From assembly GCF_000013445.1 (NCBI RefSeq), contig NC_007796.1, forward strand, positions 1,896,936 to 1,960,935: a stretch of DNA of 64,000 nt, given 5' to 3'. Below are positions 1 through 64,000 of the stretch, one piece after another. Within the stretch, counting starts at the first letter, position 1; every line of letters starts with the position of its first letter. Origin of the DNA: Methanospirillum hungatei JF-1. GTDB taxonomy: Archaea; Halobacteriota; Methanomicrobia; Methanomicrobiales; Methanospirillaceae. The notes beneath the pieces were generated by a model. It worked only from the letters and a program-made list of their open reading frames with translations, made no database searches and was not told the DNA's origin. The position numbers and the translations under genes were made by a program.

Positions 1-2
1 CC

Positions 3-614
3 GAGTTCGTAAAGCCTGAATGGGATAAACTGATAAATACAATTGCTGCAGATGCATCTCTGACCGGGGCACTGGTATCCGGGGATTTCTCCGAACATTT
101 TGTTGATGAACTCCGGCGTGTTGGTATTGACCTGATCCCCTCGAGTGGCCAGGGATTTTACTGCTATTGCAACTGCGGTGACCATCATGATCCCTGTATT
201 CATCAGATCGCCGCACGATATTTTATTGCAGAGGCACTGGATGATGATCCCTGGAATCTTCTGTACATCAGGGGAAAGAGCAGAGATGATGTGTTGAATG
301 CGGTACGGCAGGTCAAGTCGGTTCAAACAGAGACGGTGAGCAATAGTGGCGGGACACCGGTATCCGGATTTTTTCCTTCAGGGATCTCACTCCCAGAAAA
401 GGCCGCTCCTACCGGGTTTTTCACCTGTGAAGGGGAGGGTCCACTTGTCCCAATCCAGAGAGAGTCGGTACGGGTCATTCCTATAAAGTTGCTTGGAAGA
501 TCTCCCTATTATTTTGGGAGAGAAAACATGGCAGATGCAGTTACAGAACTGTATTCCTCTATCTTTTCATATGCAGACTCAATTCTTCCCGATGAAAAGG
601 AGGAAGAGGAGTGA
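3..614 (+). CDS. SWIM zinc-finger protein, C-terminal part (cut by window start)
   Basis: The frame is open from the first bases of the window and ends in an acidic EKEEEE tail, so about 203 residues of the C-terminus are visible. Visible residues 54-67 form the SWIM signature CxC...CxH (C54, C56, C65, H67), preceded by an SSGQGFY segment. SWIM fingers bind one zinc and mediate DNA or protein contacts; in archaea and bacteria they often sit beside SNF2-type helicases, whose gene would lie outside this window. An internal ATG at 291 lies after the finger and is not the real start. The partner and exact role cannot be read from this fragment. Confidence 0.8.
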   Translation, partial: EFVKPEWDKLINTIAADASLTGALVSGDFSEHFVDELRRVGIDLIPSSGQGFYCYCNCGDHHDPCIHQIAARYFIAEALDDDPWNLLYIRGKSRDDVLNAVRQVKSVQTETVSNSGGTPVSGFFPSGISLPEKAAPTGFFTCEGEGPLVPIQRESVRVIPIKLLGRSPYYFGRENMADAVTELYSSIFSYADSILPDEKEEEE

Positions 615-890
615 TCGCTCTCTTCCCTATCCCTTCCCGAGTACAGGGTTCCAGATGAACAGACTATTTGTATGATGTGATACCCAATAAGAAGAGGCCA
701 CCCATCCCCCGTGTAGGAGAGGATATTCGGAAAAAGATGGGCTTGTGCTCTATGGATGAACTGGTTGCCTCTGGTGAAACCTCATTAGGAGGTCCCTCTC
801 ACTTATTCAATGGTTGTTTTAGTAGTACGACCAGACCATTACCCGGTCCAATAATTGCATATAGCCAACAAAGAGGAGACACAACTATTA
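615..890. other. gene-free stretch
   Basis: I see no convincing gene between the SWIM protein and the ATPase. An open frame starting at 668 has no recognisable domain, unusual composition, and runs into the start of the ATPase in another frame. The stretch ends in the inverted repeat described next. Confidence 0.4.
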
Positions 891-929
891 TTACTAATAA
901 ACGAAAAATAGATTTTTGTTTATTGGTAA
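891..929 (+). promoter_or_regulatory. 17-bp inverted repeat / RNA hairpin abutting the ATPase start
   Basis: The arms 891-907 and 913-929 pair over 17 bp around a 5-nt loop. The only two mismatches in DNA are T/G and G/T positions that become G-U pairs in RNA, so the transcript hairpin is unbroken. It ends three bases before the ATG at 933, leaving no room for a Shine-Dalgarno site. It may be an operator for autorepression, a hairpin controlling translation, or the end of a small mobile repeat. No run of T follows, so a terminator is unlikely. Confidence 0.55.
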
Positions 930-932
930 TAT

Positions 933-2177
933 ATGATCCCTCATCACACTCTGAAAGAAGTCATTGCAGATCAACTGAAACGATTTACGAATCAGGACCC
1001 TGGTATACCACGGAGAATCGATCCTGAACAATACCGTAACAAGGATAGGATTGTCGTCATTTCCGGAGTCAGAAGGTCTGGAAAATCCACTTTCCTGAAA
1101 CAATTATCCCTTGGATTTCCCTCATTCTTATATCTGAATGCTGATGATGACCGGTTGATCGGTGCTGCTCCAGAGGATCTTGCATCCCTTCTTTTCATCT
1201 GGGAGGAATTATATCCTGGAGTAAGAACGGTCTTTTTTGATGAGATCCAGAACATCCCCGGATGGGAACGGGTTATAAGAAGGATGCATGATGATGGATA
1301 CCGGATTTTCCTGACCGGATCAAATGCACAGATGCTCAGTAGTGAACTTGGAACCCATCTTACCGGGAGATATGTACGGATTGAACTTTTTCCCTTTGGA
1401 TTTGATGAGTACTGCACATTTCATCAATTCTCGTGGAATCCATCAGGCATTCATACCACCAGTGAATCTGCTGCTGCTCTCCGGCTTTTCTCACAGTACA
1501 TTGATGACGGGGGATTTCCAGAATATCTGAAAGATCCGGATCCGGAGATCCTGCAAAGAACATTTGATGATATTTTATTCCGTGATGTTATTGCCAGATA
1601 TGGGATTCGTGAAGTCAAATCATTCCGATTATTATGCCGATATTTATATTCAAATATGACGAGAGAAGCAAGCCTTACCTCTCTGGCTTCTGTCGTGCAG
1701 ATGAAAAGTCCTGTTTCCTTAAAGAACTGGATCGGATACCTGGAAGACACCTATCTTATCGGAACTCTCTCTCCCTTTGAATATTCAATGAAAAAACAAC
1801 TCTCAAGGAACCAAAAATATTACGGAATCGATACCGCTCTCCGAAACGCTGTATCTTTCAGGTTTTCAGATGACCACGGCCTTCTCCTTGAAAATATTGT
1901 ATGGCTGGAACTTCGCCGGAGAGGATATGAATTATACTGGCTGAAAGGAGAGAATGAATGTGATTTTATCGTAATTGAACAGGGAAAAGTGAGTATGGCG
2001 ATGAAGGTATGCTGGAACCTGTCCGATGAAAACCGGGAACGGGAATTCAGTGGCCTTATGGAAGCATGCACCCCATTTCATGGATCAACGGGATATCTGC
2101 TCACACTCCACCAGGAAGAATCACCAGCAGGGGGGATTCGGGTCATGCCAGTCTGGAAGTGGATCCTGGAACGATAA
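933..2177 (+). CDS. AAA-type ATPase with DUF4143 C-terminal domain
   Basis: This 414-residue protein has the layout of the large archaeal/bacterial family of ATPases with a DUF4143 domain. It has a Walker A motif at about residues 45-53 (GVRRSGKST), a Walker B-like FFDEIQ at 101-106, and a sensor-1 LTGSNA stretch near 127. A C-terminal DUF4143 region follows. Near the C-terminus an E...ECDFIV...K arrangement resembles the degenerate PD-(D/E)XK fold noted in these proteins. Paralogs are numerous in Methanomicrobia and have no firm function; links to mobile elements have been proposed. The ATG directly follows a perfect RNA hairpin and has no upstream ribosome site, so expression may be leaderless or structure-controlled. 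Confidence 0.9.
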   Translation: MIPHHTLKEVIADQLKRFTNQDPGIPRRIDPEQYRNKDRIVVISGVRRSGKSTFLKQLSLGFPSFLYLNADDDRLIGAAPEDLASLLFIWEELYPGVRTVFFDEIQNIPGWERVIRRMHDDGYRIFLTGSNAQMLSSELGTHLTGRYVRIELFPFGFDEYCTFHQFSWNPSGIHTTSESAAALRLFSQYIDDGGFPEYLKDPDPEILQRTFDDILFRDVIARYGIREVKSFRLLCRYLYSNMTREASLTSLASVVQMKSPVSLKNWIGYLEDTYLIGTLSPFEYSMKKQLSRNQKYYGIDTALRNAVSFRFSDDHGLLLENIVWLELRRRGYELYWLKGENECDFIVIEQGKVSMAMKVCWNLSDENREREFSGLMEACTPFHGSTGYLLTLHQEESPAGGIRVMPVWKWILER

Positions 2178-2240
2178 AAATGTAATTCATTTCCGGGTAA
2201 GGAACGAGAATCATTGAAAGCATATCCAAGGCAATAATTG

Positions 2241-2951
2241 ATGCAAATGATAAAGAATACAATGAAAATTAGCAATATCCCGGCTACCCTATGGGGCGAA
2301 AAGAGCAACAAACTATTCATTGCCGTTCACGGAAATCTATCTCATAAGGAAGATACCGTCATCGAACTTCTCGCAGATGAGGCTACTAGGAAGGGGTATC
2401 AGGTCCTGAGTTTTGATCTCCCGGAACATGGAGACCGGAAAACGGAAGGAACTCCGTGTAAGGTGCAGCATTGTGTCCAAGATCTCATAGAAATCGGGAG
2501 ATATGCTCAGGAGAACTGGAATGAGGTATCGCTCTTTGCCTGCAGCATGGGAGCATATTTCAGCCTGTTAGCTTATCGTGATATTGAACTGAAAACAGCC
2601 CTTTTTCTCTCTCCGGTTGTTGATATGGAACGAATCATCAGAAATATGATGATGTGGTTTCAGGTAACTCCAGAGCAGTTGGAAAAAGAAGGGACGATAG
2701 ACACCCCGGTCGGTCAGAAGCTGTATTGGGATTATTACTGCTTTGTGTTAGAGCACCCGGTTGACAGATGGAATGTTGATACCCGTATCTTATTTGGAGC
2801 AAAAGATAATCTGGTCGAATTTGATACGATACATAAGTTTACCGAAATATTTCCGTGTACCTTGGAAATTATGGATGATGGAGAGCATTATTTCCATACG
2901 GATGAGCAGTTAGACGTATTCAAACAGTGGCTGGAAAAGAATATTGAGTAG
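2241..2951 (+). CDS. alpha/beta hydrolase
   Basis: The protein has about 236 residues and no signal peptide, so it is probably cytoplasmic. An early FIAVHG strand-loop forms the oxyanion region. The nucleophile elbow reads ACSMG, with Ala in place of the usual first Gly. GAKDN supplies the acid and GEHYFH the histidine near the C-terminus. The substrate cannot be deduced. In-frame starts are a TTG at 2238, ATG 2241 and ATG 2262; the last gives the most typical N-terminus, but none has a clear ribosome site. It lies 63 bp downstream of the ATPase on the same strand. Confidence 0.8.
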   Translation: MQMIKNTMKISNIPATLWGEKSNKLFIAVHGNLSHKEDTVIELLADEATRKGYQVLSFDLPEHGDRKTEGTPCKVQHCVQDLIEIGRYAQENWNEVSLFACSMGAYFSLLAYRDIELKTALFLSPVVDMERIIRNMMMWFQVTPEQLEKEGTIDTPVGQKLYWDYYCFVLEHPVDRWNVDTRILFGAKDNLVEFDTIHKFTEIFPCTLEIMDDGEHYFHTDEQLDVFKQWLEKNIE

Positions 2952-3228
2952 AATATTGCATGGTATAGATAAAAATGGAGATATTAGAGTTGGGGGGATC
3001 TCCATTCCCAAAACCAATATCGTGAAATCTCTCAATAATTCTTTCACCATACCGGATAATGAAATGGTTTTCATGGTGCCTGATTTTTTAATGACGTTGC
3101 TTGTAAGTTCAAAACCTCTTTTCACATCCATTCATTCGCTGAAATATCTAACGTTTGAGGGTATATCAGCCACATAATTGCCGGGTTAAAACAACACAAT
3201 TAAATGATAACATAGAGAATAGTGACGT

Positions 3229-3801
3229 ATGGGTTATTGTAGACAACTTGGAATTTTCTGTTCATTGGTTCTGGTTTTTTGTACCGGATTCTGTTCTGCT
3301 GCTGAATCATCCTCCGCGGTTATCTATATACAAGGGAGCGATAGTGCAATCACGAACGGATCAGATGGAATGATAATAACAGTAAAGGATGTCATTCCCT
3401 ATTTCCATATTACCGATGGCAAGGAAAGTAAATTGGTTCCGTTAGAGTCCCTTACCGATATTACCTATCCCGTACAAGCAGTAGTTAATCTTTTTAATGC
3501 TGAAAATAAAACCAATTCAGTAATTCAGGTCTTAAATCTGGCTTTATCAGAAGATAATAAGGTACTCACGCTGAATGTTAACCCGCTTGAGTTTTATGAT
3601 GGCGAGATGCTGAAATCCCTAGCCAATGGGCTGACACCACTATCAGACGAGAAGATCGGTGAATACAATCGTGCCGGTATTTATTTAGAGGCAGTCTGGG
3701 AGGCACCTTCAAATGCTCTGAATTGCGTCCCCTGTTTCTGTTGTGATTTTGGAGGAAGTGGAGAGTGTGGGGATATTTGCACATGTTGCACGCCTGCATG
3801 A
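3229..3801 (+). CDS. secreted protein with cysteine-rich C-terminal tail
   Basis: I do not recognise this family. The 190-residue protein starts with a hydrophobic signal peptide (residues about 7-25, small residues SAA at the likely cleavage site). A beta-rich central region of about 130 residues follows, without cysteines. The last 26 residues hold eight cysteines (166, 169, 171, 172, 180, 184, 186, 187) in CxxCxCC and CxxxCxCC clusters. Such a tail could bind metal or form disulfides outside the cell; it could also be a cluster that is modified or anchored. A weak inverted repeat lies just after the stop. Confidence 0.65.
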   Translation: MGYCRQLGIFCSLVLVFCTGFCSAAESSSAVIYIQGSDSAITNGSDGMIITVKDVIPYFHITDGKESKLVPLESLTDITYPVQAVVNLFNAENKTNSVIQVLNLALSEDNKVLTLNVNPLEFYDGEMLKSLANGLTPLSDEKIGEYNRAGIYLEAVWEAPSNALNCVPCFCCDFGGSGECGDICTCCTPA

Positions 3802-3824
3802 TGTTCCCGGTAATTCGGTAGGGA

Positions 3825-3853
3825 ACCATCTCACCCCTTTACTTGGAGATGGT
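3825..3853 (+). terminator. possible hairpin after the Cys-rich protein gene
   Basis: Eight-base arms ACCATCTC and GAGATGGT flank a 13-nt loop. They sit about 24 bases past the stop codon and are followed by a moderately T-rich stretch. The lack of a solid T run makes this a weak terminator call. Confidence 0.3.
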
Positions 3854-3975
3854 GTAATTGGTTTCTGTTCTTCTAGCGAATAAAATGCCCTGTGTTTTAC
3901 TGTTATTTCTCCACGGTGATATCTATTCATATTGAATGATAAACAAAGGGACTTTTTTTAAATTGATTCTTAAGG

Positions 3976-5427
3976 TTAAATTATCGCTTTTTCAAACTCA
4001 TCCAGGCTATTATCTAACCGGGTAAGGAGTTCAGATTTCTCATCTTCAGGCAGAAAACTATATTTGATACTGTTCCTGTTTATCTCTTTTATCTCGTCAT
4101 ATGACACATCCGGATGATTCAGAGTGAATATAACATATTCCTGGGTTAAATTCGTACATTCAACACCCGGATCATCAGTTGCAAGGATAACCGGGACATC
4201 ATTGGCAAGATAAACTGCAACAGGGTGTTCAGGCCCACTGATATTAAGAATCTGTTCATTACTGGTCAGCAGGATCTCAACAGGAATATCCTTCTCTCTC
4301 ATAATAGCAAGGGTATTTTCAAAGCCCTCTTCCTCCTGGATCGCAACCCCATGACCGATTCGGGAGGCATTCCCGATGGTTATAGCATCAGCGATATGAA
4401 ACAGGAGATCCTTTTTTTCTGCAATCTCTCCGGTTAATTCTCCGGCATGAAGCTCGATAAACACATCCGGGTATACCGAATGGAGATAGGCAATCATATC
4501 CATGTGAAGATGATAATCATCTGCAGAATACGGGGCAGCCTCATCCCCGACCAAAGTGATACCGGAAATTACGGGTGATTTGTTCGCAATCTCAAATGCC
4601 TGGAGGAGGTCAGTGAAAACCTCCTTTTTCGGATAGAATCTGAGAGCCTCATAGATATACCGGGTGGTAACGTTTTTTCCATCCGGATGAGAAAGTTCCC
4701 CGGAAATCTGATCATATGATGAGTGTTTGGCAACTTTTCGTTCAACTATTTCTGCAAGACCGGCATGCAGGAGATCATCTCTGAGCTGAGACAGGTTATC
4801 ATCCCAATCGACCGTGGATAATACCTTCCGGACATCGTCCCCATTTGTCTGCGATGTCATCAGTTCCAGATAGAGTATATTCTCATCAGCAGCCCGGTCG
4901 CGAATGGTAGCAATTACATCCCCGTCATAATACGTAACAGGATCAATGAGATCAAATGTGTTGAAAAACCAGTCATGTCCAGACTGGTTAGTAAACGGAA
5001 AGTCTTTCATCGTCCAGAACCTGACAAGATCAGAATACAATGTGGAATTATTATATGCATCAGAAACCGGAACCAGATGCTGAGTGTTCGTGTAATTATA
5101 CGGTTGTCCGGTCACCAGATCCACGAGTTGACCATCATCCGGATTTACGAATAATCCATGCCGGACTGATATATTGATGATATCATCCGGATGCATCGCT
5201 CCTGATGCATGAATATGGATATCACCCCCTTTTGGCATCTTCTTAAAAAATATCATGAGGTCATCCGGATTTTTCCGGATAGTCTCAAAATATGTCGAGA
5301 TTACAGTACTCTGATAACCCGCATCAGAAATGTGTACCGGGCATGAATCCTGACTCCCTGTCAGAAAAATTCCGCAAAAACCGAGGATAAGAATAATAAG
5401 AACAGTATTTCCTTTCAGCACACTCAT
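3976..5427 (-). CDS. secreted adenosine deaminase-like protein (ADGF/CECR1-like)
   Basis: The 483-residue protein begins with a strong signal peptide (hydrophobic residues about 8-22) and then carries the metal-dependent adenosine deaminase motifs in order. These are HIH at residues 71-73, HAGE with zinc His and catalytic Glu near 327-330, RIGHG near 357, TSNEQ near 388 and TDD near 417. This is the amidohydrolase fold of adenosine deaminases, and the length and leader resemble the extracellular ADGF/CECR1 group rather than the cytoplasmic enzyme of about 340 residues. It probably deaminates external adenosine, adenine nucleosides or a related compound. ATG 5427 is preferred over an upstream TTG at 5442. 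Substrate specificity is inferred. Confidence 0.8.
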   Translation of the reverse strand: MSVLKGNTVLIILILGFCGIFLTGSQDSCPVHISDAGYQSTVISTYFETIRKNPDDLMIFFKKMPKGGDIHIHASGAMHPDDIINISVRHGLFVNPDDGQLVDLVTGQPYNYTNTQHLVPVSDAYNNSTLYSDLVRFWTMKDFPFTNQSGHDWFFNTFDLIDPVTYYDGDVIATIRDRAADENILYLELMTSQTNGDDVRKVLSTVDWDDNLSQLRDDLLHAGLAEIVERKVAKHSSYDQISGELSHPDGKNVTTRYIYEALRFYPKKEVFTDLLQAFEIANKSPVISGITLVGDEAAPYSADDYHLHMDMIAYLHSVYPDVFIELHAGELTGEIAEKKDLLFHIADAITIGNASRIGHGVAIQEEEGFENTLAIMREKDIPVEILLTSNEQILNISGPEHPVAVYLANDVPVILATDDPGVECTNLTQEYVIFTLNHPDVSYDEIKEINRNSIKYSFLPEDEKSELLTRLDNSLDEFEKAII

Positions 5428-5521
5428 CAAATAAATCCACAAATTTTGGGATTCTGAAGGTATGAATTATTCGAAGTAGTTGTAATACTGTTCCTGTAAA
5501 AAACCGAAAATTTTGGTACGA

Positions 5522-5824
5522 TTAGATGGAAGAAATTGAGGCTGGAAATTTATCCTGAATTGATGATCCGTAGGTTTTTTCGTCAGAAGAGAGATTTCCT
5601 TCAAGATAACCGGAGTCATATTCAAGAAGGTCCATAGGAACATATACACCCGAAATTCCGGACTCATCCTGATAGATATACAGGGTGTAATTGGGAGAGG
5701 ACCAGGTTCCGTTCCATACATATACTGATGCTGTTTCGACATCGGTCATGTCCTCTGCAGCCCCAAAACTCATACACAACATAGAAAAGGCCAAAAATAT
5801 ACCGAAAATACCCATAGTTTTCAT
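5522..5824 (-). CDS. small secreted protein, probably frameshifted near its C-terminus
   Basis: The 100-residue frame starts with a clear signal peptide ending near FGAAED. A WNGTW...YTLYIYQ...ISGVYV pattern follows, as in a group of small extracellular methanogen proteins built on repeated WNGTW/GxY strands. The frame ends soon after KFPASISS. In another frame the next stretch, down to 5467, encodes NRTKIFGFLQEQYYNYFE, which looks like the missing last strands of such a protein. A one-base indel near 5525-5560 would join them. Function is unknown. It lies upstream of the adenosine deaminase on the same strand and is also predicted to be secreted. Confidence 0.5.
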   Translation of the reverse strand: MKTMGIFGIFLAFSMLCMSFGAAEDMTDVETASVYVWNGTWSSPNYTLYIYQDESGISGVYVPMDLLEYDSGYLEGNLSSDEKTYGSSIQDKFPASISSI

Positions 5825-5934
5825 ACACAATCACTTGTTTCCAGGCGATGGGTTATCATATGGGGGGATAAAGGTGTCGAATTTTACAAAAGATAGATGC
5901 GGATAGGTAAGCAACAAAAGTAGGTTACTTAGCT

Positions 5935-6354
5935 TCACGAATCAGGATACAGGTTTCGGCCATCCAATGTTGATAATTTCGATCTGACCCATGAAAAGAC
6001 CTCTACTGCCATTAAAAGTGCATTTTCATAATCTTCTTCAGAAACCGGATCATAATCACCCGGATATCTTGTATTAACGGCATATTCTGTAAGAGCTGAT
6101 CCTGCAAGAACGGGTTGTGGAATAAATACCCCGGCATTATGGAGCAATCTGAATAAATTCCCGATATTATGGGTCCGGGGAGATTCAATATCCAAGGCGA
6201 TGAGAAGACCTTTGAGAGATTTTTCCGCAGTCTGCTGACAATCGTAACAGAGATCCTCAAATAAAATTTTTTCCGTAACTCTGCCTAGTCGAGCCCGGTA
6301 AAGATTACTCTCTGCCCGGGTCATCCAGTCCTTAACAATTTCCCGGTTTTTCAT
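5935..6354 (-). CDS. HEPN domain protein (partner of nucleotidyltransferase)
   Basis: The 139-residue all-helical protein matches the HEPN domain family: a DWMTRAESNL helix, CYDCQQTAEKSLKGLL, a THNIGNLF segment, and the NTRYPGDY motif before the last helix. HEPN proteins paired with minimal nucleotidyltransferases form toxin-antitoxin-like modules. The RX4-6H ribonuclease motif of active HEPN toxins is not visible, so RNase activity is doubtful. ATG 6354 follows a GGAAGG ribosome site and is preferred over an in-frame start 24 bases upstream. The gene overlaps the end of the MNT gene, which indicates co-translation. Confidence 0.8.
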   Translation of the reverse strand: MKNREIVKDWMTRAESNLYRARLGRVTEKILFEDLCYDCQQTAEKSLKGLLIALDIESPRTHNIGNLFRLLHNAGVFIPQPVLAGSALTEYAVNTRYPGDYDPVSEEDYENALLMAVEVFSWVRSKLSTLDGRNLYPDS

Positions 6355-6655
6355 AGAGAACCTTCCCCGATTGGGCAATCTCCCGATAAATAAGATGAGG
6401 GTTATTTTTTTTCTTCTGAAAAGAATCAGGCGTTTCTATCAGAATATCAACAGGTGCGTCCGTATCCCATAAGAGTTGATATAATTGCATTGATAGTTTT
6501 CTTCTTTCCTGAACATCCGATTTTAAAATACAAATATCATAATCACTATAATCATTGGCGGTTTCTGTTGCTCTGGATCCAAAGAGAATAATCGAATCAG
6601 GATCAACAGCTTCCACGATTATCCTGATAATATGTGAGAGAACAGAATCGTTCAT
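6332..6655 (-). CDS. minimal nucleotidyltransferase (MNT), MNT/HEPN module
   Basis: The 107-residue protein has the polymerase-beta nucleotidyltransferase signature GSRATE...SDYDICI (about residues 26-43). The two metal-binding aspartates are in SDYD and a third acidic residue is in VDILIE. In characterised MNT/HEPN systems the MNT partner modifies and silences the HEPN toxin, acting as the antitoxin. It precedes and overlaps the HEPN gene on the same strand. Both genes look intact, unlike the other toxin-antitoxin loci in this window. Confidence 0.85.
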   Translation of the reverse strand: MNDSVLSHIIRIIVEAVDPDSIILFGSRATETANDYSDYDICILKSDVQERRKLSMQLYQLLWDTDAPVDILIETPDSFQKKKNNPHLIYREIAQSGKVLYEKPGNC

Positions 6656-6922
6656 TATTGTATCCTATGAATGATAATTATGTATATGATTGTATTGTTG
6701 AAAAAGGGTATGGCTTTTCTGGTCTCTTTTTTATACAGTCAAATTTCCATAATTTCCGTCACCGTCCCTCTTATCAATAGAGAGTTTTTCATACACTTTT
6801 TTCAATAATCACAACGAATAATGAAAAATTTTTCCTCGGATGAATGATTATCAATCTGTTCATCAGTCACTTAAAATACCTATCAAAACTCATGTATGAT
6901 TCCAATTACAGGAAGCAGTTCC
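6656..6922. other. gene-free AT-rich stretch
   Basis: This stretch separates the divergent MNT/HEPN operon and the hydrolase pseudogene. It is AT-rich with several A/T runs suitable for promoters on both strands. I see no gene or clear repeat in it. Confidence 0.4.
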
Positions 6923-7770
6923 ATGAAAAATAATCTTTAATTTGCTCTGATTATCTCGGTTGCTCTGTGTGTATTAGCCGTATTCGTATCGGCCAGTCTT
7001 TCGCATACGGATGAACAATCGGAAGGACTGGAACACTCATCCCCATAGTCTCATTCAATGACACACCGGTTCAGTATGGAGAAGTGAATGGAGTAACCCT
7101 CGGGTACCGGGAATTTGGATCAGGAGAACCTCTCCTGATGATTGAAGGTTTTGGGGCAACCATGGATGACTGAGGTGAGACGGTCATTGGCATTCTTGCC
7201 TCCAAATACCATGTGTACATGTATGATCACCGGGGAATGGGATACAGCAGTGATAGTGATAAAGCCCCCTCAATGTCACAATATGCGGAAGATGCTGCAG
7301 CCCTGATGTCTGCACTCGTACATGAGCGTATGCATGTATATGGGGCTTTTATGGGCTCCTCGATATCCCAACAACTGGCCATAGACCATCCTGACCAGGT
7401 ACAGAAACTGATCCTTGATTCCAACACCTATAGTCTCCTTATTCCTGAAACAAAAGTCCTGCATAGTATAATTGAGACGGTGGGAGGCAATACTTCAGAG
7501 CCGCAGGGACTTCGGAATGAAGCACAGGCCAACCTTGAATGGAATGGATCATATGACGGACTTTCAGGAATGAATACGGATGTTATGCTTGTTGTCGGGA
7601 CTGAAGATGTCCTGACTCCGGATGAGCTTTCTCTTCAGATTACCGGACAAATAAATGGTTCCTGGCTTGTGCGGTTTAAAGGTCTTCCCCATACCGGATA
7701 CCATCAGGCACCGGTTCAATACGGCCAGAATGCCCTGAATTTCCTTGCTATGAATCAATCGCCCGTATGA
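6923..7770 (+). pseudogene. secreted alpha/beta hydrolase, inactivated by stops and a frameshift
   Basis: The remains of one gene are split between two frames. The 5' part begins with an ATG and a signal-peptide-like segment, but codon 6 is TAA (6938) and a TAG follows at 7046. From about 7060 the reading continues one frame over through EVNGVTLGYREFGSG, then meets a TGA at 7171 in a place where a Trp or similar residue would be expected. It then runs open to the end. The downstream part keeps YDHRGMGYS, a nucleophile-elbow region reading GAFMGSSIS, VVGTEDVLTPD and GLPHTGYH, all typical of the fold. At least three lesions mean it is not functional as one protein. Confidence 0.85.
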
Positions 7771-7783
7771 TAACGGGAAAAAA

Positions 7784-8419
7784 TTATTTTTTGTGGAGTT
7801 TTATTGTCGGGATGAACTTCATCTCCCCCTGACCCACCTGGACAGTTCCGGTCCAGTCCTGATACCCATCCAGACGAACGAGCAGGGTATGGAGTCCTGT
7901 CCTGACAATCAGGGAATCAGCCGGTGTCTGCCCCTGTTTCACTCCATCCACGTAAATATCTGCACCAGACGGTTCTGAATAGACCCGAACCATCCCCGAT
8001 GGTCCAAGGGAAGGTTCGCTATTCACATTGATGAATGCTGTTTTTCTGACCGCCCCGCCTCCTGCAGGCCCTTTTACTTCAAGTGAGACGGTGTATCTGC
8101 CGATCCCCTGGTAGATGTGGACCGGATTCTGTTCGCTCGAATCGGTCCCGTCTCCGAATGTCCAGTGCCAGGAAGACGGAGAGCCATCCGAGATATCGGA
8201 GAATGTAACCTCCAGCGGCGGAGTTCCAGAAACCGGTGTCGCCGTGAAATTGGCAGATATAGAAGATGGGCCGGTTGCCGTGATATACCCATCATAATCC
8301 GCAACTCCCCAGAAATCAACGACATCGGTCTTGGTATCGTAGATGTTGTAGATAACCACGTGGAGCAGGAGTTTCACGTCATACGTGCAGGTTTGTGCAT
8401 ATGTGTACACCGGGTTCAT
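7784..8419 (-). CDS. PKD plus PEGA domain protein, likely a C-terminal remnant of a surface protein
   Basis: Residues about 52-133 form a PKD domain ([37 protein letters not shown]). Residues about 142-208 form a PEGA domain ([21 protein letters not shown]). Both are common in methanogen cell-surface proteins. There is no signal peptide or membrane anchor: the first 50 residues ([20 protein letters not shown]) look like the middle of a strand-rich domain. The gene is therefore probably truncated at its 5' end, in keeping with the broken genes on both sides. It could still be expressed as a short protein. Confidence 0.7.
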
Positions 8420-8607
8420 TTACTTAAAAAACCGAAAATAATTTGATTTTTTTTCAGACTCCCCCATGGGATATAGAACTCTCATCTGGAGAAAAAAGCC
8501 GTCCTGGAAAATTTTTCCTGCGCTAACGATACAGTAAGTTTATTGATGAATATCTCTTCTGATCCGGTTTATGGTATGAATCCCCCTCATCTGATCAGGA
8601 AGGAATA

Positions 8608-8997
8608 TCAAACCACTTTTTTTTTGACAAGATTCATGAGAGCACCTCCTTGTGCCAAGGCCATGGTTGCGCCACAAATTGCTCCAATCACAAGGTCAGT
8701 TTTTAATAATTCCTTTACCCATTCAATTGATCGGATGTGAGAAGGATCTGCCCATGTTTGAGAAACCGGAAGGAGGAGGAGATTTCAAGCAGCCGGATTA
8801 ATCTCATTTATAGAGATTTCTGGTTCTAGAACCATACCTCCCATAGTTGTTACCGGGTTTTGATAGCATCCACAAAGAACAAGATGGTATGATATTCCCT
8901 GTTTGCAATATTGCCCTGATCCTAATTCTGCAAAAATATATCCCGGTTCCCAGTCAGCCATTTTGTCCGGGACATAGAGGTACATGATTCGTTTCAT
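8608..8997 (-). pseudogene. DJ-1/PfpI family protein, internal stop and truncated
   Basis: From the ATG the frame encodes YLYVPDKMADWEPGY and TTMGG, the start of a DJ-1/PfpI (type 1 glutamine amidotransferase-like) protein. A TGA at 8785-8787 then interrupts it. The same frame continues with LLLLPVSQTW, then ELLKTDLVIGAICGATMALA, which contains the nucleophile-elbow cysteine (AICGAT). It stops again after a run of nine A that encodes lysines. The last third of the domain is missing. The family includes peptidases, deglycases and chaperones; this copy is dead or at best a fragment. Confidence 0.8.
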
Positions 8998-9087
8998 AAT
9001 CTGCGTTCATCCCTTTTCTCTGAATACATAAAAACATATGACATTCAAAAAAGTGGATTATGTCATATAATTTCCCTCTTACATGTT

Positions 9088-9900
9088 CTATTGCGATTTT
9101 TTCATGATGAAATACGTATATCCATACTCTTTTGAATATTTCCGGAAGATGTTCATCTCCATCTCCAGTCCCTGGATGATGAACTGTGCATCCTGATTCC
9201 CGGCATACTTTTCTTTGAGCATTCCAAGCCGGGCAGCAAGAGGATTGTAATAATGGGTATACCAGCCGGTATCAGGAAGCCGGAATGACCCAACTAATGA
9301 ATACCCCTCTGCCCGTATCATCTCCTCTGCTTGTGCCACGGTTGGCATATCTGGAGAGATCTCATGCATGAACTGTGCACATTCTTCTGAAGGAGAATCG
9401 GTAAACCAGGTACAGTCAGAGATCATCATGTACCCGCCCGGTTTTAGGAATTTCTTCCACGTCTGCAGGGCCGGGAGAATACCAATGATAAACGCTGAAC
9501 CTTCTGCCCAGATGATATCAAATGACTTTTCATCAAATGGCAGATTATCCATTGAAGCCCGACGGGTCGTAATTCTCCCGTCAAGTCCGGCTTTCTGTGC
9601 CCGGCGGGTGAGATCATCCAGAAACGGCTGATGGAGATCTGTAGCAGTAATCTGACAATCCGGACAGATCCGGGCAAGAGTCAGATCCTGCATACCGGAT
9701 CCACACCCGATATCCAGTATCTTCCCCCGTTTGGCATCAGGAGGAAGAAAAGAGAAGGCAAATGCTGTTGCTTCGTCAAGACCCGGACCCTGCCGGGGCA
9801 ATCCTTCAAACATTGAACAGATAAGTGTTACATCCATGGGGGAACACGTTGGAATGAAGATTTCAAATGCTTTCTGATCCATTCCGGATGAAATATCCAA
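9088..9900 (-). CDS. class I SAM-dependent methyltransferase
   Basis: The 270-residue protein has SAM-binding motif I ILDIGCGSG at about residues 60-68. A TATDLH acidic loop follows near 85, SFDIIWAEG near 128, and FLKPGGYMMISD near 152. This is the Rossmann-type small-molecule methyltransferase fold. The acceptor cannot be deduced. The C-terminal half contains a GWYTHYYNPL segment and an aromatic tail. No neighbour suggests a pathway, so the gene is probably transcribed alone. Confidence 0.85.
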   Translation of the reverse strand: MDISSGMDQKAFEIFIPTCSPMDVTLICSMFEGLPRQGPGLDEATAFAFSFLPPDAKRGKILDIGCGSGMQDLTLARICPDCQITATDLHQPFLDDLTRRAQKAGLDGRITTRRASMDNLPFDEKSFDIIWAEGSAFIIGILPALQTWKKFLKPGGYMMISDCTWFTDSPSEECAQFMHEISPDMPTVAQAEEMIRAEGYSLVGSFRLPDTGWYTHYYNPLAARLGMLKEKYAGNQDAQFIIQGLEMEMNIFRKYSKEYGYTYFIMKKSQ

Positions 9901-10001
9901 AAACTATAATTCCGACGTATGAACCAGGCGTAGAAAAACCGGATATCCCAGATTCGAGAAAAACATATTGATTCATTTCGTATAAAATGGTGGCTATCAG
10001 A

Positions 10002-10493
10002 TCACACCCGGTCATCAGCCATCTCATAACAGCAATACCGGTGATCCTGCCATAGCCATTCACAGGCCAGCACAGCCGGAACAAACATGGGTTTATACCG
10101 GATTCTGATGCGGAAACGCTTTTTCGTCCGATCCCGTACTGCTCTTTTCCCATGAGCCTGCTGATGACAGGAATGACAGAGAACACGAAGATTTGACGCG
10201 GTTGAATCTCCCCCTTCCGAGAGCGGGATTATATGATGCACTGAAAGATCACGCTGTTCTCCGCATATCTGGCATCGGTACCCATCCCGCTCCAGTATCT
10301 GCCTGCGGATAACATTCCAATACTGTGGCCGTCTTCCCCTGATGGATGCATGTTCCTGCTCAACCCATGAATAAAAAAGATCCCTGCACTGGGAAGAGCA
10401 GCATGAATCAAAGGAGTGTTCAGAATCAAGAGGCATTTCACACCAGCGACAGAGCCCGGTGTGGTTCAGGACAGACTCACCGGATTGATTCAT
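10002..10493 (-). CDS. HNH endonuclease with N-terminal zinc motif
   Basis: The 163-residue protein carries an N-terminal CRWC...CCSSQC knuckle (residues 15-36) and then a complete HNH nuclease domain. That domain has zinc pairs CxxC at 74-77 and CHSC at 106-109, HHIIPLSEGG with catalytic His 86/87, Asn 101, and His 114. It resembles McrA-like stand-alone nucleases. Nothing indicates that it lies in an intron, intein or restriction operon. The basic tail may contact DNA. Confidence 0.85.
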   Translation of the reverse strand: MNQSGESVLNHTGLCRWCEMPLDSEHSFDSCCSSQCRDLFYSWVEQEHASIRGRRPQYWNVIRRQILERDGYRCQICGEQRDLSVHHIIPLSEGGDSTASNLRVLCHSCHQQAHGKRAVRDRTKKRFRIRIRYKPMFVPAVLACEWLWQDHRYCCYEMADDRV

Positions 10494-10616
10494 CCAAACA
10501 GTAAATCAGCATGAAAACATATAGTGTTTTCTATGAAGCAATGAAGCAATGTGAAGATATAGAGAGATATGATGATATCATAGGAACTATAGTCTCATGA
10601 CCAAACCCCTATCTGC

Positions 10617-11510
10617 ATGGAGGTACATGGAAAGCATACCATGAATCAAACCACCCGTTCATGCACGAAAATTACAGTATCTGATACCGATGCATCTTCC
10701 CTGTACCCATCTTCATATCAGGATCATATTCCTGAACCGGACGTCAGACACTCAGCAGGGAGGAGAATCGAAGACCATATCAGCTCATATCCGAAGGCCT
10801 CCCTTGCCTGGGAGTTATTAATAAAAGTCAGCCACATATCCGTCCTCTGGGACATGGCAGCCTTTACGACCACCGAACGACTCAGGATGAATGACCATGG
10901 AAGGATCCATGCACAGGTAACTGCTGCATCTGCTCTTACCATCCTGGATCTGCTCTGTTCATCTGATATTAAACCGGATATAATAAAAAAAGGGGGAGAT
11001 TTGGATGATGCGATGCTCATAGTCCTGGTAAGTGCCCTGTGCCATGATATCGGGAATGCAATTCATCGGGATTCCCACCTCTCACACTCCATGATGCTGG
11101 CCCAGCCAATCCTTGATATGATCCTGCCGGTCATCTATCCTGACCCGAAAACCGCTCTGCTTATGAGTACAGTGATCCTCTCCGCTATTCATTCTCATCA
11201 CGGAGATCCGAAACCTCTGACCATCGAAGGGAGTATTATCAGTGTTGCTGATGCCAGTGACATGACAAAGGGGCGTGCCTGTCATTCGACCGATATCTCC
11301 ACTGCTTCCATGCATGCAATATCCACCCTGGCAATCGATGATGTGATAATCACCAGAGGACTAAATCGTCCGGTTGAGATCCAGATATTAATGTCCCAGC
11401 TGGCCGGGATGTTTCAGATTCATGAAACCCTGATACCAAAGATACATGCAGGGTTGTTAAAAGAACACATCAATGTCTATATTCCGCTTCAGGACCAGTA
11501 CATCTATTAA
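10617..11510 (+). CDS. HD-domain phosphohydrolase
   Basis: The 297-residue protein contains an HD domain. His 98 is in GRIHAQ, the HD pair is in LCHDIGNAIHRDSH (143-144), further histidines are in IHSHHGD (192-195), and ADASD (212) gives the last metal aspartate. HD proteins hydrolyse phosphate esters such as nucleotides or cyclic nucleotides. The substrate here is unknown. ATG 10617 or the in-frame ATG 10641 could be the start. GGAGG at about 10619 overlaps the first and is too far from the second. The C-terminus (LNRPVEIQILMSQLAG) resembles archaeal HD proteins of unassigned role. Confidence 0.8.
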   Translation: MEVHGKHTMNQTTRSCTKITVSDTDASSLYPSSYQDHIPEPDVRHSAGRRIEDHISSYPKASLAWELLIKVSHISVLWDMAAFTTTERLRMNDHGRIHAQVTAASALTILDLLCSSDIKPDIIKKGGDLDDAMLIVLVSALCHDIGNAIHRDSHLSHSMMLAQPILDMILPVIYPDPKTALLMSTVILSAIHSHHGDPKPLTIEGSIISVADASDMTKGRACHSTDISTASMHAISTLAIDDVIITRGLNRPVEIQILMSQLAGMFQIHETLIPKIHAGLLKEHINVYIPLQDQYIY

Positions 11511-11667
11511 AAACTCGAATGTGTGAATGAATTATCTCCAATATGATCAGGAAACCTGTGAAATAGTATGTTCAGAGGACCGGCGAGTTAACATTCATCA
11601 GAAAACTTGTACGGAACTGATTTGGGTTCAAAAAAAATAAATTGAATCATGACAAACGTGTTTAAAA

Positions 11668-12222
11668 ATGAACCCAATTGTATTTTTGATTTCATTCCTG
11701 CCGTGGATCCTTTTCGGATTATTTGCCGGCCATTCACTGCTTGAACTTGAAACTGCTCTTATTATCTCTTTAGTTATTTCGGTTATCGTCGGATACCGGG
11801 ACATGCGGGACAAACTTATAGTGCCCTGGGTAACATTCTCCTTTTTTGTGGGAATGGTCATCGCCCTGATAGTCCTTCAGTGGTATAGTATCATCCCGTA
11901 TATTGGAATTGCATCCAATATTGTGCTCACGGGAATTGCATTTGGAAGCCTTGCAATTGGTATTCCCTTTACCATCCAGTATGCAAAACGGGATGTCCCC
12001 CGCGAACGTTGGGAAAACCCGGTTTTCATCCATATTAATAAAATTCTCACCGCATTCTGGGGTATTCTCTTCTTCCTGGGATTACTGCTGAGTGTATACA
12101 AGTTCTTTTATCCAGATACGCTCGGGATATTCGGTGATGCATACATGTGGATTTCCATCATCGTCGGGATTTTTTTCACCATGAAATACCCGGCATATGC
12201 GAAAAAAAGAAGTCAGACATAA
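11668..12222 (+). CDS. integral membrane protein of unknown function
   Basis: I do not recognise this family. The 184-residue protein has about six hydrophobic segments. Short basic or charged loops such as GYRDMRDK and AKRDVPRERWENP separate them, and it ends in a KKRSQT tail. It has no conserved catalytic motif I can name. It stands alone between the HD gene and the convergent TMEM175-like gene. Confidence 0.7.
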   Translation: MNPIVFLISFLPWILFGLFAGHSLLELETALIISLVISVIVGYRDMRDKLIVPWVTFSFFVGMVIALIVLQWYSIIPYIGIASNIVLTGIAFGSLAIGIPFTIQYAKRDVPRERWENPVFIHINKILTAFWGILFFLGLLLSVYKFFYPDTLGIFGDAYMWISIIVGIFFTMKYPAYAKKRSQT

Positions 12223-12394
12223 TTAAAATTCAGAAAAAAATCCGGTCATGGATTAACCATTTCAAGTCTTTTTTCCGATACCATCGCAGAGGAACCCGCT
12301 GCCTGCATGACCTGCTCCAGGCCTGTGAAGTAATCTCTTTCTAATAACAAGCAAAAGAGAGAAAGGGCGTCTATGTCGGGCCCTGGCTGGCTGG

Positions 12395-13027
12395 TTAATC
12401 ATCCTCAATGATGTCAGGAAACAGAATATCAGCAATGATATGGGCAGGGAATAGGAAGAGCCAGAAATAGAGGGCGAAAGACGGCCTGATAAAAGAGAGC
12501 GGAATTGAGAGGAGAAAGATACTGGGACTGATATAATTCTTTATTCTTGTCAGTCTGACAAAATCCTCTGGCAGATCCTTATTGATATGCAGATATCTCC
12601 GTGATGCATAATGCCAGATGAAACCTAGTAAAATTCCTGGAGCAGCATATCCGAATGCAGCAATGATTACCGCCAGCTGGATATGTCCATACTCATTGAT
12701 GAGTTTCGTGACAAACGGCATCATGATGATGAACAGCAGGAAAAACGTATTCAGCCGCATCAGAATACCGTCATAGCCGACAATAAATCTGAAAATCCGG
12801 TGATGATTTGACCAGTATGCTGCGGTGATGATAAAGGTCAAAAAAAAGTAGAGGAACCGGGAGTATTCATCAACAAGTCCCTGGAGCAGAAGTGCATCCT
12901 GTTGTTTCTGCAGGTCAGGAACCACCAGATCAATTGCCAGAAGTGTGAGGGAGAATGCAAAGACCGCATCACTAATTCCGATAATACGGTCCAGCCCTCG
13001 TCTTTCGTAATAATCACTTCTTTTCAT
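12395..13027 (-). CDS. TMEM175/DUF1211-family potassium channel-like protein
   Basis: The 210-residue protein has about six transmembrane helices. The first helix carries the family signature (RIIGISDAVFAFSLT, residues 14-28), a variant of RxxxFSD with Ile for Phe. Prokaryotic TMEM175 proteins form potassium-permeable channels. ATG 13027 has a strong AGGAAGGA ribosome site and begins 13 bases after the stop of the upstream transporter gene. A longer start at 13063 would overlap that gene and is rejected. The two genes are probably one operon. The last residues are acidic (IIEDD). Confidence 0.85.
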   Translation of the reverse strand: MKRSDYYERRGLDRIIGISDAVFAFSLTLLAIDLVVPDLQKQQDALLLQGLVDEYSRFLYFFLTFIITAAYWSNHHRIFRFIVGYDGILMRLNTFFLLFIIMMPFVTKLINEYGHIQLAVIIAAFGYAAPGILLGFIWHYASRRYLHINKDLPEDFVRLTRIKNYISPSIFLLSIPLSFIRPSFALYFWLFLFPAHIIADILFPDIIEDD

Positions 13028-13040
13028 GCATCCTTCCTGT

Positions 13041-13739
13041 TTATGAGAGCAGCATACCGACAATCACACCGGCAAGGGCGGCAGCAAGGGCAATTCCCAT
13101 CGTTTCCGCAACCGTCCGGACAGGACTTCTGTTGCTTATCCGTGCCCGGCCTATTCCAAGGAGCAGAAGCAGCACTGCAGTAACCACGATACAGATGATC
13201 CAGGCGGTGTGCATCGGGAATAAGACAAAGGGAATGACCGGAGTCAGACCGGCAAAGAGATCTGACAGAAACATCCAGATTGAATGGATAACCGGAGATG
13301 TCTTCTGCCCTATGGTCTTCTGACTGGCAGCGATTGCGATCTCTAATCCGGATATGGTGGCAGGGTTTTTTGAAATATCTGCATGAATGAAGTTGATGGT
13401 CTGTTGTGAGAGGCCTGAATTCTGAAGCAGCCCCATCAGGTCCGATACCGCCCCTTCCGGGTTCTTGTTGATGGCTGCAATCCGCTCCTGGTTCTCTTCC
13501 TCTTCTTCATCACGCTCGGATTCAATCTCCATGAAGCAGCCGGCCATCATCGAGACCGATGCTGCAATGGCTCCGGTGGCACCGGCAAGAACGACCGCAT
13601 CTGCAGAGTCCGCTCCTGCAGCAACACCAAGGACCAGACCCAGAATGGAGACCGTCCCATCTGACATCCCAAAGACCACTTCGCCATATGAGGCGGCCAG
13701 CGATTGTTTAATACGGGATATAAACAACCTTTCCGACAT
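13041..13739 (-). CDS. VIT1/CCC1-family iron/manganese transporter
   Basis: The 232-residue protein starts with the family hallmark around residues 17-35 (YGEVVFGMSDGTVS, close to the usual GxxDG). A small-residue-rich second helix and the MExExE-type acidic region (FMEIESERDEEEEENQ) follow, and three more hydrophobic segments complete it. VIT1/CCC1 proteins move Fe2+ or Mn2+ out of the cytoplasm, and the acidic region binds metal. It is followed at 13 bases by the TMEM175-like gene on the same strand. Confidence 0.88.
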   Translation of the reverse strand: MSERLFISRIKQSLAASYGEVVFGMSDGTVSILGLVLGVAAGADSADAVVLAGATGAIAASVSMMAGCFMEIESERDEEEEENQERIAAINKNPEGAVSDLMGLLQNSGLSQQTINFIHADISKNPATISGLEIAIAASQKTIGQKTSPVIHSIWMFLSDLFAGLTPVIPFVLFPMHTAWIICIVVTAVLLLLLGIGRARISNRSPVRTVAETMGIALAAALAGVIVGMLLS

Positions 13740-13850
13740 GATAATATATCCGTTTCAGGGTTGTGGGTTATCGGGTAAAATACCTCTTTTGTCGTATAGC
13801 ATGAATGGAAAATTGAAAGGATCAGACCTCATGAACCCTTATTAGCCCTC

Positions 13851-14792
13851 TTACTGATGTGCCGTTCCTTCGGAAGGCGTCACGAGCAACATGAGGAATA
13901 ACCCGGCAAATGATATGAGCATACCAAACAGGAATGCAAAATCAAAGGCAAAAACCAGATCTGATGGTGGAATGAGATGAGAAGAGACCTCTGCAATCTT
14001 TGGTCCTGCTGCAAGAATTGCAATGAATATGACTGCAGCAACACCAAGTGTTGACCCCAGATTACTCATTACCCGCAGGAGACCTGATGTTGCCGCCCGG
14101 TCAGATACCGATGACTCATTCATCAGTGCAGTGGTGAGCGGGGAGAATGCTATTCCAGTCCCGGCACCAAGCAGCATAAGATATAACCCAATGTACCCAA
14201 TCCTGGTATCTGCAGTGATTGTGGAGAGGAAAAACTGGGCGATTGCACAGAGTGAAAACCCAACCAGAATAGGTTTTTTTGTCCCGATGACATCTGCCAT
14301 TTTCCCAGATATCGGTGCGGTCAGGATCATGCCGACCGGCAGGGCAAGGACAATAAGACCGGTTGTATCTGGTGGAATAGCCCTGACAATCTCAAGATAG
14401 AACGGCATAATCACCAGCACTCCGGATATCCCCATCTGGACAAGAAGTATTCCGACACTCTGCACAGAATAATTGCGATTTTTAAAAAGAAAGAGATTTA
14501 TCAATGGTTCTTTTGTTCTTTGCTCCTGCACTATGAAGAGTGCCCAGCATGCCAGTGAGAAAATGATGAAAGCACTCCCCATCACCGGATTATTCTTTTC
14601 GATTGTGGTCAGTCCGATTATGAGCAATGAAAGTGCAATAAAGAACAAAAGAATCCCGGGAACGTCGAGCTTTGCATCAGGAAAAAGAGGCTCTTTGTGT
14701 GGAAGGATATAGTATCCAAGGATTATCCCAATTATTCCAATCGGAATATTCACTCCAAAGATAGACCGCCATGAGAACGCACTAATATTCAA
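13851..14792 (-). pseudogene. MFS drug-exporter family (DHA2-like), N-terminus missing
   Basis: The frame encodes the C-terminal two thirds of a DHA2-type MFS transporter. It begins at FSWRSIFGVNIPIG, the sixth helix region of these roughly 470-residue proteins, and continues through eight further hydrophobic segments. The first 150-160 residues, with the early helices and signature loop, are absent. The only start is a TTG exactly at the break. The DNA beyond encodes nothing related, and a GGGGTCAGATTCTGTCCC palindrome lies three bases outside. The gene was probably cut by a rearrangement or an inserted and lost repeat element. Confidence 0.8.
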
Positions 14793-14794
14793 GA

Positions 14795-14812
14795 GGGGTC
14801 AGATTCTGTCCC
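14795..14812. repeat. REP-like palindrome at the MFS break point
   Basis: The 18 bases GGGGTCAGATTCTGTCCC form an imperfect palindrome directly outside the truncated MFS gene. Similar GGGGTCAGA...TCTG.CCC ends occur at repetitive elements mobilised by REP-associated transposases. Only one copy was noticed, and no transposase is present. Confidence 0.35.
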
Positions 14813-15146
14813 GCAGGCATAGTATTCACCAAACAACATGTACGAAACAATGGAAATAGTTTACCACACGATCAGGTGATCAGATCATCCATCTGTTTTA
14901 TAACAGATTTCATACAGAAAAAGAGACCATAGGATATATTCAATCCGAAATTTTCATTTGTGATTGTTGATGGAATGATTATGTACATCTGACGCACACG
15001 AATTTTTCCCTACGAAAATAAAATCGGGAATGATTTATACTATTTATCTAATTTTAAATTTTTCAGATGTTTTAAGAGAGTACACCATTCCATTACTTCC
15101 GCTATACTCACTGAATATATATAGTCCACGAGAAAAATACACAACC
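14813..15146. other. gene-free stretch
   Basis: This AT-rich stretch lies between the truncated MFS gene and the peptidase. It includes several TATA-like stretches near 15026-15060 and 15110-15125 that could drive the peptidase. An in-frame extension of the peptidase up to 15030 is open but unlike coding sequence. No other gene is seen. Confidence 0.4.
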
Positions 15147-16949
15147 ATGGTAGACCGGAGGCTAATTCCATTTATTCTCCTTATTCTGATGGGTTTTATC
15201 CCGTCAGGACTTGGATGTACCACCTTTGTTGTCACTGATGAAGCATCAGAGGATGGTTCCACGTTTGTCGGACATTCAAATGACGGGTTCGGGGTGGGTC
15301 TCATAGGCCACGAGATCCGGGAGGATATGGTTTCGTTTCGTCATATCATCGCAAAAGATCATCCAGCTGGGGCAATGAGACCGGTTGTGTATGATCCCAA
15401 CAGTGGAGGGGAGTTCCTTGGCGAGGCGCCTTCATCAGACACTCAAACGATTATCATCGGTGAGATTCCCCAGGTAAACCATACGTATGCCTACATCACC
15501 GGCAGTTATGGTATTATCAACGAACACCAGCTCATGACTGGAGAATGCACGGACTATGCAAAAATTCATCCGGGGGCAGAGAAGGGGAAACGCATCTTTT
15601 ACAGTTCTGAACTCTCCAATATCGCACTTGAACGATGTAAAACCGCAAAAGAGGCTGTCATTCTTATCGGAGAACTGATCGACACCTATGGATATTACGG
15701 GACCGGTGAGACCCTCATCTTTGCCGACCCATCAGATGCCTGGGTTATCGAGATGTGTGGCGGTACCCCTGACGGGACCGGGGGGTACTGGGCTGCCCAG
15801 AGAATCCCTCCTGGGGAGATCTTTGTTGCCGCAAATGAGTTCAGGATTCGGGAACTTTCTGAGGATAATCCTGACCAGATATTTGCGAAAAACCTCAAGG
15901 ATGATGCACAGACGATGGGCTGGTGGAAACCGGAAGATGGCCCACTTGACTGGGCTCAGGTGTTTGGTATCGGTGAATATTCGCATCCCTATTACTCTCA
16001 GGGCAGAGTATGGAGAATTTTTGACCGGCTGGCTCCATCGTTAGGTCTTTCCCCCTATGTTGAAGGGCCGTTCTCAAAAGCATATCCCTTCTCAATAAAA
16101 CCTGATTCCCCGGTAAATATCACGAATGCACTCTCTATCTTCCGGGATCACTATGAAGGGACGGTATACGATCTGACTGCTCCCCCTGCTGGCGGTCCGT
16201 TCGGAGATCCCTACCGGGTATGGGGTCCGTATGATCTCCACGATGCTCCCTACGAAGGACAGTTAAAACCAGGATCCTGGCCACGACCCATATCTACTGA
16301 TCCCTGTGGATACTCCTACATCTGTCAGGGCAGGGCAAATCTCCCTGATCCCATCGGTGGTATCTGCTGGCTTGGCATGTCTTCACCCGCAGAGACATGT
16401 TATCTTCCCTTCTATACTGGCATATATCACTTACCAGCTCCGTACCTCCATGGCTCTCACTGGGAGTTTGATTTAAATACCGCATTCTGGCCGTATGAAC
16501 TGCTTCAGAATTATGCCAGGCTCATGTATAGCAACATGGCACCTGAAATTAAGGCTGAACAGGAACGAATAGAGGGAGCTGCAATCGCAAACCAGTCGGC
16601 AATTGAGGCGAAGGCGCTTGAACTCTACAAGACAGACGAACGGTCTGCACGTGAATTCCTGACTGAATATTCCAGTGAGACAGCATTGAACGCCCTCAAT
16701 GACTGGAAAAAACTTATGGGAGAGATGATCGTCACCTACCGGAACGGGAATTACAATGATGTTGATAATAAAACCATCAGTAATATCGGGTATCCGGACT
16801 GGTGGTATGAATATGCCCGGTATCAGTATGGTCCACGGGTGTATGATATTCAGGGATTAAACGCAATTCCTGACGTAAAATATGTCGGAGAAGAAGCGAA
16901 TATCACAGGAGATCCAATCTCATACATCGAGAAATATCAGACCGGATAA
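15147..16949 (+). CDS. secreted C69-family dipeptidase
   Basis: From ATG 15147 the 600-residue protein has a signal peptide ending GLGC. Cys 24 then becomes the N-terminal residue of GCTTFVVTDEAS, the catalytic nucleophile of peptidase family C69 (N-terminal nucleophile hydrolases). Further family marks are SNDG, YAYITGSYGIINEHQL, GETLIFADPSDAWVIEMCG and GEIFVAANEFRI. It probably cleaves dipeptides or short peptides outside the membrane. An in-frame extension to 15030 would bury the signal peptide and is rejected. Only 14 bases separate it from the aconitase X gene, which suggests joint transcription. Confidence 0.88.
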   Translation: MVDRRLIPFILLILMGFIPSGLGCTTFVVTDEASEDGSTFVGHSNDGFGVGLIGHEIREDMVSFRHIIAKDHPAGAMRPVVYDPNSGGEFLGEAPSSDTQTIIIGEIPQVNHTYAYITGSYGIINEHQLMTGECTDYAKIHPGAEKGKRIFYSSELSNIALERCKTAKEAVILIGELIDTYGYYGTGETLIFADPSDAWVIEMCGGTPDGTGGYWAAQRIPPGEIFVAANEFRIRELSEDNPDQIFAKNLKDDAQTMGWWKPEDGPLDWAQVFGIGEYSHPYYSQGRVWRIFDRLAPSLGLSPYVEGPFSKAYPFSIKPDSPVNITNALSIFRDHYEGTVYDLTAPPAGGPFGDPYRVWGPYDLHDAPYEGQLKPGSWPRPISTDPCGYSYICQGRANLPDPIGGICWLGMSSPAETCYLPFYTGIYHLPAPYLHGSHWEFDLNTAFWPYELLQNYARLMYSNMAPEIKAEQERIEGAAIANQSAIEAKALELYKTDERSAREFLTEYSSETALNALNDWKKLMGEMIVTYRNGNYNDVDNKTISNIGYPDWWYEYARYQYGPRVYDIQGLNAIPDVKYVGEEANITGDPISYIEKYQTG

Positions 16950-16963
16950 ATAGAGAGATCATT

Positions 16964-18763
16964 ATGCAGAATAATGAAAAACCTATTATTTTAAAAGGAA
17001 TCACAAAAGTTGAAGGATATGCTGAAGGAGAAGCTCTGGTTACCTCGAGTTTTTTAAGCCATCTGGTTAATGCAGTCAATTCTGACGGAGTTATCAGAAT
17101 ATTTGGCCATCCTCTCGTGGGGCAGTCATATGCCGGGAAGATTGTGGTATACGACACTGACAAATTTTCTACCGGAGGTGCATGGGGCCTCTATTTCAAG
17201 GCAAAAGTAACTAATTCAGCTCCAAAGGCTCTCATCTGTCGGACGGTCCATCCGATCAGTATTGGTGGTGCCATTGATGCCGGGATTCCTGCAGTGGATT
17301 CCTTTGATGTTGACCCATGGACCGTTATTCAGACCGGTGATTATGTGAAGATAACTGCACCAAAAGCAGGAGATGAAGGGATTATTAAGATTTATCCGAA
17401 AGATCCTGCACGGCGGGCAGAACTGGCAGAATTAAAATCCTTACCAAAAAAAGGGTGGGAAAAAAGTGACATCTCACTTACCCCCTATGAACAGGAGATG
17501 CTGGCCGGAAAGCATGGTAGACCAAAACAAGTAGCCATGGAACGGTTGGTGAAATTTGCTGAAGGGATGGGATCAAAGCGTATGGTGCCGATATGTTCCG
17601 CCCATCTCTTTGATGACCATCAGAGTCGTGATTATACCGTCGGGGCATGGCCTGCATTTGAAGAGTTCGCGAGTATGGGGGCTAAGGTAGTAGTGCCGAC
17701 CACTGTTGAGAGTACAGCCATGGGAGATGATCTTGTCGATGATAAAGGGATGCCCTGGCACTATTCCGTTATGGCCCCGGCCAGGGAAGTGTTCAAGGGG
17801 ATGGTTCCGGTCCATGAAAACCTGAAGAACATGGGTGCTACGGTGATCCCGACCTGTATCCCCTATGCCCACCTGGCCCCGCCAAAATTCGGTGAATATC
17901 TCGTTACTTCAGAGTCGAACGCTGCTGCATACAGTAATATTATGATTGGAGCGAGGGTAAACAGGGACCCTGCGAACATGGTTCTCTATGCTGCAATAAC
18001 CGGTGTCATGCCTGAATATGGGGTCCACCTGCAGGAGAACCGGATCGGTCAGATGATCTTTGACGTAGACCCTGCCGTGGTAAAGGAACTTGATGATGTC
18101 GGGGACTATGTGGCACTTGGCGGAGCGATCGGATTCCGGGCTGGTGACAGGGTACCTGTTGTATGCGGCCTTAACCGAATGACAAATGCTCAGGCAAAGG
18201 CATTTTGTGCCTGTGTATCTCCCGCATTGACCTACCCCATGATCCATATCGTCGGCATCACTCCTGAAGCAAGGACGATTGAAGAGGCTTTCGGAGGGGA
18301 GATCCCAAAGGATGTTGAGCGTGTACGTATCACCAAATCAGATCTTGCGGCGGTATATCAGAACCTTCGACAGACGGAGAAGACCAGTATTGATGCAGCG
18401 GTTATCGGTTGTCCGTTTCTGATGTTTGAAGAACTAGCGGATATTGCTGGAATGCTGGACGGGCAGAAGGTATCCGCACCTCTCTGGCTTTACACCGACT
18501 ATGTGAATTACAGTGCAGCGAAAAAGGCAGGTATCCTCGAGAAGATAGAGGCCAGCGGAGCACGGGTCGTGCATTCATCCTGTCCGGGGATGGTCGTCAG
18601 GGCACCTGCAGATGCGGAGAAACTTGTCTTTGCCACAGACAGTCTGAAAGTTGCTATGCTCTTTGCCGGTATAGGCTGGCCGAAGAACTGGCTTGGAACA
18701 CGAAAAGATGTCATCCAGGCAGCGATAACTGGCACGTATGTTCAGAATAAGTGGCTGAACTGA
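16964..18763 (+). CDS. aconitase X, swivel (DUF126) and catalytic (DUF521) domains fused
   Basis: In this 599-residue protein, residues about 5-145 match the small swivel domain (GHPLVGQSYAGKIV, HPISIGGAIDAGIPAVD, QTGDYVKI). Residues about 190-595 match the AcnX catalytic domain (TCIPYAHLAPP, ESNAAAYSNIMIGARVNRDP, AITGVMPEYGVH, SSCPGMVV). Separate archaeal subunits form phosphomevalonate dehydratase of the mevalonate pathway; fused AcnX proteins include cis-3-hydroxyproline dehydratases. Fusion and the neighbouring peptidase suggest a catabolic dehydratase, but this is inference. A GAGAG ribosome site precedes the ATG. Cysteines in TCIP, FCAC and SSCP could hold the Fe-S cluster. Confidence 0.88.
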   Translation: MQNNEKPIILKGITKVEGYAEGEALVTSSFLSHLVNAVNSDGVIRIFGHPLVGQSYAGKIVVYDTDKFSTGGAWGLYFKAKVTNSAPKALICRTVHPISIGGAIDAGIPAVDSFDVDPWTVIQTGDYVKITAPKAGDEGIIKIYPKDPARRAELAELKSLPKKGWEKSDISLTPYEQEMLAGKHGRPKQVAMERLVKFAEGMGSKRMVPICSAHLFDDHQSRDYTVGAWPAFEEFASMGAKVVVPTTVESTAMGDDLVDDKGMPWHYSVMAPAREVFKGMVPVHENLKNMGATVIPTCIPYAHLAPPKFGEYLVTSESNAAAYSNIMIGARVNRDPANMVLYAAITGVMPEYGVHLQENRIGQMIFDVDPAVVKELDDVGDYVALGGAIGFRAGDRVPVVCGLNRMTNAQAKAFCACVSPALTYPMIHIVGITPEARTIEEAFGGEIPKDVERVRITKSDLAAVYQNLRQTEKTSIDAAVIGCPFLMFEELADIAGMLDGQKVSAPLWLYTDYVNYSAAKKAGILEKIEASGARVVHSSCPGMVVRAPADAEKLVFATDSLKVAMLFAGIGWPKNWLGTRKDVIQAAITGTYVQNKWLN

Positions 18764-18790
18764 GTACTTCCTTTCCCAGGGCCAGGATAC

Positions 18791-19890
18791 ATTAGGGATG
18801 TCTATAAACGATTAGCAAAGAAACTGGACGAATTGCCACAGGGGTTCCCCTCTACCGATACAGGTGTTGAGCTCAGGATCTTACAGCACATCTTCACCCC
18901 TGAAGATGCAGAGATGGCACTTCAGATGACGCCGGCTCCTGAAACCGCAGAACAGGTAGCCGCAAGACTTTCAAAACCGGTTGAAGAGATCCGTGCAATG
19001 CTGGATCAGATGGCAGAAAAGGGACAGATAGCCTCACTAACGATAGGGGGACACCAGGTCTACCGGTTCATTCCTTTTGTCATTGGGATCTATGAATTTC
19101 AGCGTAAAGAAAGATTAACGAAAGAACTTGCCGAACTTTTCGAAGAATACGGGCCACATCTTGCGGGGGCTACAGGAGGTCATGCCCCTCATATCGCTCG
19201 TGTCATACCGGTCAATGCTGCAATTCCAACCGATCTTCAGGTGCTCCAGCAGGACGATATCCGTCAGATCCTCAATAATGCCAAATCATTCAGGCTTCAG
19301 GACTGTATCTGTCGGAAGGAGAAGAAACTTCTGGGAGATCACTGTAAACATACCATCCATAACTGCATTCATTATTCCATGGAGGAGAATGCCTTTGATT
19401 ACTTCAATCCGGAGGGTGAGATCATCACCAGGGAAGAGGCATTTCAAATATTAGAACAGAACGATCAGGAAGGGCTGGTTCACACAACCTATAACATAAT
19501 GAATGTTCAGGGGGCTTTCTTTGTAGTTGTTGTTCCTGCAGTTGTGCGATGATACGGGCTCTGAAGGAGTTCAAGGCCCCATATATGATAGCGAAAAGCA
19601 ATTATATGGCCCAAATCGATGAGGATGCCTGTATTGCATGTGGGATCTGCAGGGATGAACGCTGCCCGATGGATGCGATAGTTGAAGAAGACGGAGAATT
19701 TCAGGTTTTAAATGACCGCTGTATCGGGTGTGGTGTGTGCATAATCACCTGTCCTTCCAAAGCAATTACCCTGATTGAAAGACCTGTGCAGGAGCGGGAT
19801 CCGATTGCGTCTGATATCACAGAATGGGGAAAAATGCGAATGACAAATCGTATGCTGGATGAACAGAAGATCCAGGGTGTTCCGAAATGA
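18791..19890 (+). pseudogene. 4Fe-4S protein split by a one-base frameshift
   Basis: Two adjacent frames together encode one recognisable protein. The first has a helical/HTH-like region, CICRKEKKLLGDHC and HTTYN. The second has a CSCCSCSC cluster, FKAPYMIAKSN, then two 4Fe-4S ferredoxin motifs (CIACGICRDERCP and CIGCGVCIITCP). In related proteins the HTTYN segment runs straight into a Cys-rich CNCC-like cluster. Here the cluster is readable only from the second frame. Adding one G to the five-G run at 19510-19514 restores a single frame of about 366 residues. Conserved sequence begins at an ATT (18791), ahead of the first usable TTG (18833). It lies 27 bases after aconitase X. Electron-transfer or sensing roles are possible. 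Confidence 0.75.
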
Positions 19891-20076
19891 AGAGATGAAG
19901 AGATCAATACCGAAAAATATTTTATCATAGAATACAATCACAAGCCTGCGAATTATTCTGGTAATTTGCGGTATTTCGCCGGAAATTTAGGAATACTACC
20001 ACCAGTACTACATTTTTTATTGTATTTTCCATGCGTGATGAAACATCCTTTTTCCTCTGGGTTGATATATTAAGGA

Positions 20077-21162
20077 ATGAGCCCTATCTTAGCGAAGAGG
20101 TATTTAGTAGAGGACTTTACAGACACGTTCGATCTTATCGGAGATCGACTATCAAAATCCCTGATTCAGGAGATTCTATCAGAGTATGAAGAGATAGGGG
20201 CTGATGATCCAGATAATTTTCCAGTATCTTTTGACTGCGAGAGTTTGCTTACTCTTCTTGGAGAACATGAAAAAGCCATTAGATGCCTTGATCAGATACA
20301 GTGTGATTATGGAAAAGGGATGCGGATGCTCAGATATGCCTCCCATTATGCAGGTTTAAATGACATTGAAGGTGTGAAAAAATCCCTTCATCCGCTCCTT
20401 ACCAATCCCACAGATGAACATGAAAAAGAATGTGCATTTATCGCCGCAGGCCGTATTGGGGATCGGGATTTGGCAGTCCGGTTATGGGAAGAACTTATCA
20501 GGGAGAAAGGACTTGGAAACCAGAGAATTACTAATGAAGTAATAGGAAGTCCGGATGCTTTCAACTGTCTTTCCCACCTGCAATTCCGTGAATGGTACGA
20601 GGGAATTCACCTCCTCTATCGGTATGATATCAAAGAAAACCGGGATATTGAACTATGTGCCCTGGTATCTCTGCTTCATTATCAGATCGGAATAATTTAT
20701 AATACCATCATCGATATGATTCAGAATACCGGCCCGTATGAGTCATTCACCGGGCTTGTCGTCGCCATTGCTGTTTCAAGTGGAACCCATTCCTGGATCA
20801 CTGAATTTCGGGATATTGCAACTATTGATGAACCAAAAGTGTATCACGAACTTATCCTGAATCTTGAGGGAGTGCGCAAATACCTGGCGTTCTTTACCAT
20901 AGGTGAGCGGTTACTTACGATGTCCACATCAGGTTCCAAGCCTGATAAATCGTCCATATACAAACTTCTCCGTGATACCGGCGGGGATATGTACCAGGTT
21001 TTTACTCTTCTGGAGTTATTTACCAGGGTAGCGGATGATGCTGATTATGTACATCTTCTGGATATTGTGCTGCAAATGGAACCAGATATCGCACGAAAAA
21101 CCGTGATACGAAAAGAGATGGAGGGATTTCTCGGACCACAGCCTCCATTTGACTATGTATAG
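20077..21162 (+). CDS. helical-repeat protein of unknown function
   Basis: I do not recognise this 361-residue family. It is almost entirely alpha-helical, with paired amphipathic helices in residues about 45-150 (SLLTLLGEHEKAIRCLDQI, MRMLRYASHYAGLNDIEGV, CAFIAAGRIGDRDLAVRLW). These resemble TPR-like repeats. There is no signal peptide or membrane segment, and a second helical block forms the C-terminus. It is preceded by an AT-rich region with a TATATTA box close to the ATG and followed after 110 bases by the acylphosphatase-coiled-coil gene. A scaffold role is only a guess. Confidence 0.65.
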   Translation: MSPILAKRYLVEDFTDTFDLIGDRLSKSLIQEILSEYEEIGADDPDNFPVSFDCESLLTLLGEHEKAIRCLDQIQCDYGKGMRMLRYASHYAGLNDIEGVKKSLHPLLTNPTDEHEKECAFIAAGRIGDRDLAVRLWEELIREKGLGNQRITNEVIGSPDAFNCLSHLQFREWYEGIHLLYRYDIKENRDIELCALVSLLHYQIGIIYNTIIDMIQNTGPYESFTGLVVAIAVSSGTHSWITEFRDIATIDEPKVYHELILNLEGVRKYLAFFTIGERLLTMSTSGSKPDKSSIYKLLRDTGGDMYQVFTLLELFTRVADDADYVHLLDIVLQMEPDIARKTVIRKEMEGFLGPQPPFDYV

Positions 21163-21272
21163 GGATACTCAGAAGAAAACCCGAACTTTTTTTGAGCAGC
21201 CGAGTTTGGTTACTGCGAATACGAACATGTCAGTCAGGAATATAAGAGGATATCTTCCAAGAGGATATTATT

Positions 21273-22028
21273 ATGGAAGAACATAGTACAACTATGGATT
21301 TTAGCCAGTTGATTCGTCTCAATATGAGAATTATTGGGACAGTACAACGGGTAGGATATCGTCATATTGTCCAGAATATTGCGCGAAAACATAATATCAC
21401 CGGCACTATTGAAAATCTTGAGGGCTATGATGTCAGGATCGTCGCTGAAGGTACCAGAAAGGATCTTGAAGCGTTCAAGCAGGCAATAAAAATATCTGAG
21501 TACCCCATACTGGTAGAATGTATTGAGTCCAGCGAAGAGCCATATCTCGGATGTTTTTCATACTTTCAGGTCATTCGGGGATCTCCAGAAGAGGAACTGG
21601 CAGAACGGTTTGACTCAGCAATCGCGATTTTTTCACGAATGGAGAGAAAACAAGACCAGGCATTGGAAATGCATAAGGAGTCCATTGGCCTGCAGCAGGA
21701 AACACTAGGACTTCAGAAGGAAACAATTTCATTACAGAAGGAGACATTAGGACTTCAAAAGGAAACATTAGAACTTCAGAAGGAAACATTAGAACTTCAG
21801 AAGGAAACAATTTCATTACAGAAGGAGACATTAGGACTTCAGAAGGAAACAATTTCATTACAAACAGAGACTGTTTCTCTCCAGAAAGAAACCCTTGAGG
21901 AGATCAAAGGTACCAGATCAGACCTTGACAAAGGTTTCAATTCCGAACTTCGTGAGATGCGTGAAGAACTCAGAGAAATTCGGAATGCCCTCATACATGC
22001 AGGAATTATGCAAACCGTGAAGTCCTAA
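21273..22028 (+). CDS. acylphosphatase domain fused to a long heptad coiled coil
   Basis: Residues about 15-105 form an acylphosphatase domain with both catalytic residues at the canonical 18-residue spacing: Arg 30 in VQRVGYR and Asn 48 in TIENLEG. Residues about 130-213 are twelve nearly identical heptads of the type LQKETLx. They should form one uninterrupted coiled coil some 12 nm long. A charged helix (SELREMREELREIRNAL) follows. A GAGGAT ribosome site precedes the ATG. Acylphosphatase cleaves acyl phosphates, and the coiled coil probably makes a multimer or docks a partner. A diverged paralog of the same layout lies at 50374-50850. Confidence 0.85.
   Translation: MEEHSTTMDFSQLIRLNMRIIGTVQRVGYRHIVQNIARKHNITGTIENLEGYDVRIVAEGTRKDLEAFKQAIKISEYPILVECIESSEEPYLGCFSYFQVIRGSPEEELAERFDSAIAIFSRMERKQDQALEMHKESIGLQQETLGLQKETISLQKETLGLQKETLELQKETLELQKETISLQKETLGLQKETISLQTETVSLQKETLEEIKGTRSDLDKGFNSELREMREELREIRNALIHAGIMQTVKS
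21660..21911 (+). repeat. 21-bp tandem repeat encoding heptads
   Basis: About twelve 21-bp units in frame encode the coiled-coil heptads. The central units, roughly 21690-21890, are near identical. Such an array can gain or lose whole heptads by slippage without shifting the frame. Confidence 0.85.
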
Positions 22029-22197
22029 CAGGGATTAACTCTGATAAGCAGGGTTTAACGTTTTAAATTTTTGCAAGATAGTCTCCATTGAATAAACACG
22101 GCAAAACTCAATCCTTTCCCCTTTCGTTCACTTATACCATCTCTCCGATAATCAAAGCACTATTCTTAATGCACAATCCTGAATACCTGTACGTATG

Positions 22198-22275
22198 GCC
22201 TACCATGGTGATCTTGATGCATGGTACAATACGGGATATGCATTGAAAGAACAGGGTAAATATGTGACAGCATGA
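22198..22275 (+). pseudogene. fragment of a TPR-repeat protein
   Basis: The frame reads GDLDAWYNTGYALKEQGKY, the consensus of a single tetratricopeptide repeat, and then meets a TGA three codons later. No TPR sequence is seen on either side. This looks like the remnant of a TPR gene of the type common in methanogens. The rest of the 22029-22382 gap holds nothing I can identify. Confidence 0.55.
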
Positions 22276-22382
22276 CCTGTGGAAGAAAATTATTCAGAAT
22301 AGGATACGTGTATCACGTTCTTCCAGAAGAAGGGGTGGTGACGATGAGGAAAAATGAATTCTGGTAGATATTATTCACCTGA

Positions 22383-23411
22383 TTATTCCCGATGCATCAC
22401 CTTCACCCGGTCTCCAAGTTCTCTGATTATTTTCTCTACCCAGATATCCCATACTACCGGTTCAATGGGAACCTTTTCTGCGATCTCAATGCCCAGTTCA
22501 TCATCCCGTTCCCTGACAACTTGTAAAATAACACTGCCAGGTGCATACCCTTCCGGCACAATCCCGTCAATATCACCGTCGGTAATTCCAAGAACCGGTA
22601 TGCCCCGGGAACACCCGATATGACCACAGATTGAGGTTGTGTCATCTCCGATGGTGACAAGGCCGCAGATATCAGGATCAAAGGCTCCAAAACAGGCCAT
22701 GGCAGAGTGATCAATGACGACAACATGTCCCTCCTGCACCTTCTGGGAACCTTTCTTAGGCCGCGATATCCTGATATTTCCACTTTTACACCAGGCTTTC
22801 GAGACATCCGGACATCCAAACCGGATGAGTTTTTCAACTCCGTGATCTTTCAGTTCAATTCCGGATACTGCCTGAATGGTCCCATCCTGAAGTGATATAA
22901 CCGCTTCTTCACCGGTTGCAAAGCCGATGATGATCCCATTTACAAAGACCGGTTCACCAGGGAGACAACCGCCGATGACCCGTGTATCAGGAGGAGAGCT
23001 CTCATGATAATTACCTGAAACGACCGGATATCCGGTTATCTCTGACAACCATGTTGAGAGGGAGGGATCTACCACCCCCCAGGTTACTATCTGACAGGTT
23101 CCGGGATCGATAAGAATGAGCCCCCGGTCTTTGAGGTGGGAGTGGATAAGAGACCCGAACCGGTGAGCAGAAGCATTCGTTTTTGCCCGGTGGATGAGAA
23201 CTGCCTGATCACTTTGGTATTCGGAAAGGATTTCACTAGGTCGTCTACCATCATAGATAACCGGGAGTCCTGATTCTTCAGCTGCTGTCCGGGCCATGAC
23301 TCCGGCAACAAGAGATAAACGAGGGTGAAGGAGGGAGATAAGCCGGGCTGCATCGCCGTAGTCAAAAACATCGGCTCCGTGAAAGATGAGGGTGAGAATG
23401 TGAGTTGGAAT
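22383..23411 (-). CDS. DUF2117 family protein with apparent ATT start
   Basis: The frame of about 342 residues matches the DUF2117 proteins conserved in methanogens, whose function is not established. Recognisable stretches are FHGADVFDYGDAARLISLL near the N-terminus and EEAVISLQDG, VIDHSAMACFG, TTSICGHIGCSRGIPVLG later. The first ATG in frame (23297) lies 38 codons inside conserved sequence. Upstream, a perfect AAGGAGG (23419-23425) sits seven bases before an ATT at 23411-23409, and conserved sequence begins directly after it. ATT is therefore the most likely start, or a mutated ATG. It appears to be transcribed alone. Confidence 0.75.
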   Translation of the reverse strand: MPTHILTLIFHGADVFDYGDAARLISLLHPRLSLVAGVMARTAAEESGLPVIYDGRRPSEILSEYQSDQAVLIHRAKTNASAHRFGSLIHSHLKDRGLILIDPGTCQIVTWGVVDPSLSTWLSEITGYPVVSGNYHESSPPDTRVIGGCLPGEPVFVNGIIIGFATGEEAVISLQDGTIQAVSGIELKDHGVEKLIRFGCPDVSKAWCKSGNIRISRPKKGSQKVQEGHVVVIDHSAMACFGAFDPDICGLVTIGDDTTSICGHIGCSRGIPVLGITDGDIDGIVPEGYAPGSVILQVVRERDDELGIEIAEKVPIEPVVWDIWVEKIIRELGDRVKVMHRE

Positions 23412-23613
23412 AGAAAGGCCTCCTTGAAAACCAGGTATGTTATTATTGATAATAATCCTGAAGGTTCATCCTTGGGGTTTCTTTCATGCTATCAAAGTCA
23501 GAATCATCAGAAACTATCACTTTCACCACATAGATAAGAATTAATGAACAAGTCTGGACGTTATCCATTATTATTGGTCGTTAAACATGATTGAAAAGAT
23601 GTATTTGAGGATT
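23412..23613. other. gene-free AT-rich stretch
   Basis: This is the upstream region of the DUF2117 gene. Beyond the ribosome site at 23419-23425 I see only AT-rich sequence that may contain its promoter, and no gene. Confidence 0.35.
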
Positions 23614-23778
23614 TTAATACCACTCATACGGGAAGACATGAGAATCAAGACAAAAATAATTCATTCGCTCCTCATGCTCCTTTTCAATTACATCTTTGAA
23701 AGGGATAGGTTTTTTCAACTTATTTTTGACAATCGAACAAAAATTTTCAAGATTTGAATCGGTGTAACGTTGTCTCAT
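23614..23778 (-). CDS. small hypothetical protein, 54 residues
   Basis: The short open frame begins with ATG (MRQRYTDSN) and is rich in charged residues (VKNKLKKPIPFKDVIEKEHEER). It ends in an aromatic tail, HVFPYEWY. Composition looks protein-like, and a GAGATAGG purine stretch precedes the start. I recognise no family; it may be a small independent gene or a fragment of a larger lost one. Confidence 0.3.
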   Translation of the reverse strand: MRQRYTDSNLENFCSIVKNKLKKPIPFKDVIEKEHEERMNYFCLDSHVFPYEWY

Positions 23779-24040
23779 ACAACCTATCTCTTTTCCCTGA
23801 AGGAAGGGAACGATGAAAGACGGAGCAGTAATGATGAATTATCCTTGCAATATGATAAATATATCAATGAGTAGGAGCACGTGGGGAGTCTGCCTTCATA
23901 ATAATGAAGGTGATGCTTGTGTTTTCCGGTTTTTCAGGATACAAAAAAAATTAGAGAGAATTACCAGCGTCAATTTTCAGGGATTAATTCAGAGAACACC
24001 AAAAATTTCAATTGAATGCCAGGTTCTACTGTATAAATTA
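23779..24040. other. gene-free stretch upstream of the RelE-type module
   Basis: Very AT-rich DNA with an unconvincing open frame from 23813 that overlaps the next promoter. A TATA-like TATAAATTA at 24031-24039 probably belongs to the downstream toxin-antitoxin module. Confidence 0.4.
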
Positions 24041-24070
24041 AGGGTGCACATTTTGCCATATATGCACACT
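24041..24070. promoter_or_regulatory. operator-like palindrome before the RelE-type module
   Basis: The arms AGGGTGCACAT and ATATGCACACT (9 of 11 positions symmetric) surround an 8-bp spacer. They lie just downstream of the TATA-like box and 24 bases before the first gene. Toxin-antitoxin operons are normally autorepressed by the antitoxin, and this is the expected place for that site. Confidence 0.5.
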
Positions 24071-24093
24071 TTATCAATTAGGGTAACGAATTT

Positions 24094-24348
24094 ATGAATA
24101 TGGAATCAGGTATTCATAAAGTAAACCAAAATGAGATTAAACGAATTCCCATTAAAGTTCCAACCTGGCAGGGTCTTCATGATCTAAAAGAGGCAGGGCA
24201 GAGTTATGATAACCTTATTGCCGGAATGATAAAGCGTGAAAAAGATTATCGTGACTGGCAGATGGTTATGAAGATTGATCAGTCGGGGGAATTTGAACCA
24301 TTTGATGCAGAGAAAATTTTGAACGGAGACTCTGCGGAAGAGGGATAA
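24094..24348 (+). CDS. antitoxin of a RelE-type module
   Basis: The 84-residue protein has the pattern of archaeal antitoxins paired with RelE/ParE toxins. A short basic strand (RIPIKVPTWQGLHDLKEAGQ), a helix (SYDNLIAGMIKREKDY) and an acidic C-terminus suited to wrap the toxin follow one another. It precedes the toxin gene by five bases. The N-terminal part would bind DNA and autorepress. Two starts (24094, or the ATG two codons on) are equally possible. The assignment rests mainly on its neighbour. Confidence 0.7.
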   Translation: MNMESGIHKVNQNEIKRIPIKVPTWQGLHDLKEAGQSYDNLIAGMIKREKDYRDWQMVMKIDQSGEFEPFDAEKILNGDSAEEG

Positions 24349-24353
24349 GAACA

Positions 24354-24635
24354 GTGTTTATAATCCTTATTGAAAAAAAGGCTCGTGAATATCTTCAGAA
24401 ATTGCCAATAAAAACCCGTCGCATTATTGTTGAGAAAATTCAGGAACTGCAGATAAACCCCTTTTCAGGTGGCAATAAGGAAAGAATTGAATATCATAAG
24501 CCTCCCGCAGTGTATCTTCTCCATATATCCCGCTCTTATACTGTATTTTACCTGATAGACGAAGAAAAAGATGTTGTGAAAATTGAAACGATAGAAACGA
24601 TTGAAAAAGCCCATAAAACATACACCAGAAAATAA
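24354..24635 (+). CDS. RelE/ParE superfamily toxin
   Basis: The 93-residue protein has the RelE fold pattern: an opening ILIEKKAREYLQKLP helix region, KIQELQINPFSGG, and then beta strands VYLLHISRSYTVFYLIDEE and VKIETIETIEKAHKTY. RelE toxins cut mRNA in the ribosome, while ParE relatives poison gyrase; which applies is not clear. The basic residues, including Arg in ISRSYT, fit an RNase. It starts with GTG, five bases after the antitoxin stop, and appears intact. Confidence 0.85.
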   Translation: MFIILIEKKAREYLQKLPIKTRRIIVEKIQELQINPFSGGNKERIEYHKPPAVYLLHISRSYTVFYLIDEEKDVVKIETIETIEKAHKTYTRK

Positions 24636-24763
24636 TGATTGTGAACCATGATTTTTGATGGGATCACTAGTCGTATGCAACCGGAACTGATTTTTCCTAT
24701 TGACTTCAGGCTGAGGAGTAATAACAACTCATTAAACACCTGTACGTCGACATATACTCACGA

Positions 24764-25439
24764 ATGGGCCATTCAATAACTCCACCACTCCGGATCATTT
24801 CATGGAACTACCATCCGCTGTCCACTCAAATGTCCACACTGTTATTCTGACGCCGGGACCCGCGATGTGTCAGACCCGCTCTCAACCACCGAGGCATTTG
24901 GCATTCTTGATCAGATAAAGGCGACCGGGAATCCTGTTGTTATCCTGAGCGGAGGAGAGCCGATGATGCAGGATCTCCCTGAAGCAAAAAGTCTGGTCGC
25001 TTCCATGAAAGGAGGATGTAGTGCAGGCATCAGAGTTGTGAACGTGACCGAGACTGGTGACCTCTATCCATGCCAGTTTGCACAAATACCAGAGTTTCGA
25101 ATCGGTTCAATACGGGAACAGCCATTCTCGAAACTCTGGAATGATCCTGAAAACCCGGTTCTGAAAATGTTCAGGGGAAAAAAGGAGTGTCTCACCGGAA
25201 AGCGCCGATCCTGTTCATACCTGGACCTCTGCGGGGGAGGATGCCGGGTCAGGGCATACTGGCAGTCCGGAGAATTTTATGCTGACGATCCGTTCTGTTT
25301 TATAGAAAAATGGACCACGCATAGCCCTTTCTCACGGAGGATGAACCCGAATGTTCCAGCGATGAGGAACGGTCATGATAGTATATCAGGTTGTAAAATG
25401 AATGTCATATACATGATCGATCTGTACCCCACTGCTTAA
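24764..25439 (+). pseudogene. radical SAM/SPASM protein with frameshift and large internal deletion
   Basis: The remains of an AhbC/AhbD/NirJ-like radical SAM gene. The first 15 codons (ITPPLRIISWN) are one frame away from the rest. After the shift come the CPLKCPHC cluster motif (CxxxCxxC) and ILSGGEP. The sequence then jumps within a few residues to the last part of a SPASM domain: CSAGIRVVNVTETGDLYPCQF, RRSCSYLDLCGGGC and DDPFC. About 150 residues of the barrel are missing. The C-terminus also runs on into unrelated sequence. In life the family removes side chains of heme precursors or modifies peptides; this copy cannot. Confidence 0.8.
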
Positions 25440-25442
25440 CGT

Positions 25443-26099
25443 ACCGATCCACAATCCTCGTTTGATCTCATCAGAAAAACCTGGTTTCCCGGTTTTTCAA
25501 ACCATGTGCTCTTTGATAGTCTTGACAATGATGAGCAGGAATATGCAGAGCAAATATTACTGGATTTTACCGGATTTGTCCTCTACTACCAGAACTGCGT
25601 TCCGGAGGACTGGTCACCGTCTGTCATCGAGCACTGCCTGGTAAAGGATTTTCCCCGGAGAAAACCGGTTGATATCTCATCAATACAAAAAGCTACCCGC
25701 GACTGGTTTATGGCCACAAGTAAAATGACTGACGCGTTCTGCAATGAACGGCTGGATGAAGACTATGCCGGACTCTGCAGGCATGTTGCAGGAAAACTAG
25801 CACGAAAACGGGATAATAAAATTACCAGGGGAAAACGTGAAATATGGGCTGCAGGAATCATTTATGCAGTAGGACAGATGAACTTCCTGTTTGATAAATC
25901 ATTTGAGCCATATCAGTCAGCAGATGATATCTGCCAGTACTTTGGGACCAGCAAAAGGACGACTTCACAAAAAGCGAAACTCATTCGGGATCTTATTGGG
26001 ATGGATGATTACTGGGACCCCGAATACTCTACATCATACATGCGGAATAAAAATCCATTCGAAAAATTTTGTATGACAAAGAACGGGTTTATAATTTAA
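25443..26099 (+). CDS. DUF6398-type protein, N-terminus uncertain
   Basis: The C-terminal half (ITRGKREIWAAGIIYAVGQMNFLFD, SADDICQYFGTSKRTT) matches DUF6398, a helical domain of unknown function in archaeal and bacterial proteins. Coding sequence is recognisable upstream to the stop of the preceding frame (SSFDLIRKTWFPGF), but there is no ATG. The first usable codon is a GTG at 25506. The 5' end is therefore either truncated, with the gene fused onto the broken radical SAM remnant, or started from a non-standard codon. No partner gene is evident. Confidence 0.6.
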   Translation, partial: TDPQSSFDLIRKTWFPGFSNHVLFDSLDNDEQEYAEQILLDFTGFVLYYQNCVPEDWSPSVIEHCLVKDFPRRKPVDISSIQKATRDWFMATSKMTDAFCNERLDEDYAGLCRHVAGKLARKRDNKITRGKREIWAAGIIYAVGQMNFLFDKSFEPYQSADDICQYFGTSKRTTSQKAKLIRDLIGMDDYWDPEYSTSYMRNKNPFEKFCMTKNGFII

Positions 26100-26164
26100 A
26101 TAAATCTACATGCAAAAAGTCATAAAAAAAAGATAATTATTACTACACCGTCACCGGAGGCTTA

Positions 26165-26183
26165 CACTTAAAATTTATAAGTG
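26165..26183. promoter_or_regulatory. palindrome over the hicBA promoter
   Basis: The half sites CACTTA and TAAGTG surround AAATTTA, so the palindrome overlaps a TATA-like AAATTTATAA. It lies 28 bases before the hicB start codon. This is where a HicB autorepressor would be expected to bind. Confidence 0.5.
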
Positions 26184-26210
26184 ATACAATGAGAATAGGA
26201 GAACAGAGAA

Positions 26211-26435
26211 ATGTACATAAAATTTGAGTCATATTTTGACGGAAATTACTGGTGTGCCAGAGGCATCGGGGTGGATATTTTTACTCAGGGAAAAAGCCTT
26301 GATGAACTAATGAGTAACATTCAGGAAGCTGTTGAACTGCATTACGAAGATGAACTGGAAAGAGGCGAGTCAATTACCATTCTGACCTTGCAGGAATACG
26401 AGGTAAGATCACATGCAAGGGCTGCCAGTTGTTAG
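26211..26435 (+). CDS. hicB: HicB-type antitoxin
   Basis: The 74-residue protein has the HicB fold: an opening strand IKFESYFDGNYWCARG, FTQGKSLDELMSNIQEAVELHYED, and a short tail. It is a partial RNase H-like domain and a short form without an obvious DNA-binding domain. HicB binds and blocks the HicA RNase. An AGGAGA ribosome site precedes the ATG, and the last 23 bases overlap the hicA start. The gene is intact although its toxin partner is not. Confidence 0.85.
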   Translation: MYIKFESYFDGNYWCARGIGVDIFTQGKSLDELMSNIQEAVELHYEDELERGESITILTLQEYEVRSHARAASC

Positions 26436-26660
26436 TGGGAAAAAATCATAAAAGCTCTTCAAAAGATTGGTTATAATGTAATAAGACAGAAGGGCAGTCA
26501 TATTCAGATGCAATTAGAATCAGAACAAGGTATTCACACAATTACAATTCCTCTCCATGATGAAATTGCCCTGGGCACACTCAACGATATTGTTGGGAAG
26601 GTCTCTCTATGGACTGGAATTAATAAAAGGGCATTAATTGAACGAATAAAAGAAGAATAA
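26413..26660 (+). pseudogene. hicA: HicA toxin, frameshifted at an A run
   Basis: The ATG inside the end of hicB opens a HicA frame (MQGLPVVSGKK). It hits TAA because the A run at 26440-26445 has six instead of seven A. One frame over, the rest is a complete HicA: IIKALQKIGYNVIRQKGSHIQM with the catalytic His in GSH, IPLHDEIALGTL, and a C-terminal helix up to the TAA at 26658. HicA is a small dsRNA-binding-fold mRNA interferase. One base inactivates it, unless the indel is a sequencing error or a reversible slip. Confidence 0.8.
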
Positions 26661-26664
26661 ATTT

Positions 26665-27324
26665 TTATTTTTTTATCTCATACTCCATTCCAGGTTCCAG
26701 AATCACTGTTTTCATATCAGTTGTCTCATTGATAGCCCGTGCAAACTCAGATACATCCTGCCTGATTTTATCAAAGGTATTATAATGAATCGGGATAACA
26801 ACCGGTGCTCCGATAAACTCTGCGGCCATCATCCCTTCCCGTGGACCCATCGTAAATCTCCCCCCGATTGGAATAAGAGCAACATCAGGATGGTATAACT
26901 CACCAATAAGACGCATATCTGAAAACAGCCCGGTATCACCTGCATGGTAGACGGTTCTCCCATCCATGCTGATAACAAAACCTGCAGCACTCCCGCCGTA
27001 CATCCCGATCCCTTCGTCTTCTAACCAGGATGAGTGAATTGCCTGGGTCATGGTAAACGAGATACCATCCACGACTATCGTCCCGCCGATATTCATTGCT
27101 TCAGTGATGCACCCTTTTCCCCGGAGGTAATGAGCGATCTCATTATTTGTAATAATCGGGGCAGTATACGATGCAGCGATACCCATATGGTCAGCATGGG
27201 CATGGGTGACGGCGACAAGATCCGGCGTGACTCTGATCTCGCCCTCAGGAATAAAGGGGTCGATCAAAACACACTTTGACCCTTGCAGTACGACACAGGC
27301 ATGACCAAGGTACGTAATCTTCAT
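26665..27324 (-). CDS. UPF0173-type metallo-beta-lactamase fold hydrolase
   Basis: The 219-residue protein starts MKITYLGHACV and carries the metal motif THAHADH near residue 40 (HxHxDH). Further ligands are in YHAGDTGLFSD near 130 and PIHYNTF near 190. This matches the UPF0173 metal-dependent hydrolase family, close to UlaG-like enzymes; the substrate is unknown. The gene converges with the hicA remnant, and a T-rich stretch lies between them. It follows the HTH-protein gene by seven bases on the same strand, which indicates an operon. Confidence 0.85.
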   Translation of the reverse strand: MKITYLGHACVVLQGSKCVLIDPFIPEGEIRVTPDLVAVTHAHADHMGIAASYTAPIITNNEIAHYLRGKGCITEAMNIGGTIVVDGISFTMTQAIHSSWLEDEGIGMYGGSAAGFVISMDGRTVYHAGDTGLFSDMRLIGELYHPDVALIPIGGRFTMGPREGMMAAEFIGAPVVIPIHYNTFDKIRQDVSEFARAINETTDMKTVILEPGMEYEIKK

Positions 27325-27331
27325 AAAAAAA

Positions 27332-27943
27332 TCAGGTGATATCGATCAGCTCTGCTTCGGTGATATCAATGGACTCGCCAAAGGCATCCTTTGTTGCAGA
27401 GGAGGTCATACTCTCAGTGAGGTCACGATCTTCCATAACATCACGAATACGTTCCAGGTACTGATCCATCTCCCGGTCAACCATGGCTTCAAGAACATGC
27501 CGGTACTCCCGGAGTGTAGACGGGCTGATTCCCAGTTCTTCACTGATCTCTTTCATGGTCTTGCCGGATACGAGCAGATGTTCCATCTGGTTCCGGTCAA
27601 ATGGCATTTTAAAGTCCAGCTCACGGAAGAGTTTCATCCTGACACGGGCACGGGCAACAGTCTTGGAGAGTTTTTCATCTCCAAGTTCCCTCGCAATCTC
27701 AGTATCATTTTTCCCCGCATAGTAGGCACAAACCAGCTTTGCCAGCTGAATAGGTTTCAGCTTCGTTTTGAAGAAACCCTGGTCAAGGAGTTCTCGCATA
27801 ATGAGCGCGATCTCCCGTTCTACCGCATCGCTATCACGAAGCGTACCATGGATCTTCTTCATCGGTTCCACAATCTTTGTGTTACCGGTCATATTTGCGA
27901 ACAGTTGTAACAGCTGTTCTTTCTTTGCAACCTCTTCTGGCAT
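27332..27943 (-). CDS. HTH-containing conserved archaeal protein
   Basis: The 203-residue protein is helical throughout, with two helix-turn-helix-like regions. One is DTEIARELGDEKLSKTVARAR near residue 80. The other is KEISEELGISPSTLREYRHV near residue 135, which resembles a sigma-type or LuxR-type HTH. The tail is acidic. Similar proteins occur in Methanomicrobia and haloarchaea, where I recall the label conditioned-medium-induced protein, but I cannot verify this. It is probably a transcription regulator and is co-transcribed with the downstream MBL-fold hydrolase. Confidence 0.65.
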   Translation of the reverse strand: MPEEVAKKEQLLQLFANMTGNTKIVEPMKKIHGTLRDSDAVEREIALIMRELLDQGFFKTKLKPIQLAKLVCAYYAGKNDTEIARELGDEKLSKTVARARVRMKLFRELDFKMPFDRNQMEHLLVSGKTMKEISEELGISPSTLREYRHVLEAMVDREMDQYLERIRDVMEDRDLTESMTSSATKDAFGESIDITEAELIDIT

Positions 27944-28061
27944 GAGGAATCACACACATTCGGGATACCGATATACATACCGCTAAAATTATTTAAGTTT
28001 GTTGGAATTTTTACGTAAAAAGACCGCAATCCATTATATATTCATTGCAGAGGAGGGAAAA

Positions 28062-28130
28062 ATGAGCACCAGAGATCCGGTATATGACAGGACAGGGTTT
28101 ATCAGGATCCTGAAAGCCGGGCTGAGTTAG
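28062..28130 (+). CDS. possible 22-residue leader peptide before glyS
   Basis: An ATG preceded by GAGGAGGG at about 28049-28056 opens a 22-codon frame, MSTRDPVYDRTGFIRILKAG plus two residues, ending in TAG. A TATA-like ATTATATA lies at 28033-28040. The glyS start 66 bases downstream has no ribosome site of its own. The peptide is not rich in glycine, so classical attenuation by glycine codons is not suggested. It could be an upstream frame tuning glyS, or the stub of a lost gene. Confidence 0.35.
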   Translation: MSTRDPVYDRTGFIRILKAGLS

Positions 28131-28195
28131 GGCAGATACAGAAGAAAATCTTCATCGTAGATGAGAGCAATATGTATCCCGGTTTGTGATCCCAG

Positions 28196-29914
28196 ATGAG
28201 CGATGTCTTTGATAATGTGATGGATCTGGCAAAACGCAGAGGGTTTGTCTGGCCAACGACGGAATGCTACGGTTCGGTTGCAGGGTTTATCGATTACGGC
28301 CCTCTTGGTACGCTGGTCAAACGTCGTATCGAAGACCTCTGGCGCCAGTTCTATGTAATATCTGAAGGGTATTATGAGATAGAATGCCCGACAATCGGCC
28401 AGGAGGCCATGTATATAGCATCCGGGCATGTCAAGGGTTTTTCTGATAAGATGTGCCAGTGTCCGGCATGTAACGAATATCTGCGGGCCGATCATGTCGC
28501 TGAAGCTCACAATATTCCAAATGCGGCCACCCTTTCATGTGAGGCACTGGCAGAAAAGATATGCACGCTCCCCTGTCCGGCATGTAATGAGGTCCTTGGA
28601 AAGGTCGAGGTCTTTACCTTTAACCTGATGTTTCAGACGACCATCGGGCCAGGGTCACAGCGAAAGGGATACCTTCGGCCTGAAACCGCTCAGGGTATCT
28701 TCGTTGACTTTGGGAGGCTGCTGCGGTTCTACCGGGATAAGCTTCCGTTCGGAACCGTGCAGATAGGACGGTCATACCGGAATGAGATCTCACCCCGTCA
28801 GGGAATGATCCGGCTTCGTGAATTCACCCAGGCTGAGGCTGAGATCTTTGTCCACCCGGAGATGAAAGACCACCCGAACTTTGCACGGTATGCCGACTAT
28901 GCATTCCCGCTTCTCTCATCTGAGCAGCAGCTTGGAGGCCTTGAGGCAAAGACCTACACCATGAAGGATGCCGTGGCAGCGGGAGTCATTGCAAACGAGT
29001 ATGTTGCCTACTACCTTGCCCTGACCCACGAACTCCTGGTCACCATTGGTGTGATGCCTTCACGGCTCAGATTCCGCCAACATCTTCCTGATGAACGGGC
29101 CCATTACGCCGAAGACTGCTGGGATGCTGAGATATTCTCCGAACGGTTTGGATGGGTTGAAACGGTTGGTATTGCAGACCGGACGGATTATGATCTGAAG
29201 GCACATGCAGAGCAGAGTGGTGACTCTTTTACCGCATATATCCAGTATGACGAACCACGACGGGAGAAGAGGCGTGTCATCAATGCCAACATGGGTGTGC
29301 TCGGGCCAAAGTACCGGGGAAAAGCAAAAGCCATCTCTGATGCTCTGCAGGAGGTGACTCCCGGACCCGATGGTGCAACCGTTATCATCGACGGGGAAGA
29401 GATCTTTGTCCCGGCTGATCTGTATGAGGTGAAGGAAGAGGAGGTTGATGTCCGGGGTGTTGATGTCCGGCCCCACGTTATCGAGCCCAGTTATGGGATT
29501 GACCGGATGATCTATGCCGTCCTTGAGCACTCGTACTTCGAAGAGGAGGTAGAAGGAGAGGTCAGGAAGGTCATGCGGTTCCCAAGCCGGGTTGCACCGG
29601 TGCAGGTAGCCATATTCCCGCTCATGGCCCGTGACGGTCTTGATGTCATGGCAAAAGAGATTGCCCGGACCCTTCAGATGCAGGGGATTCTTGCAGAATA
29701 TGATGATTCAGGAGCCATCGGTCGCCGATACCGCAGACAGGATGAGATCGGGACACCATTTGCCGTAACGGTAGACTATGATTCACTTGAGGATCAGACG
29801 GTTACCCTTCGTGACCGGGACAGCATGCAGCAGGTCCGGATTCCAAAGGATCAGCTTGTTGATCTGATCCCAGCCCTTATCAGGGGCAAAAGCTCATTCT
29901 CTTCACTCATCTGA
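28196..29914 (+). CDS. glyS: glycyl-tRNA synthetase, archaeal/eukaryotic type
   Basis: The 572-residue class II synthetase charges tRNA-Gly. It opens with the alpha2-type GlyRS start (FVWPTTECYGSVAGFIDYGPLG), has two CPAC zinc-knuckle pairs at about residues 89-92 and 125-128, motif 2 around YRNEISPRQGMIRLREFTQAE, and motif 3 near EPSYGIDRM. A C-terminal anticodon-binding domain follows (APVQVAIFPLM). Length is normal for archaeal GlyRS. The TGA stop overlaps the ATG of hef by one base, so the two are translated together. Confidence 0.95.
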   Translation: MSDVFDNVMDLAKRRGFVWPTTECYGSVAGFIDYGPLGTLVKRRIEDLWRQFYVISEGYYEIECPTIGQEAMYIASGHVKGFSDKMCQCPACNEYLRADHVAEAHNIPNAATLSCEALAEKICTLPCPACNEVLGKVEVFTFNLMFQTTIGPGSQRKGYLRPETAQGIFVDFGRLLRFYRDKLPFGTVQIGRSYRNEISPRQGMIRLREFTQAEAEIFVHPEMKDHPNFARYADYAFPLLSSEQQLGGLEAKTYTMKDAVAAGVIANEYVAYYLALTHELLVTIGVMPSRLRFRQHLPDERAHYAEDCWDAEIFSERFGWVETVGIADRTDYDLKAHAEQSGDSFTAYIQYDEPRREKRRVINANMGVLGPKYRGKAKAISDALQEVTPGPDGATVIIDGEEIFVPADLYEVKEEEVDVRGVDVRPHVIEPSYGIDRMIYAVLEHSYFEEEVEGEVRKVMRFPSRVAPVQVAIFPLMARDGLDVMAKEIARTLQMQGILAEYDDSGAIGRRYRRQDEIGTPFAVTVDYDSLEDQTVTLRDRDSMQQVRIPKDQLVDLIPALIRGKSSFSSLI

Positions 29915-32166
29915 TGGAATATATCTCCCATCCTTTTATTGCTCCGGAGACGATGGAGAAGAGAACATACCAGTTCTCCATCTCCATGAATGCTCTTGAG
30001 AAAAACACCCTTGTTGTCATCCCGACCGGCCTGGGAAAGACAGCAATTGCGCTTATCGTTGCAGCGTCCCGCCTGTACCAGAACGGGGGGAAGGTGCTGA
30101 TGATGGCACCGACAAAGCCCCTTGTTGAGCAGCACCTCCGCTATTTCAAGGCACATCTTGCCATCCCCGGTGATGAGAAGACGAAATTTGCAATGTTCAC
30201 CGGTGAGGCATCTCCTGAGAAGCGGACCGCAGAGTGGATGGCGGCATCGATGGTCCTTGCGACTCCGCAGGTCATTAAGAATGATCTCATCGCCGGCCGG
30301 TACGATCTCACCGATGTCTCACTCCTGATTGTGGATGAAGGTCACCGCGCAGTCGGAAATTATGCCTATGTCTTCATAGCCGAACGGTATATGCAGACCG
30401 CAAAGGATCCGCTTATCCTTGCGATGACTGCGTCTCCGGGCGGGAACAAGGAGAAGATCTCAGATATCGTGGAAAATCTGCACATCAAGTCGGTTGAGAG
30501 CAGGACTGAGACTGATCCGGATGTCAGGCCTTATGTGCATGAGAAGGATGTGGAAATAATCCGTGTAGACCTCCCGCCTGAACTAAAAGCGGCTCTTGAA
30601 GATTTGAAGGCGCTCGTAGCAGACCGACTTGATCAACTCAAGAAAGCCGGGTTTCCGGTCACCGATCAGGCTTCCCTTTCGATGAAAACACTTCAGGAGG
30701 TATCGGCAATCATCCAGCAAAGAATTGCAGAGCGAGATGCTTCAGGTTTTGCAGCGGCCAGTATTCATGCCGAACTGATGAAACTCAGGCATGCCATTGG
30801 TCTAGCAGAGTCACAGGGCTGTATGGTCCTGAAGGCATACCTCAATAAGCTCCTTGCCGAAGGGAATGCACCTGGCGGGTCAAAGGCATCAAAGAGAATC
30901 GCCTATGATCCCCGGTTCATGAGACTTCTCAACCGATCCATTGAGTGGAAAGAAGAGTGCCACCCCAAGCTCCTCATCCTCCCTGAGCTGGTACAGTCTA
31001 TCCTTGATGAGTCCCCAGATACGAGGATCATTGTCTTTGCAACCTACCGGGATACAGTCAAGATGGTTGTTGATACGCTGCAGGCAGCAGGGATCTCCGC
31101 AGAGCGGTTCGTCGGGAAGGCGAATAAGGACCAGGAAAAAGGACTCTCGCAGAAGAGACAGATTGCAACCATCAGCCGGTTCCGTGAGGGGGAGTTTTCC
31201 GTCCTTGTTGCCACCTCAGTCGGAGAAGAGGGGCTTGATATCCCGTCTACCGACGTGGTCATCTTCTATGAACCGGTCCCGTCAGAGATCCGGAGTATCC
31301 AGCGAAAGGGAAGAACCGGACGTCATAACACGGGACGGATCATCGTTCTGGTTACCAGGAAGACGACTGATGAGACCTTCCAGATTGTTTCCAGAAGACG
31401 GGAGAAGGCAATGGTAACGGGGATGAAAAACCTGACCGGTCATGAGAAGAAGATCCTTCAGACAGCCCTCCCTCTTGACCTGGATGATCTGCAAAAAGCG
31501 AAAGCAGCACAGGAAGAGGTATTTTCTGGTCCAAAGATCATCATCGATGACCGTGAACTGGTCTCAAAGGTGTCAGAGCATCTTTCATCCGCCGGGGCAG
31601 TCATTCGTATCGAACGGCTTTTACAGGGTGATTACAAGATTGGTGACCGTATCCTGGTTGAGCGCAAGACATCACGTGATTTTGTTGACAGTCTTATCGA
31701 CCGGGACCTTCTGGATCAACTGAGAGAGATGGCACGGGTCTGCCCAAAACCGGTTCTGATCATCGAAGGAGGGGACATCTATTCCCAACGGGACATCCAT
31801 CCGAATGCTATCCGGGGAGCGCTTGCTGCAATTTCCGTGACCATGGGGATCGTCATATTTCAGACCAGAGACGCCGGAGATACCGCAGACCTGCTCCTGG
31901 TCCTTGCACGCCGCGAAGAAGAGAACGGATACAAGGAGCGGGGGTCCGGCCAAAAAGAAGCATATGAGAGTCTTGCAACCGCCCAGGAGGCCATCATGAG
32001 CGCATTTCCAGATCTTGGACCTAAATATGCCCGTGCCCTGCTCACGGCGTTTGGATCACTCAAAGCGATTATTGATGCAGAAAAAGAAGAGCTCCTCCAG
32101 GTCCCAGGTATCGGGGCGAAAAAAGCGGAGATGATTTACGAGTTGTCCCGTCGTCCATACCCGTAA
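29914..32166 (+). CDS. hef: Hef-type helicase-nuclease (XPF/FANCM family)
   Basis: In this 750-residue protein an N-terminal superfamily 2 helicase has PTGLGKT at 37-43, DEGH at 142-145 and, later, RKGRTGR. It is joined to an XPF/ERCC4 nuclease (IIIDDRE at about 545, VERKTSRDF at about 582). A C-terminal helix-hairpin-helix pair ends in VPGIGAKKAEMIYEL. Archaeal Hef processes branched DNA at stalled forks and is the homolog of FANCM/XPF. All catalytic motifs are present. It is translationally coupled to glyS, and its end overlaps the convergent zinc-ribbon gene by 31 bases. Confidence 0.95.
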   Translation: MEYISHPFIAPETMEKRTYQFSISMNALEKNTLVVIPTGLGKTAIALIVAASRLYQNGGKVLMMAPTKPLVEQHLRYFKAHLAIPGDEKTKFAMFTGEASPEKRTAEWMAASMVLATPQVIKNDLIAGRYDLTDVSLLIVDEGHRAVGNYAYVFIAERYMQTAKDPLILAMTASPGGNKEKISDIVENLHIKSVESRTETDPDVRPYVHEKDVEIIRVDLPPELKAALEDLKALVADRLDQLKKAGFPVTDQASLSMKTLQEVSAIIQQRIAERDASGFAAASIHAELMKLRHAIGLAESQGCMVLKAYLNKLLAEGNAPGGSKASKRIAYDPRFMRLLNRSIEWKEECHPKLLILPELVQSILDESPDTRIIVFATYRDTVKMVVDTLQAAGISAERFVGKANKDQEKGLSQKRQIATISRFREGEFSVLVATSVGEEGLDIPSTDVVIFYEPVPSEIRSIQRKGRTGRHNTGRIIVLVTRKTTDETFQIVSRRREKAMVTGMKNLTGHEKKILQTALPLDLDDLQKAKAAQEEVFSGPKIIIDDRELVSKVSEHLSSAGAVIRIERLLQGDYKIGDRILVERKTSRDFVDSLIDRDLLDQLREMARVCPKPVLIIEGGDIYSQRDIHPNAIRGALAAISVTMGIVIFQTRDAGDTADLLLVLARREEENGYKERGSGQKEAYESLATAQEAIMSAFPDLGPKYARALLTAFGSLKAIIDAEKEELLQVPGIGAKKAEMIYELSRRPYP

Positions 32167-32531
32167 AGGAGCAGGGCATATGCTTCAGCCCCTTTTTTAA
32201 CGGACTCCATAAGGTTCAGGATCCGGGTACTATCCTGTTCTTCGCGTGCCTGCATAAGGAGGGTCCGAAGAGTCAGGGCAAACTCATCTTCCAGTCCACC
32301 TGGTGCAACCGGTTCCTGTCCCGCTCCCTCAGGGCCGGACCGGGAAGGTGTAACCGGAGGTCGTTTTGTGGTCTGATTTTGTAGAGCCTGCTCCTGGCAT
32401 ACTACACAGAACGTCTCTCCTTTATACTCAAAGAGCGGGGAATGGCAGACAGGACATGTCTTTGAGAGCATCTTCCCTCCCTTCAGGAGGTACTCAGCCA
32501 TTATCTCATCAGGACTTTTTGTATCGGTCAT
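32136..32531 (-). CDS. SSSCA1/ZNRD2-like zinc-ribbon protein
   Basis: The 131-residue protein starts with a helical segment (PDEIMAEYLLKGGKML). A zinc ribbon follows (CPVCHSPLFEYKGETFCVVC, residues about 26-45), then a low-complexity linker and a helical C-terminus. This is the archaeal form of the Sjogren syndrome/scleroderma autoantigen 1 family, whose archaeal role is unknown. Its 3' end overlaps the end of hef on the opposite strand. Confidence 0.85.
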   Translation of the reverse strand: MTDTKSPDEIMAEYLLKGGKMLSKTCPVCHSPLFEYKGETFCVVCQEQALQNQTTKRPPVTPSRSGPEGAGQEPVAPGGLEDEFALTLRTLLMQAREEQDSTRILNLMESVKKGAEAYALLLYGYGRRDNS

Positions 32532-32594
32532 CGGTCAGTACTGTTTTATGGGGTGGGGGTCTACTTATAAGCGAAGGTTCACGCAGGTGAGAAT

Positions 32595-32858
32595 ATGCCA
32601 ACTCCAGAACAAACCATCGATATCTGTATTCAGATGTTATCTGCCATTATTGACGATGGCACCATCCCCAGAAATATCCGCCGTGTAGCAGACGAGACCC
32701 GCACTATTCTTCAGAACCAGGATCGCCAGCTTGGCCTTCGGGCAGCAGAAGCAATTTCAAAGATTGATGAGATCAGCTCTGACCCGAATATGCCAGGACA
32801 TGCACGCACCCGCGTCTGGGAACTGGTCTCACAGCTTGAGACTGTACCGCTCGATTAA
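32595..32858 (+). CDS. UPF0147 family protein
   Basis: This 87-residue all-helical protein matches the archaeal UPF0147 family along its length: an opening amphipathic helix, [16 protein letters not shown], and [18 protein letters not shown]. The family is widespread in Euryarchaeota and has no assigned function. GGTGAG 9 bases before the ATG serves as ribosome site. A GGAGAG...TTCTCC hairpin and T-rich DNA follow, before the convergent YjbQ gene. Confidence 0.88.
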
Positions 32859-32932
32859 TTTCACCATCTGTTTTCGGAGGAGAGAAATTCTTCTCCAGGG
32901 CATTTTATTCCTAGAGAGGAGAGGTTTTTTGG

Positions 32933-33352
32933 CTATTCGCCAAGTATGGTTACCGTAAGGTGCCGATCCCGCCGTTCCCTGGTATCAAGTTCAAGAAGGA
33001 CTATCTGCTGCCAGGTTCCAAGGACAAGAGCACCATTCCGTAACGGAATTGTCAGGGACGGGCCAACTAGAGCTGCTTTCACATGTGATCTGCCATTCCC
33101 GTCTCCCCAGCGGCTGTCATGGGCATAGGTGATATCAGGCGGGGCAGAGACCGACAAAGCACGTGAGAGGTCTTTTAAAACACCGGGTTCATACTCGATG
33201 GTTGTCACTGCTGCCGTTGAGCCGATAACAAACACATGACATATACCGGTTTTTACCCCTGATGAACAGGCAATCTCCTGCACCTTGTCAGTGATATCTA
33301 CGATATCCCCTTCTCCCCTGGTTGAAAGCGTAATAGTTCCGGATGTTACCAT
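32933..33352 (-). CDS. YjbQ/UPF0047 family protein
   Basis: The 139-residue protein carries the UPF0047 pattern: TRGEGDIVDITDKVQE, FVIGSTAAVTTIEYEPG, GDGNGRSHVKAALVGPS and LGTWQQIVLLELD. Some members show weak thiamine-phosphate synthase activity, which fits its place 58 bases downstream of thiC on the same strand. ATG 33352 gives the standard family length. Longer in-frame starts reach back into the thiC end and lack support. The catalytic-site His is in RSHVKAA. Confidence 0.85.
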   Translation of the reverse strand: MVTSGTITLSTRGEGDIVDITDKVQEIACSSGVKTGICHVFVIGSTAAVTTIEYEPGVLKDLSRALSVSAPPDITYAHDSRWGDGNGRSHVKAALVGPSLTIPLRNGALVLGTWQQIVLLELDTRERRDRHLTVTILGE

Positions 33353-33410
33353 ATCATGACAATGGTACTCCGCATGCAAGATAGTTTCGAAAAAAGGAAC
33401 GGAAAAAAGA

Positions 33411-34691
33411 TTAGTCAAGTTTCTTGATGACTTTATTTGCAATCTTGAGGGCGCAATAGTCCCCACACATGGTGCAGGCGTCGGCATCGGCTGAGGCACG
33501 CTCATTTCTGATCTGCCGTGCCCGGGCCGGGTTGATAGCAAGATTAAACTGAGCTTCCCAATCAAGGTCACGACGTGCATGCCCCATGGCAAGGTCCTGG
33601 TCACGCTTGTTGAGTTTTATCATATCACCGACATGGGCTGCAATCCGGCTGGAGATGACACCTTCATAGACCTCTTCAGGATTTGGCAGGGCAAGGTGTT
33701 CAGCAGGAGTCACATAGCATATAAAGTCAGCACCATGCATGGAGGACATGGCTGCACCAATTGCAGAGACACGGTCATCATAACCCGGAGCAATGTCAGT
33801 GACGATGGGTCCGAGCATGTAAAAAGGCTTATTACCCGACATCCGCTTCATAAGTCTGACATTAGTTTCGATCTGGTCAAGGGGCACGTGACCAGGGCCT
33901 TCCACGATGACCTGGATTCCCATCTCATGGGCACGGTCACCAAGTTCTGCATTGATGATCAGTTCCTGTATCTGTGCACGGTCGGTTGCGTCATGAACTG
34001 CTCCGGCCCGCATCCCGTTCCCGGTTGAAAGGGTCACTTCGTGCTCTTTTAAGATCTCACACAGGTAGTCAAACTCTGCGTAGAGGGGGTTTTCCTTGTC
34101 ATTGTGCAGCATCCATGCAGTCAGGAATGCACCACCACGGGAACAAAGACCCCCATGTCGTCCCTGGCGCTGGAGCCGTTCAAGGGTGATCCGGTTTACA
34201 CCGGTGTGAATTGCCATGAAGTTGGTTCCAAGTTTTGCCTGTTCCTCGGTGATCCGGAAGAGGTCATCTTCCCGCATATGAATAACGGCACCATCTTTCC
34301 TGGCTGCCTCGATAAATGCCTGGTACAGGGGAACTGAACCGACGGAAAGAGTGGTGGCTTCTATGCACCGTCGGCGGATTTCAACAAAATCTCCACCGGT
34401 TGAGAGTTCCATGATGGTATCGGCACCGGCACGCTCTCCGGCTTTTACCTTCTCAACTTCCATATCCACATCAACAATATCGGTCGAGGTCCCGACTGAA
34501 CAGTTCACCTTGGTACGAAGGCCACCCCCTATACCACATAATTTGACCTTCCGGTAGGGTGAAACCGGAATGACGATCTGGCCGCTTGCGATCCCCCGTC
34601 GGATAAAATCTTCAGTAACGCCTTCCTGAGCCGCTACGACCTTCATTTCTTCGGTGATGATGCCTTTTCTTGCATCCTCGACTATTGACAT
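33411..34691 (-). CDS. thiC: phosphomethylpyrimidine synthase ThiC
   Basis: The 426-residue ThiC is a radical SAM enzyme that turns aminoimidazole ribotide into HMP-phosphate for thiamine synthesis. Family marks are [25 protein letters not shown]-type metal region (IHMREDD), [30 protein letters not shown] and the C-terminal cluster motif CTMCGDYC. The length fits the short archaeal/bacterial form without the extra N-terminal domain. The upstream region holds a palindrome that may be a regulator site, and no TPP riboswitch was recognised. It probably forms an operon with the YjbQ gene. Confidence 0.95.
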
Positions 34692-34751
34692 AGCCTATAT
34701 GTTCCATAAGAAGATACATAAAGGCTCTTTTTTGCAAATAAGACATCATTT

Positions 34752-34769
34752 TTGTTTATTTGAAAACAA
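34752..34769. promoter_or_regulatory. palindrome in the divergent thiC/radical SAM promoter region
   Basis: TTGTTT and AAACAA flank the 6-bp ATTTGA between two divergent genes, 60 bases upstream of thiC. The position suits a repressor of thiC such as the archaeal regulator ThiR, but the site sequence of that regulator is not known to me, so this is only a candidate. Confidence 0.35.
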
Positions 34770-34836
34770 GAAATGTTGCTTTGCCATTGTTACACCCTGA
34801 ATATTCTATAGCAGTGAGATCAAACCTTCATGCGTA

Positions 34837-35583
34837 GTGGCTGAATCAATACAGATAAACTTCGGAGGATTTGTCCCGTTAAGTACTGTCGACTGGCGGG
34901 GAAAATCCGTTTGCGTGGTTTTTTTCAGAGGGTGCCCGGTCAAATGCTGGTACTGTCATAACCAAAGCATCCTTACCGGAGAGGATCGAAGACCTGTCGA
35001 AGAGGTCAAAGAACTCATTCGATCTTCGGCATTACTTATCAGTGGCGTCATCTTTTCCGGAGGTGAAGCAACCATGCAGCCACCTGCGCTTTTTGCGCTT
35101 GCCAGGTACAGCAGATCAATCGGACTTTCCACCGGCCTGCATACAAACGGTGTGTATCCGGATGTTATCAGAAAACTCATCGATGAAAGGCTGATTGATC
35201 ATATTGCCCTCGATATCAAGGCTGAGTGGAATCTGTACACAGTCAGGGGGAAAGAGCGTGCGGTTGGAAAACAGGTTAAGGAATCACTGACATTATGTAC
35301 AGAATCTCATCATGCCGGAACACTCCCCGGTTTTGAAGTGGTAGTAACGCTGTTTCCCGGATATGGCGAAGAGATAATGACAATCTCTCGTGATGTCGCT
35401 CCAGACATAGATCTTGTCCTGCAGCAGGGAGTATATATGGGGATACGGCCTCTTGATTTGAATAATCTGAAAGGGATAGCAGACCGGCTGGGCCGACCGG
35501 TCAGAATACGGACACGGAGTGATGGAGAGATATTTTATGAAGGTACTCGCAGTAGTTGGGATGCCGGGATCGGGGAAAGGTGA
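34837..35583 (+). CDS. radical SAM protein, NrdG/PflA-like activase
   Basis: The 248-residue radical SAM protein has CPVKCWYC (C33, C37, C40) after FFRGC and SGGEATMQ near 77. The CxxxCxxC with an aromatic residue before the last Cys and the short barrel resemble anaerobic ribonucleotide reductase or glycyl-radical activases (NrdG2-like). The partner enzyme is not in the window. It starts with GTG, without a clear ribosome site. The end overlaps the next gene by 47 bases, so it belongs to the four-gene overlapping run ending in RNase Z. Confidence 0.85.
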   Translation: MAESIQINFGGFVPLSTVDWRGKSVCVVFFRGCPVKCWYCHNQSILTGEDRRPVEEVKELIRSSALLISGVIFSGGEATMQPPALFALARYSRSIGLSTGLHTNGVYPDVIRKLIDERLIDHIALDIKAEWNLYTVRGKERAVGKQVKESLTLCTESHHAGTLPGFEVVVTLFPGYGEEIMTISRDVAPDIDLVLQQGVYMGIRPLDLNNLKGIADRLGRPVRIRTRSDGEIFYEGTRSSWDAGIGER

Positions 35584-36082
35584 ATTCTCCGCTATCGCAC
35601 GGGAGATGGGAATTCCGGTTGTTGTGATGGGTGATGTCATCAGGGAAGAGGTAAAGAACCAGGGGCTTCCCCCGACTGACGAGAGCATGGGAATTGTTGC
35701 ACGGGCTCTTCGGGAAAAATACGGTATGGCTGCAATTGCTCATGCGTGTGTCCCGGTAATAACACGGCAAAGGGCAGATGTGGTCCTGGTTGACGGAATA
35801 CGCGGAGATGCCGAGGTGACTCTGTTCTCTGAAACCTTCCCCGATTTCTCCCTTGTCTCCATCGAAGCACCACTCACCACCCGGTTTGCCAGGTTATCAG
35901 AACGGGGACGATCTGATGACCTGCAGGACATCAGTGAACTTATCGCCAGGGACGAACGGGAGTGCTCTTTTGGTCTGGGAAGAGCAATGGAACGTGCATC
36001 GGTCAGAATTGACAATACCGGAACCAGAGAAGCGTTCCAGGAGAGGGTCAGGGAATATCTGACCAGGATGAAGGCTGCATGA
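35537..36082 (+). CDS. UPF0200 family P-loop kinase-like protein
   Basis: The 181-residue P-loop protein begins MKVLAVVGMPGSGKGE, with the Walker A at residues 8-15. DVIREEVKNQGL near 37, VVLVDGIRGDAE near 84 and R-rich lid RFARLSERGRSDD near 115 follow. This is the archaeal UPF0200 family, related to adenylate and dephospho-CoA kinases; its substrate is unproven. The ATG with GGAGAG seven bases upstream is preferred over a start 18 bases earlier. It overlaps both neighbours, which indicates tight co-translation. Confidence 0.85.
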   Translation: MKVLAVVGMPGSGKGEFSAIAREMGIPVVVMGDVIREEVKNQGLPPTDESMGIVARALREKYGMAAIAHACVPVITRQRADVVLVDGIRGDAEVTLFSETFPDFSLVSIEAPLTTRFARLSERGRSDDLQDISELIARDERECSFGLGRAMERASVRIDNTGTREAFQERVREYLTRMKAA

Positions 36083-36849
36083 GTATCAGATATTTTTTTG
36101 GGTCTTCTTCAAAGGTCTGGGAAGACATCTCATGGATATATGGTATTGAGGAGGCAGGATTTGACGGGTGGGAGATCTGTGCAGACGGGAATTACCATTT
36201 TGGCAAAAAAGACCAGTACGAGAGGGTTATCGAAACACTCCGGTCCACAACACTGCAGGCAACGGTCCATGCTCCTTTTGGAGACCTGAACCCGGCGGCC
36301 ATCAATGATCCTATCTGGCGGGAGACGATCAGACAACTCTCGGAGTGTATCAGGCTCGCATCAGAGATAACCGACCGGGTGACGATTCATCCTGGATACC
36401 TCTCCTGCACCGGGAAACTGGTTCCTGAGAAGATATGGCAGCTGCAGAAAGAGGCCATGCAAGAAGTTGGAAAGGTGGCGTCAGAATACGGGGTTATTGC
36501 CTGCCTTGAGAACATGCCAGATATTCATGACTTTCTCTGCCGATATCCTGAAGAGATCCAGGGGATCATAGAAGATATTGAAGGGGTCTCGATGACAATT
36601 GATTTCGGTCATGCACATACCATGGGGAAGGTAAACGATTTTATGAAGGTGCTCAAATCCGCCTCCCATGTCCATATCCATGATAACCACGGGAAATCTG
36701 ACGAACATCTTGCCATCGGAGAAGGCACAATAGACTGGAACAAGCTGTCAAAAGCCCTTCTCAGAGACTACCAGGGGGTTGTCGTGGTAGAAGGGAGATC
36801 CATCCCGGAAGCAAAGCGATCCCTGGCTCAGGTCCGGAGGTGGACATAA
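36079..36849 (+). CDS. TIM-barrel sugar isomerase / AP endonuclease 2-like protein
   Basis: The 256-residue protein matches the xylose isomerase-like TIM barrel shared by sugar-phosphate isomerases and endonuclease IV. Candidate metal ligands are ATVHAPFGDLN, RVTIHPGYL, CLENMPD, TIDFGHAH, HVHIHDNHGKSDEHLAIGEG and VVVEGRS. All expected His, Glu and Asp positions are present, so it should be an active metalloenzyme. The substrate could be a sugar phosphate or abasic DNA. It overlaps the previous gene by four bases (ATGA) and the RNase Z gene by ten. Confidence 0.85.
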   Translation: MSIRYFFGSSSKVWEDISWIYGIEEAGFDGWEICADGNYHFGKKDQYERVIETLRSTTLQATVHAPFGDLNPAAINDPIWRETIRQLSECIRLASEITDRVTIHPGYLSCTGKLVPEKIWQLQKEAMQEVGKVASEYGVIACLENMPDIHDFLCRYPEEIQGIIEDIEGVSMTIDFGHAHTMGKVNDFMKVLKSASHVHIHDNHGKSDEHLAIGEGTIDWNKLSKALLRDYQGVVVVEGRSIPEAKRSLAQVRRWT

Positions 36850-37790
36850 TCGCCGGAGAGACCCTGCAGATATTTTTCCTGGGAACGTCCGGGGCACTTC
36901 CCACCATATCCCGGAATCTTCCGTGCATCCTCTTAAAATGGGGGTCTCATGACCTGATCTTTGATTGCGGAGAAGGGGCACAGCGGCAGATGATGAAAGC
37001 GCGTGCCGGGTTCTCTCCCGAAGTTATCTATATATCCCACTGGCATGCCGACCATTTTCTCGGGGTTATCGGCCTTCTGCAGACGATGTCCTTTAACGGA
37101 CGAGAGCAGCCATTGATGATCGTCGGCCCGGACTGTGTGCATGAGATGGTGAACGATATCAAAGGGTTGTGCAGGACCAGGCTGTCATTCCCCGTAGAAT
37201 CGCAAAAGGTCCGTGCAGGTGATCTGCTCATCTATGAAGGATATTCAATCAGGGTCTTTGCAGCAGATCATGGTATTCCCGGAGTCGGGTACATCTTTGA
37301 AGAGAATATGAGACCAGGGCGGTTCAACCGGGAACGTGCCATTGAACTCGGTATCAGGCCAGGACCACTCTTTGGGAAACTGCAGCGGGGCTCATCGGTT
37401 ACCATCACCGTCGATGGGGAAGAACGGATCATTACTCCCGAAATGGTCATGGGACCCATGAGACCGGGCAGGAAAGTTATCTATACAGGGGACACAAGAC
37501 CGGTCCTTTCAGAACTTGCAGATATCGGAGATGATGCAGATCTCCTCATCCACGATGCGACGTTTGACCATCAGGAAGAAGAACGGGCAATAGAGTTCAT
37601 GCATGCAACTGCGGCAGAGGCGGGTATGGTTGCCCATACCCTGAAGGCTCACCGTCTTGCCCTCTTCCATTTCAGCACCCGGTACACGTCTGCTGATAAT
37701 CATGTTTCTGATGCAAAAACTCATTTTTCAGGAGATATCCTTGCTCCTGATGATCTTACCGTTTTTGATATCCCGTTCAGGGATGAATAA
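36840..37790 (+). CDS. rnz: ribonuclease Z (tRNA 3' endonuclease)
   Basis: This 316-residue metallo-beta-lactamase nuclease trims tRNA 3' ends. The zinc motif HWHADH is at 67-72, and LGTSGALPT opens the fold. AADHGIPGVGY, YTGDTRP and the late HFSTRYT supply further ligands. The listed GTG overlaps the last base of a perfect GGAGG, which cannot serve it. The in-frame ATA (36846) or ATC (36849) would have normal spacing from that site, so the true start is uncertain by a few codons. It is the last gene of an overlapping run of four. Confidence 0.92.
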   Translation: MDIIAGETLQIFFLGTSGALPTISRNLPCILLKWGSHDLIFDCGEGAQRQMMKARAGFSPEVIYISHWHADHFLGVIGLLQTMSFNGREQPLMIVGPDCVHEMVNDIKGLCRTRLSFPVESQKVRAGDLLIYEGYSIRVFAADHGIPGVGYIFEENMRPGRFNRERAIELGIRPGPLFGKLQRGSSVTITVDGEERIITPEMVMGPMRPGRKVIYTGDTRPVLSELADIGDDADLLIHDATFDHQEEERAIEFMHATAAEAGMVAHTLKAHRLALFHFSTRYTSADNHVSDAKTHFSGDILAPDDLTVFDIPFRDE

Positions 37791-38007
37791 TTTTTTTCAG
37801 GAGAAGGCCGACAAGGAATACTCCTGACCGATAACAAATGACAGATCTCCTGAAATAGGAGAAAGGATGATACTATCATTACTCATATGAACCGCTTCTA
37901 ACATGGAGGCGGCATTCTTCTGACGCGAAACGTTGCATTCCGCCTTCAATGGAGCAGAATTCTTGTTAATTCCTGCTGACGGGCCGGATCTCACTCTGGT
38001 GAATAGT

Positions 38008-39846
38008 ATGCCAACAGGAACAGAGACAATAGTTTACAGCCTTGGCGATGGCTGCAGTATTACAGACATCGTCATAGGGAAGACATATACCGGGACAATC
38101 CAGGGTTTTGCTAACTTCGGTGCGTTCGTATATCTGAATAGTTCAATCAAGGGACTTATCCATAAATCAAATATGCTGATGAGTCACCGTGAGGGTGACA
38201 CCGTTATTGTCAGAGTAGGAAATATCCGGGACAATGGAAATATTGACCTAGAAGAGATCGTCATCTCATCATACCAGATTCAGCCGGTCGTGTGCAAGCG
38301 ACGGACAACAAAACTTGAGGATCTGGGGGAAAAAGTCGGAAGAACCGTCACGCTTGAGTGCCAGGTTGCCCAGATTAAGCAGACCTCAGGGCCGACCATC
38401 TTTACCCTTGTTGATGAGAGTGGCACTGAAAACGCCGCAGGGTTTATCGAGGCAGGCAAACGTGCATTCCCTGATGTAAACCAGGGTGATACTGTCCGGG
38501 CAACCGGGGATGTGATGATGCGGGGGGGCCAGGTCCAGGTTGAACTGGCACGGCTTGAGGTCCTGCATGGAGCAGAGGCAAAAGAGGTGCTTGACCGGAT
38601 TGAACAGGCTATTGATGAACGGGCAGAACCTGCAGATATTCCCATGTTAATCGACAGCCCGGTCCTTGAACGGCTTCGCCCGGAGATGAGAAAGATAGCA
38701 AAACAGATCCGTCGTGCTGTCTTCACCGCCCAGCCGATTCTGCTCCGACACCATGCCGATGCCGACGGAATCTGTTCAGCGGTTGCCATCGAACAGGCTG
38801 TCGTTGCTCTCATAAATGACTCTGGCGGGGACTATGATACGGCGAATTACCTCTTTAAACGGGCTCCGTCAAAGGCACCATTCTATGAGATAGAAGACAT
38901 CGTCCGTGACCTGGATTATGCAACCCGTGATAACATCAGATTCGGACAGAAGATGCCACTCATCATGCTGACCGACAATGGTTCAACAGAAGAAGACCTT
39001 CCGGCGATGAAGATGGCAAAGGTATACGGGATTCCGATGATCGTCTTTGATCACCATCACCCTGATGAGATTGTGGACCAGTATCTCAATGCTCATGTAA
39101 ACCCCTACCACGTTGATGGTGATTACGGGATCACGGCAGGTATGCTGGGGACCGAGATTGCCCGGCTTATCTTCCCGAAAGTTGACCATCAGGTGCGCCA
39201 TATTGCAGCAGTTGCAGGTGTAGCAGACAGGAGCGAGGCACCCGAACGGCAACAATACTTGGATCTGGTAGCAGACCGGTACTCAGAGGAGGACTGCAGA
39301 AAGATTGCACTGGCACTTGATTATATCCAGTTTTATCTCAGGTTTAACGACGGAAAAGAACTCATCAAGGACATTCTGGACCTGAACGGGGACCATGACC
39401 GGTACAGGAACATGGTTGATCTCCTGGTAGCAGAAGCGGAATTTGCCATCGGTGAACAGGTAAAGACCTGCATGCCGCATGTGATCGCTTCAACCCTTCC
39501 GAATGGAGCGCATCTCTTCCAGATTGATGTGGAGATTCATGCTCATAAATTCACCTTCCCGCCACCGGGAAAAACATGCGGCGAGGTCCATGACCGGTTA
39601 TGCCAGCAATACGCAGGAAAACCTGTTGTCACGCTCGGATTCGGGCCTGATTTTGTGGTGCTCAGATCGCGGGGTGTGCTCATGAATATCCCGCAGATGG
39701 TCCGCGAACTCCGTGAAGAGATATCAGGAGCAGGAGTGAACGGAGGGGGTCATCTGGTCGTCGGAAGCATAAAATTTGTCGAAGGAATGCGGGAAGAGGT
39801 TATTGGACGTTTATCAGAGAAAATTGGAGAGTTTCCAACGACCTGA
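38008..39846 (+). CDS. RecJ/GAN-like DHH-family exonuclease with S1 domain
   Basis: In this 612-residue protein an N-terminal S1 RNA-binding domain (GKTYTGTIQGFANFGAFV) is followed by an OB-fold DNA-binding segment (EDLGEKVGRTVTLECQVAQI). The DHH phosphoesterase core comes next (RHHADADGICSA, MLTDNGSTEED, VFDHHHPDE), then a DHHA1 domain ending NGGGHLVVGSIKF. This matches euryarchaeal RecJ-like proteins, some of which act as GINS-associated nuclease, the archaeal counterpart of Cdc45. ATG 38008 is preferred; an upstream in-frame ATG at 37933 would add a tail unlike the family. It is a probable replication or repair nuclease. Confidence 0.88.
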   Translation: MPTGTETIVYSLGDGCSITDIVIGKTYTGTIQGFANFGAFVYLNSSIKGLIHKSNMLMSHREGDTVIVRVGNIRDNGNIDLEEIVISSYQIQPVVCKRRTTKLEDLGEKVGRTVTLECQVAQIKQTSGPTIFTLVDESGTENAAGFIEAGKRAFPDVNQGDTVRATGDVMMRGGQVQVELARLEVLHGAEAKEVLDRIEQAIDERAEPADIPMLIDSPVLERLRPEMRKIAKQIRRAVFTAQPILLRHHADADGICSAVAIEQAVVALINDSGGDYDTANYLFKRAPSKAPFYEIEDIVRDLDYATRDNIRFGQKMPLIMLTDNGSTEEDLPAMKMAKVYGIPMIVFDHHHPDEIVDQYLNAHVNPYHVDGDYGITAGMLGTEIARLIFPKVDHQVRHIAAVAGVADRSEAPERQQYLDLVADRYSEEDCRKIALALDYIQFYLRFNDGKELIKDILDLNGDHDRYRNMVDLLVAEAEFAIGEQVKTCMPHVIASTLPNGAHLFQIDVEIHAHKFTFPPPGKTCGEVHDRLCQQYAGKPVVTLGFGPDFVVLRSRGVLMNIPQMVRELREEISGAGVNGGGHLVVGSIKFVEGMREEVIGRLSEKIGEFPTT

Positions 39847-39931
39847 ATTTAATCATGATAAATCATGATAATTAAGGTAACTTTAAATTCCTGCAATCGA
39901 ATGTGTAAAGTACGCTGATGGAGGTCTCATA

Positions 39932-40183
39932 ATGCCATCACACATAAAATTTAGAGAGAAGTACAACGAGACGCAGTCGCGGCTTATTACCTATCTCAGA
40001 AAAGGGCTCGAATCAGGAAGACATTACTTCAAGTCCAAGTACATTGCGAAAGACCTGGGGCTGTCTTCCAAAGAGGTGGGGACCAACATGGCAATTCTTG
40101 CAGATATCTGTCAGGAACTTACCATAGTCAAGTGGAGCTATTCAAACAGCACCACCTGGATGGTATCCCCGGTAAAGAATTAA
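39932..40183 (+). CDS. small winged-helix protein (DUF7123-like)
   Basis: The 83-residue basic protein resembles a compact winged helix. Helices cover NETQSRLITYLRKGLESG and YIAKDLGLSSKEVGTNMAIL, and a terminal wing has WSYSNSTTWMV. Similar short proteins are conserved across Methanomicrobia and Halobacteria and are listed as an uncharacterised family, as far as I recall. GGAGG 8 bases before the ATG is a strong ribosome site. It is followed by another small gene on the same strand. Confidence 0.75.
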   Translation: MPSHIKFREKYNETQSRLITYLRKGLESGRHYFKSKYIAKDLGLSSKEVGTNMAILADICQELTIVKWSYSNSTTWMVSPVKN

Positions 40184-40208
40184 ATCCTTTTTTCCCGTAC
40201 GCATAAGT

Positions 40209-40397
40209 ATGAAGGAGATCATTTCATTTGAATCAGAACTGGAATTTGTCGGGGACATTAATGAGTTTAAAGATTGCCTGATGTCACAGGACAATACCCA
40301 GCAAGATCCGAAGGTTCTCTGGTTTAACATCGATGTTCCGAAAGGACATGGACTTCAGCCAGGTGACCGGGTAAAGATCACGGTAGAAAAAGTCTGA
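40209..40397 (+). CDS. small conserved protein of unknown function
   Basis: The 62-residue protein alternates strands and acidic turns (EIISFESELEFVGDINEFK, then LQPGDRVKITVEKV). The end resembles a small beta-barrel or SpoVT/OB-like fragment. I do not recognise it. It starts 25 bases after the winged-helix gene and precedes a likely terminator, so the two small genes probably form one unit. Confidence 0.6.
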   Translation: MKEIISFESELEFVGDINEFKDCLMSQDNTQQDPKVLWFNIDVPKGHGLQPGDRVKITVEKV

Positions 40398-40407
40398 AAT
40401 TCTAAAA

Positions 40408-40448
40408 GGGGCGCGTGGAAAATACACGCTATCCCAAATCCTTTTTTT
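40408..40448 (+). terminator. terminator between the small genes and psiE
   Basis: GGG(GC)GCGTG...CACGC(TAT)CCC forms a stem with a short loop and is followed by seven T (40442-40448). It lies just after the stop of the 62-residue gene and before the convergent PsiE gene, so it may serve both. Confidence 0.6.
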
Positions 40449-40463
40449 ATAACCGGGCGAACA

Positions 40464-40925
40464 TTACGCTTCGTGAGTTCTTTTTACAAGTTCTTCTTTC
40501 ATCTTCTCACGGTTTGATTTCCGGATAAGATAATACGCAATACCCAGGGATAAAATCAGGAATCCGAGACCTATGAGGTGCATATCGCTCACTTCAGAAT
40601 CGAGTAGGATGACTTTTCGTGCAACGGCTGTCATCGCTACCATGACGATCACTTCAACATGAATAACTTTATCGCGAAGATAGGTCAGGATTGACTCAAA
40701 AAACTCAATTCCGATGAGTACCAGGAGGAAGTATCCGAATATCTGGATTATTTCATAACTCTCCAGGATAAATCCGCCATCATCGACAAGAGACCAGAAT
40801 ACAGTAATCCCAAGATTAATGACCGAAACGACGAGAACGATGCCAAGCAGGATAAGAAGGACCAGGTACATGATCCGATGAAAGGTTTTGATGGAGTCAA
40901 TCATTTCACACAGATTGTTTTTCAA
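40464..40925 (-). CDS. PsiE-like membrane protein
   Basis: The 153-residue protein has four hydrophobic segments. The conserved PsiE region KVIHVEVIVMVAMTAVARKVILLD lies between the second and third. The family is named after a phosphate-starvation-induced E. coli protein of unknown mechanism, so the name does not prove phosphate control here. A charged tail ends the protein. It is close downstream of the OFA-family carrier gene on the same strand. Confidence 0.8.
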   Translation of the reverse strand: MKNNLCEMIDSIKTFHRIMYLVLLILLGIVLVVSVINLGITVFWSLVDDGGFILESYEIIQIFGYFLLVLIGIEFFESILTYLRDKVIHVEVIVMVAMTAVARKVILLDSEVSDMHLIGLGFLILSLGIAYYLIRKSNREKMKEELVKRTHEA

Positions 40926-40954
40926 GGCAATGAACTATACCAGCCAAAAAAATT

Positions 40955-42214
40955 TTATTTTTCCTTCATAAAGAAGGCCGCAATGATCCCGATGAAGGCC
41001 AGCACAGCAACAACCGGAAACACCCCAAGATAGGAACCGGTTGCATCACGGATGTATCCGGCTATCTGTGGTCCTGCTATTGCCCCTGCTCCATAGGCAA
41101 GAAAGATGACACCATAACATCGCGGATAGTCTCCGGTTCCGAAGAACCGGGCGGTCGATGCCGGAGCAATTGCAAGCCAGCCCCCAAGACATCCCCATAA
41201 CAAGGCAAAGGCAATGATATAGACCGGAACTGACGGGATGGATGCAAGGAGTATAGACGCTCCTCCAATGAGAAGAAACGAAACGATTGCCGTATTCCGG
41301 GGATTTATCTTATCGGTCAGGGCACCGAAGACAGGTCTCCCTCCACCATTAAAGATGGCAAAGAACCCGACAAGCATGGTCCCGAGTGCTGCCTCTATCC
41401 CGACCACCTCTGAACCGACCGGTTTTGATATGGATATCGCCATAAGACCGGCAAGGCAGCCGATAAAATAGCAGATCCAGAGAGCATAAAATCGTCCTGA
41501 CCTGACCATCTCCGGCAGGGTTATCGAACATGAGGACCCGGCGGTGGCGGCAGAACCAGTAAATCCCTTCGGAGTCCAGCCAGAGGGAGGGAATCTGAAC
41601 GGTATGGCCAGGAAAAGAGTCAGGATGACAAATACGATGCCAAATATCCTGAACGTTCCCATGACTCCGGTCATCCCAATAAGCAGCCCTGCCAGATTTG
41701 CGGTTATGAATGCGGAAAACCCGAATCCCAGCAGGACAAGTCCAACTGCAAATCCCCGCCGATCAGGAAACCACCTGGCAGCAACTGCAACCGGGGCACC
41801 ATAGGCAATTCCCACGCCAAGTCCGCCAATGACGCCGTATAGGATGTAGAGCATAAGAACCGACGTGGAAAATGACGCCAGAATCCACCCAAGCCCGGTC
41901 AGAATTCCGCCGGCCATGATGATCTTCCGGGGACCAGAGATATCAAGATACTTTCCGGTCAGCGGCATTGCTATCGCAAAACATGCCAGGAAGACCGAAA
42001 AGGGCATGAGTATCTCACTTGCTGTCACCGCCTGCCCGAGGGTTTTTGTGAAATATTCGGTCAGCGGTCCGACAAATACAGACCATGAGTATACCGTTCC
42101 CAAACAGAGATTGATAACCATCCCGAGAAAAACCAGGATCCATCTGCCTTTCTCTGCTTCCATTCCCCATATACGAGTATTACCAGTATCAGTCATCTTT
42201 GATTCATCAGTCAT
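40955..42214 (-). CDS. OFA-family MFS monocarboxylate carrier
   Basis: The 419-residue carrier has 12 hydrophobic segments and the OFA (oxalate/formate antiporter) look: GMVINLCLGTVYSWSVF in helix 1, SGPRKIIMAGG after helix 2, GGLGVGIAYG, RWFPDRRGFAVGL, and a second-half FNGGGRPVFGALTDKI. Substrates of the family are small carboxylates such as oxalate, formate and pyruvate. Its position 20 bases downstream of acetyl-CoA synthetase on the same strand suggests that it imports acetate or a related acid for that enzyme. Confidence 0.88.
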   Translation of the reverse strand: MTDESKMTDTGNTRIWGMEAEKGRWILVFLGMVINLCLGTVYSWSVFVGPLTEYFTKTLGQAVTASEILMPFSVFLACFAIAMPLTGKYLDISGPRKIIMAGGILTGLGWILASFSTSVLMLYILYGVIGGLGVGIAYGAPVAVAARWFPDRRGFAVGLVLLGFGFSAFITANLAGLLIGMTGVMGTFRIFGIVFVILTLFLAIPFRFPPSGWTPKGFTGSAATAGSSCSITLPEMVRSGRFYALWICYFIGCLAGLMAISISKPVGSEVVGIEAALGTMLVGFFAIFNGGGRPVFGALTDKINPRNTAIVSFLLIGGASILLASIPSVPVYIIAFALLWGCLGGWLAIAPASTARFFGTGDYPRCYGVIFLAYGAGAIAGPQIAGYIRDATGSYLGVFPVVAVLAFIGIIAAFFMKEK

Positions 42215-42233
42215 TTTTTACCTCTTGTCCTGC

Positions 42234-44123
42234 TTACTCCTCCAGCGTGGAGGTATCACCAAGATCCATGTTCATCTCCTTTGCTTTGAGGATTCTTCGC
42301 ATAATTTTCCCGCTTCTTGTGCGGGGGAGAGAATCGACAAATTCTATCGAGGCTGGCATGGCAATCGGCCCGATACTCATCCTCACATGATAGGTCAGTT
42401 CAGACACAAGCTTCTGACTTGGCTCATACCCCTTGACCAGAATGACAAATGCCTTTACCGCCTGGCCCTTGATCTCATCCGGAACACCGATAACCGCCGC
42501 TTCTGCTACTGCCTCATGCTCTACCAGAGCTGATTCGACCTCTGCGGTCCCAAGATTATGACCAGCTACGATGATGATATCATCAGACCTGCCCAGGATC
42601 ATGATGTACCCGTCATTATCCTTGACAGCCAGGTCTCCTGCGGTGTAATAATTTCGTATCTGATTCCAGTACTTGCGATACCGTTCGTCATTCCGGTATA
42701 CGGTCCTCATCATAGACGGCCAGGGTTTTTTAATGACCAGAAGACCACCCTGCCCTGGTGGCATACTGTTCCCGTCTTTGTCCACGACATCAACCTCAAT
42801 CCCCGGAACCGGAAGCCCGGCAAACCCTGGTTTCATCGGTTCACCAAGGGGGGTTGTGATCATGTGCATTCCGGTCTCGGTCTGCCACCAGGTATCAAGG
42901 ACTGGTATCCGGTTCTTTCCAATGACACGGTAATACCACTCAAATGCCTCCGGGTTGAGGGGCTCACCCACTGATCCGATGATCCGGAGCGAGTCAAGGT
43001 TGTACTTATTCGGCCATTCCTCCCCGACCCGCATAAACATCCGGATTGCTGTTGGTGCCGTGTAAAATATCGTAACGCCAAGCTCTTCGATGATACTCCA
43101 CCAGATGCCAGGATCAGGCCAGTCAGGAGTCGTTTCGGTAATGACCACCGTAGCCCCGGCAGAGAGAGGGCCATAAACGATGTAACTGTGTCCGGTAATC
43201 CAGCCGGTATCTGCCGTGCACCACAGGACGTCATTCTCCTTCAGGTCGAAGATATACCGGGCGGTATAATGAACTCCGGTCGCATACCCGCCACAGGTAT
43301 GGACAATCCCTTTCGGCATCCCGGTTGTCCCGCTGGTATAGAGGATAAAGAGTGGATCTTCTGCATCCATCTCTTCAGGTGGGCAGTCAGTCTCCACACC
43401 ATCAAGAAGGCTATAAAAATCCTCCTCCATCTCAGAGTACAACTCTACCGAACATTTCTCCCGACAGAGGACGATGACCTTCTCAACACTTGGTGTGTTC
43501 CGGATGGCATCATCAACGATGCTCCGAAGGGAGATGACCTTACCCCGGCGTTTCCCGACATCTGCCGTGATAACCACTTTTGCCTCTGCATCACGAATAC
43601 GGGCATGGAGTGCTTCGGCTCCGAACCCGGCATATACAATAGAATGAACCGCACCAATCCGGGCACAGGCTAATAGTGCGATGATATGCTCAGGGACCAG
43701 CGGCATGTAAAAACAGATACGATCTCCTTTCTTCACACCAAGCCTTTTCAGAGCATTTGCAAACCGCATGACATCACGGTGCAACTGCCGGTAGGTGTAC
43801 ACCCGCTCTTCGCCATCCTCACCCCGCCAGATGAGGGCCAGTTTATTTCTTCTCCCGGCCTTAATGTGCCGGTCAAGACAACTGGTAGTGATATTCAGGG
43901 TCCCGCCAGAAAACCATCGGGCATAGGGATAATCCCACTCCAGGACCTTGTCCCAGGGTTTCATCCATTCAATCTCCCTTGCCATCCGGTCCCAGAAACC
44001 TTCCGGATTTTTCAAAAACTCCTGATAGGCATTATGATAATCGCCCAGGTGTGACTGGGCCTTGTACTCCGGATCAGGGAGATATGATTTCGTATGTAAA
44101 ATGACCTCAAAATCTTCGGACAT
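42234..44123 (-). CDS. acs: acetyl-CoA synthetase (AMP-forming)
   Basis: The 629-residue enzyme makes acetyl-CoA from acetate, ATP and CoA. It has the ATP-binding P-loop YTSGTTGMPKG at 262-272, WWQTETG with the Trp that sets the acetate pocket, AGDLAVKDNDGY, GRSDDIIIVAGHNLG, and a C-terminal PRTRSGKIMRR. The lysine of that last motif is the adenylation and usual acetylation site. Length is normal for the short family members. In a hydrogenotrophic methanogen it serves acetate assimilation. It lies upstream of the OFA carrier with a divergent promoter region. Confidence 0.95.
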   Translation of the reverse strand: MSEDFEVILHTKSYLPDPEYKAQSHLGDYHNAYQEFLKNPEGFWDRMAREIEWMKPWDKVLEWDYPYARWFSGGTLNITTSCLDRHIKAGRRNKLALIWRGEDGEERVYTYRQLHRDVMRFANALKRLGVKKGDRICFYMPLVPEHIIALLACARIGAVHSIVYAGFGAEALHARIRDAEAKVVITADVGKRRGKVISLRSIVDDAIRNTPSVEKVIVLCREKCSVELYSEMEEDFYSLLDGVETDCPPEEMDAEDPLFILYTSGTTGMPKGIVHTCGGYATGVHYTARYIFDLKENDVLWCTADTGWITGHSYIVYGPLSAGATVVITETTPDWPDPGIWWSIIEELGVTIFYTAPTAIRMFMRVGEEWPNKYNLDSLRIIGSVGEPLNPEAFEWYYRVIGKNRIPVLDTWWQTETGMHMITTPLGEPMKPGFAGLPVPGIEVDVVDKDGNSMPPGQGGLLVIKKPWPSMMRTVYRNDERYRKYWNQIRNYYTAGDLAVKDNDGYIMILGRSDDIIIVAGHNLGTAEVESALVEHEAVAEAAVIGVPDEIKGQAVKAFVILVKGYEPSQKLVSELTYHVRMSIGPIAMPASIEFVDSLPRTRSGKIMRRILKAKEMNMDLGDTSTLEE

Positions 44124-44459
44124 TATCCTACTCCACGTAGTATGAAACCTGATTGTTCGTCGTTCATTCCAGGGTACCTCTTAATCGTGCCGGTACATGT
44201 TCTCGAGAGTATGCTAAGCATCTGAAAATAGAAGGTTTGCGAATGAATTAATTTTTTGCATTGGTAGTACAGATACGTTGTACATTAGAATATGAAAAAT
44301 CAGGCTTTATTTTAATTAATTGAGATAAATATGTAATAATATTATCATGATAAGAAGGAATTGAGAGTGCTTCCTCCTGAACAGATTTATCAGGGAGTAA
44401 ACCGGATGATTATGTACGACATTTTCATCCCAGATACCGGGGCAGACAGGAGAAGAAAG
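44124..44459. other. divergent promoter region between acs and the HTH-PAS gene
   Basis: AT-rich DNA that must hold both promoters. TATA-like stretches are visible at about 44251-44256 and 44310-44345. An in-frame upstream extension of the HTH-PAS gene to a TTG at 44361 is open but has no proper ribosome site. No other gene is seen. Confidence 0.45.
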
Positions 44460-45845
44460 ATGATTGGAGATTACGAGGAGATCCAAACTATAAAAGAATT
44501 ATTGCATGGTTCTCCACAAGGGCTGTCAATAACCGATATTTCAAAACAGTTACATCTGCACCGGACCACTGCAGCAAAATATCTGGATATGCTTCAGATG
44601 AAAGGAGATGTCGATCTCCGGATCATGGGAACCTCAAAGGTATACCACCCATCCAGGCGGGTGCCTGCTTCAGTGCTTCGCAGTTTTTATGACGGCCCGT
44701 TCATCCTTTTCACAACCAGACTCACCGTCAAGGATTTCTCATCAGACCTTGCAGCATATGGAATTGAAGGGGATATCACCGGAGTGGAGCTCACCGACAA
44801 GGAATTATCTCCCTTGTATGATGAAGCGATGACTGAATTATGCAAGCGGGCGGTCCTTGGATCTTTTGCAGAGATAGATATCACAACTCCTGATAAGAAA
44901 GACCAGAAAAATCTCCATATCCGGATCATCCCGGTGGTTTTTGATGACGGACGGGCTGGCTGTGCTTTCCTGATTCAGGATGTCACCGATCTTGCCCAAG
45001 CTCGAAAGGAGGTTGAGATCTGTGAGAAGGAATTGAAGATTGTTTCTGAAGATCTGAACGAATTTGTCTTCAGCTGTACTCCTGAGGGAATTCTCAAAAG
45101 GGTGAATCATCCCTTCTGTGTCAGGATGGATAGAAAGCCGGAAGAACTTCTTGGATTCCCCTATGAACCGGTTATATCTCACGAGGATCTTGAGCGGCTC
45201 TCAAAGATGAAACAGGAGATTACACCAACCAATCCGTCCCAGACCATCTCATTTAAGGCAATACAACCGGATGGGATGATGGCCTTTGAAGAATGGACCT
45301 ACCGTGGCATTTTCACGCAGGATGGAAAGCTCTCCGGATATCTTGCCGTGGGCCATGATATCTCACGGGAAAAACACCTCGAAGAACAACTCAATACATT
45401 CCATGCCAGTTTTGAGGCCCTGGTAAAACAACGAACCAAGGAGATGCGGCAGGCAAACCAGGATCTGATGAAGGAGATAGCACGAAGAGAACGGATAGAA
45501 CGTGAACTACTCATCATCGAGGCTGCATTTAACCATGCTTCCGATTCAATACTTCTCTTTGAACGATCCGGGAGACTCTGGAGGGCCAATGAGACCAGTT
45601 GCAGACTGCTTGGATATTCAAAGGACGAGATAGCAGCAATATCGGTCTTTGATATCAACCAGGAGATTACTCCGGAGATCTGGGAAGAGATGTGGGAGCA
45701 GGCAGAGCAGGAACCGGGGATATCGCGGGTGACTTCAACCCATGTCCGGAGGGATGGGACTATCATTCCGGTTGAGGTCTCCCGGACATTTTTCACCGCC
45801 GGCCCGATGACGCTGTTTTGTTCTATTGCAAGAGAGATCAGGTGA
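44460..45845 (+). CDS. HTH-PAS signalling protein
   Basis: The 461-residue protein opens with a winged-helix domain (EIQTIKELLHGSPQGLSITDI, HLHRTTAAKYLDML). A ligand- or redox-sensing region and PAS domains follow (NEFVFSCTPEGILKRVNHPF; later NHASDSILLFERSGRLWRANE), separated by a helical linker (HASFEALVKQRTKEMRQANQ). No histidine kinase catalytic domain is present. It could act as a one-component transcription regulator or dock on the kinase encoded next. ATG 44460 has GGAG seven bases upstream. It lies upstream of two response-regulator genes on the same strand. Confidence 0.8.
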   Translation: MIGDYEEIQTIKELLHGSPQGLSITDISKQLHLHRTTAAKYLDMLQMKGDVDLRIMGTSKVYHPSRRVPASVLRSFYDGPFILFTTRLTVKDFSSDLAAYGIEGDITGVELTDKELSPLYDEAMTELCKRAVLGSFAEIDITTPDKKDQKNLHIRIIPVVFDDGRAGCAFLIQDVTDLAQARKEVEICEKELKIVSEDLNEFVFSCTPEGILKRVNHPFCVRMDRKPEELLGFPYEPVISHEDLERLSKMKQEITPTNPSQTISFKAIQPDGMMAFEEWTYRGIFTQDGKLSGYLAVGHDISREKHLEEQLNTFHASFEALVKQRTKEMRQANQDLMKEIARRERIERELLIIEAAFNHASDSILLFERSGRLWRANETSCRLLGYSKDEIAAISVFDINQEITPEIWEEMWEQAEQEPGISRVTSTHVRRDGTIIPVEVSRTFFTAGPMTLFCSIAREIR

Positions 45846-45905
45846 TGGGTCCCTCCACCGATCAATATCGTTAACTGACTGCATAGCTCATTCTGAAGTA
45901 GCCAG

Positions 45906-48200
45906 ATGATACGCATTCTCCTGGTTGACGATGAACCAGATCTCCTTGATCTCGAACGGCGCATTCTCGAGCAGAAATATGGTTTTTATACCATAACTGC
46001 CGAATCAGGAAAAGAAGCCCTGGAGATATTTCAGAGTCAGCAGGTGGACGCGATCATATCTGATTATTCCATGCCACAGATGGATGGGATCACCCTTCTT
46101 CGAAAGATTCGGGAGATTGATACTGCAATTCCCTTTATCCTCTTTACTATCAGGGAGAAGGAGGATATCGCAATCGAAGCGATGAACAGCGGAGCGAACT
46201 TTTATGTGCAGAAAGAGAACCTCCCCCAGGTTGTCTTTGCCGAACTGGCCCATGATGTCACAAAAGCCGTTGAACTCTTCAGAGCAGAGAAAAATCTGAA
46301 GATACAGCGTGATCTAGCTCTTGCCAATGCGAATGCCAAAAGCCTTGAAGAGACGCTTCTTATCTGCACCCGTGCCATCCTCGATGTCTCCGGGATGGAG
46401 GGTGTTGCAATCTATCTCTTTGAAGAGAAAAATCTGAACGTTGCAATCATCAGCGGTTCTTCTGAACACTATTCCAGTAAACGGGTCCAGTCAGAGGTAC
46501 AGCAGATGCTTCATTCGGTCATTCAGCAGAAGACTCCGATCTTCCGTGATGAAGAGGATATTCGGGCAGTCACTCCCATCCTGTTTGAGAGTGAGGGTAT
46601 CCGCTCTGATGGAATATTCGGAATGAGTCATCATGGGAAGACCATTGGCGGTGTGCATATCTTCACATCATCTCCGCTTAAGACCTATGGCCTCTCTCTT
46701 CAGCGATTTATCACCGATATCGTCGTGCAGGTATCCGGGTATATATCGGACCGGCTCGCAGAAGAGGCACTTCGGACCAGTGAGAACCGGATGAAGGCCA
46801 TGATCCGGAATCTTCCCGGTATGGTGTATCAGGGGCATATTGATGAAGAACGGACCATGGAGTTTGTCAGCGAGGCTGTCTTTAATCTGACCGGGTACTA
46901 CCCCAGGGATATTATGCATAACGCCGTTCGCTCATGGGGCTCCTTTATCAATCCTCAGGACCGGGTCAGGATCCTTGAGGTCATCACCCGGGCGGTCCAG
47001 AAGAATGTGCGATTCAGACTCACATACCGGATTACGACTAGGGATAACAAGTACCGGTGGGTATCTGAGCAGGGGACCGGTATCGTAGATGCTGATGGAA
47101 ACCTTGCGGGAATAGAAGGGATCATTATGGACATCACCAGACAGAAAGCTCTTGATGACCAGGTCCGGATGTTCCATACCAGGCTGAAAACACTTTTTAT
47201 GCTGATGGCTGCAGGATGTCTTATCTTTAAAAGTGACGGGACCATCAGGAATACCATACTTGTTGATCTGAATAGTGCTGCAGAAAAGACTGAGCAAAAA
47301 AAGAAGACTGAATTGATAGGTATCACATTTCAGGGATTATTTAAAAAGGCTGATCCTGAATTGCTGGAAGCTATCACCGGGATGCTTGAGGATAAGAAAT
47401 CCCGTACTCTGCAGAAATGTGCTATCACCTACCCGTACGGGAAGCGGTATTTTGATATCTTTCTCAGCAGTTCTCCGGTGGGTTATGAACGAACTGACCT
47501 TGAAATATTTCTAATCTATAATGATGTAACAAACCGGGTACTGACCGAGCAGCAGATCATCACATCTCTCCATGAAAAGGAACTTCTGCTCAAGGAAGTG
47601 CACCACCGGGTAAAAAATAACCTGCAGATAATCTCCGGGATTTTAAAACTCCAGTCTATGAGAATCCAGGATCCCCGGGCAGCGGAGATCATCCAGGAGT
47701 GTCGGAACCAGGTCTATACCATGGCATCCATACATGAGCTCTTATATAACTCAAAAGATATTGGTAAGATACAGGTAGAAGAATATATAAGCAGACTGGT
47801 TGATCATTTTAAACAGGAATATGAGGGGATATCTGCACGGCTGAACCTTCGTGTCTCGGTTGATGCCGATATTGTGCTGGACATTGAGCGGTGTATACCA
47901 TGCGGATTGATTCTGAATGAACTTATCATGAATGCAGTGAAATATGCATTTCAACCGGATGGGGAAGGGGAGATCAGAATTTCATTTACCCAGGATGCAT
48001 CCTCGTATCGCTTACAGGTATCAGATGATGGACAGGGCCTTCCAAAGGATTTCGATGCCAGAAAAAGCCAGTCCCTTGGCATGGAACTGACCTCCCAGCT
48101 GACCCACCAGTTACGGGGAAAACTCGAGATTAGCAGTGAGAAAGGGGCGACATTCACGATAACATTTCCAAAGACGGAGGAAGGCAGGATAAAAACATGA
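45906..48200 (+). CDS. hybrid histidine kinase: receiver, GAF, PAS, HisKA_2, HATPase
   Basis: The 764-residue protein carries, in order, an N-terminal receiver (phosphoacceptor Asp 53 in IISDYSMP), a GAF-like region about 150-290, PAS repeats about 300-540, and a HisKA_2 dimerisation domain. The phospho-accepting His is in KEVHHRVKNN (566-567). The HATPase has N box NELIMNAVKYAF near 671 and G box DDGQG near 707. A receiver in front of sensor domains makes it a relay rather than a classical kinase. It overlaps the next gene by four bases, so its probable partner is the following receiver. Confidence 0.9.
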   Translation: MIRILLVDDEPDLLDLERRILEQKYGFYTITAESGKEALEIFQSQQVDAIISDYSMPQMDGITLLRKIREIDTAIPFILFTIREKEDIAIEAMNSGANFYVQKENLPQVVFAELAHDVTKAVELFRAEKNLKIQRDLALANANAKSLEETLLICTRAILDVSGMEGVAIYLFEEKNLNVAIISGSSEHYSSKRVQSEVQQMLHSVIQQKTPIFRDEEDIRAVTPILFESEGIRSDGIFGMSHHGKTIGGVHIFTSSPLKTYGLSLQRFITDIVVQVSGYISDRLAEEALRTSENRMKAMIRNLPGMVYQGHIDEERTMEFVSEAVFNLTGYYPRDIMHNAVRSWGSFINPQDRVRILEVITRAVQKNVRFRLTYRITTRDNKYRWVSEQGTGIVDADGNLAGIEGIIMDITRQKALDDQVRMFHTRLKTLFMLMAAGCLIFKSDGTIRNTILVDLNSAAEKTEQKKKTELIGITFQGLFKKADPELLEAITGMLEDKKSRTLQKCAITYPYGKRYFDIFLSSSPVGYERTDLEIFLIYNDVTNRVLTEQQIITSLHEKELLLKEVHHRVKNNLQIISGILKLQSMRIQDPRAAEIIQECRNQVYTMASIHELLYNSKDIGKIQVEEYISRLVDHFKQEYEGISARLNLRVSVDADIVLDIERCIPCGLILNELIMNAVKYAFQPDGEGEIRISFTQDASSYRLQVSDDGQGLPKDFDARKSQSLGMELTSQLTHQLRGKLEISSEKGATFTITFPKTEEGRIKT

Positions 48201-49255
48201 GTCAGCGGCGTATCCTGATCGTTGAAGATGAGGCAGTAACTTCAGTGATGCTGGAGAAAACCCTGAAAGAACTGGGGTATGAAGTGGTAGGCAGTGCCTT
48301 TGACGGCAGGGAAGCTATCGAGATCGCACGGGAAAAACGTCCGGATCTGATCCTCATGGATATCCGTATCCAGGGAGACATGGACGGTATTGAGACTGCT
48401 AAACAGATTTACCAGCAATTTAATATTCCGAGTATATACCTGACCGCCCATTCTGATGAAGATACTATTAAAAGAGCGGTTGAGTCCGGACCGTTCGGAT
48501 ATCTGATAAAGCCATTCAAAGAGCGGGAACTCTACAGCAATATTGAGATGGTTGCGCACAAGCATAAACTCTATCGGACGACCACTGCCAGAAATGAGCC
48601 TGAAGAGCCAACACAGGTTCCGGAGAGGAGGGTGGAAGAGAGAACGCCTCCAGCATCAGCTTCAGCAGCTGCACCCCAGCGACCACCTGATTTACGGCTG
48701 GGCATCCTTGCCGTCCAGGCAATTCCCCATCCGATCATCCTGCTGAACACGAATGGGACTATTGCCTTTACCAATACGGCATTCAGGAATTTTTTCCGGA
48801 TGGTATCGGGAAGTTATGATTCGACTGCATCAAGTATAGAGGACCTGCCTGACCTCTGTAAAAAGATCTGGATATCTGGAAAGGACCGGTTCAAAGAGGG
48901 GAAGGGATTTTCAATCACCGGACCGGTTCAGGTGAAAGGGACACCACGCCGGTACCGCGTCGATATGCTTCCGATTGTTGAAAAAGGAGTACTTCATTTT
49001 ATCGTTGCTATCATCCTCCCAGGTGAGAACAGCACCGGGACCGGGCCTGGTCTTTCAGACTCCTCAGGAAACCTCCTCGAAGAGGTGATTGATACCATGA
49101 AAGAGATCAGATTTCTTGCCTCATCTGAGGAGACCTACCGGCTTCATCAGATCGTGGCACGGGCAGATAATGTGTTGAAAAACCTGGGCGAGATAAAACA
49201 GATCTCGTATCCAGGACAGACCGAGAAGAAAAGTGGTCAGATACTGACCGGATAA
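48197..49255 (+). CDS. response regulator with PAS-like output region
   Basis: The 352-residue protein has an N-terminal receiver with the DED start (IVEDEAV), phosphoacceptor Asp 55 in LILMDIRIQG, and Lys in YLIKPFKE. A Pro/Ala/Glu-rich linker (about 130-160) follows, then a PAS-like domain (AIPHPIILLNTNGTIAFTNTAF). No DNA-binding or catalytic output domain is seen. It is translationally coupled (ATGA) to the histidine kinase and is its likely target. Its end overlaps a convergent gene by 19 bases. Confidence 0.85.
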   Translation: MSQRRILIVEDEAVTSVMLEKTLKELGYEVVGSAFDGREAIEIAREKRPDLILMDIRIQGDMDGIETAKQIYQQFNIPSIYLTAHSDEDTIKRAVESGPFGYLIKPFKERELYSNIEMVAHKHKLYRTTTARNEPEEPTQVPERRVEERTPPASASAAAPQRPPDLRLGILAVQAIPHPIILLNTNGTIAFTNTAFRNFFRMVSGSYDSTASSIEDLPDLCKKIWISGKDRFKEGKGFSITGPVQVKGTPRRYRVDMLPIVEKGVLHFIVAIILPGENSTGTGPGLSDSSGNLLEEVIDTMKEIRFLASSEETYRLHQIVARADNVLKNLGEIKQISYPGQTEKKSGQILTG

Positions 49256-49815
49256 TCATTGAGGATCTTGGCCGGCAGTCTCATCCTGATATGCCATGAG
49301 GACTGGGGATAATGCTCCTCAAGAATAAGAAGTGAACACCGGTCCAGATTACCAAAGTGTTCACGGTCGAACTTTGTCTCAGCAGCCTTGTAAAAGGTCA
49401 TGATTTTTTTGACCGCGTCGGTCACATCCTCACCGACGATGATCTTACCAAGTTTATCTCCTATTTCAAAGGGAATTGCGATCTCATACTCCTCCAACCA
49501 GAGAATGCTCTTGTCAACCTCAAAGAACTCTTTTCCGATTATAATGTAATGGAACTCGATATCAAGTTCAGGTTCATGCGGACCGGTTCGTGCCAGCATA
49601 TTATATAAAAAATCCAGAAGAACCCGTTTATTCGAGATGAGATCTGATGAGATGGCTTCTTTTGAGAGACGGCGGGCCATGTCAGGAATGATCTGTTCCC
49701 GGTCGATCATCATGAGAAACTGCTCCTGTGACCTGATAGTATTGGCCATAACCTTCAGTGTCAGGAACTGTTCCCGAAGTGTTGACCCGGCGGTTCGGCC
49801 TATGTTGACTGCCAT
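49237..49815 (-). CDS. hypothetical protein
   Basis: I do not recognise this 192-residue protein. It is soluble, largely helical at the N-terminus (TLREQFLTLKVMANTIRS, RLSKEAISSDLI), and has an alpha/beta C-terminal half rich in acidic residues (FEIGDKLGKIIVGEDVTDAVKK). It converges on the response regulator gene and shares its last 19 bases. No partner or motif points to a function. Confidence 0.6.
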   Translation of the reverse strand: MAVNIGRTAGSTLREQFLTLKVMANTIRSQEQFLMMIDREQIIPDMARRLSKEAISSDLISNKRVLLDFLYNMLARTGPHEPELDIEFHYIIIGKEFFEVDKSILWLEEYEIAIPFEIGDKLGKIIVGEDVTDAVKKIMTFYKAAETKFDREHFGNLDRCSLLILEEHYPQSSWHIRMRLPAKILNDYPVSI

Positions 49816-50002
49816 ACTGCAGAGATATTTCTTCCTTCATAAAAGATATTAGCATCGGATCATAAAATATGGAATATAATTTAGAGTTAGATATATAGCA
49901 ACATAGAGTTTAATATTTAAAGCAATGCACGAAATCGAAAACATTGAACCTGAAATAGAGACCATCTGAAAAACGGATTTATTAGAAAGAAGGTACCAGA
50001 GC

Positions 50003-50374
50003 TCAGGACATATCCATCTCATCAAGGAATGGAAGGAGTCCGATAACCCGTGGTTTATCTCCGGCCTGTTCAATCCTTACAATGGTCACTCCCAAGGGGA
50101 TTGAGCTGAGAGCATCATTGAATGAAGGATTCATCTCCCGTTGAATCTCAAGGAAAAGCGGGAGCGGAATAAATGGGCGTTCATGTTCCTCAAATTTCCC
50201 ATACTCTCTTAAATCCTTCTCATAGGTTGAGTTATATGCCAGGTCTTTCTCAAAATAAACAATTATTTCACACGGTTCCCGGACTGATATCTGCTCCAAG
50301 GCCCTGATATCTGCTACCATACCAGTACTCAGGCTGGATAGGACAACAGGGAACGCGGGTATTTTGTCTTTCAT
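50003..50374 (-). CDS. hypothetical protein downstream of acylphosphatase-coiled-coil gene
   Basis: I do not recognise this 123-residue soluble protein. It has an alpha/beta look (FPVVLSSLSTG, EPCEIIVYFEKDLAYN, SSIPLGVTIVRIEQAG). No catalytic motif stands out. Its ATG shares a base with the TAA of the acylphosphatase-coiled-coil gene (TAATG), so the two proteins are made together and may interact. Confidence 0.6.
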   Translation of the reverse strand: MKDKIPAFPVVLSSLSTGMVADIRALEQISVREPCEIIVYFEKDLAYNSTYEKDLREYGKFEEHERPFIPLPLFLEIQREMNPSFNDALSSIPLGVTIVRIEQAGDKPRVIGLLPFLDEMDMS

Positions 50375-50850
50375 TATCCGACTCCCTGGGTATGAATCGC
50401 TTCTATTACCCGTTCCAGAACTTCACGACGTTTTTTGGACTCTTTTTTCATATCACGGAGAGCTGAGACCATCTCTTCCTGCATCTTCAGACTCCGTTTC
50501 TGGAGCTTAATCATCTCTTTCAGATACTCAAGCCCCAGTTCTGACCGGTGAAACATCTCTTTTTGAAAGTCACCAAAATGGGGTTCAAAGTGATCGAATG
50601 TTCCTTCACTGGCTGACTCCGTGACGCTGAGAGAATCAATCCGGATGAGGGGCTCATCCTCTGCTTTAAGATCCTCACAAAAGCGGGCTAGACCTTCTTC
50701 TTCACCCTCAGCAACAATCCTGACCGAGCCATCGGAGAGGTTCTCAGCATACCCGAAAACCCCGTGCCGGTTCGCAATCAGTCTGGCAAATCCTCTGAAA
50801 CCAACCCGTTGTACCCGGCCGGTTACCAGAATAGTATATCGTCTCTGCAT
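50374..50850 (-). CDS. acylphosphatase domain fused to a short coiled coil
   Basis: The 158-residue protein has an N-terminal acylphosphatase domain with Arg 19 (VQRVGFR) and Asn 37 (AENLSDG) at the canonical 18-residue spacing. A helical C-terminus about 60 residues long (LGLEYLKEMIKLQKRSLKMQ, then MKKESKKRREVLERV) has coiled-coil character. It shares the architecture, but not the perfect heptads, of the protein at 21273-22028. It follows pheT by 37 bases and is coupled to the next gene, so it may be transcribed with pheS-pheT. Confidence 0.85.
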   Translation of the reverse strand: MQRRYTILVTGRVQRVGFRGFARLIANRHGVFGYAENLSDGSVRIVAEGEEEGLARFCEDLKAEDEPLIRIDSLSVTESASEGTFDHFEPHFGDFQKEMFHRSELGLEYLKEMIKLQKRSLKMQEEMVSALRDMKKESKKRREVLERVIEAIHTQGVG

Positions 50851-50887
50851 AGGCTGTGATTGTCCTATGCTGAGACGGGAAACGGGT

Positions 50888-52531
50888 TTAAGATTTCGTT
50901 TCCTTTTGCCCTGGAAAGAGGAGGTGAAGATCTATCTCAATTCCGATAACAGGCTGATCAATATCAAATTTGTTTAATACGCCGGGGTGGATCTCGCCAA
51001 ATACACCCATCTTCTTCCCGTCAACCATGATATCAACAGCACGGCCGGGGATGAATGCTGGATCAGCACTCTCCGCCGGCAGATAGGAGATCCCAAGTTC
51101 TCTCATTAATGCATCTGTCGTTGCATATGCCTCAGAGAAGTCTGCTCCGGGATGGGTTGACGCAAGGGCTAGTTTCTGGTATGTCTGCATGGAAGAGACA
51201 ACATCTCCGGTGTGGAATATCCGCTGGGGGAGTTCTCGACGCTTGTTCATCCGAAGCAGATCCAGAAGGAGCGGAAGGAGATCGGTCCTGACCAGCGTCT
51301 GCTCTTCAGATATCGGATGCAGGACATGAAGTGCCTTCGGATCAGGCTCCCGCTGCATCCGGGTATACATGACATCCTCATTTGATAATGTGAACGGCAT
51401 AACCTCCAGATATCCTAATCCAGAGCATATATCCCGGATTGCTGATGCAAGGGCGATAATGGGGTGTTCACATCCGGTTGCAAAGGTTGCCGGAAGCTCT
51501 GCCTCAAGGTTACCAAAACCGGCACCGATGGCAACATCCTCATACACATCCCACTCATGCATGATATCTGCCCGGTAGCAGGGTATCCGGATTGATACCG
51601 TGGAATCACCGGATTTTTCTGCTCCATATCGCATCTTCTTCAGGATGGTCGCGATCTCATCTGCGGAAAAGGAGGTCCCAAGGAGCTTATTACAGGATGT
51701 GACATTGATATTTCGAAGTGCCGGAGAGAGGTCGGGCATGACGACACCGTTCACCGTGACGCTTTCACATCTTCCTCCGGCGGTGATAAGGGTGGTACAG
51801 AGGACCCTGAGAGCTGTCATAACTGCACGCTCGTCAGTCCCAGTCACATCAAGGAGGAGGTTTTTCGATGATTCGGTAACCCGGGTTAATTCTCCGTTGA
51901 TGATCGGAGGGAATGAGAGGACATTGCCGTTTGCATCCTCTATAAGCGGCATGACCGGCTTATCCTTCACGATGTGGGAGTAGTCACGGCCTTTCGGGTG
52001 CTCTTCCATGATTTCAGTCAGGGTCATCTCCCGGTCATAATCCAGGGGAATAAAGGATCGGGTCACCGGGGCACCATAATACCGAAATGGCGGGGTCACT
52101 TTGTCAAGGTCATGCACGCCTATGGCTACTTTTGCCCGGCCACGGCCAACAACCCAGTGCAGAGCTTCCTGCACGCCCATGAGACTGATGATCGCTTCAT
52201 TGTCCAGCTGAATATCCCTGATAACCGCTGAACCAATGTATGGTCTGACTTCTTTCAGGTTCTCGTCGACGGAGAATGTAATAGATGAAGGACTGACCGG
52301 ATAGACTTCTTCTCCGGTCTCAAGTTCAAGGAATCCCCGCATGGCCCGGGCAACTCCTTCGGTTGAGTAGAGATCCACCCGTGACGGAAAAAACTCAACA
52401 TCCACCTGATCTTCAAGGATACGCTCAATATCTGAACCGATCATGGGAAGATGGTCAATGATGGTCTTTCGGTCAATCCCACACAGGCGTTCAAGATATT
52501 TGTACGGAAGTGAAACAACCGGCATCAGCAC
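50888..52531 (-). CDS. pheT: phenylalanyl-tRNA synthetase beta subunit
   Basis: The 547-residue archaeal-type beta subunit carries B3/B4 and B5-like regions and the C-terminal catalytic-fold core (RTDLLPLLLDLLRMN, GRAVDIMVDGKKMGVFGEIHPG). The archaeal subunit is much shorter than the bacterial one of about 800 residues, as here. With PheS it charges tRNA-Phe as an alpha2beta2 tetramer. It overlaps the end of pheS by seven bases. Confidence 0.95.
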   Translation of the reverse strand: MLMPVVSLPYKYLERLCGIDRKTIIDHLPMIGSDIERILEDQVDVEFFPSRVDLYSTEGVARAMRGFLELETGEEVYPVSPSSITFSVDENLKEVRPYIGSAVIRDIQLDNEAIISLMGVQEALHWVVGRGRAKVAIGVHDLDKVTPPFRYYGAPVTRSFIPLDYDREMTLTEIMEEHPKGRDYSHIVKDKPVMPLIEDANGNVLSFPPIINGELTRVTESSKNLLLDVTGTDERAVMTALRVLCTTLITAGGRCESVTVNGVVMPDLSPALRNINVTSCNKLLGTSFSADEIATILKKMRYGAEKSGDSTVSIRIPCYRADIMHEWDVYEDVAIGAGFGNLEAELPATFATGCEHPIIALASAIRDICSGLGYLEVMPFTLSNEDVMYTRMQREPDPKALHVLHPISEEQTLVRTDLLPLLLDLLRMNKRRELPQRIFHTGDVVSSMQTYQKLALASTHPGADFSEAYATTDALMRELGISYLPAESADPAFIPGRAVDIMVDGKKMGVFGEIHPGVLNKFDIDQPVIGIEIDLHLLFPGQKETKS

Positions 52532-53961
52532 CGACCTCCCTGAACGACCGGCACATTTCTGACCCAGTCAATATCACTCTGGTAGAGTTCACGAAGGTCA
52601 GTAAGCCCCATTCTCAGCATGGCAACTCGTGAGACACCAAGACCCCAGGCCAGAACCGGACAGGTGATCCCCCAGGGTGCGGTGACCTCTTCCCGGAAGA
52701 TACCGGCTCCTCCAAGCTCTACCCAGCCAAGACCCTCTATATATACCTCAGGTTCAACGCTGGGCTCTGTGTAGGGGAAGTAACCAGGTCTGAACCGGAC
52801 CGATTCAAATCCCATTCTGCCATAGAACTCTTTCAGGTATCCAAGAAGGTTCCGGAAGTTCACATGAGTGTCCATGACGATTCCCTCCAGTTGTTCAAAC
52901 TCCGGAAGATGGGTTGGATCGATGGCTTCCCGGCGGTATACCCGACCGATGCAGAAGGCCTTCACTGGTGGCTCCGGGTGTGCAGCGAGGTGTTGAATAG
53001 AAAGACTGGTGGTATGAGTCCGAAGCACGGTTGCTTTTGCCTTTTCAGGATCCCATTTTCCGCCCCATCCGGTTGACGAGGTTTCGCCTCCAGATTCATG
53101 CATATCACGGACTTTTTCCCAGCCAACCGGGAGCTCCTGCTTCCCGGCAAGATGGAACGTGTCCTGCATCTCTCTGGCCGGATGATCCTGTGGCTGGAAA
53201 AGGGCATCAAAATTCCAGAAAGCTCCCTGAATGATGCTGCCATGTAGTTCGGTAAAACCCATATCAAGGAGAATCCGCCGCATCTCATCGATCATCCGCT
53301 GGTAGGGATGGATCTTTCCAGGCCAGACCGGGCGGGGGTGCTTGGTGATGTCATACCGGCGAAGGGAGAGATCTTTCCAGGCACCTGAACTGATCTGGTC
53401 AGCAGTCAGGGTCCCGGTCTCTTGAGTGAGTGTGATCCCGGCAGCGGCGAGTTTTTTTCCCTCATCGGTGATAGTGATCGTATACCGGACTGACTCTTCT
53501 TCGGTAACAAGGCCACGTTTGAGAAGATCCTTCTTGATGTCAGCTGGAGCAGCATCCGGGTTTTTCAGAGCGAGCTCAATCGGAGACGGAGCAGGATCAC
53601 CGGTCTTGATGACATTTCCAGCTTCTATTTTCACCCAGCCAAGCCGTTTCATCCAGCCAAGACCGATCTTTGCATGGGGATGGGTATTAAGGTCAGCTAT
53701 GGATGCAGATTCTGAAAAACTGTCATAGAGCTGCCGTTCAGGAAGTCCCTCTTTCAGGTACTGAGTTCCTTCCTCGGTCAGAGTAAGTGTCGTTGTGACC
53801 GCACGATCAACCTGTGCAAGGCCTTTCTGGGACAAGAGTCCTCCATATTGAATGACTGAATCAGCAGGCCGGTCAAGGATTGTTCCCATCTCTTCCGGAG
53901 TCGTGGTTTCGGTCTTCACCAGCTCAAGAAGCAGACGTTTCTCGTTCAGGGTTAATTGCAT
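52525..53961 (-). CDS. pheS: phenylalanyl-tRNA synthetase alpha subunit
   Basis: In this 478-residue class II catalytic subunit the N-terminal region is winged-helix rich (LTLNEKRLLLELVKTETTTP), as usual in archaeal PheS. The catalytic part has HPYQRMIDEMRRILLDMGF, RVYRREAIDPTHLPEFEQLEG (motif 2) and LAWGLGVSRVAML (motif 3). It activates phenylalanine. Start ATG 53961 opens the operon pheS-pheT, probably continuing into the acylphosphatase gene. Confidence 0.95.
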   Translation of the reverse strand: MQLTLNEKRLLLELVKTETTTPEEMGTILDRPADSVIQYGGLLSQKGLAQVDRAVTTTLTLTEEGTQYLKEGLPERQLYDSFSESASIADLNTHPHAKIGLGWMKRLGWVKIEAGNVIKTGDPAPSPIELALKNPDAAPADIKKDLLKRGLVTEEESVRYTITITDEGKKLAAAGITLTQETGTLTADQISSGAWKDLSLRRYDITKHPRPVWPGKIHPYQRMIDEMRRILLDMGFTELHGSIIQGAFWNFDALFQPQDHPAREMQDTFHLAGKQELPVGWEKVRDMHESGGETSSTGWGGKWDPEKAKATVLRTHTTSLSIQHLAAHPEPPVKAFCIGRVYRREAIDPTHLPEFEQLEGIVMDTHVNFRNLLGYLKEFYGRMGFESVRFRPGYFPYTEPSVEPEVYIEGLGWVELGGAGIFREEVTAPWGITCPVLAWGLGVSRVAMLRMGLTDLRELYQSDIDWVRNVPVVQGGRC

Positions 53962-54231
53962 GATATCTCCACATGTGATCCAATTGTCAGTTTCTGTGTA
54001 TGGATTGGAGTTTGAGTTTTTTGTATGTGCTGCATGAATATATCTCCTGATAACCTATGCTAACAGTAATCGATTATTACAGGGGCCCGGTTTAGTCCAG
54101 ACCCCTATCTAAACGAAAAGAATGAGCAGGAAAAGAATGGAGAGAATGATCCAATAGTGCTCATGAAAGTCTGGTATAGTGTTTCCTGTGATTAGTATTT
54201 ATAGGATGGGGATCTGAAGAAGAAGAAAATT
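53962..54231. other. gene-free stretch upstream of pheS
   Basis: The pheST promoter region. An AGGGG...CCCCT inverted repeat lies around 54081-54104. I see no gene. Confidence 0.4.
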
Positions 54232-54443
54232 TCATGTCTCAAATATATCCGGATCAAGCTTTGCCTGCTTCAAAATCGAGATTAAGGTCCCTTTTTTAAG
54301 TTAATTATGAAGGGGACAGCAAATGATTGACCTTCTCGCTGTAAAACCGCATGATCACCACCTATTCGTCGAACAACTGCTCCATGATGGCAGAGAGTTT
54401 TAATCAATTCCTTTCCGGATATGACAGGGAGTTTATGAGACAT
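54232..54443 (-). pseudogene. hicA: HicA toxin, frameshifted
   Basis: ATG 54443 opens a HicA frame (SHKLPVISGKELIKTL, RRIGGDHAVLQREGQ with the His position kept as GDH). It reads to NLKKG and is then out of frame. The last segment (SILKQAKLDPDIFE) is readable one frame over and ends at TGA 54232. The 212-bp length is one base short of a multiple of three. The start overlaps the end of the hicB remnant by 11 bases, the normal hicBA order. The toxin is inactivated. Confidence 0.8.
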
Positions 54444-54657
54444 GTGCTATCTCTATCCGGGCAATCTGAGTCGTTGATAGAGCGAGCTTATCTTTTAAAT
54501 CATCCTGAAGTACATCGAGAAGGAGTTCAATTGCCTCTTTAATATTATCAAGCGCCTGGTCTACAGTTTCTCACTGGCTTATCGCTCCAGGTAATTCAAG
54601 ACATAGTACGGTGTATCCATCTTCTTCCTGAGGCATTATGAGAATTGTGTATTGCAT
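54433..54657 (-). pseudogene. hicB: HicB antitoxin with nonsense codon
   Basis: ATG 54657 opens a HicB frame (MQYTILIMPQEEDGYTVLC, then ELPGAISQ) that meets TGA where HicB proteins have the Gly of SQGET. A single GGA-to-TGA change explains it. Beyond the stop the same frame continues ETVDQALDNIKEAIELLLDV and ends at 54433, giving 75 codons in total. That equals the codon count of the intact hicB at 26211-26435. Both members of this hicBA pair are thus broken. Confidence 0.8.
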
Positions 54658-54935
54658 AACACTAATAATAATCGCATTTTCAATAGAATATTGATATCTC
54701 TCATCTCTATGACAAAACGGAATAACATTTTTGTTGATACGAGAACTCCCTATGCCCTTTTTAATGAGAATGATATCGACCATTCATCATTTTCATATCA
54801 CAACGTGGTAATACCACTCTGAAAAGAGATACCACATGGAAAAAACGGACTTCACCGGCTCTTTAGATACCTGGTGACAGGATGAGTTGGGAACGAGAAA
54901 GAAGCTAATTTTTTGCGAAACGAGGGATTACCACC
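54658..54935. other. gene-free stretch
   Basis: DNA between the hicBA remnant and the Fic gene. An upstream extension of the hicB frame to about 54783 is open but non-homologous. TATA-like sequence for hicB is present around 54690-54700. Nothing else is seen. Confidence 0.35.
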
Positions 54936-56078
54936 TTATGGGCCGGTTCCTTCGGCAATCAATTTCACATAATCTCTGTAGAGATATTTCCTGTTCCGCT
55001 TCCATCCGGTAACCTCTTTTACTATACCAGCCTCTTCAAATTTACGGACCAAATTGTTTGCAGTCTGTATTGAAACACCGCAATGGGTGCTGATATCAGT
55101 ACTGGTAACCATTGTCTTCATAAACAGAAGTTCTATCATCCGGGCACCATGAATACCGCCGATATTCTCGTAAATTACCCGTTTCACCAGTTCCCTCTCC
55201 AGTGTTATTATCTTCTTTACTAAATGGTGCGAATCAGTGGAGACTTCAATAACTCCCTGCAGAAAAAACTTCACCCATCCCTCCAGATCCCCATTTTTTT
55301 CCAGTGAAAATAAACGATCATAATATTCCGACCGGTTCCGTTTCAGGTAATAACTAAGGTTAAGTGTGGGTTTTGCAAGAACCTGTCTCCAACAGAGGTA
55401 CAGGCTGATGAGGAGGCGGCCGATTCTCCCATTTCCATCCAAGAAGGGGTGAATCATCTTAAATTGTCCATGAATGAGAGCTGATACAATTAACGGAGGA
55501 ATGGTTTTTTCTTCTGCGATAAAATTTTCCAGGTTATTCAGAAGAAATCTGACATTTTCCTGTGGTGGTGGAATATACCGGGCTTTATAGAGTGAGTCTC
55601 CTCCAATCTGGTTTTGTATGGGCCGAATCATCCCTGGCAGTGCCTTTGATCCCCGAACCTTCGTAAGGAGGATCCGATGAAGATCACAGAGTAGTGAGAG
55701 TGTAATTGGTTCATTTTTCACCCGTTCGAAACCGGTCTGTAAAGCCTTCATATAATTCGTAACTTCCCGGATCTGGTTTGGGTCATCATCAAAAGATACA
55801 TCAGCCTCATATGCGAGAATCCCATAAAATGTTGCGACCGTCCCCTCAATCTGGGCACTTTGCAATGCTTCTTTCCTGGCAAGCATCCAAATAAAGTGAT
55901 CCGGGTTTGGGAGCATATCAACCATGACATCAAGTCCCGATAATGCCCGATCTGCTTCAGAAAGCATGAGGTGCATGGAGTCATCATATTGAATATCAGG
56001 TGAGTACGGAAGACATGCAGGAATAAACGCGGTATACCCTTCAATCTGCTCTTCATATCTGCCGGTATTATAATGCAT
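54936..56078 (-). CDS. Fic-family AMPylase-like protein
   Basis: The 380-residue protein has the Fic motif HPFLDGNGRIGR at about 210-221, complete with catalytic His and phosphate-binding Gly and Arg. A class II inhibitory helix, SAQIEGT (Ser 74...Glu 78-Gly 79), lies N-terminal to the Fic core. The C-terminal winged helix (TSTDISTHCGVSIQTANNLVRKF) is typical of the single-gene Fic-wHTH family. Such enzymes attach AMP to target proteins and are held inactive by the inhibitory Glu. ATG 56078 gives the usual HYNTGRYEEQIEGY start. A longer start at 56153 adds unlike sequence. Confidence 0.88.
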   Translation of the reverse strand: MHYNTGRYEEQIEGYTAFIPACLPYSPDIQYDDSMHLMLSEADRALSGLDVMVDMLPNPDHFIWMLARKEALQSAQIEGTVATFYGILAYEADVSFDDDPNQIREVTNYMKALQTGFERVKNEPITLSLLCDLHRILLTKVRGSKALPGMIRPIQNQIGGDSLYKARYIPPPQENVRFLLNNLENFIAEEKTIPPLIVSALIHGQFKMIHPFLDGNGRIGRLLISLYLCWRQVLAKPTLNLSYYLKRNRSEYYDRLFSLEKNGDLEGWVKFFLQGVIEVSTDSHHLVKKIITLERELVKRVIYENIGGIHGARMIELLFMKTMVTSTDISTHCGVSIQTANNLVRKFEEAGIVKEVTGWKRNRKYLYRDYVKLIAEGTGP

Positions 56079-56153
56079 GTATAGCCACCCAGTTTGTGAG
56101 CAGATCCTTTCACATACACCCATGTTAGGAATTATATGAAGCCTGCCTTTCAT

Positions 56154-56508
56154 ATAATGAGATCATACGAGTATGTGAAACCTTCCTTTCATACGTCCTC
56201 CCCAGGATTGGGATCTCAGGATACCAGAAACATTATTGAGATCTTACAGTGTTTCCCGTCATGATCCTAAAAGCCATGATCAGAACCATGATCTTTCAAG
56301 TGGTAAGCAAGTCATTGATATGATCTCCGGGTTCCGGAACCCCTCAGTGATTCATGATTTCAAAATGCCGATAAATGTGGAGTTTGTGACCACTATACCG
56401 TAGAATGATTCATTGTTTCCAAATAAGGATGAATAATCCTGAACAAGGAAAATACAACAAAAAACAGATAAAAGGTTCCCTTTGAAAGAAGGGGAGTATA
56501 GGAAATTA
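56154..56508. other. gene-free stretch between fic and trpS
   Basis: The region carries several ATGATC/CATGAT repeats around 56260-56350 and a few short open frames without recognisable sequence. I see no gene or strong hairpin. A promoter for the fic gene should lie near its low-coordinate end. Confidence 0.4.
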
Positions 56509-57777
56509 TTAACAACTCTTTTCCGATCGTATCTGATCTGCTGCAACCGCCATCTTCTCCCTGAACTCATCCAGGAATGCCAAAACCCTCGCTGCACTAT
56601 CTTTCTTACATTGCCCGCACATGAGTTCTCCGGCCATGCATTTCCGACGGATTTCAGCAAGCTCTGCATCATCAGATACCATATGAAACAGATTTAAAAG
56701 AAACACCGGACACTTGTCTGCCTCCCCTCCCAGCTCTTTCTGTTCCTGGAGTGTCATCCGGCCACCGGTCAGGGCTGCCATGATCTTTCTGGTGACTGTC
56801 TTGTCATCCTCATAAAACCCGATGATACTCTCCGGAATACTGGATGACATCTTCCCACCGGTCAGACCGGGCATGAACCGGTGAAAGGTTGCGGACGGAG
56901 TGACAAACCCATATCCCCCATGGGTTCGCTCTATTGCCCTGACGGTCTTTTTCACAACATCAAGGGGAACATTGAAGATATCTATATGACCCTCGTACCG
57001 CTTAGAACCCCTGAATGCTTTATGAATCGCTTCCATCGCCTCTTCTGGGGCTTCTTTTGACCGGACACTGACATGGGTGTCCCGATCTTCGACGGTGAAC
57101 ATCCGAAGTTTATGAGCTACTCCTCTTGTCAGACGGATATGCGGATCCTGGTCAAGCCCCACCGGCACGATGGTCGGGGCCGGCTCTTCATTGACCTGCG
57201 GATGGAGAATATCTGCAACCTGGGTTAAGACACTCATGGCATGACCGATATCGGTATCAGGAGTAAAGCCATAAATTGCAGAGAGTTCAGAAAAATTCAC
57301 CTTTGCTGATGCTTCAAATGCCAGATCCTGCACGACCCGGTTCGAGCTCTGCTCATAGGTTTCCCCATGATACCCAAGAGCATAGAGGCAGGAGAGGTAT
57401 TCATCGCCATATTTCCGGCACTGTTCCCAGGTGAGGTTTCGTACTGCATGGGCCTCCCGGTCTGCGATGCAGATATAACCCCGTCCTCCCTGCTGCACAT
57501 GCCAGACCACTTCCTTCATGACCATCAAATGTCCGAGATGCGGGTGACCGGACGGCATAAACCCGGTCATCACATTAAACGGTTCATTGGTCCTGATTGC
57601 ATTCGCTATCTGATGATAATCGCGGTGGCCGAAGACGATCCCCCGTCTGATAAAATCGGGAGTCTCGGGAAGAAGATCAATGACGGTCTCGATCCGTTCA
57701 ATTCCAAACTCGGCATGCAGACGCTCGATATCTACAGACTGGTCTGATGCCCAGGGATTTACAACTTCAGTCTTCAT
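56509..57777 (-). CDS. trpS: tryptophanyl-tRNA synthetase, archaeal type
   Basis: In this 422-residue class I synthetase the HIGH-like signature is PSGHPHLGHL near residue 75, and the KMSKS loop is GGKMSSSIPES near 308. It belongs to the archaeal/eukaryotic branch and activates tryptophan for tRNA-Trp. The N-terminal extension (ASDQSVDIERLHAEFGIE) is normal. It ends with CMAGELMCGQCKKDSAA and a helical tail. It starts four bases after endA on the same strand, so the two genes form one operon. Confidence 0.95.
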   Translation of the reverse strand: MKTEVVNPWASDQSVDIERLHAEFGIERIETVIDLLPETPDFIRRGIVFGHRDYHQIANAIRTNEPFNVMTGFMPSGHPHLGHLMVMKEVVWHVQQGGRGYICIADREAHAVRNLTWEQCRKYGDEYLSCLYALGYHGETYEQSSNRVVQDLAFEASAKVNFSELSAIYGFTPDTDIGHAMSVLTQVADILHPQVNEEPAPTIVPVGLDQDPHIRLTRGVAHKLRMFTVEDRDTHVSVRSKEAPEEAMEAIHKAFRGSKRYEGHIDIFNVPLDVVKKTVRAIERTHGGYGFVTPSATFHRFMPGLTGGKMSSSIPESIIGFYEDDKTVTRKIMAALTGGRMTLQEQKELGGEADKCPVFLLNLFHMVSDDAELAEIRRKCMAGELMCGQCKKDSAARVLAFLDEFREKMAVAADQIRSEKSC

Positions 57778-57781
57778 GGTT

Positions 57782-58789
57782 CTAGAGTTTTATCCTGGCA
57801 AATTCTGTAAAGACAATGCCCTCATCATGTATACCGGCAAATAACATCTTCTTTTTGACACTGTGAGCCATCCGGACTGAACGGGATATACTATTCATCG
57901 GGAGTGTCTCCAAGGGCCCTATCGCCTGGACCAGCATCTCTGAGTGGATTTTTCTTCCAGAATATACCCTGAAATGATGGCCGAATTTATACCCGGTCTT
58001 GGGGATATACTGGAGTTCACGTAAATAGCGGTATACCGTGATCTTTTTATCCAGCTCTGGGTCTGAATCCTGGATACGGGCACAATATTCTTCGGCAGTA
58101 AGCGTAGCCTCGCCCAGCTGAATGGTGACAAGACCCTGTTCTATCAGGTATGCAGCTTCAACGGTTGAGAGAACTATCCGTGAATCATCCAGCCGTTTTC
58201 CGTAAAATGCCTGATCATATCCAAGGTCTGCTCCTGCGTTAATGATAACCGATATACTGGAGAGGAGGCCGGGTGCAGGTTTTGGGTCCGGAGTTACCTC
58301 AAGTCCGGGGAGTTTCTGGAGTTTTACTTCATAGTATGTTATCTCAAACTCGTCATCAACTACCGCAAGGACATGCTGTTTTCTCATATTAAGGGTAGTC
58401 CTGACTTCGCCCTGGACAACGGAAAAGTCGATCAGATCACGTTCAGAGAGCACGCGGACCATATACTGGGACTCTCCTTTTCCTGGTTTTTCTCCCCGCT
58501 TAAATACCCTGAAGTCATGAGGGCCGGTCTGAACCACATATCCCCGCTCCCTGATATCCCGGTACACCAGGAACGATCTGATCATATGGGCGTTATCTGA
58601 AAACCTGACCAGAAGCGTGTCAAAATCATATCCGGGGATCTCGATTCTCCCCCGGTACACGAGATAGAGTGCTTCTACCGGAGAGAGCCGAAGCCCGTCC
58701 TTTTGTGGTCTGCCAAATCCGCTCTGCTCATAAAGGGCATATCCTTCTGACCCCAGCAGGACTTTGTCTTCTTCTATCCGTGCCTTCAC
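57782..58789 (-). CDS. endA: tRNA-splicing endonuclease, double-length archaeal type
   Basis: The 335-residue protein consists of two tandem EndA repeats. The C-terminal repeat keeps the catalytic triad: Tyr in HHFRVYSG, His in KIHSEMLV and Lys in AHSVKKKM. The N-terminal repeat has Phe and Gln at the equivalent places (HDFRVFKRG, SQYMVRVL) and is structural. Such a fused chain acts as a homodimer (alpha2 type) that cuts bulge-helix-bulge introns of tRNA. It precedes trpS by four bases, consistent with the frequent introns in archaeal tRNA-Trp. Confidence 0.92.
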   Translation of the reverse strand: MKARIEEDKVLLGSEGYALYEQSGFGRPQKDGLRLSPVEALYLVYRGRIEIPGYDFDTLLVRFSDNAHMIRSFLVYRDIRERGYVVQTGPHDFRVFKRGEKPGKGESQYMVRVLSERDLIDFSVVQGEVRTTLNMRKQHVLAVVDDEFEITYYEVKLQKLPGLEVTPDPKPAPGLLSSISVIINAGADLGYDQAFYGKRLDDSRIVLSTVEAAYLIEQGLVTIQLGEATLTAEEYCARIQDSDPELDKKITVYRYLRELQYIPKTGYKFGHHFRVYSGRKIHSEMLVQAIGPLETLPMNSISRSVRMAHSVKKKMLFAGIHDEGIVFTEFARIKL

Positions 58790-59003
58790 GCCTTAAGATT
58801 TAGGCGTCGTCCATCATAAAACAGCCCCGGATACCGGATTGGAATGAGTCAGATTATTGAGAAATAAACTTCATGATGCTATATATAAGTGGTGAAATAT
58901 TCAAAGAGACAAATATCAGTATCCAGGGATGAACTGGAAAACAGACCGAACAGGAAGAAAAGCAATACTGATGTGAGCAGTGAGAATGAAAAGAGGGTCA
59001 GGA

Positions 59004-59306
59004 CTAGATAGACTCTGCGTTCCGACGATGCAGGCTGCTTATCTCATCCCGAAGTGACGTAACATCTGAAGGACGATGAGAATCCCTGATATCAACCCGG
59101 TCTGATCCTTCTGGGATGAACATGGCATCCATCAGCATCTCCACCCCGTCATACAGGATGGTGAATAGTTCACGAAAGGGAACACCCGTGATGAACACCG
59201 ACTTGAACCGATCACAGGTCGGAAAGATCTTCCGAATCTCATGAGCCTCGCTGATGTGTGAACCGATGATTCTCTCAGGACTGGTCCCGATATCTCCAAA
59301 AACAAG
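59004..59306 (-). pseudogene. truncated gene of unknown family
   Basis: An open frame of 100 codons reads VFGDIGTSPERIIGSHISEA, HEIRKIFPTCDRFKSVFITG and LYDGVEMLMDAMFIPEG. Its composition is clearly protein-like, but there is no ATG, GTG or TTG start until 59198. A TGA directly precedes the first codon at 59307-59309. The conserved-looking sequence begins at the stop, so the N-terminus is lost or the frame is broken there. I do not recognise the family. It ends in SLRDEISSLHRRNAES. Confidence 0.45.
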
Positions 59307-59492
59307 TCAAAAATTTCAGGAAATAGGATTCGGACACAACGGGGAACATATCATATCGTTTTTGCAGAGAGGATAATTGTATTTCTGGTAAATCGGTAAG
59401 AATATGTGAATATTCATACGCGGATCGTCTCCTGGGTTAAGGTTGTTTTTTTTACCCAGCATACTATAGAGATATTGAGGAAGTTCGCGTAC

Positions 59493-60767
59493 ATGACGAA
59501 CGAACACGGGTATAAAACAAAAGAACATCTAAACCTGACCGGAGAATCCGATCTTACCATCGAAGTTGTTATCCTGCTCATTTTCGGGATATTCATGCTT
59601 ATTTTCGGCCTTCTGCTCTTTCAGATTCACACCGGTGCTCTTCCCTATGCACCGGACAGCACATATGGATTATTTGTATTGCTAATTGCATTTCAGATTG
59701 TCACGATGGGAAAAACGCCTTTTGGTGATCTCAAACGGTCCTGGCTTCTGATACTTATCGGCATTATCGTTGCGATCCTGGGAATGGCTGCTGCTTTTGT
59801 CCCGGGATATCTTTCTGACCATATCAGGCTCATCGTCGGAGGGGTTCTGTTTCTCGGTGGTGTAGCTCTTTTCCTCCAACTCTTCGTGAGGGAAGACAAA
59901 GCCCGGACCTGGAGGCATGTATCCGGAGTACTTCAGCATCTGATCCTTGCCTGTGGGCTGGTGTATATCTTATCATGCATATGTGGCCTGATTACTCTTA
60001 TCCCCGGAATTACGACGGATAATCAGACTGCAGTCATTTTAATTCTGTTTGCTCTGTGTCTTTTTTACCTTTCATGGTGCATTCAGAAGGTTGCACGAGA
60101 GTACCCTTCGAAAAAGCAGGATGTAGAACATGAATCCGCGGAAAGTGCAGCACAAAAGACAAAAGGGATATGGCTGGTTCTGAAAGAGTCATCTATCTCA
60201 CTCTCTCTCGGGGTCCTTCTTCTGGTTGCAACACTGCTGACCCTTCTTGGGTTGGTTTTGATCCCGGTAAACCTTGGGGCACTCCCGTTTTCACAGGACG
60301 GACTGCTTGGGATGCTTCTGGTCGTGTTTGCTATTCAGATGATGGCTCTTGGAGAAACCCCGCTCGGGGCATATAAGCGCTCCTGGCTGATGACCATCTT
60401 TGGAATGACATTCGCAACTCTTGGTATTATATCCTGTATTGTTCCCGGGTTACTGACCGGTTTTCTTCAATTACTCCTAGGTCTGTTAAATATCATCGGT
60501 GGTGTTGTCCTGCTCATCGGCCGGTATTACCCGCTTCTTAAGGCAATGCGAAACCCTTCGGATCATCAGAAGCAGCCCCCGATACTGAAAAAAATGAATA
60601 TTACCCAGACCATACTGAATTTTGTATCCATAGCATTTGGTACATCAATGCTCATTCCGGGTATCATGCCAGGACTCATCAATGCCGTGATTATCGTAAT
60701 AAACGGACTGCTCCTCTTTGTTCTTGCAGGTTTCATCAGGAAGATTGAAATCCTCTATCCGATGTAG
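59493..60767 (+). CDS. membrane protein with an internal duplication
   Basis: The 424-residue protein consists of two related halves, each with about five hydrophobic segments. The first carries IHTGALPYAPDSTYGLFVLL and TMGKTPFGDLKRSWLL. The second carries VNLGALPFSQDGLLGMLLVV and ALGETPLGAYKRSWLM at matching places. The shared GALPxxxD and GxTPxGxxKRSWL motifs show an old duplication. It resembles DUF308-like membrane proteins only in general look, and the role is unknown. ATG 59493 has a GAGGAAG site about ten bases upstream; longer forms from 59406 are possible. Confidence 0.75.
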   Translation: MTNEHGYKTKEHLNLTGESDLTIEVVILLIFGIFMLIFGLLLFQIHTGALPYAPDSTYGLFVLLIAFQIVTMGKTPFGDLKRSWLLILIGIIVAILGMAAAFVPGYLSDHIRLIVGGVLFLGGVALFLQLFVREDKARTWRHVSGVLQHLILACGLVYILSCICGLITLIPGITTDNQTAVILILFALCLFYLSWCIQKVAREYPSKKQDVEHESAESAAQKTKGIWLVLKESSISLSLGVLLLVATLLTLLGLVLIPVNLGALPFSQDGLLGMLLVVFAIQMMALGETPLGAYKRSWLMTIFGMTFATLGIISCIVPGLLTGFLQLLLGLLNIIGGVVLLIGRYYPLLKAMRNPSDHQKQPPILKKMNITQTILNFVSIAFGTSMLIPGIMPGLINAVIIVINGLLLFVLAGFIRKIEILYPM

Positions 60768-60930
60768 AGGGAAAAACAATAGCATTTTTTTGAGTACGAG
60801 TGAAAAACATATACCATCTCACCGTATGGAGTTGAGAGATAACCCGTAAATTTTGAAGAAGACTTTTATCCTATTCACTCTAATGTTCAAATATTATCGA
60901 AATGTGTACGCCATGATTTAGAGGGATAGA

Positions 60931-61395
60931 ATGAAAAAGATATCATTGAAACCAATTTTCAGGATGATTGTCGCTCTTTTATTTGTAGGTCTGGCAATCT
61001 CCTTCTTTCCGGTGTCAGCGGCCATATTTATTGAAGATGGGACCGAACTGGATGAGTCTGCATTGATCGCATATCTCAAAGAACCTGCCCCTGAATTTGA
61101 AACTCCGCTCGTGATCTACTTTTATGATCCCAACTGTGGTGGCTGTATGCAGGTCCGTGACTTCTGGGATACGTACCTGAAAGAAAACCCTGATGTCATA
61201 CTTGAACAGGTCAACCTGGAGGAAGGCCCTGAACAGATGGATCAGTTTAAGCAATTTGCCGAGACCTATCACCGGGAAAAAGCCTTTATTCCCCTTGCAT
61301 ATATCGGCCCGGTCTCTTTGGAAGGGGCAGATGATATAAAAAATTATTTTGATATGGTATACACCTGGTATATGTCCTCATTTAAAGGAGAGTAA
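60931..61395 (+). CDS. secreted thioredoxin-like protein
   Basis: The 154-residue protein has a signal peptide (hydrophobic 12-26, PVSAA cleavage region). A thioredoxin fold follows, with the redox motif CGGC at 69-72 (YDPNCGGCMQVRDFW). The cis-Pro region is AFIPLAYIG. It is expected to make, break or isomerise disulfides outside the membrane. Archaeal secreted thioredoxins of this type may serve cysteine-rich surface proteins such as the one at 3229-3801, though that link is inference. GAGGGATAG precedes the ATG. Confidence 0.82.
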   Translation: MKKISLKPIFRMIVALLFVGLAISFFPVSAAIFIEDGTELDESALIAYLKEPAPEFETPLVIYFYDPNCGGCMQVRDFWDTYLKENPDVILEQVNLEEGPEQMDQFKQFAETYHREKAFIPLAYIGPVSLEGADDIKNYFDMVYTWYMSSFKGE

Positions 61396-61413
61396 TTCTC
61401 CGGGTCTTTTTTT
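61387..61413 (+). terminator. terminator after the thioredoxin-like gene
   Basis: GGAGA and TCTCC arms with a 5-nt loop overlap the stop codon and are followed after five bases by seven T (61407-61413). Confidence 0.6.
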
Positions 61414-61496
61414 GTCATTGTGAGTTAAAACGAGAAGCAGGATACTGTGGATACCAATGATATGATAATGGAAGCGCTCATATCATCCATAGGCAT

Positions 61497-62507
61497 ATGT
61501 TCGAAGAATTTATCAGGGCCAATAAATTTGACCAGGCATATCTCCCGGTCCTGCAGAAAAAACTCTGCTTTGAGGGTGAATGTGCAGGAAACGGGATTCT
61601 GAATTACGGAGTCCTCCTGACCCTCGCCACCATCATCTCAACGTATGGGGTCATAGCCGGATCCACTGCCACGGTTATCGGAGCTATGATAATTGCCCCG
61701 TTAATGACCCCGATTATGGCAACCACCCTCGCAATTGTTCTTGGAGACACGCACCGTGCCGGACGATCATTTATGATGGTGACGGTCAGTACGGTATTTG
61801 TCATCCTCCTTGCAGCCCTGATCACCTGTAGTATCTCTCCTTTGACCATTGATTTCCAGGGAAATCAGGAGATCCTCTCTCGAACCGCACCAGATATGTT
61901 TGCCCTCTATGTTGCTCTTGCATCAGGAGCCGCAGGAGCCTTTGCTGTCAGCCGGGAATCAGTCAGTGACTCACTGCCAGGGGTAGCAATAGCCATCTCT
62001 CTTGTGCCACCGCTCAGTGTCGTCGGAATCTCACTTTCAAAATTTCAATGGGGAGATGCTATTGGCTCTCTGCTTCTCTTTCTCACGAACCTTTTTGCAA
62101 TCCTGGTCTCCGGTGGAGCAGTATTCTGGCTTTCAGGCATAAAACCCGGATGGATGGACGAAGAGCGCTCAAAAAAACGGAAACAGGCGTTTTCCATAGC
62201 CGTCATCTGTGTAGTCCTGATATCGGTCCCGCTTTTTATATCAGGATATGAGACGTTGGAGCAGGCATATTACTCGAAAGAAGCACAGGAAATTACAAAG
62301 AACTGGCTGTATGGATCCGGGTATGAGATAACAGATTTTGATCTCCGCAAACAGAACCTGACCCTGCATATCATCGGAACAGGAGATATGCCTGACCCTG
62401 AACTCCTGCACCGGATGTTGGAGGACCATTTTCAAAGACCTATAGCCATTGATCTGCGGGCAATACCAGTGAATATAATTCATTACCCCTCGAAAACTGG
62501 GTCGTAG
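61497..62507 (+). CDS. DUF389 family membrane protein
   Basis: The 336-residue protein has a hydrophobic core of about six segments with the DUF389 signature GSTATVIGAMIIAPLMTPI at about 56-74, then AASGAAGAFAVSR and PGVAIAISLVPPLSVVGISLS. A soluble C-terminal part follows (TDFDLRKQNLTLHIIGTGDM). Members occur across bacteria and archaea without a firm role; some are studied as membrane stress or transport proteins. Start ATG 61497 lacks a strong ribosome site. It precedes the siroheme protein gene by about 50 bases. Confidence 0.85.
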   Translation: MFEEFIRANKFDQAYLPVLQKKLCFEGECAGNGILNYGVLLTLATIISTYGVIAGSTATVIGAMIIAPLMTPIMATTLAIVLGDTHRAGRSFMMVTVSTVFVILLAALITCSISPLTIDFQGNQEILSRTAPDMFALYVALASGAAGAFAVSRESVSDSLPGVAIAISLVPPLSVVGISLSKFQWGDAIGSLLLFLTNLFAILVSGGAVFWLSGIKPGWMDEERSKKRKQAFSIAVICVVLISVPLFISGYETLEQAYYSKEAQEITKNWLYGSGYEITDFDLRKQNLTLHIIGTGDMPDPELLHRMLEDHFQRPIAIDLRAIPVNIIHYPSKTGS

Positions 62508-62558
62508 AATGCGGGAGTTTTATCCACTTATCCGGAGTATCATTACCAGAGAGATAGT

Positions 62559-63242
62559 ATGAAAAAGGTAACCGGAGCCATTCTGCAGCGGGATGGAAAA
62601 ACATACGGGATTATGACCCATACCCCCTCTGGTATAGTAACCCCTGAGGATCTTGAACGTATCGCCGCAGTCGGGAGAAGATTCCACATTCCAATCATGA
62701 AAATTACCTCAGGACAGCGGATGATTCTTGCTGGAATACCCGCTGATAATGTTGATTCGGTAATGAAAGAACTTGGAACACTCGGAAGGCCAGACCTTGG
62801 GCCAGGTGTGAAATTTGTCCAGGCTTGTCTTGGCATAGAGAGCTGTAAGTGGGGATCACAGGATTCAATTGGCCTTGCAGCCAAAATTGAGGCCTGTGTT
62901 CAGGATAAAAAATTCCCGGCAAAAGTTAAGATCGGGGTATCGGGATGTCAACGATGCTGTAGTGAAAGTCATCTCCGTGATATCGGGCTTATCGGAACCA
63001 CCAGGGGATGGATTGTCCTTTTTGGAGGAAATGGGGGAAAAAAGCCAAGGTTCGCCGACCCGATAGCATATGGTTTGTCTGATAGTGAAGCATGCGATCT
63101 GGTTGGACGCCTGCTTGAATTTTATCAAAAAAACGGAGAAACCCAGGAACGGACTGCCCGATTCATGGAACGTATCGGGATCGATACATTAAAGTCAGAG
63201 CTGCTCTCTATGATCCCTTACATACATCTGGACAAGGTGTAA
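62559..63242 (+). CDS. small siroheme sulfite/nitrite reductase-like protein (Dsr-like group)
   Basis: The 227-residue protein comprises a ferredoxin-like half domain (about 5-75) followed by the siroheme/4Fe-4S site: C90-x5-C96 in ACLGIESC and C130-x3-C134 in GVSGCQRCC. This is the arrangement of sulfite and nitrite reductases in a half-size protein. Methanogens carry such dissimilatory sulfite reductase-like proteins, and their function is unsettled. Candidate roles are sulfite detoxification, nitrite reduction or biosynthesis. It is followed after two bases by a cupin gene. Confidence 0.88.
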   Translation: MKKVTGAILQRDGKTYGIMTHTPSGIVTPEDLERIAAVGRRFHIPIMKITSGQRMILAGIPADNVDSVMKELGTLGRPDLGPGVKFVQACLGIESCKWGSQDSIGLAAKIEACVQDKKFPAKVKIGVSGCQRCCSESHLRDIGLIGTTRGWIVLFGGNGGKKPRFADPIAYGLSDSEACDLVGRLLEFYQKNGETQERTARFMERIGIDTLKSELLSMIPYIHLDKV

Positions 63243-63244
63243 CC

Positions 63245-63583
63245 ATGATCATAACCGACGTAGCACAGGTTGTTTCAGGACCAAATCCACACCACGTGGA
63301 TGCCAGAAAGATCTATGACTCTCCGCATGCAATGGCGGTGGTCATCACCCTTAAGCCGGGAGAATCACTGAAAAAACATATTACTCCGGTCGATGTCTTC
63401 TTTTATGTCCTTGAAGGGACAGGAATCGTTGAGATTGGAGATGAGCGATCAGAGGTAACAAAGGATATGCTGGTGGAAAGCCCGGCAAGGATTCCTCACC
63501 GGTGGATTAACCAGAGTACTGAAATTTTCAGAGTCCTTGTTGTTAAAGTCCCAAAACCAATAGAAGAGACGAAATTACTCTGA
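63245..63583 (+). CDS. cupin domain protein
   Basis: The 112-residue single-domain cupin has motif 1 around LKPGESLKKHITPVDVFFYVLEG, with the His, Glu-equivalent and aromatic residues of the family, and motif 2 around SPARIPHRWINQS. Such small cupins usually bind a metal or small ligand. Only two bases separate it from the siroheme protein, so they are co-transcribed and may act together. The ATG lies in the sequence TAACCATG. Confidence 0.85.
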   Translation: MIITDVAQVVSGPNPHHVDARKIYDSPHAMAVVITLKPGESLKKHITPVDVFFYVLEGTGIVEIGDERSEVTKDMLVESPARIPHRWINQSTEIFRVLVVKVPKPIEETKLL

Positions 63584-63622
63584 CCGTACCATCTTTTCAA
63601 AGGGTGCAGTATGAACGGCCTG

Positions 63623-64000
63623 TTATTTCACAATCCTCCATCCACCTTTCGGTACCCGGATCTCAAATAAGGCTCCCTGCCCTTCCTGCCCTCGTTCGAT
63701 AATAGAAATTCCGGTAAGTGCAAGGATCTCCCGTACTAGAAATAATCCAAGCCCGGTATTATTCCCAAATCCCCGCTCAAAAATTTTTTCTTTACATTCC
63801 AGAGGTATACCAACGCCGTCATCGGCATACGTAATAAGGAACTCATCACCGGATCTCTGTGCAGATATATGAATTGAAGTGACCGTTTTTCCATGCCTGA
63901 TAGAATTATCTATAAGGTTCAGGAATACCCTGGAGAGCATCTGATCTGCATAGAGGTAGACATCAGGAAGATCGAGAATAATCCGAATAGACTCTGGCAG
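63623..64000 (-). CDS. histidine kinase, C-terminal ATPase part (cut by window end)
   Basis: The frame runs off the right edge, leaving 125 residues. These show the HATPase domain of a histidine kinase: N box SRVFLNLIDNSIRHG, G1 box YADDGVGIP, the ATP-lid region ERGFGNNTGLGLFL (G2), and the final GALFEIRVP strand. The sensor and His-containing part lie beyond the window, so the family type cannot be decided. Confidence 0.85.
   Translation of the reverse strand: MPESIRIILDLPDVYLYADQMLSRVFLNLIDNSIRHGKTVTSIHISAQRSGDEFLITYADDGVGIPLECKEKIFERGFGNNTGLGLFLVREILALTGISIIERGQEGQGALFEIRVPKGGWRIVK

Follow-up and report, generated by a model that had tools for sequence, protein, structure and literature searches.

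Predicted acylphosphatases on heptad-registered rods in Methanospirillum hungatei and other Halobacteriota

Acylphosphatase is among the best-studied small folds, yet to our knowledge what it does biologically in prokaryotes is still largely unsettled. Known acylphosphatases consist of one domain of about 90-100 residues. In HypF, a protein of about 750 residues with carbamoyl-transfer domains, an N-terminal acylphosphatase domain is fused to further protein. Autotransporter adhesins are trimeric coiled-coil surface stalks that carry a polar residue, mostly Asn, at heptad position d. A ruler function has been demonstrated for WbdD from E. coli O9a, a kinase/methyltransferase that binds the membrane with one end: the enzyme caps glycans, and its coiled coil determines their chain length (PMC5082667).

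The gene addressed here, termed AcP-rod, lies in a 64,000-nucleotide stretch (the window) of the M. hungatei JF-1 genome. Its product resembles the S. solfataricus acylphosphatase (2bjd and 4oj3; PF00708) in fold, in the catalytic Arg and Asn and in the position of the phosphate-binding loop, but it adds a junction motif, a heptad rod and a cap to the single domain. As in HypF, the acylphosphatase domain is fused to further protein, although the carbamoyl-transfer domains are missing. With WbdD, the nearest analogue whose mode of action is known, it shares a catalytic head on a long predicted coiled coil of changeable length and, for some relatives, a glycan setting; however, the two are not homologous, and no membrane segment was seen by eye. 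The rod has aliphatic residues at position a and polar residues at d over many heptads, as do the adhesin stalks, but its d residue is Gln and it belongs to an apparently cytoplasmic enzyme rather than to the surface. A literature search that covered few subscription journals returned no described system with this layout, in agreement with the first-pass annotation, which knew of none; according to that search, AcP-rod is an undescribed form of a known enzyme family.

An acylphosphatase head on a predicted rod

The AcP-rod gene (21273-22028; this and the following features are on the forward strand) is an intact open reading frame of 251 amino acids with a mean pLDDT of 89.6 in the AF2 model. 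Its head (amino acids 13-100; 21309-21572) matches PF00708 at an E value of 2.6e-16 and 60.1 bits against a cut-off of 22.5, residues 18-99 covering positions 3-84 of the 85 in the profile, and the first 100 residues match solved acylphosphatases in a sequence search. In Foldseek, the best match of the modelled head is the S. solfataricus acylphosphatase 4oj3 (target TM 0.91). Both members of the catalytic pair claimed by the first-pass annotation are present, namely R30 (21360-21362) and N48 (21414-21416), in the context VQRVGYR ... GTIENL. By profile, catalytic pair and fold, we assigned the head to the acylphosphatases, and acyl-phosphate hydrolysis is its predicted activity. Against the NCBIfam single-domain acylphosphatase equivalogs, the protein scored at best 50 bits, under the cut-off of 100, and against the HypF model TIGR00143 it reached 23.7 bits versus 466, with the acylphosphatase part alone aligning. 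No hydrophobic or transmembrane stretch was seen by eye in the 251 residues, and the protein is apparently cytoplasmic.

Behind the head, a junction helix (amino acids 101-137; 21573-21683) carries the motif RGxxxEExxER, in which R102, G103, E108 and E111 are invariant in the alignment. It is followed by the rod (amino acids 138-207; 21684-21893), listed as ten heptads of the form xxLQ[KQT]ET, and by a C-terminal cap helix (amino acids 208-251; 21894-22025) with conserved E210, R215, D217, L240 and G244. The rod coincides with a TRF array of 21-, 42- and 84-bp periods at 21693-21862; since the 84-bp period matches at 94%, part of the array is a recent duplication. The 21-bp tandem array proposed from the first reading thus stands, but its "some twelve" LQKETxx heptads become ten when read unit by unit (eight of them exactly LQKET), the larger number taking in degenerate heptads at the edges. 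The long coiled coil that was also proposed is matched by the AF2 model, which predicts an acylphosphatase fold followed by a single continuous, heptad-registered helix of 138 residues (105-242) with pLDDT of about 90-98 along the rod; the pTM of 0.52 means that the angle between head and rod is not fixed by the model. In the family, position a (0) is I, L or V in about 97% of 193 positions, and position d (3) is Gln in 75% of the rod heptads. An aliphatic a with a polar d suggests a parallel oligomer; however, Gln at d is unusual, and the oligomer is therefore putative. A search of the PDB with the tail returned one designed coiled coil at an E value of 0.0046, which is uninformative.

Distribution and rod lengths of the family

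In the alignment, family members share the same order of head, junction motif, rod and cap. The first-pass annotation had raised the prospects of relatives without the catalytic pair and of an array peculiar to one strain; neither was borne out, as we found the arginine in 29 and the asparagine in all of the 30 aligned relatives, and the family occurs across Methanomicrobiales and in other Halobacteriota. A head match is present in 37 of 41 Methanomicrobiales genomes, many with open reading frames of 150-340 amino acids, and in 241 of the 295 genomes of the phylum, and full-length matches as far as the junction helix were observed in several families outside Methanomicrobiales. Relatives named in a single-protein scan include Methanocalculus taiwanensis and Methanospirillum metagenome-assembled genomes. 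Phage records contained no match, and a phage origin of AcP-rod was rejected; the sole match among viral contigs was a protein that contains a short LQKETLEL stretch but is unrelated.

Genomes commonly carry several AcP-rod paralogs. That of the window (3,544,738 bp, one contig) has two more AcP-rod genes (3344084-3344785 and 3457647), two shorter members (3455332 and 1947387) and a plain acylphosphatase of 91 amino acids. A broken AcP-rod remnant lies in the same genome between AglB and a glycosyltransferase (G000:C1:3342207-3342395). The member at 1947387 lies within the window on the reverse strand (50374-50850) and encodes 158 amino acids with a short helical tail (PF00708, E 5.6e-24); its neighbourhood, with PheS/PheT-like genes (by eye), a response regulator and a histidine kinase, is conserved in eight Methanospirillum-type genomes.

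The repeated heptad is lineage specific, with LQKET, KQDQML, LQVGKET, LGEKSV, LAVSKE and KID-type units, which indicates that the site of amplification stayed the same while the heptad amplified there differed. In a tree of 77 heads, built on few columns and with many open forks, the window protein falls within a supported set that comprises ten proteins of the LQKET type; the longest run of repeats in them varies between 1 and 11 heptads. Members of a divergent acylphosphatase subfamily (GxxVHxVGYR) end in the same cap and have LQxET or KQDQML rods of their own (L042:4034-4669, L188:1444-2037, L191:1280-2104 and L113:4278-4853). All cap-bearing tails that were read with a cap profile, this subfamily included, carry an acylphosphatase-type head, and the idea that the tail also serves other heads was rejected. 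Canonical and divergent genes stand near each other at L073, L075, L080 and L113, so that mixed oligomers are conceivable. At L113:4278-7987 in genome G110, one divergent and then four canonical genes with differing rod lengths form a tandem row of five, which stops about 1 kb upstream of a UDP-sugar dehydrogenase gene. In another genome (G025; L081:4345-5673), an acylphosphatase head is followed by a 320-residue tail with membrane-helix-like stretches and no rod.

Measured by alignment columns in 30 homologs, the span from the invariant G103 to the cap residue L240 varies from 67 to 172 residues, with 13 distinct values, and equals 4 modulo 7 in 29 of the 30 proteins. Since this set includes proteins with different heptads and one without any repeat, the register is kept across the family, and by this alignment rod length is quantised in heptads. 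In other orders, members with the RG junction mostly fall in class 4, and one sub-group in class 1 corresponds to one four-residue (+4) stutter; members with an RE junction carry one extra residue there, and their modulo-7 class is not directly comparable. Between two sister genomes (G005 and G011), the gene differs by exactly 105 bp, or five heptads, within flanks that are roughly 95% identical, both being metagenome assemblies in which repeats may have collapsed. Their heads show a dN of about 0.009 and a dS of 0.12-0.14 (dN/dS about 0.07-0.08). In one genome (G062), three genes with identical heads differ in the tail, which has 76, 83 or 104 residues; these lengths are one, three and four heptads apart. 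The variation in rod length envisaged at the outset is supported in units of 21 bp, and length changes in whole heptads are as would be expected from gain and loss of 21-bp repeats.

Genomic neighbourhood

Of 42 rod loci in 41 Methanomicrobiales genomes, 12 have a gene for AglB (PF02516) or UDP-sugar dehydrogenase (PF00984) no more than 10 kb away, where about 1.5 would be expected; by the same count, this holds for none of the thermosome genes used as a control (0.9 expected) and for none of the 12 members of the short-tailed subfamily. In 30 further genomes, 9 of 57 rod loci were near these genes, versus 2.06 expected, comprising 5 of 8 loci within Methanomicrobiales and 4 of 49 elsewhere. 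For the latter, 1.75 would be expected, and the P value is 0.1; the nominal P values overstate significance because related genomes are non-independent samples. The link between AcP-rod and glycan genes is thus firm within Methanomicrobiales and only suggestive outside the order. As glycan islands are variable DNA, the proximity may reflect insertion hot spots.

The window gene itself is flanked by aconitase X, ferredoxin and DUF2117 genes, with no glycan genes nearby, and its orthologs, close sisters excepted, have no neighbours in common with it. Mapping of conserved neighbours, as the first-pass annotation had recommended, was therefore informative for other Methanomicrobiales members, whose glycan neighbours are non-random, but not for the window gene. 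A winged-helix-like protein and a 4Fe-4S ferredoxin are encoded upstream at 18833-19890, adjoining aconitase X (16964-18763), and a short TPR-like relic lies downstream of the AcP-rod gene at 22151-22260. In a sister genome (G001), 124 bp separate the upstream gene from the stretch matching this downstream part, with no AcP-rod gene between, and in another genome (G008) a different gene stands after the upstream gene. The empty site and the other gene indicate that the window copy was gained here or lost there; it belongs to the family as a dispersed copy with a patchy presence.

What the rod may do

We proposed that AcP-rod is an acylphosphatase that forms oligomers on a register-locked rod and is, in Methanomicrobiales, often tied to surface-glycan synthesis, and we give this reading a probability of about 0.52. 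The cytoplasmic enzyme would assemble via its long coiled coil, with the helices associating in parallel, so that several catalytic heads would be gathered at the same end of a stiff rod, whose 138 residues at 1.5 A each would give a length of about 20 nm. The likeliest element to nucleate the oligomer, or to dock it to a partner, is the cap, and the rod would hold the heads at a set distance from this cap; the heads would hydrolyse an acyl phosphate at the docking site, and slippage of 21-bp units would alter their reach with the register unbroken. In many Methanomicrobiales, the position of the genes beside those for AglB and nucleotide sugars makes a role of the enzyme in the synthesis of surface glycans probable. 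Spacing or tethering of the heads and a sensor function, the roles suggested for the rod by the first-pass annotation, are likewise putative.

Another possibility, which we regard as less probable but worth weighing, is that an ordinary acylphosphatase bears a passive oligomerisation tail, whose slippage is neutral except that selection purges register-breaking changes, and that the glycan proximity is a hot-spot effect. The wide range of lengths in orthologs (from 1 to 11 heptads within the clade of the window protein), the lack of glycan neighbours at the window gene and its empty locus in the sister genome fit such a tail, whereas the strong conservation of cap and junction, the many paralogs, the expansion of different heptads at one place in several lineages and the association with glycan genes above chance within Methanomicrobiales argue against it. 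The rod might also act as the coiled coil of WbdD does, fixing the distance from a membrane glycan machine to the heads so that heptad number sets glycan size. O-antigen length follows the length of the WbdD coiled coil (PMC5082667), catalytic heads on long, whole-heptad-variable coiled coils stand beside AglB and nucleotide-sugar genes, and the tandem genes of G110, differing in length, lie just upstream of UDP-sugar dehydrogenase; but no membrane-binding segment was seen, the window member lies outside any glycan locus and sugar modification by acylphosphatase is not known, and we hold this ruler to be doubtful. It is just as much a long shot that slippage-tuned rods set how far the heads reach during the assembly of surface glycans, perhaps in mixed oligomers that include the divergent paralogs from neighbouring genes, and so form a genetically adjustable archaeal ruler.

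It is improbable that the enzyme removes acyl-phosphate marks from proteins, such as aspartyl phosphate on response regulators, and that the rod serves it as a docking arm. The short paralog and some rod genes do lie near response-regulator or kinase genes, and one open reading frame joins PAS-like sequence to AcP-rod, but two-component genes are abundant in these genomes, the PAS match falls short of its cut-off and the apparent fusion may come from a degraded gene; no supporting paper emerged from the literature search. That frame (L132:3505-4440) contains a weak PAS-like match, kinase-like sequence and a complete AcP-rod, as a fusion or a read-through of a degraded gene. Least credible of all is a repeat artefact or a decaying gene without function: one paralog in the genome of the window is indeed broken (3342207-3342395), but this explanation is contradicted by the intact reading frame, the dN/dS well under 1 in relatives, the nearly invariant catalytic residues and the phylum-wide occurrence.

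The family bears on both the enzyme and the coiled coil. Coiled coils mostly keep a constant length. According to a review, the length of coiled coils varies 3.6 times less than that of other regions (PMC5082667); the 13 rod lengths found here, nearly all in one register, form a natural experiment, unusually clean, on the register of coiled coils, and the family is equally one on how repeat slippage generates variants in length. Furthermore, the same head, repeatedly joined to lineage-specific rods, offers a handle on the role of acylphosphatase.
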